From Ancylomarina euxina (lineage in GTDB: Bacteria > Bacteroidota > Bacteroidia > Bacteroidales > Marinifilaceae): a stretch of 64,000 nucleotides of DNA. A program made the position numbers and the translations under genes. The stretch's first letter is position 1; each line of letters starts with the position of its first letter. This document shows, one piece after another, positions 1-64,000 of the stretch. The stretch is taken from positions 310,001-374,000 of the forward strand of contig NZ_QQWG01000001.1 in assembly GCF_003863355.1 (NCBI RefSeq). Direction: 5' to 3'. Under the pieces are notes generated by a model, which ran no database searches, was not told the DNA's origin, and saw only the letters and a program-made list of their open reading frames with translations.

Positions 1-2133
1 ATTCTCATGGTTTTCCGTGGGCGCTACCTTTGGGGTGGCTTGTTGGCAACTTTCTTTCTGATATTGGAACTCTATTCCAATCACATTCAAATGACTTACT
101 ATTTTGCTATTATGGTTTTCTGTTTGGTGATATTCGAATTCTATCATCGACTGAAGGCTAAGGAAATGAAACATTTCTTTAAGGCGATAGGTGTTTTGTT
201 TGCTGCTTCCTTTATCGCTATTGGAGTGAATAACACTAACCTTTATAATTCATACGAGTACAGTAAATCGACCATTCGTGGCAAGTCCGAATTGACTATT
301 GGTGATAAAAACAATAAAACTGCTGGGCTCGATAAAGATTATGCGACCCAGTGGTCATATGGTATTCAGGAGACTTTGAGTTTGCTTATTCCTAATGTAA
401 AAGGGGGAGCAGGTTCGCCGCAAGAGGCTGTTCAAATTGTGAATTACGTGAGTGGTGGTCAGATTAAAAAAGTTGACGATTATTATAAAATGGAGCAGGT
501 CGATAACCATCACTATTGGGGGAATCAGCCTTTTACAGCCGGACCTGTTTATGTGGGTGCTTTGCTCATGTTTCTTTTCGTTTTAGGTCTATTTATCGTT
601 CCCGGACGATTGAAATGGGGCTTGCTTACGGCAACCATTTTGTCTATTATGCTATCGTGGGGACACCACTTTGCTGGCTTAACCAACTTCTTTTTGGATT
701 ATGTGCCGCTTTACAACAAATTTCGTGTGGTTTCTTCCATACTGATTGTGGTTGAGCTATGTGTCCCTTTATTGGCCATTCTTGCTGTTAAAAAAATTAT
801 TGAAGAACCCGAAGTTTTAAAACGTAAAATAGCTTTTGGTTCATTTAAACTGAATATTGGAATTATTCCTCTAGTCTTAACGGGTGGTTTGGCTTTACTC
901 TTATACCTACTGCCTAATTTAGGTTTGGATTTCATGAGTGATATTGAGAATAACTATCTGGCTCAAATTAAGTCGGCCAATCCAGATGCAATCGGGTTTA
1001 TTTCTCAAATACAGACCGATTTAATCGATGCACGGATCTCTATTTTCAGAGCAGATGCCTTGCGTTCGGTGGCATTTGTAGCTTTGGGAGCTGCTTTATT
1101 GTTCCTGTTCTTTCGTAAGATGATAAATTCCAAGTTGATGATTTTGGCTTTAATTATCTTAATTGTAGCAGATCTTTGGCCAGTGAACAAGCGTTACCTC
1201 AATAACGACAGTTTTGTAGCGAAGAAAGATTTGAAGTTGGCTTTTAATCCGACTCAAGCGGACTATGAGATTCTACAAATGGAATTGAAAAATCATCCAG
1301 AACTGAAAGCGACACTTCAAAAGGCTGCAGCCGATTATAAAAAAGAGAACCGAAAAGCCAATCAGTTTGAAACGATTGCCGCTCAACTTTGGAGCTTGAA
1401 TATGAATTCGAATTATCGTGTTTATAACACAACGGGTGGGGCTTTTCAAAATTCAAGTACTTCGTATTTCCACAAGTCAATTGGTGGATACCATGGTGCC
1501 AAACTAAGACGTATACAGGAACTTTACGATTTTCATATTGAGAAGAATAACCCTAAGGTTCTAAACATGCTGAATGCTCGTTATTCGATTGTTCGTACCG
1601 AGCAAGGTGGTACTCAGTCTGTTTATAATGCTGATGCATTAGGTTCGGCCTGGTTGGTTTCAAACTTTAAGTTGGTTGATAATCCTGATGAGGAAATTAT
1701 GAGCCTGAATGCTTTCAATCCTGCCAGAGAGTTAATTGTTGATAAACGTTATGCCGATCAGGTAAATGGTTTTGTCTGTAGCCCCGATAGTTTGTCTGTC
1801 ATTAAGATGACCCATTATGCGCCAAACGCTATTCAGTACGATTATCAATCAAAATCCGAGCAGTTGGCCGTTTTCTCTGAAATGTATTACCAACCCGGTT
1901 GGAATGCTTATGTCGATGGAGATTTAAAGCCACACTTTAGAGCCAATTATGTGTTGAGAGCGATGCGATTGCCAGCAGGTAAGCACAAAATAGAATTCAA
2001 ATTCGAACCCAAAGCATTTTATGTGGGTGAGAACATTTCTTTAGCCTCTATGATTCTCTTCTTTACCTTGGTATTGGGAGGCTTGGTTTGGACTCTAAAA
2101 TCAAATAGAAAAGCGACTAACGATGAGTCATAA
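1..2133 (+). CDS. YfhO-family membrane protein, 5' partial
   Basis: The reading frame is open to the left edge, so the ATG at position 7 is probably internal and the N-terminus lies outside the window. The visible 708+ residues hold many hydrophobic segments, a soluble region from about residue 390, a beta-rich stretch with MYYQPGWNAYVDG and a closing transmembrane helix; this layout is typical of the YfhO family (GT-C-like polytopic proteins). In Firmicutes, YfhO homologues help glycosylate lipoteichoic acid; Bacteroidota members are mostly uncharacterised. The gene overlaps the next one by 11 bp, so it is probably co-transcribed with a glycerophosphotransferase gene. A role in adding sugars to a surface polymer is inference from that context. 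Confidence 0.85.
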   Translation: MLMVFRGRYLWGGLLATFFLILELYSNHIQMTYYFAIMVFCLVIFEFYHRLKAKEMKHFFKAIGVLFAASFIAIGVNNTNLYNSYEYSKSTIRGKSELTIGDKNNKTAGLDKDYATQWSYGIQETLSLLIPNVKGGAGSPQEAVQIVNYVSGGQIKKVDDYYKMEQVDNHHYWGNQPFTAGPVYVGALLMFLFVLGLFIVPGRLKWGLLTATILSIMLSWGHHFAGLTNFFLDYVPLYNKFRVVSSILIVVELCVPLLAILAVKKIIEEPEVLKRKIAFGSFKLNIGIIPLVLTGGLALLLYLLPNLGLDFMSDIENNYLAQIKSANPDAIGFISQIQTDLIDARISIFRADALRSVAFVALGAALLFLFFRKMINSKLMILALIILIVADLWPVNKRYLNNDSFVAKKDLKLAFNPTQADYEILQMELKNHPELKATLQKAAADYKKENRKANQFETIAAQLWSLNMNSNYRVYNTTGGAFQNSSTSYFHKSIGGYHGAKLRRIQELYDFHIEKNNPKVLNMLNARYSIVRTEQGGTQSVYNADALGSAWLVSNFKLVDNPDEEIMSLNAFNPARELIVDKRYADQVNGFVCSPDSLSVIKMTHYAPNAIQYDYQSKSEQLAVFSEMYYQPGWNAYVDGDLKPHFRANYVLRAMRLPAGKHKIEFKFEPKAFYVGENISLASMILFFTLVLGGLVWTLKSNRKATNDES

Positions 2134-3346
2134 ACTCAGCAAAACAGAATGGTTCGTTAATTTTATGCAGAAAATTATTTTTCTGCATATGCTCATCTTT
2201 GTCCTTCGTAATTTCTACTATTTATTAGAGAAATTGGTGAGGAAGGATAAGCGAATTGCCTTGTTTTTTCTGACCGAGAAGTATTATTACGACAATTCGA
2301 AATATCTTTTTGAGTACATGCGCCAGAAGGACGATTTCAAATCCATCCTTTTTACAGCAAACAAAACGTTGTACGCTACCTTGCAAGATAAATTCCCTGG
2401 CGAGGTGGTTTATGCCTGGTCATTGAAAGGTTTATTCCTTTTTCTTCGAACACGAAATGTGATCATTTCATACGGGATTAGTGCAGCGCCATTTTTTCCT
2501 TATTATCTGCACGAGAAGTGCAAACATGTTATTTATTTAGGGCATGGTACACCCATGAAAAAGATGGGTTTGCAAACCGAAGTCTGGCAAAAGTATGGCA
2601 AGCGTTACCAGATGCAGAAATACAGCTATATGGCAGCTTGCTCACCACTGGAGCAAGTGATACATGGAGCAGGTTTTAATATCGATATGAACCATGTATG
2701 GGTGAGTGGTTTGCCACGTAACGATTATTTACTGTCTGCCTCGAAAGATGAGAAATTGACCGATAAGCACACTTATCTGAATCAAAAAGTGATTCTTTAT
2801 GCGCCTACCTGGCGTGAAGAAACACAATCGGCAGAGTTTTTCCCTTTTCAGGATTTTGACTCTGAGCAATTGGATGCTTTTCTTGAAAAAGAACAGGCTT
2901 ATATCCTTTTAAGAGGACATAAAGAAGATATCAAACGGGCTGATGAATTGAGCCATTTCGATGTTTCTAAAATGAAGCGTGTGATAAAGGCTGATCAGGA
3001 TCTGTTCCCTGATGTTTATGAGCTGTTGCCTTACGTCGATATTTTAGTGACTGACTATTCATCCATCTGGATTGATTATTTGTTGCTCGATAGGCCGATT
3101 GTTTATATTCCTTACGATTTGGAAGAGTATAAGAAAACGAAAGGTCTGTTTTTAGATTTTGAAAAGAATACGCCAGGCTATAAGGCGGCTAACTATAAAG
3201 AGTTTGAGAATCAAATCGAAACTTATTTGCAGAAGCCGCAGGAACATGCCGATTGGCGAAAGACGATACGTGATATGTATCACACACATCAGGATGGTGA
3301 AAGCAGTCGACGTGTTTATCAACTGATCAAAGAATTGAATCAATAA
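2123..3346 (+). CDS. CDP-glycerol glycerophosphotransferase-family protein (first copy)
   Basis: A 407-aa protein of the TagB/TagF-like glycerophosphotransferase family, which moves a glycerol-phosphate-type unit from a CDP carrier to an acceptor at the cytoplasmic membrane face. Seen: a hydrophobic N-terminal stretch (about 12-36) that could anchor it, GHGTPMKKMG (140-149), YAPTWRE (226-232), RGHKE (264-268) and the signature TDYSSIWIDYLLLDRP (310-325) followed by YDLEEY. These match the two-lobed GT-B fold with the catalytic HG motif. The start overlaps the YfhO-like gene by 11 bp. A second, divergent copy lies at 6672-7778. The donor may be CDP-glycerol or another CDP-alcohol; sequence alone does not decide. 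Confidence 0.88.
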   Translation: MSHKLSKTEWFVNFMQKIIFLHMLIFVLRNFYYLLEKLVRKDKRIALFFLTEKYYYDNSKYLFEYMRQKDDFKSILFTANKTLYATLQDKFPGEVVYAWSLKGLFLFLRTRNVIISYGISAAPFFPYYLHEKCKHVIYLGHGTPMKKMGLQTEVWQKYGKRYQMQKYSYMAACSPLEQVIHGAGFNIDMNHVWVSGLPRNDYLLSASKDEKLTDKHTYLNQKVILYAPTWREETQSAEFFPFQDFDSEQLDAFLEKEQAYILLRGHKEDIKRADELSHFDVSKMKRVIKADQDLFPDVYELLPYVDILVTDYSSIWIDYLLLDRPIVYIPYDLEEYKKTKGLFLDFEKNTPGYKAANYKEFENQIETYLQKPQEHADWRKTIRDMYHTHQDGESSRRVYQLIKELNQ

Positions 3347-3379
3347 CATGAAGCCCGAGGGTTTTATTAAAAATCGAAT

Positions 3380-5188
3380 ATGCAAGCAATAATTCTAGCT
3401 GCTGGACTTGGGAAACGATTGGGAAATCTGACTCAAAACAACACCAAATGTATGGTTGAAATCCATGGTAAAACGCTAATTGAGCGCTCCCTGGATAATC
3501 TATCCGAAGCTGGAATCAGCAGAGTGATTTTGGTTATTGGTTATGAGGGTCAAAAGGTGATTGATCTATTGGGGAATAGCTACGCCAATATGGAATTGGT
3601 ATATGTTGAAAACCCAATTTATAATAAAACCAATAATATTTATTCGCTCTATCTGGCAAAGGATTATCTGACGGATAGAGATACGATTCTATTGGAAAGT
3701 GATTTGATTTACGATGCGGAGATTTTAAACAAATTGATTGCTGCTGATGCCCCAAATTTGGCAGTTGTAGCCAAGTACGAATCGTGGATGGATGGCACCG
3801 TTGTTACGCTTGATGAGAATAACAACATCCTGAATTTTATTCCCAAAACACATTTCGATTATCAGCAGCTGCATAATTATTACAAGACAGTTAATATCTA
3901 TAAATTATCTAAGGATTTTTCCAGTTCACATTACGTCCCATTTCTTGAGGCTTATTGCAAGGCATTGGGTCATAACGAGTATTACGAGCAGGTACTGCGT
4001 GTGATCACTCTTTTGGAAAATTCCGATTTGAAAGCCTATAAAATCGATACCGAAAAGTGGTACGAGATTGATGATATACAGGATTACAATAATGCCGAAA
4101 CGGTTTTTGCACCAGCATCAGAGAAACTAAAAATGATTCAAGCACGTTATGGTGGTTATTGGCGTTTTCCTTACCTAAAAGATTTCTGTTATTTGGTAAA
4201 CCCTTACTTTCCGGGCATAAAGATGGAAAATGAGATTAAGGCTTATTTTCATGCCTTAATGAGCGAATACCCATCTGGCTTGAATGTTCAAAATCTCTTG
4301 GCAGCTCGTATGTTCGATTGCCCACAAGATCAGATAGTGGTTGGGAATGGTGCTGCCGAATTAATCAACGCTTTAAGCTCGGTACTGAAAGGGAAAGTAG
4401 GTATTATCAACCCTAGTTTTAACGAATATGCTGAGCGATTCGAAGCTTTAGGCCTTGAGACCTTTGTTCCGGGAAATGAGCATTTTTCATATTCACTTTC
4501 AGACTTAAAGTCCTTTTCTCAATCCGTAGAGCAGCTTCTCTTAATCAATCCTGATAACCCAAGCGGGCACTTTATCCCGGTTAATGAAGTTCTTGAATTA
4601 GCTCAATTCTTAGCTGATGCCAATAAGAAACTCATATTGGATGAATCTTTTATCGATTTTTCAAGCGAAGGCCCTAAAAATACATTGATCAAGGAAGAGG
4701 TGCTGATGGCTTATCCTAACTTGATTATCATTAAGAGTATCAGTAAAAGTTACGGTGTGCCTGGTTTTAGATTAGGTGTGTTGACTTGCTCCGATTTGAA
4801 CTTGATGAAAAAAGTGAAAAGTAAAATCTCTATTTGGAATGTGAATTCCTTTGGGGAATTTTTCATGCAGATTTTCGAGAAGTATAGAAAAGACTATTTT
4901 AAAGCTTGTAATACCATATCTACAGAAAGAGATCGATTTTATACTCTTCTAAACAATATTGAATACCTGAGAGTGATTCCTTCGCAGGCTAATTATTTTT
5001 TATGCGAGCTTGTAAATGGTCAATCATCGAGTGAACTGACCGAGAAGTTATTAGTCGAACACGATTTATTTATAAAAGATCTTAAAGGAAAAAAGGGTTT
5101 CGAGAATAAAGAATACATTCGCATCGCGGTTAGAGATGGAAAGGACAATGATTTCATTGTTGATATCTTAAAAAATAGAGTATGGTAA
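3380..5188 (+). CDS. Fused LicC/PntC-like nucleotidyltransferase and class I/II PLP-dependent aminotransferase/decarboxylase
   Basis: A 602-aa two-domain enzyme. Residues 1-240 form a sugar-phosphate/choline-phosphate nucleotidyltransferase domain: LAAGLGKRL (6-14) with Lys23 in the substrate loop, YNKTNNIYSL (81-90), and acidic ESD (106-108) and DD (231-232) as likely metal ligands. Residues 255-602 form a fold-type I PLP domain like HisC or CobD: NPDNPSG (390-396), DES (421-423), SISKSYG with Lys456 as the likely Schiff-base lysine, and Arg464 in PGFRLG. Known relatives of the parts include LicC (CDP-choline), PntC (CMP-aminoethylphosphonate) and CobD (threonine-phosphate decarboxylase). 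A fusion that makes and then CDP-activates a phospho-amino-alcohol is plausible but unproven. The stop overlaps the next gene by 7 bp. Confidence 0.8.
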   Translation: MQAIILAAGLGKRLGNLTQNNTKCMVEIHGKTLIERSLDNLSEAGISRVILVIGYEGQKVIDLLGNSYANMELVYVENPIYNKTNNIYSLYLAKDYLTDRDTILLESDLIYDAEILNKLIAADAPNLAVVAKYESWMDGTVVTLDENNNILNFIPKTHFDYQQLHNYYKTVNIYKLSKDFSSSHYVPFLEAYCKALGHNEYYEQVLRVITLLENSDLKAYKIDTEKWYEIDDIQDYNNAETVFAPASEKLKMIQARYGGYWRFPYLKDFCYLVNPYFPGIKMENEIKAYFHALMSEYPSGLNVQNLLAARMFDCPQDQIVVGNGAAELINALSSVLKGKVGIINPSFNEYAERFEALGLETFVPGNEHFSYSLSDLKSFSQSVEQLLLINPDNPSGHFIPVNEVLELAQFLADANKKLILDESFIDFSSEGPKNTLIKEEVLMAYPNLIIIKSISKSYGVPGFRLGVLTCSDLNLMKKVKSKISIWNVNSFGEFFMQIFEKYRKDYFKACNTISTERDRFYTLLNNIEYLRVIPSQANYFLCELVNGQSSSELTEKLLVEHDLFIKDLKGKKGFENKEYIRIAVRDGKDNDFIVDILKNRVW

Positions 5189-6303
5189 TTGGCATTTGTG
5201 GGGGAGGAAATATTGCGCATAGCTTAATTGGTTTGTTGGGATCGGATTCTTCGAATGAAATTCGATTGTTGACAAGGAAACCCAATGAGTGGCAGAAGCA
5301 AATTTGTGTTATCAACAGGGAAGGTGAGGATCTTATTGGGAAACTGGATTTTGTTTCTGATGATGCCTCTCAAATTATATCCAAATGTGAATTGATTATT
5401 TTAGCTCTTCCATCTCAAGCCAGAGAAAGCGTCATTAAGCAAATTGCTCCTTTTGTAGCCAAAAATACCTGGATAGGCTCATTCCCTGGTATGGGAAATT
5501 TTGAGTTAATTTGCCATAAACACCTGCCTTTAAGCGAGAAAAATATTCGGATTTTTGCTAGTCAAAGAGTCCCTTGCATTGCGCGTGTTTCAAAATATGG
5601 CGAAGAGGTTGTGATGACTTCGAAAAAGGATAGCATGGCAGTGGCGACTCTCAATCCAAATTTGATAGAAGAGATATCGACTTTGCTATCTCCTTTATTT
5701 GATATGCAGATTTTGCCTTTGAATAATTTCTTAGAGGTTACTCTCTCTACATCGAATCCCATATTGCACCCAGCCCGTATGTATGCCCTTTTTAAGGATA
5801 TAAAAGCTGATGAAGTTTGGGGTGAGAATCCTACTTTTTACGAATCTTGGAATTTAGAATCTTCTGAAATCCTGATCAAAATGGATGAAGAGGTGCATAC
5901 CTTATTGGATAAAATTCCATTCGACCTGAGTGGTATCAAACCTTTATTGGAACATTACGATTCTGCTAACGCTGAGGAGTTGACACAAAAGTTAAGTAGT
6001 ATTCAAGCGTTCAAGGGCCTTTTATCTCCCATGAAAAAGATGGATAAGGGTTTTGTTATTGATTTGGAGTCTCGATATTTTATTGAAGATATTAGCTTTG
6101 GGTTGATTTTAATAAAAGATATTGCGCACCTATTTTCAATAAATACACCGACTATTGATCAGGTCATTTATTGGGCTCAGGATCTTTTGAATAAGGACTA
6201 CCTGCTTGCTGGGAAATTGGAAGGGGTAGATTGTGTAGACCTTTTATTACACCCTTCGTTTTCGATAAGCAGTCCCGAGGAATTTCTTAATTTTTATCAA
6301 TAG
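5182..6303 (+). CDS. NAD(P)-dependent octopine/nopaline dehydrogenase-family protein
   Basis: A 373-aa protein with an N-terminal Rossmann fold (IGICGGGN, residues 3-10; LIILALPSQA 71-80) and a C-terminal helical domain containing SNPILHPARM (191-200). The N-x-x-x-H-P pattern, with His196 as the presumed catalytic base, is characteristic of octopine/opine dehydrogenases, which reductively condense an amino compound with an alpha-keto acid. The start codon lies inside the preceding fusion gene (7-bp overlap), so the two are translationally coupled and probably act in sequence. Its amine substrate may be what the fusion protein makes; this is inference. It is clearly not glycerol-3-phosphate dehydrogenase or ketopantoate reductase by the NPILHP motif, though the Rossmann half is shared with them. 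Confidence 0.8.
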   Translation: MVIGICGGGNIAHSLIGLLGSDSSNEIRLLTRKPNEWQKQICVINREGEDLIGKLDFVSDDASQIISKCELIILALPSQARESVIKQIAPFVAKNTWIGSFPGMGNFELICHKHLPLSEKNIRIFASQRVPCIARVSKYGEEVVMTSKKDSMAVATLNPNLIEEISTLLSPLFDMQILPLNNFLEVTLSTSNPILHPARMYALFKDIKADEVWGENPTFYESWNLESSEILIKMDEEVHTLLDKIPFDLSGIKPLLEHYDSANAEELTQKLSSIQAFKGLLSPMKKMDKGFVIDLESRYFIEDISFGLILIKDIAHLFSINTPTIDQVIYWAQDLLNKDYLLAGKLEGVDCVDLLLHPSFSISSPEEFLNFYQ

Positions 6304-6671
6304 CATCCTAAATGTTTTTATTCATGTTATTTATTTTGCTGCTATCAATACATTTAAGACTATAACGGAATAAAGGGGTTATTTTTTGACCACCTCAAAA
6401 GCTGGCCTCTTTTTTAAAGATTTTTCGTTTTACGAAAGCTTTAGAAAGACCGGGAAGCTGAGAACTTGTTCGAAGATCACCCGGCCGCACTTAAGCTTGA
6501 GGCATATAAGAAAGATGTTTAAAAAGCAGCCTTGATCTTTTTTGCTTCGTTTTTTGGATCAAGCCAAAAAAATGAAGTCTAGTTTATTCGAAAAGCTCAT
6601 GATCTCGCAAAAAGCTCGGTTGGGGCGAAGCACCAATTTATTAAGACAGGATTGAAATTTTATCAATAATC
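6304..6671 (+). other. 368-bp gap between opine-dehydrogenase-like and second glycerophosphotransferase genes
   Basis: The gap holds no intact gene. It contains a short gene-tail-like frame (6445-6522, listed separately) and then, in the same frame after the stop, a low-complexity stretch reading LIFFASFFGSSQKNE, similar to spurious peptides I have seen in many Bacteroidota intergenic regions. An inverted repeat CTTGATC (6531-6537) / GATCAAG (6557-6563) brackets that T-rich part and could form a weak hairpin. The mixture looks like debris from a rearrangement rather than a regulatory leader. No convincing TAnnTTTG promoter was found here. Confidence 0.5.
6445..6522 (+). pseudogene. Possible remnant of a gene 3' end
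   Basis: A frame preceded by a stop (6442) and ended by TAA (6520-6522) reads about 25 plausible residues including NLFEDHPAALKLEAYKK. The stretch is visibly richer in G and C (CCCGGCCGCAC) than the flanking genes. Similar phrases occur near the C-termini of sulfatase-like proteins, but the piece is far too short to assign. It may be the surviving tail of a gene lost when the locus was rearranged, or a chance open stretch. Confidence 0.25.
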
Positions 6672-7778
6672 ATGAGAAAAAAGAAACTACTGTTTATCGA
6701 CTACATCCACTCAAGTGTTCGTGACCTGATGGTCTATTACGATAAGAATCTTCGTGATGAATTTGAAGATAAAGTCGACATTGAAATCTATAAGAAGCCT
6801 TATCAAAAGAACCGCTCTTCAATTCTTGGGATTCTAGCTCGCAAATGGTATTTGCTTAAGAAGATTAGAAAACCAGATTTGGTTGTAGGTGACACCTACA
6901 CACATGCTATTTTCAAAGCGGGAAAGAAAAGCATGTATATTTTTCATGGAGCTTTAACCAAACAGCATCCTGCCAAGAATCACAATGCCCTGACTGAAAG
7001 AGGAGGGGATCTTCGCAAAATGGATTATGTGGTGGGTTTCTCAAAACGTGATCAGGAAAATTACATGCTTGATAAAGACGGAAAACCCAATGGGAATTTT
7101 GAATTGCTTCCTCTTGGTTTACCCAGGAACGATCAATTATTTTCAGCCGATTATAAGAAAGAAAGTCGGGCTTACTATGATGGGAAGTATAATTTAGAAG
7201 GGAAACGAATTCTGCTATATGCGCCTACATTCCGTAACTATTCCGAAGAAATCAAACTGCCTTTTTCGGCTTCTGATTTTGACAGATTAAACGAATTCTT
7301 TAAAAAGAATAATTGGGTGATGATTTATCGTCCTCATTATATTGAAAATATTATTCCCAGGGAATACCTGGAATCGAAAGAGAGCATCTTAATTTTGGAT
7401 TCAATAATAGAAGAGGATAGTCAGAAATTGCTTGCTGCTACCGATGTTTTGATGACAGATTACAGCTCTATTTATGTAGATTACCTAATTCTCGACCGAC
7501 CAATTTGTTTTTTGCCTTTTGATTTAGATCTTTACGATCAAGAAAAAGGGCTTGTGATTGATTTTAAGGATGAGGCTTGTATTCCAGGTCCAATTATTGG
7601 TCATGCAGATGAACTATTGACTTTCTTTAATGATGTCAATCATTCAAAAGACAATTTTGTTGAGAGACGTGCTTCGTCGAAAGCTTATTATTTTGATTAT
7701 TTCGATAATAAGAGTTGTAAACGCGTTTGGGAAGCCATTCTTTACGATATTTTGGACTTAAAAAGGAAGTGGTCATAG
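6672..7778 (+). CDS. CDP-glycerol glycerophosphotransferase-family protein (second copy)
   Basis: A 368-aa enzyme of the same family as 2123-3346 but without the N-terminal hydrophobic anchor and with low overall similarity to it. Seen: FHG (91-93, catalytic-lobe histidine), LPLGLPRND (146-154), YAPTFR (183-188), RPH (220-222) and TDYSSIYVDYLILDRP (262-277) followed by FDLDLY. The HGTPxKKxG motif is altered to HGALTKQHP, which suggests a different acceptor or donor. It sits 33 bp before tagD, the gene for a CDP-glycerol-forming enzyme, so this copy is the better candidate for true CDP-glycerol use. With two transferases one may prime and the other extend, or each may handle a different CDP-linked unit; both ideas are inference. 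Confidence 0.87.
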   Translation: MRKKKLLFIDYIHSSVRDLMVYYDKNLRDEFEDKVDIEIYKKPYQKNRSSILGILARKWYLLKKIRKPDLVVGDTYTHAIFKAGKKSMYIFHGALTKQHPAKNHNALTERGGDLRKMDYVVGFSKRDQENYMLDKDGKPNGNFELLPLGLPRNDQLFSADYKKESRAYYDGKYNLEGKRILLYAPTFRNYSEEIKLPFSASDFDRLNEFFKKNNWVMIYRPHYIENIIPREYLESKESILILDSIIEEDSQKLLAATDVLMTDYSSIYVDYLILDRPICFLPFDLDLYDQEKGLVIDFKDEACIPGPIIGHADELLTFFNDVNHSKDNFVERRASSKAYYFDYFDNKSCKRVWEAILYDILDLKRKWS

Positions 7779-7811
7779 AGATTTTAAAAATATAAAAAAA
7801 TATATATTAGA

Positions 7812-8201
7812 ATGAGAAGAGTTATAACTTTCGGAACATACGATCTATTTCATATTGGACATTTGCGCATTTTAGAGCGCTCTAAGCAGAATGGTGATTA
7901 CTTAATTGTGGGTATTTCAACAGATGCACTGAATTACTCTAAGAAGCAGAAGAATCCTATTTATAGCCAGGAAGACAGAATGGATATTATTAAGGCTCTT
8001 AAGGTTGTTGATGAGGTCTTCTACGAAGAATCATTGGAGCTTAAGGGTGAGTATATCAAAGAACACAAGGCTGATGTCTTAGTGATGGGGGACGATTGGG
8101 CTGGTCGTTTCGATATGTTTAAAGAATTATGCGAAGTGGTTTACTTGCCACGCACCCCATCTGTATCTACAACAGAAATTATCGAGATTATTAAAAGATA
8201 A
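7812..8201 (+). CDS. tagD: Glycerol-3-phosphate cytidylyltransferase (TagD-like)
   Basis: A 129-aa protein of the length expected for TagD, which makes CDP-glycerol from CTP and sn-glycerol-3-phosphate. The nucleotidyltransferase signature HIGH is at residues 14-17 in GTYDLFHIGHLRIL, GDDW at 93-96, and the C-terminal RTPSVSTTEI (114-123) matches the RTxGISTT motif of this family. The enzyme is typical of Gram-positive wall teichoic acid synthesis and less common in Gram-negative bacteria, where it serves capsules or O-antigens with glycerol phosphate. It follows the second glycerophosphotransferase by 33 bp and nearly abuts the convergent flippase gene (one base between stop codons). Confidence 0.93.
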   Translation: MRRVITFGTYDLFHIGHLRILERSKQNGDYLIVGISTDALNYSKKQKNPIYSQEDRMDIIKALKVVDEVFYEESLELKGEYIKEHKADVLVMGDDWAGRFDMFKELCEVVYLPRTPSVSTTEIIEIIKR

Positions 8202-8202
8202 C

Positions 8203-9672
8203 TTATCGTTTGATGAGTTTCAAGGCTGAATCATTAAGATCTTTCGAGATACGAAAGCTTAATGTTAAAGCGATATAGATTAGACTTACAATTGCTCCCC
8301 GAATAATGATATCTATGACATAAGAATCTTGCTTGGGGAGCAAATAAGAGATGTAATACGAAACAACAGCGATTATAATAACTAATAAGTAACGGTAGTT
8401 AAAAGGTTGGAATTTATATCGTTTCAGTAAAAAAATATACTTCATCAGATTAAAACACAAGCTAGCTGCAAATGATGCCGCAGCAGCCCCAGTAACTCCC
8501 CAAAGGGGTATCATGATCGCATTACTAATAATGATTATCCCTGCATACAATATTAAGAAAAGAGATTGCTTGCGATAAGCAGGTGAATTCTGAATCACCA
8601 CCCCACTGATACCCGACAGCATTAAGACCACATTAGACAAACCAATGAAGAAAACTACATATTTTCCTTCAATATATTCTGGTGTGACTATCTGAAGGAC
8701 ATTATCAATATTGACCCACAAGCCAACAAAAAGCAGACAAGCTACCATGAACTGGTGCAATCCACTTTGTGCGTAAGTTTTTGATATGGTTTTAAGATCT
8801 TTCTTCTTCCAGGCTTCGGCTATTACAGTACTTGATATTTTGTTTAAGGTGCGTGAGGGCATAGATATTAAAACTCCAAAACTTGCCATAACTGTAAATA
8901 TCCCCGTAGCTCCTAAACTCAACATCCCTGTAAGCATAAGCTTGTCAATTTGGGATGCTATTTTATCACCGAAATTATTTAGAAGCCCATATAATGAGGT
9001 GTCAATCATGATCTTTTTCAGATCTGGTTTGATAAAGTTCAGCTTAGGTTTAAATGAAACTTGCTTGCGGGTAATCAATACACCGAAAAGTAATACGGTT
9101 GGTAAACAATAGGCCGAAACGTAAATAAAAACCAACTGATCGAAGTTGATAAAATCTTTCCAGAGTAAAATTAAGCTGACTGAAACGATTATTCTAAAAA
9201 TAATATCTCTGAAGAAGGTACCTGAAATAGCATCGTATAAAACTCGGTTGTAACTATCGAATAGATTATAGAAAATAGAGAAAAAAACGAGAGGAATTAG
9301 GTAAATAAGATAGTTGAGATTAAAAGCTTCATCTCCACTGAAATAGTTACCAGCAAAGGGGTGTAAAGAAGCGTAGGCCACTAGAGAGATTACAAATCCT
9401 AATAATCCAACACAAAAAAGAATAAACATGAAACCGTTGTGTTGATTCTCCTCATTTCGAAAATAGGGAAATAATCTTGAGATAACAGCACCGAAACCTA
9501 GGCCCGAGAATTGGGCAGCCAGCATGGTTGTGGCAATTAACCAGGATAACAAACCGACTTCTTCGGTAGAAAGAATGCGAGGGTATAAAAGGGCGACATT
9601 TGCAAGTCCTATTATGGCCCCTACATATGAAAATATTGACCCTATAATGGTTTGTTTTCGGATAATACCCAA
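8203..9672 (-). CDS. Wzx/MOP-type polysaccharide flippase
   Basis: A 489-aa polytopic membrane protein of the MOP superfamily (polysaccharide biosynthesis branch). The N-terminus IIRKQTIIGSIFSYVGAIIGLANVALLYPRIL is the usual start of Bacteroidota Wzx-like flippases, and about 12-14 hydrophobic segments are spread over the length with short basic loops. The family moves lipid-linked oligosaccharides across the inner membrane. The gene is convergent with tagD. A -7 element on this strand (TACTTTTG, 9705-9712) lies about 35 bp before the start. Whether it exports the polymer made by the neighbouring genes is inference; such flippases also occur alone. Confidence 0.85.
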   Translation of the reverse strand: MGIIRKQTIIGSIFSYVGAIIGLANVALLYPRILSTEEVGLLSWLIATTMLAAQFSGLGFGAVISRLFPYFRNEENQHNGFMFILFCVGLLGFVISLVAYASLHPFAGNYFSGDEAFNLNYLIYLIPLVFFSIFYNLFDSYNRVLYDAISGTFFRDIIFRIIVSVSLILLWKDFINFDQLVFIYVSAYCLPTVLLFGVLITRKQVSFKPKLNFIKPDLKKIMIDTSLYGLLNNFGDKIASQIDKLMLTGMLSLGATGIFTVMASFGVLISMPSRTLNKISSTVIAEAWKKKDLKTISKTYAQSGLHQFMVACLLFVGLWVNIDNVLQIVTPEYIEGKYVVFFIGLSNVVLMLSGISGVVIQNSPAYRKQSLFLILYAGIIIISNAIMIPLWGVTGAAAASFAASLCFNLMKYIFLLKRYKFQPFNYRYLLVIIIAVVSYYISYLLPKQDSYVIDIIIRGAIVSLIYIALTLSFRISKDLNDSALKLIKR

Positions 9673-9704
9673 GCTGTTTCTTTTTAGTGTGAAGTCTGAT
9701 TAAT

Positions 9705-9712
9705 CAAAAGTA
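9705..9712 (-). promoter_or_regulatory. Putative -7 element for the flippase gene
   Basis: TACTTTTG on the minus strand fits the Bacteroidota TAnnTTTG element, about 35 bp upstream of the start at 9672. No clear TTTG -33 partner is visible, so confidence is limited. Confidence 0.4.
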
Positions 9713-9918
9713 ATAAAACTAAAGGAAAGTATGCGCAGGTCAGCATCTCATCTATTATGAATTAGTGAAATCTATGTTTACTTAGCTTTCAGTGCACTTA
9801 GATCTGTTAGTATGTGAAAATAGTGAATAAATTACTCTGAATCTAAAGGCCTATTTCTGATTAAAAATTGTATTTTCGCATGTTGCCATAAATTTACATT
9901 CATAATAAAATTAGTCGC

Positions 9919-10791
9919 ATGGCTCAAAGTAATAAAGCTTCTAAACGTCGTTTAAGAACTTCATATTTTAGCTCGATAATTAGTATTTCATTGGTCCTGT
10001 TTATGTTGGGACTTATGGGTTTGCTGGTTCTGAATGCTAAGCAGTTATCTAATTACGTGAAAGAGAATATAGGTATTTCAGTTGTATTAAAAGATAACGT
10101 TAAAGAGGTTGATATTCGTCGTTTGCAGAAAATTCTTGATGCTAGTTCTTTTGTAAAATCAACCAAGTTTATTGATAAGGAAACTGCAGCTAAGGATTTA
10201 CAGAAAGATTTGGGAGAGGATTTTATTTCATTTTTAGGTTATAATCCATTATTGGCAACCATTGATGTAAAATTGTATGCTGATTATGCCAATCCAGAGA
10301 GTATTGCTAAAATCGAGAAAAACTTATCGAAATATGATGCAATTCAAGAGATTTATTATCAAAAATCCCTTGTGCATTTGGTCAATGAGAATGTGAAAAA
10401 GATTAGTTTAATACTGCTTGCATTCAGTGGATTACTTTTTTTGATATCGGTGACACTAATTAATAATACGATTCGTTTGTCTATTTATTCGCACCGAATG
10501 CTCATTAAAACCATGCAATTGGTTGGTGCTACCCGAGGCTTTATCCGTCGACCATTTATTGGGAAAAGTTTTTGGCACGGCATTTTGGGAGCCATCATTG
10601 CAAACTTACTTTTAAGTGGTGTGATTTATTTATCTCAAAGAGAATTGCGAGAGGTTATTACATTTGAAAATGTAGAAATATTGGGTTTATTATTTATTCT
10701 AATCACTCTGATTGGTATTGTGATAACTTGGATTTCAACCTTTTTAGCAGTGAACAAATTTTTAAGAATTGATACAAGACATTTGTATTAG
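9919..10791 (+). CDS. ftsX: Cell division permease FtsX
   Basis: A 290-aa protein with the FtsX layout: a cytoplasmic basic N-terminus, a first membrane segment (about 18-42), a periplasmic domain of about 110 residues with the ISVVLKD start, then three membrane segments in the C-terminal half. FtsX pairs with the ATPase FtsE to control peptidoglycan hydrolases at the septum. ftsE is not adjacent, as is usual in Bacteroidota. The gene starts a conserved run ftsX-DUF3098-uppP-truB-queA that links division, carrier-lipid recycling and tRNA modification. A possible -7 element (TATTTTCG, 9871-9878) lies 41 bp upstream. Confidence 0.93.
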   Translation: MAQSNKASKRRLRTSYFSSIISISLVLFMLGLMGLLVLNAKQLSNYVKENIGISVVLKDNVKEVDIRRLQKILDASSFVKSTKFIDKETAAKDLQKDLGEDFISFLGYNPLLATIDVKLYADYANPESIAKIEKNLSKYDAIQEIYYQKSLVHLVNENVKKISLILLAFSGLLFLISVTLINNTIRLSIYSHRMLIKTMQLVGATRGFIRRPFIGKSFWHGILGAIIANLLLSGVIYLSQRELREVITFENVEILGLLFILITLIGIVITWISTFLAVNKFLRIDTRHLY

Positions 10792-10837
10792 AAGCTTGGC
10801 TAGATACGTTTAAACAAGATTAAACTCTTTATTTTAT

Positions 10838-11080
10838 ATGAACAAGGACGATAAAAAACTTGAATTTGCTTTGGCAAAAGAAAACTACAAGCTTCTGCTT
10901 ATTGGTTTCGCTATAATTATTATTGGTTTTATGCTGATGATGGGTGGGGGATCAGAGGATCCAACCGTTTTTGATGAAGACATTTTCAGCTTTCGCAGAA
11001 TTACTCTGGCGCCTTTGGTTGTTCTTTTTGGATTTGCTTTCGAAATATATGCCATTATGAAGCGTCCAAAAGAAAAGTAG
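10838..11080 (+). CDS. DUF3098 small membrane protein
   Basis: An 80-aa protein with two hydrophobic helices (about residues 17-36 and 55-73) separated by a short loop containing GGGSEDPTVFDEDIFSFRR, the hallmark of DUF3098. Function is unknown. It lies 46 bp after ftsX and before uppP, a position conserved across Bacteroidota, which suggests a link to the envelope or division machinery. Both termini are predicted to be cytoplasmic. Confidence 0.88.
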   Translation: MNKDDKKLEFALAKENYKLLLIGFAIIIIGFMLMMGGGSEDPTVFDEDIFSFRRITLAPLVVLFGFAFEIYAIMKRPKEK

Positions 11081-11257
11081 ATTTTTGAGAAGCCAAAGAT
11101 TTTGAAATCGACCGTATCCATTTGTTTGGTTGCGGTTTCATTTTGTTTAAGTCAGTATGGCACTAAACAGAATTGAGACAAGAATAACACAGATACTGGA
11201 ATACATACAAACAACCGGCAGCTGTAGCTGATCGAGTTCTGTATTAAAAAAAAAGAA

Positions 11258-12046
11258 ATGGATTGGATAGAAGCACTTATATTGGGATTAGTACAAGGAT
11301 TAACTGAATTTTTACCTGTAAGTTCAAGTGGTCATCTGGAAATTGGGAAAGCTCTTTTGGGTGTAAATGCAGAAGATAACTTGAGATTTACTGTTGTGGT
11401 TCATGGAGCTACAGTTTTGAGTACGCTTATTGTTTTCCGTAAAGATATTTTGGCTTTAATTCAAGGTTTATTTGAATTCAAATGGAATGATTCGACTCAA
11501 TATGTGACGAAAATTGCCTTTTCGATGCTTCCAATAGCAGTTGTTGGACTTTTCTTTAAAGATCAAGTCGAAGAGATTTTTAATACGGACAAGATCTTGT
11601 TGTTAGTAGGCTTTATGCTTTTACTTACAGCGTCATTATTAGCCTTTACATTTTATGCCAAGCAAAAAGAGAAAGAAATTAGTTTTCGCGATGCATTAAT
11701 TATTGGAGTCGCTCAAACTTGTGCCGTTCTTCCTGGTATCTCTCGTTCGGGTTCAACTATCGCGACGGGCTTACTTTTGGGTAATAAAAAATCGGAAGTT
11801 GCTAAGTTTTCATTTTTGATGGTGCTTGTACCTATTATTGGAGAGAATATTTTGAGTATTTTTAAAACGGATATTTCTCAAGCCGGCAGTATCGATACTT
11901 CAGTTTTAATTGTTGGTTTTATTGCCGCCTTTGTTTCTGGATTACTAGCTTGTAGTTGGATGATTAAGATTGTGAAAAAGGGTAAGCTAATTTATTTTGC
12001 AATTTATTGCCTTATTATCGGTCTTATTGCCATTTTTGCATCCTAA
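11258..12046 (+). CDS. uppP: Undecaprenyl-diphosphatase UppP (BacA)
   Basis: A 262-aa integral membrane protein that dephosphorylates undecaprenyl diphosphate so that the carrier lipid can be reused for peptidoglycan and surface polymers. The two family signatures are present: [14 protein letters not shown] (13-26) and [11 protein letters not shown] (158-168). Length matches the family. It follows DUF3098 after a 177-bp gap in which I see no other gene and ends at a strong hairpin terminator (12082-12121). The carrier is shared with the polymer locus upstream, but uppP is a general housekeeping gene. Confidence 0.95.
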
Positions 12047-12081
12047 ATTTTATAGAATAAAAATCAGATGATATCTGATAG

Positions 12082-12121
12082 AACTAAGCTCTTAGGATTT
12101 TGAAATTCTAGGAGCTTAGTT
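12082..12121 (+). terminator. Rho-independent terminator after uppP
   Basis: A 14-bp stem (AACTAAGCTCTTAG with CTAGGAGCTTAGTT, one wobble) around a 12-base loop is followed by a T-rich tail. A second small palindrome, ATCAGAT-gat-ATCTGAT (12063-12079), sits just before it. Confidence 0.8.
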
Positions 12122-12182
12122 TTAGAATAAATGCGAGATATTTATTAAATTAGAAAATCGCTTAAAATACATTTACAAAAGC

Positions 12183-12887
12183 ATGATTAAATTCGAAGTA
12201 GATCAAGATTTTCAAGGTGGCTCATTCATTCTTTTGAATAAGCCATATGAGTGGACATCTTTTGATTTAGTAAATAAAGTTAAGTTTAAGATAAAGCATA
12301 AATACAATCTGAAAAAAATAAAGGTTGGTCATGCTGGGACTCTTGATCCTTTAGCTACTGGCTTGATGATTGTTTGTACAGGAAAATATACCAAGCAAAT
12401 TGATACCTATCAAGCTCAGGTAAAAGAATATATTGCAACATTAAAATTGGGTTCAACCACACCATCATTCGATTTGGAAACAGAAGTTGATGAAACCTAC
12501 CCAACAGAACATATTGATAGAGCTTTAATTGATGAAGCTTTAAAAGGGTTCTTAGGGGAGATCAAACAACGTCCTCCAGCTTATTCAGCCATAAAAATTG
12601 ATGGCAAAAGAGCTTATGAATACGCAAGAAAAGGTTTAGATGTCGAGATCAAAGAAAAGATTCTTGTGATTGATGAAATTGAAGTTTTAAGCTTTGAAAA
12701 TGATGTTTTAAAGATTAGAGTGGTTTGTAGTAAGGGAACATATATTAGAGCACTGGCTCGCGATATTGGAATTCAACTAAACAGTGGTGCGCATTTGATT
12801 GCTCTGGAACGAACTCGTATTGGTGAATATAATACAGATCAGGCACTTGAAATAGAAGATTTTATGAGTTATTTAGAGAATTTATAA
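12183..12887 (+). CDS. truB: tRNA pseudouridine(55) synthase TruB
   Basis: A 234-aa enzyme that makes pseudouridine 55 in the T loop of tRNAs. The catalytic motif is clear: VGHAGTLDPLATGLM (48-62) with Asp55 as the nucleophile. Further family motifs are KPYEWTSFD (20-28), RPPAYSAIKIDGKRAYEYARKG and GTYIRALARDIG. Bacteroidota TruB proteins are about this long and lack the extra C-terminal PUA domain of E. coli TruB, so the length is normal. It lies between the uppP terminator and a structured leader before queA. Confidence 0.95.
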   Translation: MIKFEVDQDFQGGSFILLNKPYEWTSFDLVNKVKFKIKHKYNLKKIKVGHAGTLDPLATGLMIVCTGKYTKQIDTYQAQVKEYIATLKLGSTTPSFDLETEVDETYPTEHIDRALIDEALKGFLGEIKQRPPAYSAIKIDGKRAYEYARKGLDVEIKEKILVIDEIEVLSFENDVLKIRVVCSKGTYIRALARDIGIQLNSGAHLIALERTRIGEYNTDQALEIEDFMSYLENL

Positions 12888-12962
12888 CTATCTTGCAGCC
12901 ATTTTCGTAAAGTTTTCACTGTTGAGAAAAAGTGCACTTATATTAACTTGCTGTATGTGAGT

Positions 12963-13041
12963 TAAGAATCTTGTGTAATTGTCTTATGCAATTAAATTGA
13001 TTCTTATCAGTCTGTATAATTTGGGGTTCTTTTTAGAACTC
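12963..13041 (+). other. Structured leader or terminator region before queA
   Basis: A nested stem-loop can be drawn: outer stem TAAGAATC (12963-12970) with GATTCTTA (12999-13006), an internal loop, inner stem TAATTG with CAATTA and a 7-base loop. It is followed by a second hairpin GGGTTCT-tttt-AGAACTC (13024-13041). The pair may end truB transcription or form a leader for queA. It does not match the preQ1-I pattern that I would look for here. Confidence 0.35.
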
Positions 13042-13075
13042 TTATCTATCATCAAAAATATCTAAAGTCAGCCTT

Positions 13076-14131
13076 ATGAAGTTATCTAAGTTTAAGTTTA
13101 ATTTACCTCAAGAACTTATTGCTTTACATCCTGCCTACAATCGTGATGAATCTCGATTGATGGTACTTCACAAAGATACCGGAGAGATTGAGCACCGTAT
13201 TTTTAAAGATGTTATCGAGTATTTCGATGATAAAGATGTTATGGTGTTTAATAATACCAAGGTTTTTCCTGCGCGATTGTCTGGTAATAAAGAAAAAACA
13301 GGAGCTGAGATCGAAGTTTTTTTGTTGCGCGAGCTAAATCGTGAACAAAGACTATGGGATGTTTTAGTTGATCCGGCACGTAAAATCCGTATTGGGAATA
13401 AACTTTATTTTGGTGATGATGATTCCTTGGTTGCTGAGGTAATTGATAATACCACATCACGAGGTAGAACGCTTCGTTTCTTATTCGATGGATCTTACGA
13501 AGAATTTAAAGAAGCCTTATATGGTTTGGGAGAAACACCTCTTCCACGATCAATAATTGAGAAACGTAAGGTTGAAGAGGAAGACGCCGAACGTTTTCAA
13601 ACCATTTTTGCTAAACACGAAGGAGCTGTTGCAGCACCAACTGCTGGTATGCACTTTAGCCGCGAGCTAATGAAACGTCTTGAAATTAAAGGTGTCGATT
13701 TTGCAGAAGTAACACTTCATGTAGGCCTGGGTAACTTTAGAGATGTTGATGTTGAAGATTTGACTAAGCATAGAATGGATTCTGAGCAAATCTTTATTAA
13801 CGACGAAGCCGTTTCGATTGTAAATAAAGCTAAAGAGGGCAAGCATAAAGTTTGTGCTGTAGGAACCACTACTGTTCGTACACTTGAGAGCTCTGTTTCA
13901 ACAATGGGTACTCTTAAGCCTTTCGAAGGATGGACAAATAAATTTTTATTCCCTCCTTATGACTTTAGTATTCCAGACGCTATGATTTCAAACTTCCACT
14001 TACCATATTCTACTCTAATGATGATGGTAGCTGCTTTTGGAGGATATGATAAAGTAATGGAATGTTACGAAATTGCTATTAAAGAGAAGTACCGTTTCGG
14101 AACTTATGGTGATGCTATTTTAATTATCTGA
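13076..14131 (+). CDS. queA: S-adenosylmethionine:tRNA ribosyltransferase-isomerase QueA
   Basis: A 351-aa enzyme that moves the ribosyl part of S-adenosylmethionine onto preQ1 in tRNA to form epoxyqueuosine. Family motifs: [11 protein letters not shown] (58-68), AAPTAGMHF (186-194), [19 protein letters not shown] and [17 protein letters not shown] near the end. Length is standard. A 188-bp gap with hairpins precedes it, and a terminator follows at 14163. It is the only queuosine gene in the window, so precursor synthesis or uptake genes must be elsewhere. Confidence 0.95.
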
Positions 14132-14162
14132 TAGATGTTATCAGATATCCAATAATATTAGG

Positions 14163-14191
14163 AACCACTCCAGTTTATGGGGTGGTTTTTT
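14163..14191 (+). terminator. Rho-independent terminator after queA
   Basis: Stem AACCACTCC (14163-14171) with GGGGTGGTT (14179-14187), one wobble pair, and a 7-base loop, running directly into a T tract. Confidence 0.85.
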
Positions 14192-14333
14192 GTTTCTAAG
14201 AATTTGGAAACGAAAGCCAATGCTTTTTATTTTTTTTCTATTTTAGTGCACTTGAATATAGACGTTAGCTTTGAGATTATTTCAAAAATATAACTCCTTT
14301 TTGATCTTTATTAAATCGTATTTAAAGGGAGGA

Positions 14334-14368
14334 ATCTCAGATCTCAAATCTCAAATCTCAAATCCAAA
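14334..14368 (+). repeat. Heptanucleotide tandem repeat in the leader of a polyprenyl synthase gene
   Basis: Units ATCTCAG, ATCTCAA, ATCTCAA, ATCTCAA and a degenerate ATCCAAA follow one another without spacers and end 13 bp before the ATG at 14382. A purine-rich GGGAGGA lies just upstream of the array. Copy-number change would shift the spacing of the start region. Confidence 0.85.
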
Positions 14369-14381
14369 ATTTATATAAAAC

Positions 14382-15356
14382 ATGTATACTTTCAACGAAC
14401 TTCAAACTCAAATCGAAAACAGAATTGATGCTTTGGAGTTTTCTACTCCTCCTGAAGGCCTTTTTGAGCCCATGAAATACATTCTTTCTATTGGAGGCAA
14501 ACGACTACGTCCTATTCTTGTTCTAATGGCTGCAAACCTTTATAAGGAAGATCTTGAGAAGATCTACCTACCCGCAATTGGGATTGAGGTTTTCCATAAT
14601 TTCACACTTCTTCATGATGATGTGATGGATCATGCGCCAATTAGAAGAAACATGTCTACGGTTCACGAAAAATGGAATTCAAACGTGGCTATCCTTTCAG
14701 GTGATGCCATGTCTATCAAAGCGTATCAGTTTATTGTTAGTTGTGAAAACAAACATTTGAGTTCTGTTCTGGAGGTTTTCAATCAAACAGCTCTTGAGGT
14801 TTGTGAAGGACAGCAATTCGATATGGAATTTGAAGATAGAACTGATGTACGTGTTGAAGAGTATTTGAATATGATTCGACTTAAAACAGCTGTTCTTCTT
14901 GGAGGTAGCCTTAAAATGGGAGCTATTATGGGAGATGCTGATGATAAAGATGCAGATGCTTTATACCAGTTTGGCTTGAATTTAGGAATGGCTTTCCAGC
15001 TACAAGATGATATGCTTGATACATTTGGGAACGAAGCAGTATTCGGAAAGAAAATTGGTGGTGATATCCTTTGCAATAAGAAAACATTTTTGTTAATCAA
15101 AGCTCAGGAATTAGCCGAAGGTGAAACTAAAATTGAGCTTGAGAAATGGATTCGACTGGAAGGTTTTAATTCAGAAGAAAAAATTGCTGCAGTCAAAAAG
15201 ATTTATGAAGACTTAAATGTTCGTGATTTGGCGGAAGTTGAAATTGATAAATATTTTGAACTATGCCTGGATTATTTAGCATCAGTAAAGGTTGATGAAG
15301 TTAAAAAAGAGAACTTAAGTTTACTTGTTAAGCGCTTGATAAATCGTTCCGTTTAA
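14382..15356 (+). CDS. Polyprenyl (geranylgeranyl/farnesyl-type) diphosphate synthase
   Basis: A 324-aa trans-prenyltransferase that extends allylic diphosphates with isopentenyl diphosphate. Both aspartate-rich motifs are present: DDVMD (79-83), followed by RR in HAPIRRN, and DDMLD (209-213) in FQLQDDMLDTFG. GGKRLRP (38-44) is the usual IPP-binding site. Short-chain products are likely because the second and first motifs are of the Bacteroidota IspA-like type with FHNFTLLHDD, but chain length cannot be fixed from sequence. A heptamer tandem repeat occupies the leader. The next gene, atpD, has its own promoter element. Confidence 0.9.
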   Translation: MYTFNELQTQIENRIDALEFSTPPEGLFEPMKYILSIGGKRLRPILVLMAANLYKEDLEKIYLPAIGIEVFHNFTLLHDDVMDHAPIRRNMSTVHEKWNSNVAILSGDAMSIKAYQFIVSCENKHLSSVLEVFNQTALEVCEGQQFDMEFEDRTDVRVEEYLNMIRLKTAVLLGGSLKMGAIMGDADDKDADALYQFGLNLGMAFQLQDDMLDTFGNEAVFGKKIGGDILCNKKTFLLIKAQELAEGETKIELEKWIRLEGFNSEEKIAAVKKIYEDLNVRDLAEVEIDKYFELCLDYLASVKVDEVKKENLSLLVKRLINRSV

Positions 15357-15403
15357 GATTATTAAAAATATAAGATAAATTCATCCTTTTTGCGGAAAAA
15401 TGC

Positions 15404-15411
15404 TAAATTTG
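15404..15411 (+). promoter_or_regulatory. Putative -7 element for atpD
   Basis: TAAATTTG matches TAnnTTTG exactly and lies 40 bp upstream of the atpD start. A recognisable TTTG at the expected -33 distance is missing. Confidence 0.5.
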
Positions 15412-15429
15412 TCATCACACGATAATTAA

Positions 15430-16962
<1,533 letters not shown>

Positions 16963-16977
16963 AAATAAAAGTGTCCT

Positions 16978-17009
16978 AAGTACTTCTAACTTTAAGTACT
17001 TGTAACTTT
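16978..17009 (+). repeat. 16-bp tandem duplication between atpD and atpC
   Basis: AAGTACTTCTAACTTT (16978-16993) is followed at once by AAGTACTTGTAACTTT (16994-17009), one mismatch. The pair ends 12 bp before the atpC ATG at 17022, so it fills the translation-start region. Confidence 0.9.
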
Positions 17010-17021
17010 AAATTGATAAAA

Positions 17022-17258
17022 ATGCTTTTAGAAATTGTAACTCCTGAGAAAAAAATGTTTTCGGGTGAAGTTGATCTAATTCAACTACCAGGGATTAGTG
17101 GTTCTTTTGAGATTCTTAAAAACCACGCACCAATAATCTCAACACTTGATCGAGGAGTGATCAAGATTAAGACCTCTGACGGACAAGAAGTATTGTTCGA
17201 AGTTGATGGAGGTGTCGTTGAGTGTAAAAAGAATATCGTAACGGTTTTGGCTGATTAA
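17022..17258 (+). CDS. atpC: F1Fo ATP synthase subunit epsilon, short form
   Basis: A 78-aa protein when started at the ATG at 17022; an in-frame TTG at 17013 is less likely. It contains the N-terminal beta-sandwich of epsilon (LEIVTPEKKMFSGEVDLIQLPGISGSFEIL shape; the usual TPE and GxxGxxxIL positions are kept) that binds gamma and the c ring. The C-terminal two-helix regulatory domain of E. coli-type epsilon is absent, which is usual for Bacteroidota. It follows atpD by 59 bp and ends before a hairpin terminator. Confidence 0.93.
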   Translation: MLLEIVTPEKKMFSGEVDLIQLPGISGSFEILKNHAPIISTLDRGVIKIKTSDGQEVLFEVDGGVVECKKNIVTVLAD

Positions 17259-17281
17259 GCTAATAAGTTTCATCATATTTT

Positions 17282-17312
17282 AAAGGCTTGTCGTTTTTCG
17301 GCAAGCCTTTTT
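17282..17312 (+). terminator. Rho-independent terminator after atpDC
   Basis: Stem AAAGGCTTGTC (17282-17292) with GGCAAGCCTTT (17300-17310), loop of seven bases, followed by T residues. Confidence 0.88.
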
Positions 17313-17515
17313 GTTTGGCTATGTTTCTAGTTATGAATTACTGATTTGAATTAACTATATTTATATAAAGATTATCGATTTGAATTATAGGATTGTCTGA
17401 CTTAAATTTGTTTTATCGAGATTTTAAGATCTACATGTCGTTTTATTATGTACTGATGAATCTCAATCAAAAAAAACAAAATCCAAACAATAAACATCTA
17501 CTAAAACAAAACCCT

Positions 17516-18508
17516 ATGCCAAACTTAAGTACAAGCTATTTAGGACTTGAATTAAAGAACCCAATTATTGTAGCAAGTTCAGGTCTTACTGATTCTGTTG
17601 AAAAAATTAAAGAACTTGAAGAGAACGGTGCCGCAGCCGTTGTTCTTAAGTCAATCTTCGAAGAAGAGATTGTTATGGAAATGGACGAGCAAATGTTGAA
17701 TATGACAAGTCGCCCATACATCTATCCTGAAACTTTTGATTATATGAGCAATGAGCCTGAAGAGGATCTTGTTCGCAAGTATTTACGTTTAATAAAAGAA
17801 GCTAAGGCTGCAGTCTCTATCCCAATTATTGCAAGTATCAACTGTGTGAGTTCACAGAAATGGACTTATTTAGCTCGCGAAATTGAAAAGGCTGGTGCTG
17901 ATGCATTAGAAATTAACTTCTTTGTTTTACCTACTGATTTGAATCGTTCTGTTGATGAGAATGAGAATATTTATTACGAGGTTTTAAAAGCCGTTAAGGA
18001 ACAAGTTGCTTTGCCAGTTTCCTTAAAGATTAGTCCTTATCACTCTAACTTGGCTCATATGGTTAAGAAATTAGATGATTCAGGAGCAGCAGGAGTTGTT
18101 ATGTTTAATCGTTTTTATAGTCCAGATATTGATATTCATAATTTAAGTTTAAATACGGGCCAGGTCTTATCAGGAGCTGATGATTTCAAAAATACGCTTA
18201 GATGGGTCGGTATTCTTCGCGATAGAGTTAAGTGTTCAATCGCTGCGACGACGGGTATTCATTCTTCAGAAAGTATTATTAAGCAACTTTTGGCTGGTGC
18301 TGATGCTGTTCAACTAGCTTCAATTATTTATAAAGAAGGTGCAGGCTATATCGATACTTTAACAAAGGAGATTTACTCTTGGATGGAAGAACAAGGTTTT
18401 GAAAACCTGAGAGATTTTCAGGGCAAGTTGAGCCAGGACAAATCCAATGATCCTGCTGCCTTTGAAAGAGTTCAATTTATGAAACATTTCAGAAACTTTG
18501 TAATGTAA
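17516..18508 (+). CDS. Dihydroorotate dehydrogenase-like protein
   Basis: A 330-aa TIM-barrel flavoprotein when started at the ATG at 17516, which gives the family start MPNLSTSYLGLELKNPIIVASSGLT. A longer frame from a TTG at 17393 adds about 41 non-conserved residues and is rejected. Seen: ISINCVSSQKW-like loop (PIIASINCVSS), NFFVLPTD, LPVSLKISPYHSNL and the C-terminal ATTGIHSSESIIKQLLAGADAVQLAS phosphate/flavin-binding strand. Genes of this type in Bacteroidota often coexist with a true pyrD, so a role in pyrimidine synthesis is not certain; a related FMN-dependent oxidoreductase is possible. Confidence 0.85.
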   Translation: MPNLSTSYLGLELKNPIIVASSGLTDSVEKIKELEENGAAAVVLKSIFEEEIVMEMDEQMLNMTSRPYIYPETFDYMSNEPEEDLVRKYLRLIKEAKAAVSIPIIASINCVSSQKWTYLAREIEKAGADALEINFFVLPTDLNRSVDENENIYYEVLKAVKEQVALPVSLKISPYHSNLAHMVKKLDDSGAAGVVMFNRFYSPDIDIHNLSLNTGQVLSGADDFKNTLRWVGILRDRVKCSIAATTGIHSSESIIKQLLAGADAVQLASIIYKEGAGYIDTLTKEIYSWMEEQGFENLRDFQGKLSQDKSNDPAAFERVQFMKHFRNFVM

Positions 18509-18530
18509 TCTTGTAAAGAAATATTTTAAG

Positions 18531-18561
18531 CCGAATCGATTTTTATTGATTCGGTTTTTTT
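18531..18561 (+). terminator. Rho-independent terminator after the DHOD-like gene
   Basis: Stem CCGAATC (18531-18537) with GATTCGG (18548-18554) and a T tract to 18561. Confidence 0.85.
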
Positions 18562-18683
18562 ATGCCTTATTGTTAGTTATTCTGAGAATAATAAAGGAGG
18601 TTAATCTCTGTTAAAAAATGTAATAAGCTGGGAATCTCTACTTTTCAAATGATATCTTTATGTACCACTAAATAAAACTAGCT

Positions 18684-19550
18684 TTGAAAACATTTTATAT
18701 TTTCCTCATATCACTTTGTAGTTTTGTCCTATTTCCTCTTATTTCTGAAGCACAAGAATCAGAAGAAGTTGAAAGTTTCATCCTCTCTGGAAAGGTGGTA
18801 GATGCGTCTACACTGGAAGGAATTCCTTTTTCACATATTAAGCTTGACGATACTTATTGGGGGGTTATTTGTGATAGTCTTGGTTTCTTTAAAGTTACCG
18901 TAAAGCCCAATCAAAATCTAAAGGTATCTTCTTTGGGATTTGCTGAAAAAATCACTCCAGTTACAAGCGAAGTTACCGATGGATCAGCTTTTCAAGAAGT
19001 GTCTCTGGAAAGAGTGAGTTTTATGCTAGAGGAAGTTGATATCTACTCATTAGGGACTTGGGGGCAGTTTAAGGAAAATTTCGTAAAAATGGAGTTGCCA
19101 AATGAAGAGAATATTGCAGCTAATTTTGATTATGGAAATTTGAGAGCTATATATGGCACTAAAGAGGCTCCAATCCCGGGAATGTTAAAAGGTTTTGGTG
19201 TTGGAGGTGGAATTGGTTTTAATGGAAAAAGTAGAGATAATAAATCCAGAGAGCACGTTGCTAAGTTAAAATCCAGAGAGTATAAAGTTGAGATTTTAAA
19301 GAATAAATTTAATAAGCAATTAGTTGAAGATATTACACAAGAGAAAGGGGCTAGACTTGAAGCTCTTATGGTGTATATTACAGAAAGAGAACATTTCACC
19401 TACCAAACTCGAGATATCTATATTCAACAAAGGATCAAAGCTCACTACGATACTTTTGTTCTGGAATATGTAGAGGGTGAATATAATTATGCTATGGGGG
19501 ATAGTACTAAAACACTTAAAAATCACCTACGTCCAGTTGATAAACATTAA
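18684..19550 (+). CDS. Secreted carboxypeptidase-regulatory-like (CarboxypepD_reg) domain protein
   Basis: A 288-aa exported protein starting at a TTG, chosen because it is followed at once by a signal peptide (KTFYIFLISLCSFVLFPLISEAQ). Residues about 32-108 (LSGKVVDASTLEGIPFSHIKLDDTYWGVICDSLGFF) form a transthyretin-like carboxypeptidase regulatory domain, common in TonB-dependent receptors and other Bacteroidota surface proteins. The rest has no domain that I recognise and is rich in charged residues. Its last 4 bp overlap the end of the convergent cardiolipin synthase gene. Function is unknown. Confidence 0.8.
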   Translation: MKTFYIFLISLCSFVLFPLISEAQESEEVESFILSGKVVDASTLEGIPFSHIKLDDTYWGVICDSLGFFKVTVKPNQNLKVSSLGFAEKITPVTSEVTDGSAFQEVSLERVSFMLEEVDIYSLGTWGQFKENFVKMELPNEENIAANFDYGNLRAIYGTKEAPIPGMLKGFGVGGGIGFNGKSRDNKSREHVAKLKSREYKVEILKNKFNKQLVEDITQEKGARLEALMVYITEREHFTYQTRDIYIQQRIKAHYDTFVLEYVEGEYNYAMGDSTKTLKNHLRPVDKH

Positions 19551-21013
19551 AGTAAGGGAGCGAAGATTCTAGCCATAGATTCTTTCAGTTTTTGGGCTTT
19601 TGAGCGCTTTTGCCAAGATATTAAATCTATTTGATCACTTTGTTCAAGGTCTTCTAAGAAACGTGTCCTAAGCTCAAGGGTGATGTTTTCATCGTAAACA
19701 AGGGCATTCACTTCAAAGTTCTGTTCGAAACTTCTGATATCCATATTTGCAGTTCCAACCGTAGAGATAATACCATCTACCATCATTATTTTACTATGAT
19801 TGAAACCAGCTTTGTAGAAAAAGATTTTCACACCTGCTTCCAATAATTCTTCTATGTACGATAGAGTGCCGTAAAAAGTCATTGTAGAGTCTGATTTTTT
19901 CGGTATTAAAACTCTAACGTCGACACCACTCATAGCTGCTGTTTTTAGTGCCATTAGGATACTTTCGTTGGGCATGAAGTATGGCGAAGATATATACACA
20001 TTTTGTTTAGCAGAGGCAATCGCCGAGAAATAGGATTGTAAAATACTTGCCCAGTCGGAGTCTGCTCCTGAAGAAACGATTTGTATCAGACAGAGTTCAT
20101 TCACCTTGAAATTGGGACGGTATTTCTCATCTAGAAGGACTTCCTGACGGACAAAATACCAGTCGATAAGAAAGACAATCTGCAAACTACTGGCCGCTTC
20201 ACCTACGATTTTCAAATGGGTGTCTCGCCAAATACCGATACCTGGAATCCCATATTTATAGCGATCAGCAAAGTTCAAACCCCCTACAAATGCTGTCTTC
20301 CCATCGATTACGATAATTTTTCTATGATTACGATAATTAATTCGACTAGTTAAAATGGGGAACCGAACTGGTAAAAAAGCATGAATCTTAATTCCAGCTT
20401 CACGCAAGCTATTAATATATTCCTGGCTAAGTTTCCAACTGCCAACAGCATCATAAATAATTCTAATTTCAACACCCGCTCTTGCACGTTCCAAAAGGAT
20501 TTCTCGTAGTTCACTTGCTAGTTCGCTATCTTCAATGATGTAGTACTCCAGGTGGATATGTTCCCTGGCTTTACGAAGAGACCTGTATATTTCAGTAAAG
20601 GTTTCTTCGCCATCATTAAGAATATTAACTTTATTATGCCCGGTAAGTAGTGCTTTAGAGTTGTTTAGCAGTAGTGTCATCACATTCTTTTTCTCATGAA
20701 TGCGTTCATTTTTCAGGTATTCATTTATCTCAAGTTTTCCCTTCTGATCCTGACTTAAGGTTTGTAACCATTTAAGGTCACCAAGCTCTTTTAGGTTAAA
20801 CATCTTTTGTTTTCGATAGCTTTGTCCGAATACCAAATAAGACACTAAACCAATTATAGGTACAAGAATAAGAACTAGAATCCAAGAGATTGTTTTTTGT
20901 GGACTTCGGTTTTCTAGAATGACAACAATAAGCGTAAAAACGATTGTTAGGGTATAAATTATACCTATCAATCCGAAAAGGTAAAGCCATATGTCATTCC
21001 AATTGAAAATCAT
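19547..21013 (-). CDS. cls: Cardiolipin synthase
   Basis: A 488-aa phospholipase D-superfamily enzyme that makes cardiolipin from phosphatidylglycerol in the inner membrane. Two N-terminal membrane segments (about 8-33 and 42-63) with the PLDNTD-like stretch SPQKTISWILVLILVPIIGLVSYLVFG precede two catalytic HxK motifs: His230-Lys232 in NHRKIIVIDG and His406-Lys408 in NHSKIMMVDG. Length and order match bacterial Cls. The gene is convergent with the preceding one (4-bp overlap) and divergent from prmC (76 bp). Confidence 0.94.
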   Translation of the reverse strand: MIFNWNDIWLYLFGLIGIIYTLTIVFTLIVVILENRSPQKTISWILVLILVPIIGLVSYLVFGQSYRKQKMFNLKELGDLKWLQTLSQDQKGKLEINEYLKNERIHEKKNVMTLLLNNSKALLTGHNKVNILNDGEETFTEIYRSLRKAREHIHLEYYIIEDSELASELREILLERARAGVEIRIIYDAVGSWKLSQEYINSLREAGIKIHAFLPVRFPILTSRINYRNHRKIIVIDGKTAFVGGLNFADRYKYGIPGIGIWRDTHLKIVGEAASSLQIVFLIDWYFVRQEVLLDEKYRPNFKVNELCLIQIVSSGADSDWASILQSYFSAIASAKQNVYISSPYFMPNESILMALKTAAMSGVDVRVLIPKKSDSTMTFYGTLSYIEELLEAGVKIFFYKAGFNHSKIMMVDGIISTVGTANMDIRSFEQNFEVNALVYDENITLELRTRFLEDLEQSDQIDLISWQKRSKAQKLKESMARIFAPLL

Positions 21014-21064
21014 AAGTTTTTTAAGGCTATATTTTATTAACTAAATGCATAGTGAGAAGATTTG

Positions 21065-21072
21065 TATATTTG
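21065..21072 (+). promoter_or_regulatory. Putative -7 element for prmC
   Basis: TATATTTG fits TAnnTTTG and lies 18 bp before the prmC ATG, giving a very short leader. No clear -33 element. Confidence 0.45.
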
Positions 21073-21089
21073 CTTAAAATTCCAATAAA

Positions 21090-21950
21090 ATGAATTCAGA
21101 TCATACCATAAAATCAATTCAAGATCTTTTTAAAGAGGAGCTTAAAGCTGTTTTTCCTCAAAGAGAAATTGAAAGTGTTACTTATATTCTTCTCGAACAC
21201 CTACTAAATTACTCAAAAATTGAGATTCATTTGAATAAGAATGAAAAAATTGAACAAAATATTTTAGATGAGATTTGTAAGGCTTTGGGAGCTTTGAAAA
21301 AGTCTGTACCTATTCAGTATGTGATTGGTGAGACAGAATTCTACGATCTAACTTTTAAAGTGAATGAACATACCTTGATTCCAAGACAAGAAACAGAGGA
21401 GTTGGTTCATGCCATTATTAATGAGAACAGAATTATAAGTCCTAAGATTCTTGATATAGGAACGGGTAGTGGTTGCATTCCTATTGTTTTAGCTCATAAT
21501 ATTACAGGTGCGAATATTAGTTCTGTGGATGTTTCTGAGGGAGCGATCGCGACCGCAAAGGCAAATGCACAGTTAAATCAAGTTAAAGTTGATTTTTATC
21601 ATCGCGATTTTTTAAAGTGGGAAGAGTTTTCCTGGGATAAGGATTTTGATATTATAGTGAGCAATCCACCTTATGTGAAAGAATCAGAAAAAGAACTCAT
21701 GGCAGATAATGTCCTTTCTTACGAACCGCATACTGCTCTTTTTGTAGATGATAATGATCCCCTTATTTTCTATAGACGGATAGCCGAATTTGCAAAAAAT
21801 CATTTAAAAAAAGGAGGTAAACTTTATTTTGAAATTAATGAAGCATTAGGTCAGGAAATGATTGAATTACAGGAGTCTCTTGGTTTCTCTTCAGTTCGAT
21901 TAATGAAAGATTTAAATGGCAGAGACCGAATGACTTCTGCAGAATTGTAA
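21090..21950 (+). CDS. prmC: Peptide chain release factor N5-glutamine methyltransferase PrmC
   Basis: A 286-aa methyltransferase that modifies the GGQ glutamine of release factors. Seen: an N-terminal helical domain, PIQYVIGETEFYDLTF and LIPRQETEEL (the substrate-recognition segment), the SAM-binding loop DIGTGSGCIP (122-131) and the catalytic NPPY (192-195). The gene stands at the head of a prmC-recX pair, a common order in Bacteroidota. Confidence 0.95.
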   Translation: MNSDHTIKSIQDLFKEELKAVFPQREIESVTYILLEHLLNYSKIEIHLNKNEKIEQNILDEICKALGALKKSVPIQYVIGETEFYDLTFKVNEHTLIPRQETEELVHAIINENRIISPKILDIGTGSGCIPIVLAHNITGANISSVDVSEGAIATAKANAQLNQVKVDFYHRDFLKWEEFSWDKDFDIIVSNPPYVKESEKELMADNVLSYEPHTALFVDDNDPLIFYRRIAEFAKNHLKKGGKLYFEINEALGQEMIELQESLGFSSVRLMKDLNGRDRMTSAEL

Positions 21951-21988
21951 TATTTAAGTAAGTCTAAAATACTAAATAGTTCTTGACA

Positions 21989-22480
21989 ATGTATCCAGAA
22001 GATAAAAAAGCCAAAGAAATTAGTTATTCTTCAGCACTTTCAAAGATGCAATTCATTTGTAGTCGACAGGAAAAATGTTGCTCAGATATCAGAAAAAAGC
22101 TTGATAACTGGAATCTGTCTTACGATGATAAAGATAAGATTATTCAATCTTTGATAGATGATAAGTTTCTTGATGAGAGGCGTTATACGGGTTTTTATGT
22201 ACGTGATAAATATAAGTTTAATAAATGGGGACGTATAAAAATCTCGCATCATCTAAAGCAAAAGCAAATTCCTGAACACATTATCATGGAAGCTTTGGAT
22301 AGTATATCGGAGGATAATTATGAAGAGAATCTGGAAGATATACTGACTTCAAAAATGAGAAGTACTCGCGAAGAAGATCTATATAAACTTAAGGCCAAAC
22401 TTTATCGTTTTGCGCAATCAAGAGGCTTTGAGTCGAATTTGATTTTAAGATATATCGAAAAATTAGTACATAAAGATTAA
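21989..22480 (+). CDS. recX: Regulatory protein RecX
   Basis: A 163-aa protein rich in alpha helices with the RecX pattern: SRQEKCCSDIRKKLDNW, IQSLIDDKFLDERRYTGFYVRDKYKFNKWGRIKISHHLKQKQIPEHII and a third repeat ending FAQSRGFESNLILRYIEKL. RecX binds RecA filaments and inhibits or tunes recombination. The ATG at 21989 is preferred over a TTG two codons upstream. It follows prmC by 38 bp. Length is close to the family average. Confidence 0.9.
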   Translation: MYPEDKKAKEISYSSALSKMQFICSRQEKCCSDIRKKLDNWNLSYDDKDKIIQSLIDDKFLDERRYTGFYVRDKYKFNKWGRIKISHHLKQKQIPEHIIMEALDSISEDNYEENLEDILTSKMRSTREEDLYKLKAKLYRFAQSRGFESNLILRYIEKLVHKD

Positions 22481-22552
22481 TAATCGTTCAACCAGTTACA
22501 TGTTTCTTGTTAAGAATCTTTACCTTTAAATTTCATCCAAATAAGAATATAT

Positions 22553-23944
22553 ATGATTAAACTTTTACGCCAGCTTTTTTGTCTATCTCTAATCATACTC
22601 GTTTTCTCAAGTACAAGTTATGCAGGTCGTCGTCCTCCAAAGTGGGTTAAGAATCGACCAATTTCTTCGGAGTATTATATTGGTGTATCCGTTGTTAGTA
22701 AAGATGTAGATAATTATATGCAGTTAGCTAAAAATAAAGCTTTGCAAGATTTAGCATCTCAAATTTCTATCAATATTTCATCAAATTCGGTATTACATCA
22801 GTTTGAAGACAACACGAGTTTCAAAGAAGAATTTGAGTCTCAGGTTAAAACATCTTTGGTTCAGGAATTAGAAGCCTATGAATTTGTTGCTTCTTGGAAC
22901 AACAAAAGAGGGAATGAATATTGGGAATATTATCGTTTATCGAAAGAACAATATGCTTTATTGCAGCGGCTGAAATTGAATAAGGCTAAGAAACTAGCTC
23001 AGAATTATTTTGAAGAAGCTACGAGATACGAGGATAAGTTGGATATGATTCAGGCATTAAGTTATTACGCAAAGTCAATACAAGCCTTAAAGAAGCATCT
23101 GGATCAAGATTTATCGGTGATGACGTTTGATGGCTCGATAAATTTAGGGACCGAAATTTATAAACGAATTCAGAATATCTACACAAGAACTCAACTTGTA
23201 CCGGTAAATAAAAATATCAAAATTGAAATCTCTACTTCAGTAAAAGATCCATTCTTAGTAAAAGCCAGCTGGACATCTGCGGAGGGGGAGAAAGAGCTTG
23301 TGAACCTACCTCTTAGTTTCGATTTTGTAAGTGGTGGTGGCTTGTTGAATAAGCAGGCCAATACCGATGAGTTTGGTTATGCTTCGTCTCAGTTGATTCG
23401 TGTGACATCCAAAGAGAAACTTCAGAAAGTTAAGGCTGCTTTGGATCTGTCCACCATATTGAATCAGAATGATGAAGATTATGAGCTTTATAAAATTTTT
23501 CTAACTCCTGAATTAGCTCCTAAATGCACAATTATTCTAAATGTAGAACGCTTGAAAGCTTATATGCTTTTTAGTGAGAAAATATTTGGTATAGATTCTA
23601 AACGATCTATTCTTAAAAATGCGATTAAAAAAGAATTGTCTGAGAATTTCTTCTCGTTTACAGAAGATAAAGACAGTGCTAATGTAATTTTAGATGTGAA
23701 AACCAATGTTACCAAAGGGGAAATAAAAGAAGGTCGTAATTATAAGGTTCACATTGTTTATCTGGATTGTTTTTTCTCGCTGACAGATATGAAATCGGGA
23801 TTTGAAATTTTCAATGATGCGATTTATGAAGTGAAAGGGATGAAGCCTGTGAGTTATAATTATGCTGTTAAAGAAGCCTACGAACAAGCTGTAGAGGAAA
23901 TTCACAATACTATTGTTCCTAAATTGAATCAACTTGATCTTTAA
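22553..23944 (+). CDS. LPP20-family exported protein
   Basis: A 463-aa protein with a signal peptide (MIKLLRQLFCLSLIILVFSSTSYAG) and then RRPPKWVKNRP-SSEYYIGVSVVSK, typical of the LPP20 family; the helix KNKALQDLASQISINISS is the conserved core. The first 135 residues carry the LPP20 part; residues about 145-190 look like a tetratricopeptide-like helical pair; the C-terminal half is beta-rich and of unknown fold. No lipobox cysteine is visible, so it is probably periplasmic rather than a lipoprotein. A second LPP20-like gene follows after 99 bp. Function is unknown; related proteins occur at the outer membrane. Confidence 0.78.
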   Translation: MIKLLRQLFCLSLIILVFSSTSYAGRRPPKWVKNRPISSEYYIGVSVVSKDVDNYMQLAKNKALQDLASQISINISSNSVLHQFEDNTSFKEEFESQVKTSLVQELEAYEFVASWNNKRGNEYWEYYRLSKEQYALLQRLKLNKAKKLAQNYFEEATRYEDKLDMIQALSYYAKSIQALKKHLDQDLSVMTFDGSINLGTEIYKRIQNIYTRTQLVPVNKNIKIEISTSVKDPFLVKASWTSAEGEKELVNLPLSFDFVSGGGLLNKQANTDEFGYASSQLIRVTSKEKLQKVKAALDLSTILNQNDEDYELYKIFLTPELAPKCTIILNVERLKAYMLFSEKIFGIDSKRSILKNAIKKELSENFFSFTEDKDSANVILDVKTNVTKGEIKEGRNYKVHIVYLDCFFSLTDMKSGFEIFNDAIYEVKGMKPVSYNYAVKEAYEQAVEEIHNTIVPKLNQLDL

Positions 23945-24043
23945 TCGAGATCGAAATATAATAATGAATCAGAATAGTAAAATCATTCAGTTTTAAACCG
24001 ATACACAGATTGTATTTTAATACTGAAGTATAAATTGAAATCT

Positions 24044-24643
24044 ATGAAAGCGAAAAATTTGAAACAAGTTTTTATCCTAGGATTAGGAATAATAATGACT
24101 GCAGGATTAAGTTCATGTGGTTCTAGTGAAAAGGTTGTATCTGCAAAGTCGCAGGGAGAAGAATTAATTGAAGTATACTGCACTGGTCCTGATTACCAAA
24201 GTGACAAGAAGAACTTCAGAGCTTCTGCTATTGGAGAGAGTTTAGACCAAATGGTTTCTAAGAAAAAAGCGGGAACTAATGCTCGTGCTGAGCTAGCTAC
24301 TTTGGTCGCATCTACAATTAAAGGAACGATTGACAACTACATTAATTCTACCGAATTGAATAATGTTGAGCAAGTAGAGGAGCGTTTTGAAGGACTAACT
24401 CGTGAAGTTATCAATCAGCAATTGAATAATATTAAAGTAATCTGTGAGAAGCAAACTCGTACAGCTCAGAATAAATACAAGACTTATATTGCTATTGAAA
24501 TGAGTGGTGAAGATTTAGAAAAAGCAATCGAGCAAAAATTATCTCAGGATGAGAAGTTGAAAGTTGATTACGATTACAATAAGTTTAAAGAGACTTATGA
24601 AGCTGAAATGCAGAAATTAGAAAGTAAGCAAAGAGGATTTTAA
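24044..24643 (+). CDS. LPP20-like lipoprotein
   Basis: A 199-aa lipoprotein from the ATG at 24044 (a TTG three codons upstream is also in frame). A hydrophobic leader ends in the lipobox LSSC, followed by GSSEKV. The middle reads DKKNFRASAIGESLDQMVSKKKAGTNARAELATLVASTIKGTIDNY, the repeated helix pattern of LPP20-type proteins. It resembles the N-terminal part of the preceding gene product, so the two may be partners or an old duplication. A strong bidirectional terminator follows. Function unknown. Confidence 0.78.
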   Translation: MKAKNLKQVFILGLGIIMTAGLSSCGSSEKVVSAKSQGEELIEVYCTGPDYQSDKKNFRASAIGESLDQMVSKKKAGTNARAELATLVASTIKGTIDNYINSTELNNVEQVEERFEGLTREVINQQLNNIKVICEKQTRTAQNKYKTYIAIEMSGEDLEKAIEQKLSQDEKLKVDYDYNKFKETYEAEMQKLESKQRGF

Positions 24644-24664
24644 TCTCGGGCTTTTCAATAACAC

Positions 24665-24704
24665 AAAAACAGCGCTTATCCTCATGGGTAAGCGCTGTTT
24701 TTTT
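24665..24704. terminator. Bidirectional terminator between the LPP20-like and YidE-like genes
   Basis: A near-perfect stem (AACAGCGCTTA with TAAGCGCTGTT) with an A tract on one side and a T tract on the other serves both convergent genes. Confidence 0.9.
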
Positions 24705-24718
24705 ATATCCAGTATACT

Positions 24719-26305
24719 TTAAATCATACTAATAAGTTGCACACAGATGATTAAAAATACCATCGCAATAGGATAAACAGTTGCGTATGCAATAGCTTGC
24801 GCATTCGAGTCTGTCATGCCATCAACAGCAGCTAAGCCTGGCGTGCTGGTCATGCTTCCTGTGAGCGCACCTAAAAGGTTGAGGAGATTCATTTTTAACC
24901 AATAGTGACCGATGAGTGTCGTTATGAGCATTGGAATAAGCGTGATAACAATACCAATTCCGAAAAGGAGCATTCCTGACTCTTGAAAGGTTTCTACGAG
25001 CTTAGAGCCTGCGCTAGTACCTACTACAGATAGAAACATGAGTAAACCTAATTGGCGAAGTAATTGATTGGCTGTGCCAGACATTGTCCATAGAATGGGG
25101 CCTGTCTTTCCAATTCGACTAAGGATGAGAGCAACCATTAAAACACCGCCTGTTAATCCTAGTGAGAATGTAAAATTATCAGAAAATGAGATTTTAAGTT
25201 TTCCTACTAATACCCCTAAGACAATACCAGTTGCGATTGGGAAGAAGTCTGTGTCAGATAATTTCTTTAGGTCATTACCAAACAGATGACGAACATTATT
25301 GATATTTCCTGTTCCGCAAGCCACAATTAATTTGTCCCCAAATTTAATGACTGACTTAGAACTTGGAGCAATATCAATTCCAGCTCTTCTGATTCTTGTA
25401 ATTCTGGCATTGTAATTCGAAAGAACATTTAGTTGTCCAATGGTTTTATTCACCACTTCTTTATTGGTAACTAATATGGTTTCAACAACGTAATCAATAC
25501 TTAATGGGATTTTTTCCTGAGTCTCTTCACCAATTAAAATTTTAGCTTTTTCAAGAGCTTGATCAGTTCCAATAAGTTTAATAATATCATTCTTATGGAG
25601 AATTGTATTTGGGCTAGGTACAATTGTTTTACCCTCATGCATAATACGGGTGATATTTGCTTGAGTCATGGCACGAACTTTTAGTTCTCTTATGCTTTTT
25701 CCAACAATCTTTTCATTTTCAACAACAAAATTTCTATTGAATAATTCAGGATGTTTCTTTAGATCTTCGTCTTCTAATTGTTTTGCTTCAGCATTAATGT
25801 CAACGCCAACTAGTTTTGGGTACAAGCGAACGAAAAGAATAACACCAATAACTCCAAAAGGATAAGCAATACCATAACCAATTGATGAAAGGGTAGAGCC
25901 AGTACTTTCAATAGCGGCAGCAAGACCTGGCGTACTCGTTAATGATCCAGTTAGTAAGCCTACCGCAATATTTAGATCGACATTAAAGGCAAAAGCCAGA
26001 CCTATAGTTATCAAGGAAGCACTAGAGATGAGTACAAAAGCTAAGATAATAAGCTGACGACCATTCTTTTGAAATGATTCAAAAAAACCGGGTCCAGCTT
26101 GAATTCCAATGGTGAAAATAAATAAAGTAAGCCCAATTTTCTGGATATCGACAGGAATGCTAACACCGAAGTGTCCAAAAACCAGAGCGACAAAAATAAC
26201 GGCTGAAACATCAAGAGAGATGCCTTTAATTTTAATGTTGCCAATAACGAAACCTATTGCTACTATAAGAAATAGGACGAAATAACTTGACGATAATAGA
26301 TCCAT
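24719..26305 (-). CDS. YidE/AspT-type transporter with two RCK-C (TrkA-C) domains
   Basis: A 528-aa membrane protein made of two similar hydrophobic halves (about 1-165 and 355-528) around a cytoplasmic core. Each half carries the duplicated motif LxGSLTSTPGLAAA / LTGSMTSTPGLAAV, diagnostic of the aspartate:alanine exchanger superfamily. The core has two TrkA-C/RCK-C domains (about 185-270 and 275-345; GKSIRELKVR..., NKTIGQLNVL...) that probably bind a regulatory ligand. The substrate is unknown. The gene stands alone and ends at a bidirectional terminator. Confidence 0.88.
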   Translation of the reverse strand: MDLLSSSYFVLFLIVAIGFVIGNIKIKGISLDVSAVIFVALVFGHFGVSIPVDIQKIGLTLFIFTIGIQAGPGFFESFQKNGRQLIILAFVLISSASLITIGLAFAFNVDLNIAVGLLTGSLTSTPGLAAAIESTGSTLSSIGYGIAYPFGVIGVILFVRLYPKLVGVDINAEAKQLEDEDLKKHPELFNRNFVVENEKIVGKSIRELKVRAMTQANITRIMHEGKTIVPSPNTILHKNDIIKLIGTDQALEKAKILIGEETQEKIPLSIDYVVETILVTNKEVVNKTIGQLNVLSNYNARITRIRRAGIDIAPSSKSVIKFGDKLIVACGTGNINNVRHLFGNDLKKLSDTDFFPIATGIVLGVLVGKLKISFSDNFTFSLGLTGGVLMVALILSRIGKTGPILWTMSGTANQLLRQLGLLMFLSVVGTSAGSKLVETFQESGMLLFGIGIVITLIPMLITTLIGHYWLKMNLLNLLGALTGSMTSTPGLAAVDGMTDSNAQAIAYATVYPIAMVFLIICVQLISMI

Positions 26306-26420
26306 GAGTAATGATAATATGATGTGATTTTAAGGCTGCAAAGTTATAATAGTTTTTTATAAATAAGAGAGGTAGGTCTGATTTGTATTTCTATTGTTGC
26401 GGGAACATATGTGCAGTAAA

Positions 26421-26457
26421 AAAAGAAAAAGCGACTTTCTGATTGAGAAAGTCGCTT
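26421..26457 (-). terminator. Rho-independent terminator after pepE
   Basis: A perfect 12-bp stem (26429-26440 with 26446-26457, core GCGACTTTC) and 5-base loop; on the minus strand it runs into a T-rich tract. Confidence 0.88.
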
Positions 26458-26478
26458 GAAATATGATCTGACATTTTT

Positions 26479-27189
26479 CTATTTCATTAGGAAATTGAAA
26501 TCGTCAGCAGCTTTTAATTCGTAGGGTTCAACACCATTTCTAAAAATACGACATTCGCGATTTCCAATTAAACTAATCTTACCATCTTCAACCAAAAACA
26601 TAGTTGCTTCGCGTAAGCCAGCAACGTACATATCAGGATTGACAACCAAGAATTCATTAATTCTATCTTCACGAGTTTCGCCACCGTGACCTTCAGGGTT
26701 CTTGTCCAGATAATGAGGATTGATTTGGAATGGAATCAGGTTTAGGGCTTCGAATCCTAGTGGATCGATAATAGGCATATCGTTGGTTGTCTTAATGGTT
26801 GGACAAGTTAAGTTTGAGCCTGCACTCCAACCAATATAAGGTGTTTTACCATTAATAACCTTTTTGCGAATAGCATCTGTTAAGTTAAATTTATGAACCA
26901 TGTGTAATAGGTTCCAGGTACTACCTCCACCAACAACAATAGCTTCAGCTTCTTCAACTGCTTTAATTGGATCTTCGAAATGATGAATAGAAACAATATC
27001 GTGTCCTATTTCGTTAAATCGATGCTTTACTTTAGCTTCGTAGTCATCGAATGAAACAGTAACACCTGCATAAGGAATGAATAGTGCTTTTACTGGTTTC
27101 TCACCTAAAAAAGCTTTGATGTTATTTTTCGGGTAATCTAAATATTCTTCACCTGGATTGGTTGAGTTACTAATTAATAATAGTCTCAT
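26479..27189 (-). CDS. pepE: Dipeptidase E (alpha-aspartyl dipeptidase, family S51)
   Basis: A 236-aa cytoplasmic serine peptidase that cleaves dipeptides with N-terminal aspartate. The nucleophile elbow GWSAGSN gives Ser122, with Asp137 (TNDMP) and His159 (INPHY) at spacings that match the Ser-Asp-His set of E. coli PepE shifted by two. VVGGGSTWNLL (85-95) is the second family signature. Length is standard. The gene is monocistronic, between an upstream histidine kinase gene on the same strand and its own terminator. Confidence 0.94.
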   Translation of the reverse strand: MRLLLISNSTNPGEEYLDYPKNNIKAFLGEKPVKALFIPYAGVTVSFDDYEAKVKHRFNEIGHDIVSIHHFEDPIKAVEEAEAIVVGGGSTWNLLHMVHKFNLTDAIRKKVINGKTPYIGWSAGSNLTCPTIKTTNDMPIIDPLGFEALNLIPFQINPHYLDKNPEGHGGETREDRINEFLVVNPDMYVAGLREATMFLVEDGKISLIGNRECRIFRNGVEPYELKAADDFNFLMK

Positions 27190-27320
27190 TATCTTTAAAT
27201 TTAGTTTAAGTATTTCTGTTTAGAAAAAACATAGATCTCCAATTCATTAAGTAATCAAAACACTTTGAGATGCTTTAAAATATAAACCCATGAATAAGAA
27301 TTCGTGTTAAAAACCTAAAT

Positions 27321-29327
27321 TTAAATATTTAGTAGGGAAAAGCTGTCTTCTTTTTTGACTAATTCTGAAAATCTTCGTTTACTCAGTGGACGGCGAGGGA
27401 CTGTAAATGTAAAGGTACTTCCTTTATCAACCTCGCTTTGAACATTAAACCAACCGTTATTTTTTGCAAGAAAGTCACGACAGAGTGCTAAGCCAATTCC
27501 AGTTCCTTTTTCGTTGGCAGTTCCATCCGTTGTAAAGCCTTTGTGTATATTCTGAATTTGGTCTTTACGCATACCAACACCATTGTCGATAACCGATACA
27601 CTAACAAAGTGTTCCTTTACTTCGGTACGTATCTCTATAATTCCACTTTTATTGGTAAACTTAATGGCATTTGATATGAAGTTCCGAAGTACGGTATGTA
27701 CCATATTTCTATCACAAAAAACATCAATTTTATTATCGGTTGATGTAAAGATCTTAATGGATTTTATTTTTCCTAATTCCGAAAGTAATTCTAAGTTTGA
27801 AAGAATGATAGACTCTAAATCGACCATCTCTAAGCTCGGTGTAATTGAATGACTTTGGTTTCTGGCCCAAGCCAGTAGGTTTTCTAAAAGTTCGTACGAA
27901 TTATCAGCCGAATGGAATAAGGATCCCAAGAATTCTTTGGTTTCTTCTTCGGAAAGAACAAGATCTTCCTCAGTTAATAACATTCTAAGTCCGTTGCTAA
28001 TGTTACCAACCGATCCTCTCAAGTCATGAGCAATCAAAGAAAACATTTTATCTTTTGTCTCATTCGCTGTTTTTAATGCATCTTCACTTCTTTGGAGCGC
28101 CTCTTTTTTTTCGAACATTTCATCAGCATGCTGATCGGCCATGCTTTTTTCAAGTTGCAGAATTTCTCTTTGTTTCCGATTGTTTCTTATTCGAATAAAA
28201 AGGACGAAAAAACCAACAATGAGAGCAAGTAAAAGAGATAATCCAATGGTGTACTGTCGGAATATCTTAATGTCTTTGCTTTGATTGAGTTCTGTAAGTC
28301 TCTGATTTTCTATGTCTTTATTTCGTGTTGCCTGTTGAACTTCGAGATCGGTAATGTTATTGGTTTGCTGATCTCTAATAATAGAATCTTTATAGGCTTG
28401 AGCTTTCTGATAGGTGCTTAAAGCTTCAGAATATGATTTTTTATTTGTGTAATATTGAGATAGATAATCGTAATAGGAACTATAAAGACGATGCGATTTT
28501 AATTTCTTAGCAATAGCATGACCTTCTTTTAAGTGGGTAAGTGCCTTATCATTCTCATTATGCTTTAAATAAAGTACTCCCAGGTTTAACTCAAATAAAC
28601 CAACATTATAGTTTAAGCTATTGTCTCGATGATAACTAACAGCTTCTTTATAAACTTTAATTGCCTCTAAAATATTCCCCTTCTCAGTGTAAAAAGTTCC
28701 AAGGTTATTGAGAGCATCACAAACAAGTTCATCATCATTTAATTCTTTAGCAGATTCTAAACCTCTATTTAGAAAATCCAAAGCAAAAGTGTCCATGTTT
28801 CGAGACTTGTAATACAAACCCTTAAGACTTGTACACCTGGCTAAACCTTTTTTGTTTTGTAAAAGATTAAATGTAGAATTTGCCTCTTCACAGAATATAA
28901 AAGATTTTTTATAATTGCCCAATTGATGATAGACGATCCCCAACTGAAGAGTAATTTCTGCATTTATCTCCAAGAATTTATATTGCTCGGAAAATCGTTT
29001 GGCATCGAGAAGAAATTTTAAGGATTGATCATGTTGATTATTGATATGATAGGCACGGCCCAAATAATACATCGCTTTTGCAACCTGTTCGTTGTAGTCG
29101 AGATTTTTAGCCAAAGCCAGAGCTTCATTGGTTAGTTGAATGGCACGTGGAGTGTCAAATTCCCAATGAGCACGACTATACTCTAGAAAATTTTCTAACT
29201 TGTCTCTACCTGAGGTGTTTGCAGTGAGGTTTTTTAGGCTGTCAATTTTTGTTTGAGTTCCAGAATTGGCAATGCTTATCTTTACAATAAAACAGAGAAT
29301 GATGAATATGTAGGTAATTTTTTTCAC
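27321..29327 (-). CDS. Tetratricopeptide-repeat sensor histidine kinase
   Basis: A 668-aa membrane kinase. A signal-like N-terminus (1-20) leads into about seven TPR-type helix pairs (about 45-320; NNLGTFYTEKGNILEAIKVY and similar) in the periplasm, then a transmembrane segment (about 359-379), a coiled coil, the H box SLIAHDLRGSV with His434, and a HATPase domain with NFISNAIKFT (N box), DNGVGM and GTGIGLALC. No response regulator is adjacent, so its partner is elsewhere. The unusual feature is the repeat-based sensor region; a peptide or protein signal is possible. Such kinases are common in Bacteroidota. Confidence 0.9.
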   Translation of the reverse strand: MKKITYIFIILCFIVKISIANSGTQTKIDSLKNLTANTSGRDKLENFLEYSRAHWEFDTPRAIQLTNEALALAKNLDYNEQVAKAMYYLGRAYHINNQHDQSLKFLLDAKRFSEQYKFLEINAEITLQLGIVYHQLGNYKKSFIFCEEANSTFNLLQNKKGLARCTSLKGLYYKSRNMDTFALDFLNRGLESAKELNDDELVCDALNNLGTFYTEKGNILEAIKVYKEAVSYHRDNSLNYNVGLFELNLGVLYLKHNENDKALTHLKEGHAIAKKLKSHRLYSSYYDYLSQYYTNKKSYSEALSTYQKAQAYKDSIIRDQQTNNITDLEVQQATRNKDIENQRLTELNQSKDIKIFRQYTIGLSLLLALIVGFFVLFIRIRNNRKQREILQLEKSMADQHADEMFEKKEALQRSEDALKTANETKDKMFSLIAHDLRGSVGNISNGLRMLLTEEDLVLSEEETKEFLGSLFHSADNSYELLENLLAWARNQSHSITPSLEMVDLESIILSNLELLSELGKIKSIKIFTSTDNKIDVFCDRNMVHTVLRNFISNAIKFTNKSGIIEIRTEVKEHFVSVSVIDNGVGMRKDQIQNIHKGFTTDGTANEKGTGIGLALCRDFLAKNNGWFNVQSEVDKGSTFTFTVPRRPLSKRRFSELVKKEDSFSLLNI

Positions 29328-29504
29328 AAATATGAATGCATCTTTATATTAGTTCAATCAAATAAATGCCTTAGATCATTTCGGGCAAGTATGCTGTTTT
29401 ATAGTAAGATCAAGAACTAAAGGTTAAAATTTAAATTGCAATATATAACATTAATGTGATATTTTTTGATGTTCATCAGGATAATTTGATAACTCACAAA
29501 AAAG

Positions 29505-29540
29505 AAAGAGTGCTACGCAATATGCATAGCACTCTTTTAT
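29505..29540 (-). terminator. Rho-independent terminator after the outer-membrane barrel gene
   Basis: Stem AAAGAGTGCTA (29505-29515) with TAGCACTCTTT (29527-29537), followed on the minus strand by a T-rich tail. Confidence 0.85.
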
Positions 29541-29557
29541 AGTGAAAAGGCTTTTAG

Positions 29558-30631
29558 TTAAAAACGAACTAAGGTTAAACCAATGGTATATGGTGTTAAT
29601 TCTGGGCCTTTATTTTTTCTAAAGAAATCAGTCATACCGTAGCTTGCAAATAGATTGATTGCTCTATAACCCAAGCGAACTTGTGCACTGTAACGGAAAG
29701 CCTGCAGATTGTAATCGTCTCTGTCTTTGTCCTTATGGGTATTACCCTTTCTTTTATATTTGATCTTAGTGTGGGTTCCTAATCTCAAACCTCCAACTAG
29801 ACCTGCAGACATATGAATTTTGTGATCATTTTTAACAGGAATTTGGAACTCCATTAATAAAGGAACAGTCAAATATAGAGAAGTTAATTTAGATTTTTTC
29901 ACACTCCAATCGGGATTAATCGGATCTGGATAAATCATACCATCATCACCTTCTGATAAAGTAATGTTTTGATCGAAACGGTAATTGTTCCACTCCAAAC
30001 CCATACCCGTTACTAAGCCAATATTGGTTTTAGTCTTTTGCAAGCTGATATCGTATTGTAGGAAATTAAGGTTTACTGCTATTGATTTCGCTAGATTTAA
30101 ATCCATAAAATCATTATTCTTTGCTGGATAATTTGAATAATCAGAATTTGCAAATGCATTGATTCCCATTTCAAAGCCAGACCAGTGCCCCCTAAATGAT
30201 GGTTTCTTATAAGTTTTTGTTTCTTCATCCCATCGACGTACTTTCTCAATTCGGATTCGAGTACCGTGCCATCCATCAATGATATTAATTTGCTTGCGTC
30301 CAATTCGAATTTTTGTAGTATCTGAATCGTCTTCAAAATCGGCAAAGTTTCTTACCGAAACTTTAGTTCCTTTTGAATTTTCAACAACTTTAAGGAAATC
30401 CTTGTTTAAGACCTTTACTTCAGTTGTGTCTGAATAAGTACTTTTCTTTTTAAATTCAGTAGCTCGATATTCAGGCTTATTCACTGGCTTCTTTTTTTTA
30501 TTTGACCAGTTATCTTCAATAATAATTCTCTTCTTTTTTAGGCTGTCAGTTTTCAAACTGTCTGTTACAACCTGTGCCTGAGTTCCTAAAGCCAGGATTA
30601 ACACTAATGTTAATAGTAGGTATCGTTTCAT
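29558..30631 (-). CDS. Outer-membrane beta-barrel protein of a sigma-factor operon
   Basis: A 357-aa exported protein: signal peptide MKRYLLLTLVLILALGTQAQ, a charged linker (about 30-135) with KKKKPVNKPEY, and a C-terminal part of alternating hydrophobic strands (SGFEMGINAFANSDYSN, LGLEWNNYRF, FRYSAQVRLGYRAINLFASYG) that ends in an aromatic-rich strand closing with VRF, as expected of a PorT/OmpW-like barrel. It is encoded behind an anti-sigma and an ECF sigma gene on the same strand, so it is probably either the target or the sensor of that circuit. The function of the barrel is unknown. Confidence 0.78.
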   Translation of the reverse strand: MKRYLLLTLVLILALGTQAQVVTDSLKTDSLKKKRIIIEDNWSNKKKKPVNKPEYRATEFKKKSTYSDTTEVKVLNKDFLKVVENSKGTKVSVRNFADFEDDSDTTKIRIGRKQINIIDGWHGTRIRIEKVRRWDEETKTYKKPSFRGHWSGFEMGINAFANSDYSNYPAKNNDFMDLNLAKSIAVNLNFLQYDISLQKTKTNIGLVTGMGLEWNNYRFDQNITLSEGDDGMIYPDPINPDWSVKKSKLTSLYLTVPLLMEFQIPVKNDHKIHMSAGLVGGLRLGTHTKIKYKRKGNTHKDKDRDDYNLQAFRYSAQVRLGYRAINLFASYGMTDFFRKNKGPELTPYTIGLTLVRF

Positions 30632-30821
30632 ATCGTTAAAATTTCAGTCGTTTATTAAAAAGAGAATCTAAAAGAGACTCTTTCGAACCAATAGATGTAT
30701 GTCTTAAATTATTTGATTGTAATCTGATCAGATCTTAATTTCTACTTGAATAAAGTTTAAAATCAATAATAAGACGAAGAAGTATTAGATTTGTTACAAG
30801 GAGAATGATCTTATGTGAAAA

Positions 30822-31907
30822 TTACTTCACAGGGGTAGAAAAACCAATACCTAAAGTATTGAATGCGACTCTTGTTTTATCCGTTTTAGGATCGTATTTT
30901 TTCTCAAGATTAATTTTTTTACCAGCGAGTTTACCAATTTGACTTACACCATAGCTTGCAATTTTAAGCAGCGTTGATTTTTCTTTGACTTCATCGTCTC
31001 CTTTACTCGCTCTCCATGATAGTCCAAGCATAGCAAGGCCTGTATTTTGAATCTCGGTAGGGATCTTTTTTTCGGTGATATCAATATTTATTTCTGGCAA
31101 ATCTGTATTCTTGATCGCAAGGGTTTTACTTTCTGCAAGTAGTTGTTTAACGTCAACCTTATCAATAGACTTCTTAGTTGAAACATCAGCTCTGATAGGA
31201 AGAGCATCCATTTTTATAATCTGTTTATTTTGAATTTTACCTTTGACTGCTGGCTCTGAAGTTTTCTTATCTTTTTTTTGCTTTTTATTATTTTCTACAC
31301 TTTTTAAAGTGCTAATTTCTTTTGTGATATTTGTTTTTACGGAATCAGATGCTGTAATCTGCATGCTTGTATTCTGAGAAACTTGCTCATTTTTTAAGCC
31401 AGTTGGGTTATTTTCAAGCTCACTTGTCCAAACACTAAATAGAATGGCAATTGAGGCTGCAGTAGCAAGAGTGGTATAAACAAATTGTCTGATGATAATT
31501 GTTTTGTTTCTCTTTTTAAGATTTTTCTTGTTCTTAAATACATTGGAAACATCAGCTTCAAGTTTTGTTTTGTGATAAAGTGCAAGATCTTTCGCTTTAT
31601 CTGGATTTGAGATAACAAATTCTTCAAAAGCTTTAGATTCATACGAATCTAAATCACCTTCAAGTTGTGCAATACAAAAGTCATCGAAATTTTCTTTAAA
31701 AGGAATGTCTTTTAAATGAACTGCTTTTTCGGATACAGTCTCTGCTTCACATTTTAGATCCATGTCCATCATTTCATCCAATTCCTCTTTTAAATCAGGG
31801 TTTTGAGCAAGAAACGACTCCAATGCCAGCTTATCCTTGGCACTGATTTCTCCTTCTATATAATCGAGGAAGAATTCTTCGTAGTTGTTTCGTGTAATGA
31901 GGTTCAT
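30822..31907 (-). CDS. Probable anti-sigma factor with duplicated N-terminal motif
   Basis: A 361-aa protein. The cytoplasmic N-terminus carries two similar helical units: FFLDYIEGEISAKDKLALESF (9-33 region) and FCIAQLEGDLDSYESKAFEEF (77-97 region), each followed by NPD(L/K). This ‘x-L/I-EG-x-I/L-S’ pattern is that of zinc-less anti-sigma domains. A transmembrane segment lies at about 142-160, and the rest is a Lys/Ser-rich periplasmic region ending in a conserved-looking FNTLGIGFSTPVK. It lies 41 bp after the sigma gene. The name anti-sigma rests on position and motif, not on homology to a studied protein. Confidence 0.72.
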   Translation of the reverse strand: MNLITRNNYEEFFLDYIEGEISAKDKLALESFLAQNPDLKEELDEMMDMDLKCEAETVSEKAVHLKDIPFKENFDDFCIAQLEGDLDSYESKAFEEFVISNPDKAKDLALYHKTKLEADVSNVFKNKKNLKKRNKTIIIRQFVYTTLATAASIAILFSVWTSELENNPTGLKNEQVSQNTSMQITASDSVKTNITKEISTLKSVENNKKQKKDKKTSEPAVKGKIQNKQIIKMDALPIRADVSTKKSIDKVDVKQLLAESKTLAIKNTDLPEINIDITEKKIPTEIQNTGLAMLGLSWRASKGDDEVKEKSTLLKIASYGVSQIGKLAGKKINLEKKYDPKTDKTRVAFNTLGIGFSTPVK

Positions 31908-31948
31908 AATTTACTTTCTGTCTTCTATTATTTGAATCTTAATCCTGT

Positions 31949-32434
31949 TTAAATGATACTTTCCATATGGCCTATATACTCTTTCATCTTCTTTCGTGCT
32001 CTATAAATATAGACCTTAACCTGCGATTCACTGAGCTCAGTTATGTCCGCAATTTCCTGATAGTTATAACCTTCATAATCTCGAAGTAAAACGACTGATC
32101 GTTGAATATCTGATAGCCTTTCCAATGCCTGATCTAGGATCTCTTTCAAGTCGGTATAATGTTGCGAGTGTGAATAAGCACTGATATCCACCTGATCAAA
32201 ATCTTCTTTTCGTTTTTCTCGCCTAATTAAATCAATCATTGTTCTATAGGCCGTTGTATACAAATACGATTTTACTTTCAGAAAATTGATATTATCCACA
32301 TTCCGCCAAAGTTTTTCGAAACTATCTTGTACAATATCACGCGCCTTATCCTCATCTTTTATGTTTTTTAGGATAAAACGATATACTCCATCAGAGTGTT
32401 GATCGACGCTTATATTGTACTCTTCTAGTTTCAT
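31949..32434 (-). CDS. ECF-type RNA polymerase sigma-70 factor
   Basis: A 161-aa ECF sigma factor. Region 2 spans about 10-75 (EDKARDIVQDSFEKLWRNVDNI, KSYLYTTAYRTMIDLIRREKR) and region 4 about 100-150 with the helix-turn-helix YQEIADITELSESQVKVYIYRARKKM. Length fits group ECF factors without extra domains. It heads an operon with a predicted membrane anti-sigma and an outer-membrane barrel, a standard layout for surface signalling. The signal is unknown. No FecR-like domain or SusC receptor is in the operon, so it is not a polysaccharide-utilisation type switch. Confidence 0.92.
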   Translation of the reverse strand: MKLEEYNISVDQHSDGVYRFILKNIKDEDKARDIVQDSFEKLWRNVDNINFLKVKSYLYTTAYRTMIDLIRREKRKEDFDQVDISAYSHSQHYTDLKEILDQALERLSDIQRSVVLLRDYEGYNYQEIADITELSESQVKVYIYRARKKMKEYIGHMESII

Positions 32435-32602
32435 AGGTATTCTTCTCTAAAACGAATGGCTTTTTAAAAAGTTACAGACTCCAGAATAAAATTTAAAAAA
32501 TTAATTCGCAGGCTTTAATTTTGATCAGTTTTTGTTTTTTATCTTCGTACTAAATACCATTTTGTAAATTCATCCCAATTTAAACATAAAATTTCAATTG
32601 AT

Positions 32603-33421
32603 ATGAAGAAGCAAATTTATAGCGTCCTTGTTTTTGCATTAATTTTAGGTGCTTGTACTAACTCAAATACAGCAGTAAAGCCAGAAACAAATAAGCAAAA
32701 CGATTATTTAACGATGTCGACCCTATGGTATCAGAGAGCTTCGGAATGCAGAGCTTTATACTATCAGGCATTTAATTTTGCTAAACACTCTTTAGTAGTA
32801 AATTTGGCTGAATCTAAGAATGATAAACCCCAAGCAGTTGTTGTTGATATAGATGAAACCGTCTTGGATAATAGTCCTTTTGAGGCTTACTCGGTAAGAA
32901 CGGGAAAGTCGTATTCTGAAGAATTATGGCATGAATGGACAGATAAAGCAGGAGCACAAGCAACTCCAGGCTCACTAGAGTTTTTAAAGTTTGCTGAGTC
33001 AAAAGGTGTTGAGACTTTTTATATTTCGAATCGATCTGTGAGTGAAACCGCGGTAACACTTCAAAACCTTAAAGCCTTAGGTTTTCCTTTTGCTGATGAG
33101 GCCCATATGCTATTAAAAACAGATACCAGTATTAAAACGGTGCGAAGAAATAAAGTTTCAGAAACACATGAGATCCTAATATTGGCAGGCGATAACATTG
33201 GAGATTTCGATGAACTTTTCGAAGATCGGAACCAGAATTTTGGCTTTGAAACTGTAGATGCTCATCGAGCTGATTTTGGTAAGCGTTTTATTATTTTGCC
33301 AAATCCGATGTACGGTTCGTGGGAGAGAGTCGCCTTTAAAGGGCAAAGAGGATTAAATCCAGAGCAAAAAAATGAGCTTAGAAAAGAAGCTTTATTGGGA
33401 TATAAAGAATTGGGCAATTAA
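32603..33421 (+). CDS. 5'-nucleotidase, lipoprotein e(P4) family
   Basis: A 272-aa outer-membrane lipoprotein phosphatase of the HAD class C type. The signal peptide ends in the lipobox LGAC (Cys18), followed by TNSNTA. The catalytic motif VVDIDETVLDN (80-90) supplies the two aspartates (82 and 84), WYQRASECRALYYQAF is the family's N-terminal helix, and ILAGDNIGDFDELF is the final metal motif. In Haemophilus, e(P4) removes phosphate from NMN and other nucleotides so that the nucleoside can be imported. The gene is transcribed alone and ends at a shared terminator. Confidence 0.92.
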   Translation: MKKQIYSVLVFALILGACTNSNTAVKPETNKQNDYLTMSTLWYQRASECRALYYQAFNFAKHSLVVNLAESKNDKPQAVVVDIDETVLDNSPFEAYSVRTGKSYSEELWHEWTDKAGAQATPGSLEFLKFAESKGVETFYISNRSVSETAVTLQNLKALGFPFADEAHMLLKTDTSIKTVRRNKVSETHEILILAGDNIGDFDELFEDRNQNFGFETVDAHRADFGKRFIILPNPMYGSWERVAFKGQRGLNPEQKNELRKEALLGYKELGN

Positions 33422-33446
33422 TCTCTAGCAGATTTCTATATAAAAG

Positions 33447-33484
33447 AAAACCTCTCAACTAATTAAGCTGAGAGGTTTTTTTTA
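33447..33484. terminator. Bidirectional terminator between the phosphatase and aldehyde dehydrogenase genes
   Basis: Perfect stem AAAACCTCTCA (33447-33457) with TGAGAGGTTTT (33469-33479) and T tract; serves both converging genes. Confidence 0.9.
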
Positions 33485-33501
33485 AAATATATGACGTTCT
33501 C

Positions 33502-35034
33502 TTAAAGATCGAACTTGATACCTTGAGCTAAAGGTAAGTCTGTGCCATAGTTAATCGTATTGGTTTGTCGACGCATATATGTCTTCCAGGAATCAGAACC
33601 AGATTCACGTCCGCCACCAGTTTCTTTTTCACCACCAAAGGCGCCACCAATTTCAGCACCCGAGGTGCCAATATTTACGTTGGCAATTCCACAATCGCTA
33701 CCCACAGTTGAAAGGAAAGTTTGCGCTTCTCTCATATTCATTGTAAAGATAGACGATGATAATCCTTGAGGAACATTATTATGCATATCAATAGCTTCAT
33801 CAAGGGTTTTGTATTTCATGATGTATAGAACAGGAACGAACGATTCATCCTGAACAATTTGCCAATGGTTTTCAACCTCACAGAAAGTAGGTAACACATA
33901 GTTGCCTTCTAGAACTTTATCCCCAAAGACAATTTTACCACCCGCTTTTTTGACTTCTGCAATAGCCGTTTCATAAACTTCAACGGCATCTTTATCGATA
34001 ACTGGACCAACCAGAGTATCCGGATTAAGTGGATTACCAATTTTTTTCTCAACTTGTGCATAAGCACTCAATAGACGATTCTTTACGTCATCGTAAATGT
34101 CTTCATGAATAATCAATCGACGCGTAGAAGTACATCTCTGTCCAGCCGTACCTACTGATCCGAATACAATACCTGGAATCGCTATATTTAAATCTGCTGT
34201 AGGAGCAACAATAATAGCGTTGTTTCCACCTAACTCAGCAATTGTTCTTCCCAAGCGAGCTCCAACTTTTTCAGCAACACGTTTTCCAATAGCTGTAGAT
34301 CCTGTAACCGAGATAAGAGGTACACGCTTGTCTTCGATAAAATTATCCCCCATTACTGATGATTTTGCAACGACAAGGTTGAAAACACCTTCAGGAACAT
34401 CGTTATCTTTTAATACTTTTTGGATAATATTCTGACAAGCCAGTGCACATAAAGGAACTTTTGAACTTGGTTTCCAAATCACGACATCACCACAAACAGC
34501 CGCAATCATCGCATTCCATGCCCAAACAGCTACGGGGAAATTAAAGGCGGAAATGACACCGACTACACCAAGTGGATGGTATTGGTCCATCATCTTATGA
34601 TCTGGACGTTCGGAATGCATGGTGAAACCATAAAGCTGACGGGAAAGACCGACAGCAAAATCACAAATATCAATCATCTCTTGAACTTCGCCTAAACCTT
34701 CCTGGTAGATTTTACCCATTTCGAAACTGACTAATTTTCCCAGATCTTCTTTATTTTCTCGGAGGGCATTCCCAATTTGTCTTACAACTTCCCCTCTGGC
34801 AGGAGCTGGAATTTTACGCCAGATTTTAAAAGCATCTTGTGCTGTATTTAATACTGTTTCGTAATCGTTGATATCGGCATTAATAACTTTGGCTATCTCT
34901 GAATTATCAATTGGAGAATAAGAACTTGTTGTATTCCCTTTACAATCGAACCACTGAGTTCCTGTTGTTACGCCAGAATTGATTTCTGAGATGCCTAAAC
35001 GTTTTAGACTTTCTTTTATTCCAAAATCTGTCAT
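33502..35034 (-). CDS. Aldehyde dehydrogenase of the ALDH7 (antiquitin / aminoadipate-semialdehyde) type
   Basis: A 510-aa NAD(P)-dependent aldehyde dehydrogenase. Seen: PFNFPVAVWAWNAMIA-type nucleotide region (VISAFNFPVAVWAWN), the glutamate motif ELGGNNAIIV, and the catalytic cysteine in GTAGQRCTSTRR. The C-terminus with NVNIGTSGAEIGGAFGGEKETGGGRESGSDSWK-like spacing is the ALDH7 signature rather than that of betaine or succinate-semialdehyde dehydrogenases. These enzymes oxidise alpha-aminoadipic semialdehyde or piperideine-6-carboxylate in lysine breakdown. No other lysine gene is adjacent, so the physiological role remains open. Confidence 0.9.
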   Translation of the reverse strand: MTDFGIKESLKRLGISEINSGVTTGTQWFDCKGNTTSSYSPIDNSEIAKVINADINDYETVLNTAQDAFKIWRKIPAPARGEVVRQIGNALRENKEDLGKLVSFEMGKIYQEGLGEVQEMIDICDFAVGLSRQLYGFTMHSERPDHKMMDQYHPLGVVGVISAFNFPVAVWAWNAMIAAVCGDVVIWKPSSKVPLCALACQNIIQKVLKDNDVPEGVFNLVVAKSSVMGDNFIEDKRVPLISVTGSTAIGKRVAEKVGARLGRTIAELGGNNAIIVAPTADLNIAIPGIVFGSVGTAGQRCTSTRRLIIHEDIYDDVKNRLLSAYAQVEKKIGNPLNPDTLVGPVIDKDAVEVYETAIAEVKKAGGKIVFGDKVLEGNYVLPTFCEVENHWQIVQDESFVPVLYIMKYKTLDEAIDMHNNVPQGLSSSIFTMNMREAQTFLSTVGSDCGIANVNIGTSGAEIGGAFGGEKETGGGRESGSDSWKTYMRRQTNTINYGTDLPLAQGIKFDL

Positions 35035-35164
35035 GATATTTTTGAGTTTTTTGGTTTCAAAATATTATCCTTATTTAATCTGTTTAAATTAAGAAAGATT
35101 TTAAATAAGGAGTATGATATTTGTCATGTGCTTGATTTATCATGATTTGACCAACTCTGGAAAA

Positions 35165-35197
35165 TAAAAAACCCGATAGTATTAGTTATCGGGTTTC
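35165..35197 (-). terminator. Rho-independent terminator after the MMPL/RND exporter gene
   Basis: Stem AAACCCGATA (35170-35179) with TATCGGGTTT (35188-35197); on the minus strand followed by a T tract. Confidence 0.87.
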
Positions 35198-35219
35198 TCT
35201 TATTAATTATGAATTAAGC

Positions 35220-37643
35220 TTATTCGACTGTCAGCTTTTCATCTTCATTTTTCTGTATAGGTGTCGCAATTTTTAAGGCATTCAAATCAATATCTTCCTC
35301 TTCATTGTAAATTTGAAGTAGTGGTTCTTTAAATGACTTATTCGTAATTAATCGTTCAAGAGTCAGTAATAATGAAGGTAGAAGAATAAGATTCGATAAC
35401 ATGGCTGAAAGTAGTGTAACCGAAACCAAAACACCTAATGAAACAGTTCCTCCAAATTCAGATAAAGAGAAAATTCCAAAACCGAAGAAAAGAATAATAG
35501 ACGTGTACATCATACTCTGTCCTGTTTCGCGAAGAGCCAATACGACTGATGAGCGAATACTCCAGTTGGTGAGTTTCAGTTCTTGCCTGTATTTGGCCAG
35601 ATAGTGAATCGTATCGTCTACTGAAATTCCGAAGGCAATACTAAATACCAATATCGTTGACGCCTTAATCGGAATGCCAAAATACCCCATTAAGGCAGCG
35701 GTTATGATTAAAGGAATTAAGTTTGGGATTAGAGCCACAAGCACCATTCTTTTAGAAGAGAACATCCAAGCCATAAAAGTGGCGATAAGGAGAATAGCTA
35801 AAGCCAAACTTAAAAAAAGGTTTTTAATTAGGTATTGAGTTCCTTTAAAAAAGACAATACTTGAACCTGTTACAGTTACCTTATAGTTATCTTTAGGGAA
35901 AATTGCATTAACATGACCTAGAACGATTTGCTCCATTTCTTCCATTCGGGTCGTTCCAATATCCTTAATTCTGAAACTCATTCGAGTTTGTGTTTGAGTC
36001 GAATCCATAAAGGAATCAAAGATGCTCACTTCTCCTTTTACTTCAGCTTTTGAGAGGTAGGATAGAAGAATGTTTTTGATATTATCACTTGGCATCTTGT
36101 AGTATTTCTCTTTGCCATTATAATAGGCTTGGTGGGCAAATTTAGCTCCTTCAACCAAGGATAATGAGGCAGAAACATCAGGATATTGTTTGAGCGAATC
36201 GTTTAACTTTTCGATACGTTTGAGGGTCGATAATTTTAGGGCTCCACCTTTCTTATTGGTCTCAACCACAATCTCAAGTGGCATAATCCCGTCAAGATTT
36301 TCTTCGAAGAATTTTAAGTCCTGGTAAATGACATTGTGATGTGGAAGATCGTCTACCATATACCCCGTACTCTTAATTTTACTGATTCCGATGGCACCAA
36401 TAATCAATAGAGAGGCCGTAATTAGATAAACAGCTTTTCGATTATTTAAGACGATTTTTTCGAGGGCTTTGACAAATTTGTTAACAAATTTATTTTCGAG
36501 ATGTTGGGTCGCTTTATTAGTAGGAGGAGCTATAAAACTGAAAATAATTGGAATCAAAACCAGTGATAAAAAGAAAACCACCATAATATTTAATGCTGCA
36601 ACCACACCAAACTCCTTAAGAATTTGACTTGATGTAATAATAAAAGTCGCAAATCCTGATGCCGTTGTTAAGTTGGTTAAGAATGTTGCATTACCAATTT
36701 TTGATACGACACGTTGCAGGGCTTTAATTTTATTACGGTGTAGAATGTACTCGCCGTGGTATTTATTGATGAGGAATACCGAATTGGGTATTCCAATAAC
36801 CACCAAAAGGGGGGGCAACATGGCTGTCAATAGAGTAATCTTGTAGTCGAAAAGCACCATGGAACCTACGGCCCATATAACACTTAAGCCTACGACCAGC
36901 ATGCAAAAGAAAACGACTTTAAACGAGCGGAAAAACATGAAGAGAATAATAGCCGTAACCAATAAAGACAAGAGAATAAACATATTCATCTCTTTTTTTA
37001 TCATCTGAGCCATTTCCACCCTAATGTATGGCAAACCAGAGTAGTGCATTTTAAGCTTGTGTTTCTGCACAAAATCTTCAGATGCCTTGTGTACTTGCTT
37101 AACCATAGGCTCTCTGGCCTTCGAATTCATAACTCTCCCATTAACTGTAATTGCCATTAAATAGGTGTGAGTATCGTTGTTGACCAAACTGCCTTTGTAA
37201 AAGGGCAAAGACTCTGCTATAGCTGCTATACTATCTAGTTCTTTTTGCGAGTTTAATTTTTCAGGAAAAATAGACTTAAATTCAAATCTCTTCTTGTCCT
37301 TATTCTTGGTAATATTATAGGTGTGTGCAATGGATACAACGGCATCAATTCCATCTAATTTCTTTAGATCATTGCCCAGAGCAATCCAATCGTTAATTTT
37401 ATCTAATTCATAGAAGTTAGTATCTTGAATGGCAAAGAACATGACGTTCCCTTCTTGTCCGAAAGTGGTATGGAAGTTTTCGTAATCAACGGATGCTGAA
37501 TCGTCGGAAGGTAATAGTGCTGCATGCTGATACGACATTTCTACAAATTGAGCTTTATAGCCCATAAAGACCGTCATTAGTCCAATAAGTACTAATAATA
37601 ATATCCTATTTCTTAGGATAACTCCCGCAATTCTATTCCACAT
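35220..37643 (-). CDS. MMPL/RND-superfamily exporter
   Basis: An 807-aa membrane protein with two repeats, each one membrane helix, a large periplasmic domain and five further helices (about 12 in all). The second repeat carries FGISVDDTIHYLAKYRQEL and the first VVIGIPNSVFLINKYHGEY, the usual proton-relay helix regions of the MMPL family. These proteins export lipids, hopanoids or similar hydrophobic compounds. There is no adaptor or outer-membrane channel next to it, so it works alone or with distant partners. The substrate is unknown. Confidence 0.87.
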   Translation of the reverse strand: MWNRIAGVILRNRILLLVLIGLMTVFMGYKAQFVEMSYQHAALLPSDDSASVDYENFHTTFGQEGNVMFFAIQDTNFYELDKINDWIALGNDLKKLDGIDAVVSIAHTYNITKNKDKKRFEFKSIFPEKLNSQKELDSIAAIAESLPFYKGSLVNNDTHTYLMAITVNGRVMNSKAREPMVKQVHKASEDFVQKHKLKMHYSGLPYIRVEMAQMIKKEMNMFILLSLLVTAIILFMFFRSFKVVFFCMLVVGLSVIWAVGSMVLFDYKITLLTAMLPPLLVVIGIPNSVFLINKYHGEYILHRNKIKALQRVVSKIGNATFLTNLTTASGFATFIITSSQILKEFGVVAALNIMVVFFLSLVLIPIIFSFIAPPTNKATQHLENKFVNKFVKALEKIVLNNRKAVYLITASLLIIGAIGISKIKSTGYMVDDLPHHNVIYQDLKFFEENLDGIMPLEIVVETNKKGGALKLSTLKRIEKLNDSLKQYPDVSASLSLVEGAKFAHQAYYNGKEKYYKMPSDNIKNILLSYLSKAEVKGEVSIFDSFMDSTQTQTRMSFRIKDIGTTRMEEMEQIVLGHVNAIFPKDNYKVTVTGSSIVFFKGTQYLIKNLFLSLALAILLIATFMAWMFSSKRMVLVALIPNLIPLIITAALMGYFGIPIKASTILVFSIAFGISVDDTIHYLAKYRQELKLTNWSIRSSVVLALRETGQSMMYTSIILFFGFGIFSLSEFGGTVSLGVLVSVTLLSAMLSNLILLPSLLLTLERLITNKSFKEPLLQIYNEEEDIDLNALKIATPIQKNEDEKLTVE

Positions 37644-37969
37644 ATCTAAAACCTATCTTTGAATCTTACTCTAAATGATGTTTGTGTTTGTTTATGTGGC
37701 TGGTTATTAGTTCAATATTAGCCATGTTGAAAGAGCAAACACTTGAAAGGCGAAATTACGACTTAATATCTTTATTTCAAAAGCTAATCCAGCTTATCGA
37801 CTAATAGCTAAATTTCTTACTTCTAAGTGTCAATGATATACATTTTAAGGAACAATATTCTGCATTAAATCTACGAAAGTTGTTGATATTTATTTGCTTA
37901 GATTGGTAGTTGATGTTTCAGAAAACTCACAAGGTTAGTTTTTAAAATTAGCAGAGTTTCAAGCCAAGG

Positions 37970-37986
37970 TTAAGTTAATGTTAACA
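37970..37986 (+). promoter_or_regulatory. Pho-box-like direct repeat upstream of the Na/Pi transporter gene
   Basis: TTAAGT-N5-TTAACA repeats with the 11-bp period expected of PhoB/PhoP-type binding sites, and a weaker TCAAGC in phase upstream (37959). It lies about 45 bp before the putative -7 element of a phosphate transporter gene. This is a motif-level suggestion only. Confidence 0.35.
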
Positions 37987-38032
37987 TTTAAGTTTTTTGC
38001 CTTTTAAAATTAGTTTGTCTATAAATATCCTA

Positions 38033-38040
38033 TATTTTTG
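38033..38040 (+). promoter_or_regulatory. Putative -7 element for the Na/Pi transporter gene
   Basis: TATTTTTG matches TAnnTTTG, 54 bp before the ATG. A TTTG (38014-38017) is 15 bp upstream, closer than the usual 19-21. Confidence 0.45.
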
Positions 38041-38094
38041 CCAGCCTGAAAAACAGAACTAATCAATTGAAAAACAAATAAATTTAGACTAATT

Positions 38095-39810
38095 ATGGAT
38101 TACGGTTTAGGTGATTTCCTGACACTCATAGGATCCTTAGGATTATTCCTTTATGGAATGAAACTAATGAGTGAGGCTTTACAAAAAGTAGCTGGAGATA
38201 AAATGAGAACGATTTTGTCAGCAATGACTTCGAATCGTGTTAAGGGCGTTATGACTGGTGTATTAATTACGGCACTTATTCAGTCTTCATCAGCTACTAC
38301 TGTAATGGTAGTAAGTTTTGTAAATGCAGGTTTACTTTCATTAGTGGAGTCAGTCGGTGTAATTATGGGTGCTAATATTGGTACTACTGTTACAGCTTGG
38401 TTAATTTCTCTACTTGGATTTAAAGTTAGTATGAGTGCTATCTCTTTGCCTTTAATTGGTTTAAGTTTACCTCTATTATTCTCAGGTAATCGTTCAAGAA
38501 AAAATTGGGGTGAATTGGTAATTGGTTTTGCCTTATTATTCATCGGTCTTCAGTTTTTGAAGGAATCTATGCCTGATATTAAGAACAACCCAGCAATCTT
38601 AAATTTCCTGGCCTCTTATACCGATTTAGGTTTTGGATCTTACCTTTTATTTGCTGGAATTGGAACACTACTAACCATTTTGATTCAATCTTCATCGGCA
38701 ACTATGGCTCTTACCCTTGTGATGTGTAATAGTGGCTGGATAAGTTTTGATATGGCTGCTGCCATGGTATTAGGAGAGAATATTGGAACAACAATTACTG
38801 CTAACCTTGCGGCAATGGTTGCAAATACCTCTGCCAAACGTGCAGCTCGTGCTCACTTAATATTCAATACTTTTGGTGTACTTTGGATGTTAATGATTCT
38901 ACCATACTTCCTTGAGGGTATTGCAGCGCTTAATATGTGGCTTGGGGGAGGAAATCCTTTAGAAACTGACCCAGCTCTTGCTGCAGTTACTATTGCAGCA
39001 GTTCCAGTATCTTTATCATTGTTCCACACTATTTTCAATGTGTTGAACGTTCTGATCATGATTTGGTTTACTAAATTGATCGTGAAGATTGTGATAAAAT
39101 TAGTTCCTTCAAACGAAAGTGAAGATGAAGTATTCAAATTGAAGCATATCACTACAGGTATGTTATCCACTCCTGAAGCGTCATTATTTCAAGCTAAGAA
39201 GGAAATTAGCCTTTATGCTAAACATACAAAGATGATGTTTGGCTATGTGAAAGATGCTTTCAATGAAACCAATGAGAAAAGCTTTTTGAAATTGTATGAA
39301 AAAGTGGATAAGTTGGAAGATGAAAGTGATGATATGGAGCTTGAGATTGCAAATTACCTAACGACTGTTTCGGAAACACGTTTGAGTCCTAATAGTTCGA
39401 AGCGTGTTCGTGCATTTCTAAAAATGGTTGACGATATTGAAAGCATTGGTGACTCGATGTGGAATATAACGAAAGCTTTGCATCGTAAAAGAGAGCAAAA
39501 AGCATGGTTTCCTCAAGAGGTGCGCGATAATTTGAATAAAATGTTTGAATTGGTTGACGAGGCTTTAATTGTGATGTTCAACAATACCGAGAAAAATTTC
39601 GAGGAAGTGGTCACTAAGAAAGCTTATGAGATTGAAAAAGAAATAGACGAGTTTCGTACAATTCTTAAACAACAACATTTAAGTGATGTTAAGGCAAAGA
39701 AATACGAATATAAAGCAGGTATTATTTACAATGATATCTTCTCAGAGTGTGAGAAGATTGGCGACTACTGTATCAATATCTCTCAGTCTATTCATGAGAT
39801 TAAAGATTAA
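38095..39810 (+). CDS. Na+/phosphate cotransporter with C-terminal PhoU-like domain
   Basis: A 571-aa NptA/PNaS-type transporter. The inverted repeats each hold a QSSSAT motif (ALIQSSSATTVMVVSF and ILIQSSSATMALTLVM), the substrate-binding signature, with about eight to ten membrane segments up to residue 345. Residues about 365-571 form a helical PhoU-like domain (ESDDMELEIANYLTTVSE, FSECEKIGDYCINIS) thought to regulate phosphate flow. The possible Pho-box-like repeat upstream agrees with control by phosphate starvation. A shared terminator pair separates it from trpS. Confidence 0.93.
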   Translation: MDYGLGDFLTLIGSLGLFLYGMKLMSEALQKVAGDKMRTILSAMTSNRVKGVMTGVLITALIQSSSATTVMVVSFVNAGLLSLVESVGVIMGANIGTTVTAWLISLLGFKVSMSAISLPLIGLSLPLLFSGNRSRKNWGELVIGFALLFIGLQFLKESMPDIKNNPAILNFLASYTDLGFGSYLLFAGIGTLLTILIQSSSATMALTLVMCNSGWISFDMAAAMVLGENIGTTITANLAAMVANTSAKRAARAHLIFNTFGVLWMLMILPYFLEGIAALNMWLGGGNPLETDPALAAVTIAAVPVSLSLFHTIFNVLNVLIMIWFTKLIVKIVIKLVPSNESEDEVFKLKHITTGMLSTPEASLFQAKKEISLYAKHTKMMFGYVKDAFNETNEKSFLKLYEKVDKLEDESDDMELEIANYLTTVSETRLSPNSSKRVRAFLKMVDDIESIGDSMWNITKALHRKREQKAWFPQEVRDNLNKMFELVDEALIVMFNNTEKNFEEVVTKKAYEIEKEIDEFRTILKQQHLSDVKAKKYEYKAGIIYNDIFSECEKIGDYCINISQSIHEIKD

Positions 39811-39827
39811 TTGAGAATCTAAATATG

Positions 39828-39866
39828 AAAAACCTCTGATGCCTATGGTATCAGAGGTTTTTTGTT
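39828..39866 (+). terminator. Rho-independent terminator after the Na/Pi transporter gene
   Basis: A 13-bp perfect stem with the core ACCTCTGAT / ATCAGAGGT, loop of about nine bases, and a T tract. Confidence 0.9.
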
Positions 39867-39889
39867 TTAGGCCTTCCTTCAATTAAAGG

Positions 39890-39923
39890 CAAAAAGAAAG
39901 TGCTATCCGATGGACAGCACTTT
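39890..39923 (-). terminator. Rho-independent terminator after trpS
   Basis: Stem AAAGTGCTATCC (39897-39908) with GGACAGCACTTT (39912-39923), one mismatch, 3-base loop; on the minus strand followed by a T-rich tail. Confidence 0.78.
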
Positions 39924-39945
39924 AAAATTATATTTTAGAATCAAT

Positions 39946-40935
39946 TTAGAATTTTCTGAAACCCATTAATCTTCTAACTGCTTCTAGTGTTTTGGCAGCA
40001 CTCTCGCGAGCTTGTTCTGCACCAAGTCTAGTAACTCTTCTTAGGTACTCATCATCTTTAGAAATCTCAAGGAACTTCTCACGAATAGGTGCGTTAAAGT
40101 TGATGATATCTTCAGCCAATTGCTTTTTCAAATCGCCATAGCGAATTTCACAATTGTTGTATTTATCGTTAAAGAAATCATAAGTATCTTTAGTTGATAC
40201 CACATCCATCAAAGTAAATAGGTTCTGAATCGCTTCTGGTTTTTCCTGGTTCATTTCAGTTGGACCACTGTCCGAAACAGCTTTCATTACTTTTTTGCGA
40301 ATATCTTTAGGATTTTCAATCAAACCAATTGCATTACCTTCTGATTTACCCATTTTTCCTGAACCATCAAGTCCAGGAATTTTAATAAATTCTCCAGTAA
40401 ATGAATAAGGTTGTGGAATAGGGAATAATTCTTCACCGTAAGTGTTATTAAATCTCTTAGCGAATTTACGAGCCATTTCAAGATTCTGTTCTTGATCTTT
40501 TCCAACAGGAACTTGTTTTGCTCTGTGAATTAGAATATCAGCAGCCATCAAAACAGGATAAGTCAACAAGCCAGCATTTACATTTTCAGGATGCTTACGA
40601 GCTTTGTCTTTAAACGATGTTGTCCGCTCCAATTCACCAAGGTAAGCATTCATATTCATCAAAAGGTACAATTCTGTAATCTCAGGCACATCGCTTTGAA
40701 CATAGATACAAGCCTTTTCAGGATCGATACCGCAAGCTAAATATTCGGCCAATACGTTTCTTACATTATTGTGAAGATCGGCAGGGTTCGGATGAGTAGT
40801 CAGGGAATGCCAGTCTGCAATAAAGAAGAAGCAATTGTTATCATTCTGCATTTGCACAAAGTTCTTTATGGCACCGAAATAGTTCCCCAGGTGCAAATTA
40901 CCTGTTGATCGGATTCCACTTACTACTGTATTCAT
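39946..40935 (-). CDS. trpS: Tryptophan--tRNA ligase
   Basis: A 329-aa class I aminoacyl-tRNA synthetase. The HIGH-type motif is GNLHLGNYFGAI near the N-terminus, and the KMSKS loop is GKMGKSEGN. Length is standard for bacterial TrpRS. The start follows VVSGIRSTGNLHLG, with the RSTG replacing the more common RPSG, a normal variant. A palindrome and a -7 element lie in the leader on this strand (listed separately). The gene is monocistronic. Confidence 0.96.
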   Translation of the reverse strand: MNTVVSGIRSTGNLHLGNYFGAIKNFVQMQNDNNCFFFIADWHSLTTHPNPADLHNNVRNVLAEYLACGIDPEKACIYVQSDVPEITELYLLMNMNAYLGELERTTSFKDKARKHPENVNAGLLTYPVLMAADILIHRAKQVPVGKDQEQNLEMARKFAKRFNNTYGEELFPIPQPYSFTGEFIKIPGLDGSGKMGKSEGNAIGLIENPKDIRKKVMKAVSDSGPTEMNQEKPEAIQNLFTLMDVVSTKDTYDFFNDKYNNCEIRYGDLKKQLAEDIINFNAPIREKFLEISKDDEYLRRVTRLGAEQARESAAKTLEAVRRLMGFRKF

Positions 40936-40952
40936 ATTAATATTAAGTTAAT

Positions 40953-40968
40953 AGCTCTTCTAAGAGCT
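40953..40968 (-). other. 16-bp palindrome in the trpS leader
   Basis: AGCTCTT-CT-AAGAGCT is symmetric and lies between the trpS start codon and its presumed -7 element, so it would sit in the transcript about 18-33 bases before the start codon. It could be an operator or a hairpin that affects translation. Confidence 0.45.
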
Positions 40969-40988
40969 GTGAAAATTAATTAATCACG

Positions 40989-41020
40989 CAAAATTATGAA
41001 ACCTTAGTCACAAAAAGAAA
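40989..41020 (-). promoter_or_regulatory. Putative promoter for trpS
   Basis: On the minus strand, TAATTTTG (40989-40996) matches TAnnTTTG, and a TTTC (41017-41020) lies 20 bp upstream in the -33 position, one base off TTTG. Confidence 0.55.
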
Positions 41021-41142
41021 TTTTAAAAATATTTCATTTCTCTATTTTTTCTGAGAGTTAAAAGTCTGTTCATTATGTCTGCTTTTTCTATATATTTGAT
41101 CTGTTTAAAAGATCAAAAGTATTTATTCTCAAACTCACATCA

Positions 41143-41691
41143 ATGAATGTACTCGATATTATTATTGGTATCCCTTTGATTTATGCCATCTATAAAGGAT
41201 TCACAAAAGGTTTTATATATGAAGTCGCAACTCTAGTGGCTCTTATTTTTGGTGTTTATGGAGCCATTCATTTTTCTGATTTTACTGCTGAAGTCATTCA
41301 AGATACCTTTAAATATGAATCTCAATACATGGAGTATATTTCATTTATTGTGACTTTCATTGTTATTGTAATTGGAATCAACCTGATAGGAAGGGTGATG
41401 GATAAAGTGGTTGATGCCGTTGCCTTAGGTTTTGTAAATCGACTTTTAGGTTTGGCTTTTGGTTTATTGAAAGGAATTTTGATCTTAAGTATTGTTATTC
41501 ATCTGATCAATTATGTGAATGATAGGTTTAATTTTATTTCTGAGGAAAAGAAAAAAGAAAGCCTTTTGTATGAACCCATGACAACTATATCTGACTCGAT
41601 TTTTGATTTCTTCGATTCAGATTTCTCATCTACAAAAGAAAAAATTGAGGATAAAATTAAGAAGGGGACAGATAGTTTGAAAAATATCTAA
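41143..41691 (+). CDS. CvpA-family membrane protein
   Basis: A 182-aa protein with four hydrophobic segments in the first 125 residues (NVLDIIIGIPLIYAIYKGFTKGF, YEVATLVALIFGVYGAIHF, YISFIVTFIVIVIGINLIG, LLGLAFGLLKGILILSIVIHLI), the pattern of the colicin V production (CvpA) family. The C-terminus is charged and cytoplasmic. CvpA affects envelope integrity in other bacteria; its exact job is unknown. The next gene begins 12 bp downstream, so the two are likely co-transcribed. Confidence 0.88.
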   Translation: MNVLDIIIGIPLIYAIYKGFTKGFIYEVATLVALIFGVYGAIHFSDFTAEVIQDTFKYESQYMEYISFIVTFIVIVIGINLIGRVMDKVVDAVALGFVNRLLGLAFGLLKGILILSIVIHLINYVNDRFNFISEEKKKESLLYEPMTTISDSIFDFFDSDFSSTKEKIEDKIKKGTDSLKNI

Positions 41692-41703
41692 ATAGAATTC
41701 TCA

Positions 41704-42750
41704 ATGCAAACCAACCTTATAAAAATTCAAGGAGCCAAGATTAAAAAGTATATTAAAAAACTTCCTGTTCGAAAAAAGTTTCACTTTACTGGCCTTTGTA
41801 GTAATTGCGATCATCCCGTAGATGGTAAATTTTGCACCAATTGTGGCCAATCAGCTAAAGATTTTCACCGACCATTTTTTAGTGTTGTTTCTGAGTCCTT
41901 AGGCGATGCATTATCTTTGGACAATAAATTCTTTCATACTATAGTTCCCCTCTTTGCCAGGCCAGGATACCTCACTAAGGAATTTATGAGAGGGCGAAGA
42001 GCTCGCTATACACCGCCATTTCGCTTGTATCTGTTTCTAACATTTTTTGCCTTTTTATTACTTTCTCACAATCACAAACCAGAAACCGATTCTGAAAAAA
42101 ACTTGACTTTCCAAAACAGTAAAGGTGAAAATGTAGAGGTTTTATCCTTATTTGAAGATATGATAGATCAGGATAAATCAAAAGCAGATAGTTTGGTTGG
42201 TAAATCTGGTTTTAAAAATGAATTTATTCGTATTGATCCAGGTTTAGAGCCGAAATTGAAATCAGATACAATTTCACCTCCAATAGATATTAGCGGAGGC
42301 CATGAATTATTAAGTCAAAATAAAGCTATAAAAAAGATACTTGACATGTGGCGTTTGAATCCCGCTCTATTGATTGATAATGCTTTTAAGAAATTGTCTC
42401 AAACCTTATTGTTGGTTTTGCCGATCTTTGCCTTGTTTTTAGCCTTGTTTTATATCCGTCGCAAATATTACTTGTTAGAGCATTTACTGATATCTTTAAA
42501 CTTTCACTCTTTTATTTTTGTGGTCGTTATTGTGAGTGAATTACTCATTATGACAGAGATTAAAGCGATTTACACCTTGGGTTTTTACCTCTATTTACTA
42601 ATCCCGTTACAGCTGTTTTTAACTTTGAAGTTTTATTATAAACAATCCTGGTTTAAAACATTTATAAAATTTTTAATGCTATCCTTTTTTTATAATATTT
42701 TACTTGTCACAGGAATTTTCTATAGTTTGATTTCCTTGGCAGTTGAATAG
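41704..42750 (+). CDS. DUF3667 zinc-ribbon membrane protein
   Basis: A 348-aa protein of the DUF3667 family. Near the N-terminus are four cysteines in the zinc-ribbon pattern CSNCDHPVDGKFCTNCG, followed by the family core SLGDALSLDNKFFHTIVPLFARPGYLTKEFMRGRRARYTPPFRLYLFLT-type sequence and a first membrane helix. Three or four further helices lie in the second half (about 235-345). Function is unknown. It lies between cvpA and tyrS, on the same strand. Confidence 0.87.
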   Translation: MQTNLIKIQGAKIKKYIKKLPVRKKFHFTGLCSNCDHPVDGKFCTNCGQSAKDFHRPFFSVVSESLGDALSLDNKFFHTIVPLFARPGYLTKEFMRGRRARYTPPFRLYLFLTFFAFLLLSHNHKPETDSEKNLTFQNSKGENVEVLSLFEDMIDQDKSKADSLVGKSGFKNEFIRIDPGLEPKLKSDTISPPIDISGGHELLSQNKAIKKILDMWRLNPALLIDNAFKKLSQTLLLVLPIFALFLALFYIRRKYYLLEHLLISLNFHSFIFVVVIVSELLIMTEIKAIYTLGFYLYLLIPLQLFLTLKFYYKQSWFKTFIKFLMLSFFYNILLVTGIFYSLISLAVE

Positions 42751-42783
42751 GTGGATGATATAAGGATACAATGGTAAAATTCT

Positions 42784-42791
42784 TATCTTTG
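42784..42791 (+). promoter_or_regulatory. Putative -7 element for tyrS
   Basis: TATCTTTG matches TAnnTTTG exactly, 60 bp upstream of the tyrS ATG. No -33 TTTG at the usual distance. Confidence 0.5.
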
Positions 42792-42850
42792 TCATCCGAA
42801 AATAATTATTGAATAATAGAAACCCAGAGGGGTCATAAAATACGATAAAG

Positions 42851-44143
42851 ATGAGTTTTATAGAAGAATTACAGTGGCGTGGCATGATTCACGATATGAT
42901 GCCGGGTATAGAAGAACAATTGGAGAAAGAATTGACATCGGCATACGTGGGAATCGATCCTACTGCTGATTCTTTACATATCGGACACCTGGTAGGGGTG
43001 ATGATGTTGAAGCATTTTCAAGTAGCAGGCCATAAGCCTATTGTTTTGGTTGGTGGTGCAACAGGAATGATTGGTGATCCTTCTGGAAAATCACAAGAAA
43101 GAAACTTACTTGATGAGGAGACATTGCGTCATAATCAGGAATGTTTAAGAAAGCAACTAGCAGGTTTCTTGGATTTCGATTCAGTTGCTGATAATGCTGC
43201 TGAGATGGTGAATAATTACGATTGGATGAAGGACTTTTCATTCTTAGATTTCATTCGTGATATCGGAAAGCATATTCCTGTGAATTATATGATGAGCAAG
43301 GATTCTGTGAAGAAGCGTTTAAGTGCCGATTCAAAAGCAGGGATGTCTTTTACTGAGTTTACCTATCAGTTGGTTCAAGGAACCGATTTCCTGGAATTAT
43401 ATAAATCAAAGAATTGTAAGCTTCAGATGGGTGGTTCAGATCAGTGGGGTAATATTACGACTGGAACTGAATTAATTCGTCGTAAAGAAGGTGGCCAAGC
43501 TTGGGCAATTACTTGTCCGTTGATTACAAAAGCCGATGGTGGTAAATTTGGAAAAACAGAATCAGGAAATATTTGGCTTGATCCAAAGTATACATCTCCA
43601 TATAAATTTTACCAGTTTTGGTTAAATACAACCGATGCTGATGCAGAGAAATATATTAAGATTTTCACCCTTATTTCACGCGAAGAAGTAGCTGCTTTAG
43701 TTGAAGAGCACAAAGAGGCGCCACATATGCGTAAATTGCAACAACGTTTAGCTAAAGAGGTGACAGTTATGATTCACTCTGAAGAGGATTACAATATGGC
43801 TGTTGAAGCATCTCAAATTCTTTTTGGACGTGCTACAGCTGATGCTCTGCGTAAGCTTGATGAAGATACTTTTCTTTCAGTGTTTGAAGGTGTGCCTCAA
43901 TTCAATGTTGATAAATCAGAATTTGAAAATGGTATTGATGTGGTAGAATTGTTAGCTGTTAAGGCTGAGGTTTTCCCATCAAAAGGGGAATTAAGACGTC
44001 TGTTTAAGGGAAATGCAATCAGTCTAAATAAGGAAAAAGAGCCTAATGCAGAATTGATCGTGACTAAAGAACACCTCATTGCTGATAAATATTTATTAGT
44101 GCAGAAAGGAAAAAAGAATTATTTCTTGATTGTAGCTTGTTAA
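42851..44143 (+). CDS. tyrS: Tyrosine--tRNA ligase
   Basis: A 430-aa class I aminoacyl-tRNA synthetase. Motifs: [16 protein letters not shown] with the HIGH sequence, [14 protein letters not shown] for tyrosine and tRNA contacts, and KFGKTESGN as the KMSKS-type loop. Residues about 360-430 form the C-terminal S4 RNA-binding domain ([19 protein letters not shown]). Length is standard. It is preceded by its own -7 element. Confidence 0.96.
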
Positions 44144-44210
44144 TATGACACATATGATGTAATTTTATGTTTCCCTAAATATTAATTAACTGACTTAATA
44201 AATATTAATT

Positions 44211-44657
44211 ATGAAGATTTTAAACTATACCCTAATCCTGATTTTCGCTTTAGGTTTGTTAAGCTGCGGTGGAGGCGGAGGTGGTTCTGATGAAACAGCT
44301 CCAACGGTTAATTTCACAAGCCCAAGCACCAATCCTGACAGTCCGACTACGATTACAGCTGGTCAAACTCTTACTTTTAGTGGTACTGTAAGTGATAATA
44401 AAAAGCTGGAATCAATTACATTTACAAATCTAGGAGAGAAAGCAAAGTCGGTTAATGACTTTATTGTAGATTTCAATGAAAAACTAAATAGTAAGAAACC
44501 TTCTTCGGGATCTGTTTTAGATAAGTCAGAATCTGCTGTTAATTTCACAATTGAAACTTTGGCGGGTGCTCCAGCTAATGAGTATACAATGACGTGTACT
44601 GTAATTGACAATTCAGATAATCCAACAACAAAGACATTTTATATCAAAGTTGAGTAA
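44211..44657 (+). CDS. Small lipoprotein with an Ig-like domain (DUF4625-like)
   Basis: A 148-aa lipoprotein: leader MKILNYTLILIFALGLLSCGGGGGG with the lipobox LLSC, then a single beta-sandwich-like domain (APTVNFTSPSTNP...FSGTVSDNKKLESITFTNLG...YTMTCTVIDNSDNPTTKTFYIKV). The strand pattern resembles Bacteroidota DUF4625 and other Ig-like surface domains. It is probably anchored in the outer membrane. The function is unknown. It follows tyrS by 67 bp and is ended by a hairpin terminator. Confidence 0.72.
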   Translation: MKILNYTLILIFALGLLSCGGGGGGSDETAPTVNFTSPSTNPDSPTTITAGQTLTFSGTVSDNKKLESITFTNLGEKAKSVNDFIVDFNEKLNSKKPSSGSVLDKSESAVNFTIETLAGAPANEYTMTCTVIDNSDNPTTKTFYIKVE

Positions 44658-44680
44658 ATTTTGATATAATATAGAATTGA

Positions 44681-44710
44681 AGACCTGAGCATTGCTTAGG
44701 TCTTTTTTTA
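44681..44710 (+). terminator. Rho-independent terminator after the Ig-like lipoprotein gene
   Basis: Stem AGACCTGAGC (44681-44690) with GCTTAGGTCT (44694-44703), one wobble, 3-base loop and T tract. Confidence 0.87.
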
Positions 44711-44963
44711 TGCTCAAATCTGATCTAACTGAAGCTTTTTTGAATTTGTTTTTTCTAAATTCATCATCAAATTAGGACTTTAAGACCATCTTTTTATTTT
44801 TTTTCAAAAAAAATGGGCTTCTAAAATTCAATTAAAATAGGGCTTTCAGGTTGGTGTTGTATTTGTAAATGGTACTATGTATTGCATATTACTATTTTTA
44901 ATACGTATATTTGTATAACAAGCAAGTGTGTTTGGAATGGTATTGTATTAAAATGTATCTGAA
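44711..44963 (+). other. Gap upstream of the 44964 gene, holding its promoter
   Basis: Together with the terminator this makes a 306-bp gap without a gene. The left part has homopolymeric A and T runs. TATATTTG (44906-44913) fits TAnnTTTG 51 bp before the next start, with TTGC (44882-44885) at 20 bp upstream as a weak -33. Nothing else was seen. Confidence 0.45.
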
Positions 44964-45323
44964 ATGAAAAGGGAAATTAATAGAATCATGATTATTTGCA
45001 TGCTGATCGGATTCTGTATTAGTCCAACAATTTTGAAATCACAATTGATTCAAGCTAATAATTCAATTTCCATTTTATTGGAGTCATCAACGCAATACAC
45101 ATATAGCAAATGGTTTAGTTTAGAATATTTTTTCAAAACTGATTGGTCATCAGATGAGAATGAAATATCTAAAGGAGACAGTTTGAAAAACAAACTTGAG
45201 ATTAAATTTAATAGGAAGGGTACAAAAGACTCTCTTATCCCAGAATTGAATCGAAGGCCAGTCCTGAAAATTAAAAAGAATAATTTTAGAAATAAGCCAA
45301 TAATAATTCAAACAAGAATTTAA
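44964..45323 (+). CDS. Small exported protein of unknown function upstream of padR
   Basis: A 119-aa protein I do not recognise. A signal peptide (NRIMIICMLIGFCISPTILKS) is followed by a region with aromatic residues (YTYSKWFSLEYFFKTDW) and a strongly basic C-terminus (RRPVLKIKKNNFRNKP). The gene ends 12 bp before the padR start and shares its promoter region, so it may be part of the PadR-PspC unit. Its sequence could also be the remnant of a larger barrel protein; the SLEYFFKTDW stretch resembles a single outer-membrane strand pair. Confidence 0.5.
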   Translation: MKREINRIMIICMLIGFCISPTILKSQLIQANNSISILLESSTQYTYSKWFSLEYFFKTDWSSDENEISKGDSLKNKLEIKFNRKGTKDSLIPELNRRPVLKIKKNNFRNKPIIIQTRI

Positions 45324-45335
45324 AACATATTCCAA

Positions 45336-45659
45336 ATGAAGATAGAAAATACGAAAGCCCAGATGCGAAAAGGAGTATTGGAATATTGTATTCTTTCCAT
45401 AGTCTCTAAGAATGACGCTTACGCTTCAGATATTATTAAGAAGCTTAAAGAAGCGAAAATGATAGTTGTGGAAGGAACGCTATATCCTTTACTAACTCGC
45501 CTTAAAAATGACGGATTACTCAGCTATCGCTGGGAAGAATCGACTCAAGGACCACCTCGTAAGTACTATGGGATTACTGATACAGGCCGTGTCTTTCTTG
45601 AAGAATTAGATAGTTCATGGCAAGAACTTGTAGATGCTGTTACTACCATTCAAGCTTAA
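45336..45659 (+). CDS. PadR-family transcriptional regulator
   Basis: A 107-aa winged-helix protein. Motifs: GVLEYCILSIVSKNDAYASDIIKKL, GTLYPLLTRLKNDGLLSY (recognition helix and start of wing) and GPPRKYYGITDTGRVFLEEL (wing), all typical of the PadR family (short form, without the C-terminal dimerisation helix bundle of the longer members). PadR proteins usually repress the neighbouring membrane-stress genes until a signal is sensed. The downstream gene carries the matching HAAS-like domain. Confidence 0.92.
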   Translation: MKIENTKAQMRKGVLEYCILSIVSKNDAYASDIIKKLKEAKMIVVEGTLYPLLTRLKNDGLLSYRWEESTQGPPRKYYGITDTGRVFLEELDSSWQELVDAVTTIQA

Positions 45660-45757
45660 GCATCAAACTAAAAAAAGAGTATTTGAAATTATTTGTTATA
45701 CCTATAGAAGTCTAAGAGTTTATTTCTAAAAGGTATTTAAATATTAAAATAAAAAAG

Positions 45758-47323
45758 ATGAAAAAGACATTCACAATAAACATAAGTGGTAGTATCTTTC
45801 ATATAGACGAAGATGCTTACGAAAAACTCCAGGTTTATCTACGCAGCATTAATGCTCATTATGGTGCGAGTGAAGAGGGGCGTGAAATCGTTGCAGATAT
45901 TGAGTCACGTATCTCTGAAATTTTCAATGAGAAATTGAGCTCAAAGGATCAGGTTGTAACTGAGCTAATGATCGATGAGGTGATCTCAATTATGGGGAAA
46001 CCCGAGGAAATTTTTGAGACAGATAACGAGGAAGAAGAAGTTGTTGGAGCTAAAAAATCTTATCGTAAAAGAAGACTGTTTCGTGATCCTGATCATCGCG
46101 TATTTGGTGGTGTTGCAAGTGGTATTTCGGCCTATTTTGGTATCGATGTAGTTGTCATTCGCTTAATATTTGTGTTGCTATTGTTCTTTGGTGCAGGCGC
46201 TTCATTTATCCTTTATATTATTCTTTGGATAGTTGTGCCTAAGGCTAATACAACGGCTCAAAAGCTTGAGATGAAAGGTGAAAGGGTGAATATATCCAAT
46301 ATTGAGAAATCGATAAAAGATGAATATCAGGAAGTGAAAGAGAACTTTGATAATATGCGTGCAAAAAGAGGTCCTCAAGTTAGAGACGGTTTCGATAAAG
46401 GTGTTGATTTTGCTGGTTCAGCTCTACGTCTTTTCTTGAAAGTTGTGCTCATCATATTAGGCTTAGGATTAATTATCGCAGGTATTATCTCACTTCTTAC
46501 ATTCTTAGGATCTCTTATTTTCACAACAACAGTTGTTGGACCATTTGCAGGGATGCATTTTCCGGGAGCCTTTATGCCTGATATGTTCTTTACAGGTATG
46601 GGAATCAAATTGTTTTCTCTTGGTTTGATGCTTGTTATAGGGATTCCTTTAATACTACTCATTTTTGTAGGAATTAAATTACTAGTCAAATTTAAAACAA
46701 ATAATAAGGCGATTGGTCTTTCTGCTTTAGCTCTGTGGTTGGGAGGTATTATTCTGATGATTTCGGTAGGTCTTACTCAGGCGAAATCATACTTAAGCAG
46801 TGGTACAACTTATGCAGATACTGAAGTGCTTGACAACTTTGATGGTAATACCCTTTATTTAAGATCAGAGAAGAATATTGATTTCAACTGGCACGATGCC
46901 AATGTCGATTTAGATGGTGTAAAAATCATTGTAAAGGATAACGAAAAACTTGTTTTGGGTGAACCTACACTTGATATTGAAAAAAGTAATTCTGGTAATT
47001 TCGAGATTATCATGAAGAAAAATTCAAGGGGGCGAACTCACGATGATGCAGTCGAAAATGCTGAAGAAATTAAATACTCATGGAAACAGGTTGATTCGTT
47101 ATTAATTCTTGACGAGTATTTCACCTTGCCAGTTGGCGATAAGTGGAGAAATCAGAAGTTGCATATCGTCTTAAAAGTTCCAGAAGGTAAGGCTGTGTTT
47201 ATTGATGAAGAAGTTGATGATATTTTGGATGATGTAAAAAACGTAACGAATACCTACGACCGAGATATGGGAGGGAAGAGATGGATCATGAAAAAAGAAG
47301 GCTTGACATTATCTCGTGATTAA
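45758..47323 (+). CDS. HAAS/PspC-domain membrane protein
   Basis: A 521-aa protein. Residues 1-88 (FTINISGSIFHIDEDAYEKL, EEGREIVADIESRISEIFNEKL, MIDEVISIMGKPEEIFE) look like the HAAS-type signalling domain that pairs with PadR. Residues about 105-163 are a PspC domain (LFRDPDHRVFGGVASGISAYFG, IVVPKA), followed by three or four more membrane segments (about 220-340). The C-terminal 180 residues are beta-rich and look like the DUF4097/Toastrack type of the Lia/Psp envelope-stress proteins. Its gene is 98 bp after padR. Probable role: a membrane part of an envelope-stress response; the sensing mechanism is inferred. Confidence 0.85.
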   Translation: MKKTFTINISGSIFHIDEDAYEKLQVYLRSINAHYGASEEGREIVADIESRISEIFNEKLSSKDQVVTELMIDEVISIMGKPEEIFETDNEEEEVVGAKKSYRKRRLFRDPDHRVFGGVASGISAYFGIDVVVIRLIFVLLLFFGAGASFILYIILWIVVPKANTTAQKLEMKGERVNISNIEKSIKDEYQEVKENFDNMRAKRGPQVRDGFDKGVDFAGSALRLFLKVVLIILGLGLIIAGIISLLTFLGSLIFTTTVVGPFAGMHFPGAFMPDMFFTGMGIKLFSLGLMLVIGIPLILLIFVGIKLLVKFKTNNKAIGLSALALWLGGIILMISVGLTQAKSYLSSGTTYADTEVLDNFDGNTLYLRSEKNIDFNWHDANVDLDGVKIIVKDNEKLVLGEPTLDIEKSNSGNFEIIMKKNSRGRTHDDAVENAEEIKYSWKQVDSLLILDEYFTLPVGDKWRNQKLHIVLKVPEGKAVFIDEEVDDILDDVKNVTNTYDRDMGGKRWIMKKEGLTLSRD

Positions 47324-47429
47324 GTTCATGACTTTATATATATTAATCTAGTTGATGACAAAGCATGAGTTCGTTTTGGTCAAATGGGGCTGATGTTTGT
47401 AATTGATTAATACTTTAAAATTTAAACAG

Positions 47430-47915
47430 ATGAAACAATTAGTAATTATATTAATGGTCATCCTTTTTCCAGTGCTTGTTCAAGCACAAACAAAGGGAGA
47501 AAAAATCCATGAGAAATATTCAAAGCTAGATGAGTTCAGCAGTTTTGGTTTCTCAGGAGATTTCCTGAAAAATCTGGATTTTGATGTGGATGAAGATGAG
47601 GTAGAAAAGAATATTACGGGTGATTGTGATGGTATTAAGCTATTAAGTTATAAGCATGAGGATGGAAGAGGAACTAAATTCAAAAAGCATGTTATTTCTG
47701 AATTGACATCGGGTAAATACAAACAAGTTTTAAAGGATGTTGAGGAGGATGATGATTCTGATGAAGTCTACTTTTTTGCCTTGGGTAACAAGAAACGTTT
47801 TAGTGAATTCCACCTTTTACATTGTAATGGAACCCGTACTTCATTAGTTTCATTCTTTGGTGATTTTCATACAGATGAATTGAAATCACTTTCGCGTTAT
47901 AAGTTCGATAAGTAA
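47430..47915 (+). CDS. DUF4252-like exported protein
   Basis: A 161-aa exported protein from the ATG at 47430; an in-frame TTG at 47403 would add nine residues ahead of the signal peptide and is rejected. The signal peptide is MKQLVIILMVILFPVLVQAQ. The body (KIHEKYSKLDEFSSFGFSGDFLKNL, ISELTSGKYKQVL, SLVSFFGDFHTDELKSLS) matches the DUF4252 pattern in Bacteroidota. It is encoded between two PspC-domain genes, suggesting membership in the same stress unit. The function is unknown. Confidence 0.75.
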   Translation: MKQLVIILMVILFPVLVQAQTKGEKIHEKYSKLDEFSSFGFSGDFLKNLDFDVDEDEVEKNITGDCDGIKLLSYKHEDGRGTKFKKHVISELTSGKYKQVLKDVEEDDDSDEVYFFALGNKKRFSEFHLLHCNGTRTSLVSFFGDFHTDELKSLSRYKFDK

Positions 47916-47933
47916 ATCTTTAAAATTGAAGAT

Positions 47934-48134
47934 ATGCAACGTTTATTTAAATCAAGCGATAAAAAAGTAGCCGGGGTGTGTGGAGGCTTGTCGCACTATA
48001 TAAACCCTGAGCTCGATCCTGTGATTGTTAGAGTTATTTTTCTGATGTTGTGCTTATTCAATCCATTTTTGTTGATTGGCTATTTAATACTGGCATTAAT
48101 ACTGCCAGATAATCCTGTAAGGCTTGTCGATTGA
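47934..48134 (+). CDS. Small PspC-domain protein
   Basis: A 66-aa protein that is essentially one PspC domain: RLFKSSDKKVAGVCGGLSHYINPELDPVIVRVIFLM, one membrane helix and the terminal ILALILPDNP. It lies 18 bp after the DUF4252-like gene and is the last of four genes on the strand. PspC alone is known to bind and regulate partners in phage-shock systems; no PspA gene is seen here. Confidence 0.9.
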   Translation: MQRLFKSSDKKVAGVCGGLSHYINPELDPVIVRVIFLMLCLFNPFLLIGYLILALILPDNPVRLVD

Positions 48135-48232
48135 GATAGACGAAAGACTCATGCCTCCTGAGTTTGGTCTTTTTCAAAGGAGGATATATTGAGTTTAGAG
48201 CAAGCAATTTATATTGTTTGCTCTATTTTAAA

Positions 48233-49210
48233 TTATCTCATTATGGTTAATATGATGCAGCCTGCGACAAGTATAGCGAATAGAATTTCAGAGATCTTAG
48301 TATTACGATTCATGACAAAAAAGTAGCTGAAAATATATGAAAGTGGAACTGCAGCGATAAGAGTTTGAGCTAATATAGAAGAAGGAAAAAGAATACAAGA
48401 AGCAACACTCGTAATGAATAGTGCAACAATAATGATGAGGTATTTTCGAGAACGAACTCGTTTTTCTTCAAATCCCCATATGGTAAAGAAAATAGAAATC
48501 AGACTTAATAAAGTTAGAAATCCCCAGAATAGAATTTGAGTGATTGAGAAGCTTTCTAAATGCTCATGACTAGAAAAAATCATTTTAGAATGCTCTAGAA
48601 AATCCTCTAAATTTCCTTGCCAAAAATACCAACAACAGATAAAAAACAGGGGTGTAATAAAACCCAGTAAACCTCCTAGGAATTCTCTTAAACGGAAAGA
48701 ACCAAGTATAATTAATGACCAAACAAACCAGATAAAGGCGAGGCTGGTTGGTAGATAAAACAAGCTTGCCAAACCAATGAGCAAGCCGACATCAAATGAA
48801 GATGCGATACTCTGGCTACCATGATAAATTTTAAAGACTCGATTAAGTGAAAGAAGTAAAAATAGAGCACTTATTAGGGCAGGGTGAAGTCCATTAGCCA
48901 ATGTTGCACATGAAGCAAGTAGTATGAACAAAGCAGAGGGCAGATCGGTGCGTTGTTTAATAAATATAAACTGCTCATTGAGTTGGATAAGGCTATAGGA
49001 TATTATTAGAATAAGCAAGTACCCGAATATGTTAAGATATAAAGGATTACAATTGAGTATGCAAAGTATGGACTGATAAAGTGGCATTTGCGAGGAATAT
49101 TCTGCTAGTAAAACAGGATTCTGAAATGCATTTAGCCACAATAATAAAGCGATTATAGGAATAAGAATGAAATAAATAGGTGAGCGTCTTCTTAAAACTT
49201 TTAACAGCAT
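48233..49210 (-). CDS. DUF6427 membrane protein
   Basis: A 325-aa protein that is hydrophobic nearly throughout, with about 9-10 membrane helices and no soluble domain. The N-terminus (MLLKVLRRRSPIYFILIPIIALLLWLNAF) and internal SLFYLPTSLAFIWFVWSLIILGSFRLREFLGGLLGF match DUF6427 in Bacteroidota. It lies next to purD in the same orientation (54 bp), as often found. Function is unknown. Confidence 0.83.
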   Translation of the reverse strand: MLLKVLRRRSPIYFILIPIIALLLWLNAFQNPVLLAEYSSQMPLYQSILCILNCNPLYLNIFGYLLILIISYSLIQLNEQFIFIKQRTDLPSALFILLASCATLANGLHPALISALFLLLSLNRVFKIYHGSQSIASSFDVGLLIGLASLFYLPTSLAFIWFVWSLIILGSFRLREFLGGLLGFITPLFFICCWYFWQGNLEDFLEHSKMIFSSHEHLESFSITQILFWGFLTLLSLISIFFTIWGFEEKRVRSRKYLIIIVALFITSVASCILFPSSILAQTLIAAVPLSYIFSYFFVMNRNTKISEILFAILVAGCIILTIMR

Positions 49211-49264
49211 TATTGTAATTTTTAATATTTAACTTCTTTGCAAACTCAATTGTAAGCCATTCGA

Positions 49265-50536
49265 CTATTGTAAATCGAAACCAATATCTTTTCTGTAATA
49301 TTTCCCTTCAAATTGGATCTTCTCAGCATTTAGAAATGATTTCTTAAGAGCATCAGTCAGATTATCTCCGTAAGAACTCAATGCAATAACACGTCCTCCA
49401 TTGGTAACAACGGCATTGTTATCATTTGTTGTTCCTGCGTGGAAAACTAGACTATCAGAAACCTGATCAAGTCCACTGATAGCTTTACCTTTTTTGTAAG
49501 CTTCAGGATAACCACCAGAAACAAGCATAACAGTTGTTACTGTTCTTTCATCTAATTCCAATTCAAATTGATCAAGTTTTTTGTCTGCAACAGCTGTCAT
49601 TAAATCAAGGAAATCTGATTTAATACGAGGTAAAACAACCTCAGTTTCAGGATCACCCATTCTCACATTGTACTCTATAACGAAAGGATCGTTTTCAACT
49701 TTCATCAGACCAATAAAGACGAAACCTACAAATGGTGTCTTGTCTTTTTGGAAACCATCAATGGTTGGTTTGATAACGCGTTTCTCAACCTTCTTCATGA
49801 ACTCTTCATTGGCAAAATGAACAGGGGAAATTGCTCCCATACCACCCGTATTTAATCCAGTGTCGCCTTCACCAATTCTTTTGTAATCCTTTGCCTCAGC
49901 AAGAACTTTATAATTCTTTCCATCTGTCAAAACAAAAACAGAAAGTTCTATTCCCGATAAAAACTCTTCGATAACAACAGTCGCACTGGCTGAGCCAAAC
50001 ATGCCACCAATCATTTCTTTAAGTGAATTTTTGGCTTCTTCAATATTATCGATAATCAAAACACCTTTCCCAGCAGCCAATCCATCCGCTTTTAACACGT
50101 AAGGAGCTTTTAAGCTATCGAGAAATTGGTAGCCTTCTTCTAGGTTTTTAGATGTAATACTTCTGTATTGAGAAGTTGGAATCTTATGTCGAGCCATGAA
50201 TGCTTTTGCAAAATCCTTACTGCCTTCCATTTGTGCTGCAGCTTTTTCAGGGCCGATAATAGCAATTTGCTTTAGCTTTTCATCAGCTAAGAAAAAGTCA
50301 TGAATCCCATTTACCAAAGGATCTTCAGGACCAACAATAACCATATCGATTGCTTTATCAAGAACAAAAGTTTTCACCTTTTCAAAATCGTTGGGATTGA
50401 TGTTGACATTTTCAGCAATCTCTCCAGTTCCAGCATTTCCTGGAGCAACATATAGTTTTTCTAGCTTATTGCTTTGAGTGAGTTTCCATGCAAAAGCATG
50501 TTCTCTTCCTCCTGATCCTAATACAAGTACTTTCAT
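49265..50536 (-). CDS. purD: Phosphoribosylamine--glycine ligase
   Basis: A 423-aa ATP-grasp enzyme of purine synthesis, from the ATG at 50536 (a TTG two codons upstream is in frame). MKVLVLGSGGREHAFAWKL is the family start. Further motifs: VGPEDPLVNGI, VLKADGLAAGKGVLI, GLNTGGMGAISP and FVGFVFIGLMK...EYNVRMGDPETEVVLPR for ATP and metal. The enzyme joins glycine to phosphoribosylamine. It is next to the DUF6427 gene, on the same strand. Confidence 0.96.
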   Translation of the reverse strand: MKVLVLGSGGREHAFAWKLTQSNKLEKLYVAPGNAGTGEIAENVNINPNDFEKVKTFVLDKAIDMVIVGPEDPLVNGIHDFFLADEKLKQIAIIGPEKAAAQMEGSKDFAKAFMARHKIPTSQYRSITSKNLEEGYQFLDSLKAPYVLKADGLAAGKGVLIIDNIEEAKNSLKEMIGGMFGSASATVVIEEFLSGIELSVFVLTDGKNYKVLAEAKDYKRIGEGDTGLNTGGMGAISPVHFANEEFMKKVEKRVIKPTIDGFQKDKTPFVGFVFIGLMKVENDPFVIEYNVRMGDPETEVVLPRIKSDFLDLMTAVADKKLDQFELELDERTVTTVMLVSGGYPEAYKKGKAISGLDQVSDSLVFHAGTTNDNNAVVTNGGRVIALSSYGDNLTDALKKSFLNAEKIQFEGKYYRKDIGFDLQ

Positions 50537-50723
50537 GTGCAAAATTTTGACTTCCCAGCTATTAACTGGTGGCGTTTCAATGAATTTATAGAATGGATTA
50601 TATTTCGAATTTTGTTTTCAAAAAGACATCATTTGAAGATGTTAGTTTTGAAAGAACAAATTTACGGAATGATATGATTAAACAAATTGTGAAAAGCTAT
50701 TTTTTTAAGAATGCTAAGTTGAA

Positions 50724-51254
50724 CTATTCGAATTGGATAGAATTAAAGAAAATCTGCTTTTTATCAAGGAGTAATTGTTTCATCCTGGTAGGCCCCCCAA
50801 TAGTAATCTGATAGATAAAATGCCCCCTAAAAAAGAATCGTTTGATATAGGTATATTCGTGTTTCCCAACCAGCATGGTGTAAATAATCTCTTTACCTAA
50901 CATCCTTTGATAAGTCACACTTTGCTCCGAGACTAAAATCGCATCACTACTCAGTAAGCTACCTTCTTTCATCTGTCTGTAATATTCAGAAGGATCTGTA
51001 TGATCAAAATCAACCTCAATACCCGAAAAATCAGATGCAACAATGCCATATATATTTGCTGCATCACGATGTGAGAAAACTTCGGATTTTATGCCATTAA
51101 GTTCTTGATTTCTGATATAAGGCGTCTCCGGGAGTTCAAAACTTATTTTCGAAGTCTCCGATTGGGTTCTTGTCCAATTAATCTGAGCTTGAATGGTAGA
51201 GCAAATGCTAAAAAGAACAAAAAAGATTAGGATTTTAGATTTTATATTTCTCAT
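50724..51254 (-). CDS. Exported protein of unknown function
   Basis: A 176-aa protein with a clear signal peptide (MRNIKSKILIFFVLFSICSTIQAQ) and a compact alpha/beta body (INWTRTQSETSKISFELPETPYIRNQ, YYRQMKEGSLLSSDAILVSEQSV, RMLGKEIIYTMLVGKHEYTYIKRFFFRGHFIYQITIGG). I do not recognise the family with certainty; the strand pattern recalls small periplasmic lipid-binding or DUF-type proteins. It ends 11 bp before the divergent... the next gene on the same strand (dgt) starts upstream, so it is expressed after dgt, probably in one transcript. Confidence 0.6.
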   Translation of the reverse strand: MRNIKSKILIFFVLFSICSTIQAQINWTRTQSETSKISFELPETPYIRNQELNGIKSEVFSHRDAANIYGIVASDFSGIEVDFDHTDPSEYYRQMKEGSLLSSDAILVSEQSVTYQRMLGKEIIYTMLVGKHEYTYIKRFFFRGHFIYQITIGGPTRMKQLLLDKKQIFFNSIQFE

Positions 51255-51265
51255 TACTATTATTT

Positions 51266-52609
51266 TTAGTAGGTGTCTGGAAGTTTAATACCCTTTATTG
51301 TTCTGTATAAATCGAGGGCAAATACATCGGTCATTCCTGAAACAAAATCCAAAACAGACATGATTTTTAAGTAGTCATCATTTCCTTTATGGCTGTACTG
51401 TTCGGGAATCAGTGATAAGAGTTTTTCTGAATAAAAGCTATTCGGATTAAGGGTAGCTTCTACAAAGTCTTTAAGTAAAGTTCCCAAAATTTTATACCCA
51501 GCTAATTCAATTTCAAGTACTGATCGATGTTTGTATATTTTTGAAACAGCAAGCTTGGTACATTTTTTATAAGCTAGTTTTGAACTTTCAGGAACTTCTT
51601 TGATAAGTGTCGATTTAAACTCACCGGCCATTATCTGATCTTCATTGTTAATAAAAACGGTGACACATTCCTTGATTAATTTCCCAATAACCCCGGCTCT
51701 TATATATGCAATCTGTTCATTGGTATCACTAACTTCTTCGCAAGTTTCGGCAATTCGGTCAATTGAATTGATATCTTCAGTTTTATCGTAGAAATTCAAT
51801 AACAAATGTTTGGTTTCTTCTGTGCTTAGGATTTTTAGTTTGTGAGCATCTTCAATATCCATGATCTGATAGCAAATATCATCGGCAGCTTCAACTAGAT
51901 ATACAAGTGGGTGGCGTGCGAAAATACCTGGTTTCGTTTCTGGTATGCCAAGTTCTTTTGAAACTTTCAGATAGTTCCCTTTTTCAGTATTAAAAAAACC
52001 GTATTTCCGTTTTCCTACTTCTGGAATTTTATGGGCTTCCCATGGGTATTTGATTATAGATGCTATGCTGGAATATGTTAGAGCAAAACCACCTTTTCGT
52101 CTACCATTAAACGCATGAGTTAATAGGCGAAAAGCATTCGCATTTCCTTCAAAGTTGCAAAGATCTGCCCATTGTTCTTTCGAGAATTTTGCTTCAAGCT
52201 TTTTACCTTCACCATGAGTGAAATAATAGGATAGTGCCTCTTCTCCTGAATGCCCGAAGGGAGGATTACCTAAATCATGAGCCAGGCAGGCAGTTGCGAC
52301 AATATTGCCTATTCCATCCAAGTAAGGGTTATTTTTATATTTCTGTGAATTGGATAATTTCTCAGTCAGTAGATTACCTAAAGAGCGTCCTACGCTTGAA
52401 ACTTCCAGACTATGAGTTAGTCTATTGTGAACAAAAATACTGCCAGGTAGAGGAAATACTTGAGTTTTATTTTGAAGTCTTCTGAAAGGAGATGAGAAAA
52501 TCAAACGATCGTAATCCCGTTGAAATTGAGATCTAATTTCGTGGTCGTTTATTGCTACACGATCTTCCTGACCGAAGCGCTTGGCAGATAATAGTTGGTT
52601 CCAGTTCAT
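51266..52609 (-). CDS. dgt: Deoxyguanosinetriphosphate triphosphohydrolase (dGTPase)
   Basis: A 447-aa HD-domain enzyme that splits dGTP into deoxyguanosine and triphosphate. Motifs: RLQNKTQVFPLPGSIFVHNRLTHSLEVSSVGRSLG with the first histidine, ACLAHDLGNPPFGHSGEEAL with the HD pair, and VEAADDICYQIMDIEDAHK with the last aspartate. N-terminal SAKRFGQEDR is also typical. It lies 11 bp upstream of the gene at 50724-51254. Length fits the Bacteroidota dGTPase group. Similar enzymes also defend against phage by lowering dNTP levels, but no defence context is seen here. Confidence 0.93.
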   Translation of the reverse strand: MNWNQLLSAKRFGQEDRVAINDHEIRSQFQRDYDRLIFSSPFRRLQNKTQVFPLPGSIFVHNRLTHSLEVSSVGRSLGNLLTEKLSNSQKYKNNPYLDGIGNIVATACLAHDLGNPPFGHSGEEALSYYFTHGEGKKLEAKFSKEQWADLCNFEGNANAFRLLTHAFNGRRKGGFALTYSSIASIIKYPWEAHKIPEVGKRKYGFFNTEKGNYLKVSKELGIPETKPGIFARHPLVYLVEAADDICYQIMDIEDAHKLKILSTEETKHLLLNFYDKTEDINSIDRIAETCEEVSDTNEQIAYIRAGVIGKLIKECVTVFINNEDQIMAGEFKSTLIKEVPESSKLAYKKCTKLAVSKIYKHRSVLEIELAGYKILGTLLKDFVEATLNPNSFYSEKLLSLIPEQYSHKGNDDYLKIMSVLDFVSGMTDVFALDLYRTIKGIKLPDTY

Positions 52610-52765
52610 TTTATATTGTTGAATTTTGACTAAAATTCGTCATCATAAATCAGTTTGTGATTTAATCGAAGCTAAATTACACTAAATCCCCATGTTCTTT
52701 TAATCATTTAAGTTGAATTCACAGTTTTTTTAGAATTTAAACTTGTGTACATAAAATGTGTTCAT

Positions 52766-52794
52766 TATCGGACGGTGACGTGTTAATATCGGAC
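52766..52794 (+). promoter_or_regulatory. Two direct repeats TATCGGAC, possible activator site
   Basis: The 8-bp word occurs twice with starts 21 bp apart (two DNA turns), 68-96 bp before the sigma-54-like element. The spacing is what is expected for an enhancer-binding protein, but no regulator gene is adjacent. Confidence 0.45.
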
Positions 52795-52861
52795 AAATTA
52801 TTCAGATGATTTACTTGGGTGAAATAACTTATCTGTTTAGTTATTATTAGTTTGTGGTTGC

Positions 52862-52877
52862 TGGCACGACTATTGGA
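52862..52877 (+). promoter_or_regulatory. Putative sigma-54 (-24/-12) promoter for the efflux operon
   Basis: TGGCACG-N4-TTGGA matches the sigma-54 consensus TGGCACG-N4-TTGCA except one base at the -12 GC. The expected transcript start is near 52889, leaving a leader of about 190 bases. The repeated TGGCACG at 52882 lacks a convincing -12 part. Confidence 0.5.
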
Positions 52878-53081
52878 CTTGTGGCACGTAAAATATGTAT
52901 TTTAATCTATTTTAACGTAAATAGACGATATACTTAGTTAACTTTAGCATGACGTTCACCGAGTTAATCAGACGTTTATCTAAAATTATTTGATAATGAC
53001 CCTTAAATCTTTAATATTAGATATCGAAATACTGACCAAATTTCGATTCGACCAGAGAAGCAATTAAAAATACTAACGATT

Positions 53082-53810
53082 ATGATCCGATTAAAAAATA
53101 TTCACAAGTCCTATATTACAGGTGCGAATAAGCTTCATGTTCTTAAAGGAATTGATTTGCATATCAAAGAAGGCGAATTGGTTTCTATTATGGGTTCTTC
53201 AGGCTCAGGTAAATCGACACTGCTAAACATATTAGGACTTCTTGACAATCACGATGAAGGAACTTATATTCTGAATAATCAGGAAATAAAAGCAATGAGT
53301 GAAACTAAGGCTGCAAAGCTTAGAAACAACCTATTAGGTTTTGTTTTTCAATCATTCAACCTGATTTCGTTTAAGAATGCCATGGAGAATGTGGCACTTC
53401 CATTATATTATCAGAAAGTAGCTCGTAAAAAACGTAATAAACTTGCTGTTGAATATCTCGATAAAATGGGATTGAAAGAGTGGGCTGAGCATATGCCAAA
53501 CGAATTGTCGGGTGGACAGAAGCAGAGAGTCGCTATTTCAAGAGCAATGATTACCAATCCTAAAATTATTCTTGCCGATGAGCCTACTGGAGCTTTAGAT
53601 TCTCAAACTTCGCTTGAAGTAATGGATTTGCTTAGAGAGATTAATAGAACTGGAATTACTGTGATAATTGTTACTCACGAAACAGATATTGCTGAGATGA
53701 CTGATAGAGTGATCAACTTAAAAGATGGGATTATTGAATCTATCGTTGAACACAATCACGCATTGAATGAGGTCATTTCGATTATCAAAAAAGAAAAAAT
53801 CACGGAGTAA
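53082..53810 (+). CDS. MacB-type ABC transporter ATP-binding protein
   Basis: A 242-aa ATPase of the LolD/MacB group. Walker A GSSGSGKST (38-46), Q loop FVFQSFNLI, signature LSGGQKQR, Walker B ILADEPTGALDS and the switch histidine in VTHE are all intact. It drives two MacB-like permeases encoded just downstream (25 bp and further), with an adaptor and a TolC channel in the same run. The unit probably exports a small molecule or peptide. A leader with a sigma-54-like element precedes it. Confidence 0.93.
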   Translation: MIRLKNIHKSYITGANKLHVLKGIDLHIKEGELVSIMGSSGSGKSTLLNILGLLDNHDEGTYILNNQEIKAMSETKAAKLRNNLLGFVFQSFNLISFKNAMENVALPLYYQKVARKKRNKLAVEYLDKMGLKEWAEHMPNELSGGQKQRVAISRAMITNPKIILADEPTGALDSQTSLEVMDLLREINRTGITVIIVTHETDIAEMTDRVINLKDGIIESIVEHNHALNEVISIIKKEKITE

Positions 53811-53835
53811 TTTACGAGAATTTTAATTTCAGACT

Positions 53836-55089
53836 ATGTTTGATAGAGATAAATGGAACGAGATCTTCAGTACCATTCGAAAAAATAAAACCCGCACCTT
53901 TCTTACTGGATTTTCTGTCGCAACAGGGATTTTTATGCTGATTTTCCTTTTGGGAGCTGGTAGAGGTTTGCGTAATGGGATGAAAGATGTTTTCGCTCAG
54001 GATGCAACAAACAGTATGCAAATATATGGTGGACGAACCACCAAAGCATATAAAGGCACGCCTGAAGGTAAAAGGATTCAGATGAAGAATGCTGATTTGC
54101 TGAGTCTAAAGAAGTCCATAGAAAAGATGGATGCTATTTCAGCAATGAGTTATATTCCAGGTGCAGAGGTTATATCCTATAAAGATAATTTTGGAAATTT
54201 TAATGTTTCTCCAATTCACGATACGTATCAAGAGATTACGAATTTTGATATTCTAAAAGGGCGCTTTCTAAATAAGAAAGACATCAAAGGTTATCGAAAA
54301 GTTGTGATTATTCAGGATGAAGTAGAAAAAGTTTTGTTTCCCAAAGAAGCTGCTATAGGTAAATACATTAATATCAACAAGATTAAGTTTAAAGTGGTTG
54401 GGGTATTTTCTAAGAAGGATTTTGATGGGAATTCTCGTGATATTTATATTCCAATTACAGTAGCTCAGAAGATTTTTAATAACAACGATCATGTTCGAAG
54501 GATTTCTTTTACTCTTAATGACGTTTCTTTAGAGGAAAGTAAAGAGATAGAGAAGCAAATTACATATCAAATGGCTGCGAGGCATAATTTCAGCCGTGAA
54601 GATAAAAATGCCTTATGGATTCAGAATAGTATCGAACAATCTAAAGGATTTGCAGACTTGTTTAGTGGTATTGAAAAGTTTGTTTGGATCATTGGAGTTT
54701 TTACAATTCTACTGGGCGTCATTGGTGTCTTTAATATCATGATGATTGTTGTGAAAGAACGAACCAAAGAGATCGGTATTCGAAAAGCTATTGGAGCATC
54801 TCCAATTTCTGTTGTTTCGCTTGTTTTGATGGAAGCTATTTTTATTACGGCTGCTTCGGGCTATGTTGGTTTGATCGCCGGAGTCGGACTACTTGAAACG
54901 ATTTCAAAATTTAATCTTATTGAAAAACTATATCCTCCAGCAGCAATTTATTTTTTAAATCCGCAAGTTGATATGGGAATAGCTATAGGTGCAACAATTG
55001 TTCTTGTAATAACAGGCGCTTTGGCAGGTTTTTTTCCTGCTCGTAGAGCTGCCTCTATTCGACCCATTGAAGCATTGAGGGATGAATAG
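53836..55089 (+). CDS. MacB-like ABC transporter permease (first)
   Basis: A 417-aa permease: N-terminal membrane helix (about 18-44; TRTFLTGFSVATGIFMLIFLLGAGRGL), a periplasmic MacB core domain (about 50-275), and a FtsX-type C-terminal block of three helices (about 280-417) with VKERTKEIGIRKAIGASPISVVSLVLMEA, the coupling segment, and ALAGFFPARRAASIRPIEALRDE at the end. It is 25 bp after the ATPase gene. Paired with a second, different permease, it likely forms a heterodimer. Confidence 0.92.
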   Translation: MFDRDKWNEIFSTIRKNKTRTFLTGFSVATGIFMLIFLLGAGRGLRNGMKDVFAQDATNSMQIYGGRTTKAYKGTPEGKRIQMKNADLLSLKKSIEKMDAISAMSYIPGAEVISYKDNFGNFNVSPIHDTYQEITNFDILKGRFLNKKDIKGYRKVVIIQDEVEKVLFPKEAAIGKYININKIKFKVVGVFSKKDFDGNSRDIYIPITVAQKIFNNNDHVRRISFTLNDVSLEESKEIEKQITYQMAARHNFSREDKNALWIQNSIEQSKGFADLFSGIEKFVWIIGVFTILLGVIGVFNIMMIVVKERTKEIGIRKAIGASPISVVSLVLMEAIFITAASGYVGLIAGVGLLETISKFNLIEKLYPPAAIYFLNPQVDMGIAIGATIVLVITGALAGFFPARRAASIRPIEALRDE

Positions 55090-55172
55090 TTTCTTTTTAA
55101 GTAAGTAATTGAAAGGAATCTTATCTCAAAGGTGTCAAAGAGATTCGATTCAAAATCAAAAAAAACAAAAGA

Positions 55173-56420
55173 ATGTTCGATTTAGATAAATGGCAGGAAA
55201 TTACTTCTGCTCTCAAAAAAAATAAATTAAGAACGGCTCTGACAGGCTCAGGTGTGATGTTTGGGATTCTGATCTTAGTCACTCTTTTGGGGCTTGGAAT
55301 GGGGTTTCAGAATAAAATGAAATCGTCGCTGGGTAACTTAGCAACCAATTCCACTATTTTTTGGACTGAAAAAACGACCAAACCGTATAAAGGTTTGGCA
55401 AGAAATCGCAGATTTCAGTTCGATAATTCCGATTTGATTGCGATGAAACGATCTATTCCTGAGATTGAAGATGTTGCTCCTGAAATTAATGCCTGGAGTG
55501 GTGGAGATCCTTATAATACCTTCAGAAATGATAAGAAAGGAAATTTTAAAATCAAGGGGACTTCACCAGAGATGAATAAGGTCGTTCCAGTTGATGTTCT
55601 TACAGGACGTTTCATCAATGAAAATGACCTTATAGAAATGAGGAAAGTCATCACCATTGGACCTCGTGTCATAGAACTCATGTTCGAGGATGATGAAGAA
55701 CCTATAGGACAGTACCTGAAAATAAATGGTATTTTCTTTCAAGTTGTTGGAACTGTTAAGCCTCTAAGCCGAAATATGGGCATGAGTGATGATATTGTTC
55801 AAATGCCATACACAACGCTTCAGAAAATCTATAACAGAGGAGAGAAGTTCAATGTTTTTATGGCAACAGCAAAAGTTGGCGAATCCGTTGAAGATATAGA
55901 AGATAAGATTATAAGCCTTTTGGCTCGTCGCCACAAAATAAGCCCTGATGATAAAGAAGCTTTTGGTCATTTTAACCTGGCTAAAATTTTCAATAAAATA
56001 TTTGGCTTGTTTAATAGTATTGGCTTCCTGTTTTGGGTGATTGGTTTTGGCGTTTTAATTACCGGTATTATCGGCGTTAGTAATATAATGCATGTTGTTG
56101 TAAAGGAACGAACTCGAGAAATTGGCGTGAAACGTGCTCTTGGTGCCAGTCCTTTATCCATTATTAGTCAGATTGTTACTGAGGCTGTTTTTTTAACAAC
56201 CTTCGCTGGCTTTTGGGGCTTGGTTATAGGCGTTCTGATTGTTGAAGGAGCTGGTAAAATGGCTGGAGATTCTAATGAAATGATTTTAAACCCATATGTC
56301 GACATAAAAGTCGCCTTTATCGCGCTTGGAGTTTTGGTTGTGTTTGGTTGTTTTGCCGGATTATTACCAGCACAAAAAGCGATGAGAATAAAACCCGTTG
56401 ATGCTTTACGTTACGAATAA
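55173..56420 (+). CDS. MacB-like ABC transporter permease (second)
   Basis: A 415-aa permease with the same plan as its neighbour: N-terminal helix (RTALTGSGVMFGILILVTLLGLGMGF), periplasmic MacB core and C-terminal FtsX helices with VKERTREIGVKRALGASPLSIISQIVTEAVF and AGLLPAQKAMRIKPVDALRYE. The two proteins are related only moderately, except in these segments. Ends at TAA (56418-56420), directly followed by the 12-bp repeat array and the adaptor gene. Confidence 0.92.
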   Translation: MFDLDKWQEITSALKKNKLRTALTGSGVMFGILILVTLLGLGMGFQNKMKSSLGNLATNSTIFWTEKTTKPYKGLARNRRFQFDNSDLIAMKRSIPEIEDVAPEINAWSGGDPYNTFRNDKKGNFKIKGTSPEMNKVVPVDVLTGRFINENDLIEMRKVITIGPRVIELMFEDDEEPIGQYLKINGIFFQVVGTVKPLSRNMGMSDDIVQMPYTTLQKIYNRGEKFNVFMATAKVGESVEDIEDKIISLLARRHKISPDDKEAFGHFNLAKIFNKIFGLFNSIGFLFWVIGFGVLITGIIGVSNIMHVVVKERTREIGVKRALGASPLSIISQIVTEAVFLTTFAGFWGLVIGVLIVEGAGKMAGDSNEMILNPYVDIKVAFIALGVLVVFGCFAGLLPAQKAMRIKPVDALRYE

Positions 56421-56456
56421 ATAACACTTGATATAACACTTGAAATAACATTTGAT
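56421..56456 (+). repeat. Three tandem 12-bp repeats filling the permease-adaptor gap
   Basis: ATAACACTTGAT, ATAACACTTGAA and ATAACATTTGAT occupy exactly the 36 bases between the permease stop codon and the adaptor ATG, one difference each. The array is therefore the translation-start region of the adaptor gene. Confidence 0.92.
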
Positions 56457-57614
56457 ATGAAAAAAGTTTTTAGAATTGTATTGATCGTATTTTTTATCTT
56501 CTTGTTTTTAGGAACCATTGCTTTCCTTTACAATAAGTCACAAGAGAAACCTGAGATTTATGATACAAAATCTCCAGAGATCACGGATATTATTAAGAAA
56601 ACTGTTGCAACAGGATCTGTAATTCCTCGTAAAGAGATTCAGATTAAACCGCAAGGTGTATCTGGTATTGTTGAAACTCTATTTGTAGAGGCTGGACAAA
56701 TGCTAAAAAAAGGTGATAAGATTGCCAAGATCAAGATTATTCCTGATATGATCAACCTGAATGCAGCGGAATCGAGAGTAGAAAGAGCTCAAATTAATTT
56801 TGAAGATGCTCAGATTAATTACAACCGTGATAAGTTACTTTATGAGAAAAAAGTGATTTCTGAAGCAGATTTCCAAAAGCCAAGTTTAGCTTTCCGTAGT
56901 GCACAAGAAGAGTTGAAATCAGCCAAAGATAACCTTCAGTTAATTAAGGAAGGTGTGACATCGAAATCTGGCGCTGCTACCAATACAATAATTCGTTCAA
57001 CTATTGAAGGGATGATTCTTGATATACCTGTAAAAGAGGGTTACTCGGTTATTCAGAGTAATACTTTTAACGAAGGAACGACTATTGCTATTGTTGCTGA
57101 TATGGGTGAGATGATTTTTCAGGGAAAAGTTGATGAGACTGAGGTTGGTAAAATAAAGCAAGGCATGAATCTTCAATTGACCATTGGTGCTATCGAAGAC
57201 TATAAGTTTAATGCTCACCTGGAATATATTTCACCTAAAGGTGTTGCCGAAAATGGTGCTATTCAGTTTGAAATTAAAGCTTCTGTGGAATTAAGTAAGG
57301 AACACTTTATTCGTTCAGGTTATAGTGCTAATGCTGAAATTGTTCTTGAAAAAAGAGAGAAGGTATTAGCTGTAAATGAAAGCTTATTAGAGTTTAGTAA
57401 CGATTCTAGTTTTATTAATATTGAGACAGAGCCTCAGGTTTTTGAAAAGCGATTTGTAAAGACAGGATTATCTGATGGAATCAATATCGAAATTCTTGAT
57501 GGAGTAACGAAAGAAGATAAGATTAAAGGTGAGAAAATGTCTAAAATTGAGAGAATGAAAGAGATGAAGAGAAAGAAGGAGGAGGAAAAGAAAAATAAGA
57601 AAAAAGCTAATTAG
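56457..57614 (+). CDS. Periplasmic adaptor (HlyD/MacA-type membrane-fusion protein)
   Basis: A 385-aa adaptor: N-terminal membrane anchor (about 4-25), two lipoyl-like halves (VSGIVETLFVEAGQMLKKGDKIAKI near residue 70; EGMILDIPVKEGYSVIQSN) around a coiled-coil hairpin (about 95-165), and beta-barrel and membrane-proximal parts. The last 25 residues are almost all Lys, Glu and Met (RMKEMKRKKEEEKKNKKK), a charged tail not needed in the family. It links the MacB-type pump to the TolC channel encoded next. Confidence 0.9.
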   Translation: MKKVFRIVLIVFFIFLFLGTIAFLYNKSQEKPEIYDTKSPEITDIIKKTVATGSVIPRKEIQIKPQGVSGIVETLFVEAGQMLKKGDKIAKIKIIPDMINLNAAESRVERAQINFEDAQINYNRDKLLYEKKVISEADFQKPSLAFRSAQEELKSAKDNLQLIKEGVTSKSGAATNTIIRSTIEGMILDIPVKEGYSVIQSNTFNEGTTIAIVADMGEMIFQGKVDETEVGKIKQGMNLQLTIGAIEDYKFNAHLEYISPKGVAENGAIQFEIKASVELSKEHFIRSGYSANAEIVLEKREKVLAVNESLLEFSNDSSFINIETEPQVFEKRFVKTGLSDGINIEILDGVTKEDKIKGEKMSKIERMKEMKRKKEEEKKNKKKAN

Positions 57615-57745
57615 TAAATACTTCTCGTCCAGAAAGCAAAAACTAAATATTATATGAAACGAGCCATTAGCAGGAATTTCCAATCCTAAGGGAATGACTA
57701 TTGGGGCGACTTTCATGTGACAATGTAAAAACAAATTATAAACAC

Positions 57746-59101
57746 ATGAAAAATATATTCTTAATCGTTCTCTTATTCTCTTTATGCCTAGGTGTACAAG
57801 CTCAGGAAAAATGGGATTTAAAGAAATGTGTTGACTATGCCAAGGAGCATAATATAGCTTTACAATTAAAAAAGTTGGAAGCTGATGTACAAACTAATAA
57901 TACAAAACAGTCAAAATTAAATCTTCTTCCTAGTTTGAATGGCAGAACAGATTATGGTTTTAATTATGGACGTACACTAAATAGTACAAATACCTATTCT
58001 GATCAAAATAATGAGAGTGGTTCGTTATCTATTTCATCTAATTTGACACTGTTTGATGGTTTTAAGAAAAGAAATGAACTTAAGCAGAATGAATTGGATC
58101 TACAAGCAACACTTGAGGATGTTGAGAAAGCAAAAGAGGATTTGGCCTTAAATATTACGTCTTATTATTTAGATATATTATTTAAGCAGGAGTTGTTGCA
58201 AGTAGCTAAGGACCAGTTGAAAGTTACGCAATTACAAATTGAACGAACCTCAGTTCTGGTTGACGCCGGAACTTTACCTAAAGGAACTTTAATGGAGCAG
58301 AAAGCTCAGGCAGCTCAGGAAGAATTAACTGTTGTGAATTCGCAAAATAATCTGGATTTGAGTTTACTAGATTTAGCTCAGTTGTTAGATTTAGAACAAA
58401 CAGCAGATTTTAAAATTTCTATTCCGAAATTACCTGTTTTAAATGCGATTCAGTCTATGATTGATCCAGAATCTGTATTCGAAAATTCGCTAAAATCTCG
58501 CCCTGGTATTAAAGCTGCAAACCTAAGACTGGAGAGTTCTATGAAAGGTTTGAGTATTGCAAAAGGAGATCGTACGCCTTCTTTATCCATGTATGGTTTT
58601 TGGGGTTCAAATTATTCTAATGATTTTGCGGAATATGAGTTTTTAAATGGACAGCCTAATTTAGTCCGAAATGAGATGAAACTCTCAGATCAGTTGAGAA
58701 GTCGTGAACGAAAAGCATTTGGTTTTCAATTGGATATTCCAATTTTTAATGGAGGTGTTGTAAATAGAAATATTAGCAATGCGAAGATTAATATCGACCG
58801 TTCAAGATTGAATTTAGATAATACTAAGAATATCTTAAGAAAAGAAATTCAACAAGCTCATGCGAATGCCCTTGCTGCAATGAAAAAATATTTCTCAAGT
58901 GAAACGGCTGTTTCTTCTACTGAAGAGGCATTCCGTTATACCGAAGAGAAATTCAATTTAGGTTTAGTTAATTCGGTTGAGTACAATCAGGGCAAGAATA
59001 ATCTTCTAAAAGCGAAATCAAATTTGCTACAAGCCAAGTACGAATACATTTTTAGAACAAAAATCATAGACTTCTACAATGGAGTCGAAATCAGTTTATA
59101 G
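57746..59101 (+). CDS. TolC-family outer-membrane channel protein
   Basis: A 451-aa outer-membrane efflux protein from the ATG at 57746, chosen because it is followed by the signal peptide KNIFLIVLLFSLCLGVQAQ; the in-frame TTG at 57701 adds non-conserved residues. Two repeats of long helices with beta strands: DLKKCVDYAKEHNIALQL at the start, the NYGRTLNSTNTYSDQ loop, LFDGFKKRNELKQ, and FNLGLVNSVEYNQGKNNLLKAKSNLLQAKYEYIFRTKIIDFYNG at the end. It completes the pump run of five genes. A perfect-stem terminator follows. Confidence 0.92.
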   Translation: MKNIFLIVLLFSLCLGVQAQEKWDLKKCVDYAKEHNIALQLKKLEADVQTNNTKQSKLNLLPSLNGRTDYGFNYGRTLNSTNTYSDQNNESGSLSISSNLTLFDGFKKRNELKQNELDLQATLEDVEKAKEDLALNITSYYLDILFKQELLQVAKDQLKVTQLQIERTSVLVDAGTLPKGTLMEQKAQAAQEELTVVNSQNNLDLSLLDLAQLLDLEQTADFKISIPKLPVLNAIQSMIDPESVFENSLKSRPGIKAANLRLESSMKGLSIAKGDRTPSLSMYGFWGSNYSNDFAEYEFLNGQPNLVRNEMKLSDQLRSRERKAFGFQLDIPIFNGGVVNRNISNAKINIDRSRLNLDNTKNILRKEIQQAHANALAAMKKYFSSETAVSSTEEAFRYTEEKFNLGLVNSVEYNQGKNNLLKAKSNLLQAKYEYIFRTKIIDFYNGVEISL

Positions 59102-59125
59102 TCAAGTTTTCAAGTAAGTTTAGTT

Positions 59126-59165
59126 ACTCCGATTCGATGAATTTCGAATCGGAGTTTGTTTTTAT
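59126..59165 (+). terminator. Rho-independent terminator after the efflux operon
   Basis: Perfect 12-bp stem ACTCCGATTCGA (59126-59137) with TCGAATCGGAGT (59144-59155), 6-base loop and T-rich tail. Confidence 0.92.
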
Positions 59166-59197
59166 TGGTAGCATCCGATGAACTAATGTAAAGGTTC

Positions 59198-59228
59198 TTT
59201 CTTATTCCCTTTTTATAGTTTAAATTTG
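59198..59228 (+). promoter_or_regulatory. Putative promoter for tsaB
   Basis: TTTC (59198-59201) is 19 bp upstream of TAAATTTG (59221-59228), a near-consensus TTTG-N19-TAnnTTTG promoter. Confidence 0.6.
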
Positions 59229-59313
59229 CGAACATTAAGTGTATATAAATACTAATCGCCTTACAGAAAAAAAGGATGATTCTGTAATAGATTCATACGT
59301 AATTATCAAGACA

Positions 59314-60024
59314 ATGGCTTTAATATTAAATATAGAAACATCGACTGCAGTTTGTTCTGTTTCATTAGGGAAAGATGGCGAGTTGCTTGCCTATAAAGAG
59401 AATAAAGAAGGAATGAATCATGCGACTCATCTAACCGTATTTATCGATAGTATTCTAAAAGAAAATCAGCTTAAGCCTGTTGATCTTGATGCAATTGCCG
59501 TAAGTATGGGACCTGGTTCTTATACAGGTTTACGTATTGGTGTTTCTACTGCAAAAGGGATTTGTTATGGCAGTAATCGCCCTCTGATCGCTATCAGTAC
59601 TTTACAAGCAATGACTGCTCCTTTGTTGAAAAACGAAGCCGTTATTTCCCAATTAGGAGATCCTGAGTCCAGTATTTTTTGTCCGATGATTGATGCGAGA
59701 AGAATGGAAGTCTATACGGCATTTTTTTCCTATAAAAATGAAGAAATTCGTGAGACCACAGCCGAAATTATAGATGGGGAATCCTTTGCTTCAGACCTAG
59801 ATAAAAGTGAAATCGTGTTCTTTGGCGATGGTTCTGCTAAATGCCAATCAAGTCTGCAAAGTCAGAATGCAATATTTGTAAGTGATATTACGCCAACGGC
59901 TTTAGGAATGATTCAATTATCTGAAGCAAAATTCAACGATGGGGCGTTTGAAGATGTTGCTTACTTCGAACCATTTTATTTAAAAGACTTTGTCGCAACA
60001 ACTCCAAAGAAAAATATCTTTTAA
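59314..60024 (+). CDS. tsaB: tRNA threonylcarbamoyladenosine synthesis protein TsaB
   Basis: A 236-aa protein from the ATG at 59314, giving the family start MALILNIETSTAVCSVSLGKDGEL; a GTG at 59239 is in frame but adds non-conserved residues. Further motifs: MNHATHLTVFIDSIL, IAVSMGPGSYTGLRIGVSTAKGI and the FPMIDARRMEVYTA-like segment (CPMIDARRMEVYTAFF). TsaB is the scaffold partner of TsaD in forming t6A37 in tRNA. Length matches the family. It stands alone, with the promoter above. Confidence 0.93.
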   Translation: MALILNIETSTAVCSVSLGKDGELLAYKENKEGMNHATHLTVFIDSILKENQLKPVDLDAIAVSMGPGSYTGLRIGVSTAKGICYGSNRPLIAISTLQAMTAPLLKNEAVISQLGDPESSIFCPMIDARRMEVYTAFFSYKNEEIRETTAEIIDGESFASDLDKSEIVFFGDGSAKCQSSLQSQNAIFVSDITPTALGMIQLSEAKFNDGAFEDVAYFEPFYLKDFVATTPKKNIF

Positions 60025-60091
60025 AAGCATTCGTTTTTTTGTATTGAAATCGCGATATTGAATGACTTAATATTCTTTAAAGCGTGAGCTG

Positions 60092-60853
60092 ATGCGAAAT
60101 AGATACTTCTTAGTTTTATTTACTCTTTTATTTTCTTTTTCAGCTTTTGCTGAGGGAGGAACCATACTTAAGAAAAAAACAGAACATCTTAAGTATGTTA
60201 TCCATTATGGATTTATTAGAGGAGGAAAGGCGAGTTTGAAGCTTAAATCTGAACGTTATAAAGGACAGGATGTCCATCATCTGATTTTGAGTGGACATAC
60301 GACTGGGCTTACAAATTCGTTATTTGGGGTAAAAAATACTTACGAGAGTTTTGTTGATAGGGAAAGCTTATTGCCTATAAAGGCGATTAGAGACATTAAA
60401 GAAGGTAACTATAAACGCTATAACGAGCTCATTTTTGATAGGGAAAATAATAAGGTTTATAGTAAAAGATCAGGAGAGCATGACGTTGTAGAAGGGGTGC
60501 ATGATATATTATCAGCTTTTTATTTTGCAAGAATGAAGTTGTTTAATTCAGATTTAGTTGAAGGTCAGGACTTAAAGATAGATACTTACTTTTCAGACGA
60601 ACCTTTTCTGTTGCAGTTCAAATTCATGGGCTACGAAACAATCAATAGTAAAATAGGAAAGATTAAGTGTTATAAGTTTATTCCTGTAGTCGAAACTGGA
60701 AGAGCCTTCAAAAATAAAGATGATATGCATATTTGGATTTCAGCCGATGAGAATAAGGTTCCTGTTCGAGTTCAGTTTGATTTGTTTATAGGTTCTTTGC
60801 GTTGTGATCTTGTTAATTTCCCTCATACAACAGTTGATCCTGGCGATCTTTAA
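60092..60853 (+). CDS. DUF3108 exported protein
   Basis: A 253-aa exported protein with a signal peptide (MRNRYFLVLFTLLFSFSAFAEG) and a beta-rich DUF3108 body: EHLKYVIHYGFIRGGKASLKLKSE at the start, HHLILSGHTTGLTNSLFGVKNTYESFVD, and WISADENKVPVRVQFDLFIGSLRCDLV at the end. The family is periplasmic and mostly uncharacterised; some members have lipid-binding folds. It is 67 bp after tsaB and 136 bp before efp. Confidence 0.85.
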   Translation: MRNRYFLVLFTLLFSFSAFAEGGTILKKKTEHLKYVIHYGFIRGGKASLKLKSERYKGQDVHHLILSGHTTGLTNSLFGVKNTYESFVDRESLLPIKAIRDIKEGNYKRYNELIFDRENNKVYSKRSGEHDVVEGVHDILSAFYFARMKLFNSDLVEGQDLKIDTYFSDEPFLLQFKFMGYETINSKIGKIKCYKFIPVVETGRAFKNKDDMHIWISADENKVPVRVQFDLFIGSLRCDLVNFPHTTVDPGDL

Positions 60854-60913
60854 CTTTTTATCAGTTAGAAAATAAAATGGGTTTGATACAAAACGCACAA
60901 TATCTGTATAATA

Positions 60914-60945
60914 TTTCTCAAAGAGGATACTTTCCCTTACTTTTG
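60914..60945 (+). promoter_or_regulatory. Putative promoter for efp
   Basis: TTTC (60914-60917) followed after 20 bp by TACTTTTG (60938-60945), one base off TTTG-N20-TAnnTTTG, 45 bp before the efp start. Confidence 0.6.
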
Positions 60946-60989
60946 CGATGAAAATCTATAAGGATAATTTTTAATTAATATATAACAAC

Positions 60990-61559
60990 ATGGCAAGTAC
61001 TGCAGATTTTAAGAATGGTATGTGTATCCATTTTAAGACTGGTTTATATACGATTGTTCAATTCCAGCATGTTAAGCCTGGTAAAGGTCCAGCTTTTGTA
61101 AGAACCAAATTGAGAAATGTAAAAACAGGTAAGATGATTGATAATACTTTCACTGCTGGTTTAAAAATCGATGTTGCTCGTATTGAACGTCGTCCTTATC
61201 AATTCCTTTATAAGGATGATATGGGATACAATTTAATGCATACTGAGACTTACGAGCAGATTGTTTTGGAAGAAGAGTTATTTAATGCTCCTGATCTTTT
61301 GAAAGAAGGTGATAGTGTTGAAGCGGTTATTCATGCTGATACAGAAACCCCACTTTACGTTGAATTACCAACTCACGTAGTTATGGAAGTGACCTACACG
61401 GAGCCTGGTCTTCGTGGTGATACAACTTCAACCAATTCGTTGAAGGCTGCTACTGTTGAAACCGGAGCGACTATTATGGTGCCTCTATTTATCAACACGG
61501 GTGATGTGATTAAGATTGATACACGTAATAAGGAATATGTTGAGCGTGTGAAGCAATAA
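60990..61559 (+). CDS. efp: Elongation factor P
   Basis: A 189-aa protein in the standard three-domain form: KOW-like N domain, OB domain and C-terminal OB domain with the closing GDVIKIDTRNKEYVERVK. The tip loop HVKPGKGPAF places the functional residue at Lys32, so this is the lysine-type EF-P. It relieves ribosome stalling at polyproline. The modification genes (epmA and epmB or others) are not in the window. It has its own promoter and terminator. Confidence 0.97.
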   Translation: MASTADFKNGMCIHFKTGLYTIVQFQHVKPGKGPAFVRTKLRNVKTGKMIDNTFTAGLKIDVARIERRPYQFLYKDDMGYNLMHTETYEQIVLEEELFNAPDLLKEGDSVEAVIHADTETPLYVELPTHVVMEVTYTEPGLRGDTTSTNSLKAATVETGATIMVPLFINTGDVIKIDTRNKEYVERVKQ

Positions 61560-61582
61560 GCTATTTCAAGCTAAATTTTTTG

Positions 61583-61618
61583 AGAGGCTATTTCATTTAT
61601 TTGAAATAGCCTCTTTTT
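61583..61618. terminator. Bidirectional terminator between efp and the epimerase gene
   Basis: Stem AGAGGCTATTTCA (61583-61595) with TGAAATAGCCTCT (61602-61614), 6-base loop, T tract on the right. It abuts the convergent gene's stop codon. Confidence 0.9.
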
Positions 61619-62525
61619 AGTTTAATAGATTTCTTAAGGCTGAATTCAGCTTTGAAAACTTAAAAATAAATCCATTCTTGATGAGTTTATTTGCAGATAC
61701 ACGACTCCCTTTTATTAGAATAACCGACATTTCGCCCAATACTAGCTTTAATAGAAATGCGGGAATATTGGGAAAGAAGAAGGGCTTGTTCAGCGTTTTA
61801 GCTAAAGTCTGTGTAAAGCTTTTGTTAGTCTGAAAGTCGGGCGCTACAGCGTTAAAGGCACCTTCTATCGAAATGTTTTCGATGGCTCTGATGTAAAGCT
61901 CGCAAAGATCGTCTATATGTATCCATGGCAAGTATTGTTTACCATTACCCATAGATGAGGCAAAGCCCATTTTTACAGGAATGAGCATCTTTGATAGAGC
62001 TCCTCCTTTTTCTTTATTTAATACCAAGCCAGTTCTTAGAATAGATGTTCTAATTCCTAATGTTTCAAATTGCCTTGCGGCTTGTTCCCAAACTAAGCAC
62101 GTTTGACCGAGAAAATCATTTGCAGCATGATTATCTTCAGTAAATATTGTGTCAGAAGTGATGGATCCGTAATACCCAATGGCTGATGCTGAAATAAAGG
62201 CCTTCAGTTCTTTTTTCTGTTTTTTGACTTCGTTAAAAATGAGATTGGCAGATTGAACACGACTGTCAAGAATAAGTTTCTTCCTAGAAACGGTCCATCT
62301 CTTTTCAGCTATATTAGCACCTGCTAAATGAATGATATAGTCGGATGAGCTTATGGCTTCAGGATCGATTTGATTATTTGTTGGATCCCAAAGATATGTT
62401 TTGAGCTTCTTACTTTTATTTATACTTCGACTCAAAATAGCAACATGATAGCCTTTCATTCTCAGTTTCTCACAAAGAACTTTACCCACAACACCTGATC
62501 CGCCACTGATTAATACCTGAGCCAT
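61617..62525 (-). CDS. TIGR01777-family (SDR39U1-like) epimerase/oxidoreductase
   Basis: A 302-aa extended short-chain dehydrogenase. The Rossmann start is VLISGGSGVVGKVLCEKL, with the TIGR01777-type NIAEKRW, SASAIGYYG (active-site tyrosine), LRTGLVLNKEKGGALSKM and PWIHIDDLCELYIRAIEN. The C-terminus holds the family DUF1731 helix with PAFLLKLVLGEMSVILIKGSRV. Substrate is unknown. It is convergent with efp and lies 115 bp downstream of the glycosyltransferase gene on the same strand. Confidence 0.92.
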   Translation of the reverse strand: MAQVLISGGSGVVGKVLCEKLRMKGYHVAILSRSINKSKKLKTYLWDPTNNQIDPEAISSSDYIIHLAGANIAEKRWTVSRKKLILDSRVQSANLIFNEVKKQKKELKAFISASAIGYYGSITSDTIFTEDNHAANDFLGQTCLVWEQAARQFETLGIRTSILRTGLVLNKEKGGALSKMLIPVKMGFASSMGNGKQYLPWIHIDDLCELYIRAIENISIEGAFNAVAPDFQTNKSFTQTLAKTLNKPFFFPNIPAFLLKLVLGEMSVILIKGSRVSANKLIKNGFIFKFSKLNSALRNLLN

Positions 62526-62600
62526 ATTTTAGAAATTTTAGGAGATTATTTCCTAAATTAATAAAAAAGGACGACACTAATAGTTTAGACGTGAAATCAA

Positions 62601-62630
62601 GAAAAATCCCAAACCGAATGGCTTGGGATT
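62601..62630 (-). terminator. Rho-independent terminator after the glycosyltransferase gene
   Basis: Stem AATCCCAA (62605-62612) with TTGGGATT (62623-62630) and, on the minus strand, a T-rich tail. Confidence 0.72.
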
Positions 62631-62639
62631 GATATGAGT

Positions 62640-63659
62640 TTATTGTTTTTTAGGACGTTTCGATTTGTCGAAGAAGAAATTGTCGAATACGATACGTTCT
62701 TCTTTCTTAAGTAACAGAATTAGGATTGTACTTTTTAGAAAGCCATATCCATAGCTAAAGAGTTGAATAAAACTGGCTAAAATGGCTAGTAAGGAAATGG
62801 ATAAACTCTTTGTTTTAATCAATGATTCCATAAACAGAATGATTGCTATAAGAGCTAAAGGACTTAAGAATATTGGATTAATAGCAATAGAGAGCACTAT
62901 CAATAATAAACTAAATAGTAGAAATAGTGTTGGGAAAGTGTAGGTCAATTTAAACTTATCAGGATACCATTTAATCAACACCGGACGCATTACTCCAAAC
63001 TTATAGACTTGTTTTATGAATTTTGAGAAATCAATTCTCCTTTTATGAAAAACATAGGCATCTTCAATCAATCCCACTCGGAATCCGGCATTCATTATAC
63101 GATAACTCAAATCAGGATCCTCGCCAGGGGTTACATCGGTATAGCCACCTACTTTTTTATAAACGGCTTGGCTAATCCCCATATTAAAACTACGAGGTTG
63201 GTATTGATCGAGTTTATTCTTTTTACCTCTTACCCCACCAGTTGTAATGATTGAGGTCATAGCATAGTTTATGGCTTTTTGAACCTTACTGAAGGATTCA
63301 TGAGCACTATCTGGTCCTCCAAAAGCATCGAGAGGAGTTTGGGCTAAATGTTTTTCTACCTCTTCGAAATACTGAGGCGGTATAATACAATCGGAATCGA
63401 AGAAAATTAAATAGTCTCCTGTGGCCATGCTCATACCCACATTACGACTATCTCCAGGACCTGAATTTGCTTTGAAATGATATTTAATATCAAGATTATT
63501 GGCATAATTCTTAATAATAGTAGAACAATCTTCCGAAGAACCATCTTCAATTATAATGATATCGAAATTCTTAAAAGACTGTTTGGCTAAACTTTCTAAT
63601 AATTCTTCAGCTTCATTAGGTCTGTTATAAATGGGAACAATGACTGAATATTTGGGCAT
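62640..63659 (-). CDS. Family 2 glycosyltransferase with C-terminal membrane helices
   Basis: A 339-aa GT-A enzyme. YSVIVPIYNRPNEAEELLESLAKQSFKNFDIIIIEDGSSED is the nucleotide-sugar domain start; FFDSDCIIP holds the DxD-type metal motif; GEDPDLSYRIMNAGFRVG is the acceptor-side ED motif. Residues about 235-320 are two or three membrane helices. It probably adds a sugar to a lipid or surface glycan. It is on its own, with no transport or polymerase gene next to it. Confidence 0.9.
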   Translation of the reverse strand: MPKYSVIVPIYNRPNEAEELLESLAKQSFKNFDIIIIEDGSSEDCSTIIKNYANNLDIKYHFKANSGPGDSRNVGMSMATGDYLIFFDSDCIIPPQYFEEVEKHLAQTPLDAFGGPDSAHESFSKVQKAINYAMTSIITTGGVRGKKNKLDQYQPRSFNMGISQAVYKKVGGYTDVTPGEDPDLSYRIMNAGFRVGLIEDAYVFHKRRIDFSKFIKQVYKFGVMRPVLIKWYPDKFKLTYTFPTLFLLFSLLLIVLSIAINPIFLSPLALIAIILFMESLIKTKSLSISLLAILASFIQLFSYGYGFLKSTILILLLKKEERIVFDNFFFDKSKRPKKQ

Positions 63660-63816
63660 GCTAATTCGATTATAGTGTTGAAATATGGAGGATTTCTAGT
63701 GTATTTCCCTCATTATTATATTTTCAACCCAAACTTAGCAAATATGAAGGGTTTTATTGGGGTTGATTGCATTAAAAAATAGAAACTCTTCTGGCTAATG
63801 TCCATTGCTTTATTCA

Positions 63817-63847
63817 TTTGCTTCCATTTATTTAATAAGTATCTTTG
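63817..63847 (+). promoter_or_regulatory. Consensus Bacteroidota promoter for the DEAD-box helicase gene
   Basis: TTTG (63817-63820), 19 bp, TATCTTTG (63840-63847): both elements and the spacing fit the TTTG-N19-21-TAnnTTTG consensus exactly. Confidence 0.75.
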
Positions 63848-63872
63848 TGCCCAAACTAAATAAATATCTGTT

Positions 63873-64000
63873 TTGGAGAATTTTAAAGAACTTGGAGTAA
63901 GAAAAGACTTTCTTAAGGGGTTGGACGATATGAATATTGTGAAGCCTACCGAAATACAAAGTAGAGTAATTCCAATATTACTAAGTGGAGATGCTGATCT
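63873..64000 (+). CDS. DEAD-box RNA helicase, 3' partial
   Basis: A frame starting at TTG (63873) and open to the right edge reads ENFKELGVRKDFLKGLDDM then NIVKPTEIQSRVIPILLSGD, which is the Q motif and lead-in to the Walker A of a DEAD-box RNA helicase. A stop codon lies four codons before the TTG, and the only other start in view is an ATG near 63930, inside the conserved part, so the TTG is favoured. The rest lies outside the window, so the subtype cannot be given. The promoter just upstream is of consensus quality. Confidence 0.8.
   Translation, partial: MENFKELGVRKDFLKGLDDMNIVKPTEIQSRVIPILLSGDAD

Follow-up and report, generated by a model that had tools for sequence, protein, structure and literature searches.

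N-(1-Carboxyethyl)ethanolamine phosphate appears to occur in some Proteus O-polysaccharides, and rumen protozoa have a lipid with a phospho-opine headgroup of the same kind. This lipid was absent among the matches listed from the open-access literature, and no biosynthetic genes for N-[(R)-1-carboxyethyl]ethanolamine phosphate were found among them. The substituent itself is named in the legend and glossary of a review in connection with Proteus/Klebsiella polysaccharides, the legend covering Klebsiella capsules (K. pneumoniae) and P. mirabilis O-polysaccharides jointly (PMC9630907). These parts of the review bear out its existence, in agreement with a preliminary description of the locus reported here.

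Two enzyme families are relevant to how such a group might be made. In PntC, E104 has been placed near the primary amine of AEP, and LicC has an aspartate at this position (PMC6697681). Campylobacter Cj1436 converts serine phosphate to ethanolamine phosphate by decarboxylation (PMC12409886). The combination considered below, a cytidylyltransferase-PLP fusion followed by an opine dehydrogenase gene, was not described in any of the matches listed, which cover open-access titles and abstract openings, with subscription journals mostly outside.

Organization of the locus

The window analyzed is a 64,000-nucleotide stretch of the Ancylomarina euxina contig NZ_QQWG01000001.1. Five genes previously assigned to a surface-polymer pathway are present at the claimed positions, all on the + strand. 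GPT1 (2123..3346), of the CDP-glycerol-type glycerophosphotransferase family (PF04464, 224 bits; Glyphos_transf, E 3e-66), is followed by the bifunctional fusion (3380..5188; Pfam NTP_transf_3, E 3e-14, and Aminotran_1_2, E 5e-30), a predicted opine synthase of the octopine dehydrogenase family (5182..6303), a second PF04464 transferase, GPT2 (6672..7778; 154 bits; Glyphos_transf, E 8e-45), and a TagD-like glycerol-3-phosphate cytidylyltransferase (CDP-glycerol; 7812..8201; PF01467, 87 bits; CTP_transf_like, E 2e-24). The 7-bp overlap between the end of the fusion and the start of the opine gene is confirmed. A YfhO-family membrane protein gene (7..2133, + strand; PF09586, 38.1 bits, cut-off 28.5), whose start lies before the window, is the conserved left flank of an exchangeable block, and a gene for a flippase-type polysaccharide export protein (8203..9672, - strand; PF01943, 59 bits) is the conserved right flank. 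The gene order is retained in two further Ancylomarina genomes (L010 and L011) at 79-95% identity, indicating that it is not a chance arrangement.

A dispersed repeat (6310..6660, no strand assigned) lies between the opine gene and GPT2. Elsewhere in the same genome it matches eight more pieces, which are 72-92% identical and include two neighboring ones, and it is missing from L010 and L011 by blastn.

A predicted CDP-ethanolamine synthase

The N-terminal part of the fusion (about aa 1-245) is a LicC/PntC-type cytidylyltransferase, whose nearest matches are LicC (1jyk) and Tde-PntC (6pd1). It scores 63.2 bits against LicC, best over residues 2-103, and 55.8 bits against Tde-PntC, with which it has in common the stretch LLESDLIYD that holds PntC E104. 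Fusion E106 aligns with this residue, giving a glutamate where the choline-type pocket of LicC has Asp 105, a comparison in which the equivalence of LicC D105 to PntC E104 and their roles come from PMC6697681, the LicC-fusion alignment ending before that residue. The C-terminal part (about aa 250-602) is a CobD/SMUL_1544-type PLP decarboxylase-like domain. E106, D108 and K456, the last of which we take from its motif to be the PLP lysine, are invariant in all 28 rows of an alignment that combines the window sequence with 27 loci from the set of 80 described below.

The nearest solved relative of the PLP domain by sequence is SMUL_1544 (6oux; 145 bits, versus 90 for CobD), presumably a phosphoserine enzyme, and we favor phosphoserine as the substrate here. 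Phosphothreonine is an unlikely alternative, by which the fusion, with CobD specificity, would make CDP-aminopropanol ahead of the opine enzyme and the product would carry one extra methyl group. The best NCBIfam model of the domain is indeed threonine-phosphate decarboxylase (CobD, TIGR01140), at 161.7 bits and below the equivalog cut-off of 290.55, and in structural comparison CobD 1lkc ranks first (Z 38.5, rmsd 2.2, 336 aligned). CobD, SMUL_1544 and HisC structures all lie within about 2.5 Z of one another as matches, and together with the score below the CobD cut-off this means that a phosphothreonine substrate, or transamination, would also be compatible with the domain. Against phosphothreonine are the sequence preference for SMUL_1544, a separate CobD-like gene already in the genome (262 bits, itself below 290.55), and the fact that the natural substituent printed in the legend and glossary of the review is an ethanolamine derivative (PMC9630907).

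A role of the PLP domain in histidine synthesis is rejected in view of a separate HisC in the genome, which scores 355.9 bits and exceeds its cut-off; the domain itself reaches 122.6 bits against the HisC model TIGR01141, below the equivalog cut-off of 276.55. The preliminary description is supported overall, and of the three contrary outcomes that it named, two were checked (genes not conserved together, and a PLP domain confined to histidine synthesis) and neither was found.

A predicted opine dehydrogenase

The downstream protein matches PF02317 (Octopine_DH) at 110.1 bits (E 1e-31; gathering cut-off 30) and octopine dehydrogenase 3c7a at E 2e-34. Its structure model (pLDDT 94.7) superimposes on octopine dehydrogenase 3iqd with Z 41.1 and rmsd 2.9 over 364 aligned residues. 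H196, R298 and D303, invariant in 32/32 rows with the window included, align with H212, R324 and D329 of octopine dehydrogenase, which we take to be its active-site residues. We propose from this resemblance that the enzyme would N-carboxyalkylate the ethanolamine nitrogen. Octopine-type enzymes typically give the R form.

Relatives at 36-37% identity occur on two Burkholderiaceae plasmids with no listed fusion nearby. A P. mirabilis gene encoding a 25%-identical protein was rejected as apparently unrelated, its neighbors being cysteine-synthase-like, transporter-like and receptor-like as judged by eye from their translations.

A cassette exchanged within the genus

The fusion, the opine gene and GPT2 form an exchangeable cassette (3345..7791, + strand; blastn against L134 and L135) that is absent from two of five genomes of the genus, L134 and L135, where one different PF04464 gene takes its place. 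Positions 1-3344 of the window (80.7% identity, kept in both genomes) and 7792-10793 (81.1%) align to L134 with no match between them, and 1-3344 and 7812-10919 align to L135. Neither genome has the fusion, and GPT2 is missing along with it, but GPT1 is present at 86% identity in L134, the GPT1-type protein of L135 is 87% identical to the best GPT1-type reference, and in both genomes the TagD-like protein (93-94%) and the flippase-type protein (80-85%) are retained. Whether or not the cassette is present, GPT1 and the TagD-like protein belong to the core. Because GPT2 is swapped with the cassette, it is indicated as the user of the new CDP donor. The suggestion that one transferase places the product may be narrowed to GPT2, which moves with the module in these comparisons as GPT1 does not.

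GPT2 has TarL (8va1), Cps3D (8qoy) and TagF (3l7j) as sequence relatives. The best score of the PF04464 proteins against the TarF/TarL/TarB equivalog models is 111.3 bits versus a cut-off of 550, and with 136.4 bits the TagD-like protein falls short of the cut-off of 165.4 set for TIGR01518, the model of glycerol-3-phosphate cytidylyltransferase.

Distribution of the module and the slot beside the fusion

Joint conservation of the fusion and the opine gene, as anticipated, is evident both in the order sample and in the neighborhoods of the fusion. Among 295 genomes of the order, 12 have an opine relative (E 1e-15 or better) and 11 have the fusion. All six genomes with strong opine matches (E 1e-59 or better, a line chosen after the gap was seen in the data) hold the fusion (p 5e-10), and counting all 12 gives 6/12 with p 4e-7. 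Against the pathway proposed below, a full-length fusion is missing from the six genomes with weaker matches (E 1e-25 to 1e-38), and neither reductase type lies beside the fusion in 5 of the 11 genomes that have it. The module is rare in the phylum sample, where 2/395 genomes have the fusion (E 1e-80 or better) and 1/395 has the opine gene (E 1e-30 or better), the A. euxina genome being included in both counts. Matches of PLP type in five phage records are partial and in no case extend over 80% of the fusion.

The 80 fusion loci compared were chosen for closeness from at least 585 and do not form a random sample. By tblastn within 4 kb across all 80, an octopine-type gene is near the fusion in 38 and an OCD/mu-crystallin-type reductase in 24, with both in 1; 19 have neither, 3 of which carry a methyltransferase instead. 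A separate count of up to three neighboring genes in 78 of the 80 loci gave 35 with octopine type alone, 21 with mu-crystallin type alone, 1 with both and 21 with neither. The two reductase types are mutually unrelated, and they swap almost at random across the fusion tree, which requires at least 16 changes of type over 60 labeled rows compared with 18.7 (14-23) in 200 label shuffles. Loci L052 and L068 differ at the slot gene between stretches that are 88% and 78% identical. The opine gene thus occupies an exchangeable slot, which refines the earlier reading of the pathway.

It is improbable that the opine enzyme is a mere neighbor with some other small-molecule substrate, the decoration then being unmodified or otherwise modified phosphoethanolamine. 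Such an arrangement would be consistent with the 19 loci that have neither opine-type gene, 9 of which have LicD in the stretch, and with the two of six strong genomes (G293 and G194) in which the opine gene does not adjoin the fusion. However, 31/38 octopine-type genes and 22/24 OCD genes lie directly downstream of the fusion on the same strand within 150 bp, the reading frames of the fusion and the opine gene overlap in the window, and exchange has occurred repeatedly at this single slot; together these make neighborhood alone a poor explanation.

Proposed pathway

Gene content, folds, the kept active-site residues, conserved linkage, the exchangeable slot and a clean cassette swap within the genus are all established at the level of sequence. 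The cassette probably makes and uses an activated phospho-opine for a surface polymer. We infer the substrates, the order of CTP activation and keto-acid condensation, the keto acid, the stereochemistry and the acceptor as follows. The PLP domain of the fusion would decarboxylate O-phospho-L-serine to phosphoethanolamine, which the N domain would convert with CTP to CDP-ethanolamine. The opine enzyme would then join the amine reductively to a keto acid. With pyruvate, the simplest choice, the product would be CDP-N-(1-carboxyethyl)ethanolamine, predicted to be the R form by the habit of octopine-type enzymes. GPT2 would transfer the phospho-opine to a glycerol-phosphate-containing surface polymer, and the core of this acceptor may involve GPT1, TagD and the YfhO-type protein.

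A phosphonate pathway, with the fusion acting on 2-aminoethylphosphonate like PntC-AEPT and the PLP domain serving as a transaminase, has in its favor the resemblance of the N domain to Tde-PntC. For this genome (99.99% complete) we reject it as very unlikely, as no PEP mutase match was found by a search that was positive in 11/14 control genomes, 9 of them over the cut-off; the PLP domain is moreover PF00155 and not a class V transaminase. Just two of the 80 loci, L016 and L031, have a PEP mutase close to the fusion, so that some relatives of the fusion may handle AEP. It is likewise highly improbable that the acceptor is a membrane lipid, yielding a phospholipid with an opine headgroup, since the fusion/opine pair of the window has PF04464 transferases and a flippase-type gene around it and LicD phosphotransferase is present in 49/80 stretches, even though a CDP-alcohol phosphatidyltransferase follows the opine gene and fusion in L012 and L013 and likewise follows split forms of the two fusion domains in other Bacteroidales (order sample, the 6 loci examined among 7 genomes; family sample, the 2 loci examined among 3 genomes), beside which no opine gene was found.

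More tentatively, the phospho-opine pathway may be one instance of a general bacterial system of surface decoration, in which a single CDP-ethanolamine synthase is combined with two exchangeable parts. One would be an N-tailoring slot for a methyltransferase or a reductase of octopine dehydrogenase or mu-crystallin type, the other a phosphotransferase (LicD, PF04464 or phosphatidyltransferase). The reductase swap would then be an R/S switch of the N-carboxyalkyl surface, amounting to chirality-based antigenic variation in gut Bacteroidales, and two unrelated reductases at one slot would be a testable mark of surface diversification. The proposed pathway would tie the opine dehydrogenase family to the surface-polymer chemistry of gut and marine bacteria, single out GPT2 from two transferases as candidate user of the new donor, and offer a gene-level hypothesis for the origin of N-carboxyethyl ethanolamine phosphate, a substituent printed for enterobacterial surface polysaccharides.

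Comparison with known systems

Like Tde1415 PntC-AEPT and the Lic/Pnt pathways, the fusion has an N-terminal domain for CTP-dependent activation of a small phospho- or phosphono-amine and, like PntC-AEPT, this is fused to a PLP enzyme for cell-surface tailoring (PMC6697681). The PLP domain is CobD-like (PF00155) here and a class V transaminase in Tde1415, and A. euxina differs further in having an opine-type gene next to the fusion and no PEP mutase match in its genome. SMUL_1544 (6oux) and Cj1436 share the PLP fold and the same proposed reaction; unlike them, the domain here is fused to a cytidylyltransferase, and unlike the product proposed here, that of Cj1436 is amide-linked to glucuronic acid (PMC12409886). 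Octopine dehydrogenase and CENDH (PF02317; 3c7a, 1bg6) resemble the opine enzyme in sequence and fold, with H212/R324/D329 kept, but where they use an amino acid the amine proposed here is a (CDP-)phosphoethanolamine, and the gene lies in a surface-polymer synthesis setting. The substituent named in the review legend and glossary matches the predicted product chemistry in another organism and on another acceptor (PMC9630907). The locus shares PF04464 and CTP_transf_like domains with the teichoic acid proteins TagD/TarF/TarL/TarB, from which it differs in that its TagD-like and PF04464 proteins all fall below the NCBIfam equivalog cut-offs, the host is Gram-negative, and one of the two transferases moves with the phospho-opine genes.

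Gene content and variation within the genus

All five genes that the preliminary description placed at 2123-8201 are found there on the forward strand, the two glycerophosphotransferase-family genes as PF04464 transferases (GPT1, 2123-3346; GPT2, 6672-7778) and the others as a two-domain nucleotidyltransferase-PLP fusion (3380-5188), an octopine-dehydrogenase-family gene (the opine gene, 5182-6303) and a TagD-like gene (7812-8201), with the described 7-bp overlap between the fusion end and the opine gene start. GPT1 overlaps a YfhO-type gene (7-2133) by 11 bp. The nearest named genomes are other Ancylomarina, in which the gene order is kept at protein identities of 79-95%.

The fusion is present in three of the five genus genomes searched. 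The two without it keep the YfhO-type gene, GPT1, TagD and the flippase-type gene (8203-9672, reverse strand), and in both the interval corresponding to 3345-7791 is occupied by a single different PF04464 gene (assigned by Pfam in one of the two) with 26-28% identity to GPT1 and GPT2. Because this interval is swapped between kept flanks, GPT1 and TagD are the core and GPT2 belongs with the fusion and opine gene, an association that points to GPT2 as the putative user of the cassette's CDP donor. The substituted PF04464 gene may transfer glycerol phosphate of the ordinary kind. In the window's strain the cassette has been entered by a dispersed repeat (6310-6660), which lies between the opine gene and GPT2, has eight further matched pieces in its own genome and is absent from two near relatives. 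A row of three reverse-strand genes some 7 kb upstream of the window (L110:7137-11347) consists of an AMP-binding ligase, an MBOAT acyltransferase and a gene for which Pfam gave no match; we take it to be reminiscent of a Dlt-type D-alanylation set.

Linkage of the fusion with opine-type genes

Among the 80 closest of at least 585 fusion loci, the reductase within 4 kb is of the octopine type alone in 37, of the PF02423 (mu-crystallin/ornithine-cyclodeaminase) type alone in 23, both in 1 and neither in 19, the PF02423 identity having been checked on two members and assigned by similarity in the others. In these 80 closest loci the gene lies no more than 150 bp downstream of the fusion on the same strand in 31 of 38 octopine-type and 22 of 24 mu-crystallin-type cases. 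The 19 loci with neither reductase, some of which end at a contig edge, have LicD (9), a methyltransferase (3; two by Pfam, the third by weak NCBIfam matches), PEP mutase (1) or none of these (6). LicD, checked on one member and otherwise assigned by similarity, occurs in the stretch of 49 of the same 80 closest loci. PEP mutase neighbours in two loci (L016 and L031) are a point against the cassette's proposed role, in that close relatives may take phosphonates.

In a sample of 295 Bacteroidales genomes, 10 have a full-length fusion and one more a broken fusion; seven others match the PLP part only. Opine gene relatives (E 1e-15 or better) occur in 12 genomes. The six strong ones (E 1e-59 or better, a boundary set after the gap was seen) all belong to the 11 genomes with a fusion; none of the six weaker ones (E 1e-25 to 1e-38) has a full-length fusion. 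Ignoring relatedness, the co-occurrence has p 5e-10 for 6 of 6 and 4e-7 for 6 of 12. The opine gene adjoins the fusion in four of the six strong genomes (the broken fusion counted) and is unlinked in two. Two more of the 11 fusion genomes have the mu-crystallin type, and the other five have neither beside the fusion, four of these with LicD. The broken fusion (L099, G266:C2:189000-203000) is split over two frames beside an opine gene match with two stops, which suggests a decaying copy.

Seven of 56 Marinifilaceae genomes have a full-length fusion, five with the opine gene (two of which may be the same organisms as the Ancylomarina loci L010 and L011), one with the mu-crystallin type and one with no reductase of either type over the 1.5 kb read. 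Locus L130 (G734:C92:90000-104500) carries a full fusion, opine gene and LicD beside two extra weak partial fusion matches (28% identity). Two Burkholderiaceae plasmids (L118, L119) encode opine relatives at 36-37%, with no fusion near them among the genes in an incomplete gene table, a further point against the cassette's proposed role. Both have a different opine cluster, in which two octopine-dehydrogenase-family genes lie close to genes for a methyltransferase and a member of the phytanoyl-CoA dioxygenase family. Four IMG/VR viral contigs of 22-322 kb (L113, L114, L115, L116) each encode a full-length fusion relative (46-51% identity), and the stretches around these relatives gave no opine match; in L113, LicD-like and methyltransferase-like genes, judged by eye, adjoin it.

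An exchangeable slot beside the fusion

On a tree of 79 fusions, built by the rapid FastTree method with weak support for 16 of its 76 inner branches and one warning of a long branch, the octopine-type or mu-crystallin-type label of 60 rows requires at least 16 changes, compared with a mean of 18.7 (14-23) in 200 shuffles, so the neighbour type is close to random relative to fusion descent. Loci L052 and L068 share 88-91% identity over the fusion and the DNA upstream of it, leaving aside ~1.5 kb that L052 has in addition, and 78% over the DNA downstream, but their slot genes, one octopine-type and the other mu-crystallin-type, have no alignable DNA. A comparable exchange is seen in L063/L049; L027/L033 also differ in type, with the octopine-type gene downstream of the fusion and the mu-crystallin-type gene upstream. 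The two types are rarely found together (1 of 80; Fisher p 1e-7, relatedness ignored). The simplest reading is that two unrelated enzymes would carry out the same task on the fusion product in alternative ways. From what we take to be the product stereochemistry habits of the two families, they would give opposite stereochemistry.

Predicted activities

The best NCBIfam match of the fusion's C-terminal PLP part is CobD (161.7 bits, cut-off 290.55), followed by HisC (122.6 bits, cut-off 276.55); since both scores are below the model cut-offs, it is, as judged by profile, neither CobD nor HisC by the NCBI standard. Its closest solved structure by sequence is 6oux (145 bits), titled SMUL_1544, a decarboxylase. 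The predicted model (pLDDT 92.5) matches CobD 1lkc (Z 38.5, rmsd 2.2, 336 aligned), the Clostridium protein 3ftb labelled HisC (38.1, 2.2, 328), SMUL_1544 (36.7, 2.7, 354) and HisC 8bj1 (36.1, 2.5, 328), and therefore fold alone cannot choose among them. Elsewhere the genome encodes a separate HisC that passes its cut-off (355.9 bits) and a CobD-like protein that stays below its own (262.2 bits). According to PMC12409886, a capsule pathway includes phosphoserine decarboxylation.

Seven Bacteroidales genomes have a split form; in the six whose loci were read (L102-L107), the cytidylyltransferase and PLP parts are encoded by two neighbouring genes, and a CDP-alcohol phosphatidyltransferase gene comes next (Pfam run on one). 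Both loci read (L131, L132) from three such family genomes have the same arrangement. These gene sets are perhaps a CDP-ethanolamine route to phospholipid in the Bacteroidales, and their resemblance to a path from phosphoserine through CDP-ethanolamine to lipid supports the putative ethanolamine assignment. Two loci (L012, L013) combine opine gene, fusion and CDP-alcohol phosphatidyltransferase, a set from which a phospholipid bearing an opine as its headgroup could result.

The N-terminal part matches 1jyk, a CTP:phosphocholine cytidylyltransferase, and 6pd1, the PntC domain of Tde1415. According to PMC6697681, PntC E104 sits near the primary amine of AEP and its LicC counterpart is Asp. The aligned fusion residue, E106, is Glu as in PntC and is the same in all 28 rows compared (the window plus 27 of the 80 fusion loci), which favours a primary-amine substrate over choline as the likely choice. 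From the small amine pocket at E106 we infer that opine condensation more likely follows CDP activation than precedes it.

The best solved relative of the opine gene product is octopine dehydrogenase (E 2e-34 by sequence, 1.6e-60 by profile), and its model (pLDDT 94.7) matches this enzyme (Z 41.1, rmsd 2.9, 364 aligned) and CENDH (Z 38.0, rmsd 2.2, 336 aligned). All 32 aligned sequences from fusion loci, the window's among them, keep H196, R298 and D303. These align with octopine dehydrogenase H212, R324 and D329, all of which we take to be catalytic residues.

Comparison with known systems

A decoration of the kind considered here, N-[(R)-1-carboxyethyl]ethanolamine phosphate, presumably belongs to Proteus. 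PMC9630907 names it in a legend that treats capsules of K. pneumoniae together with O-polysaccharides of P. mirabilis. The PntC fusion is described in PMC6697681. No pathway that joins such elements was found among the matches listed in a search of the open-access literature. Each enzyme family is already known, and the window cassette, as read from its genes, would be a novel version of surface decoration with CDP-activated donors.
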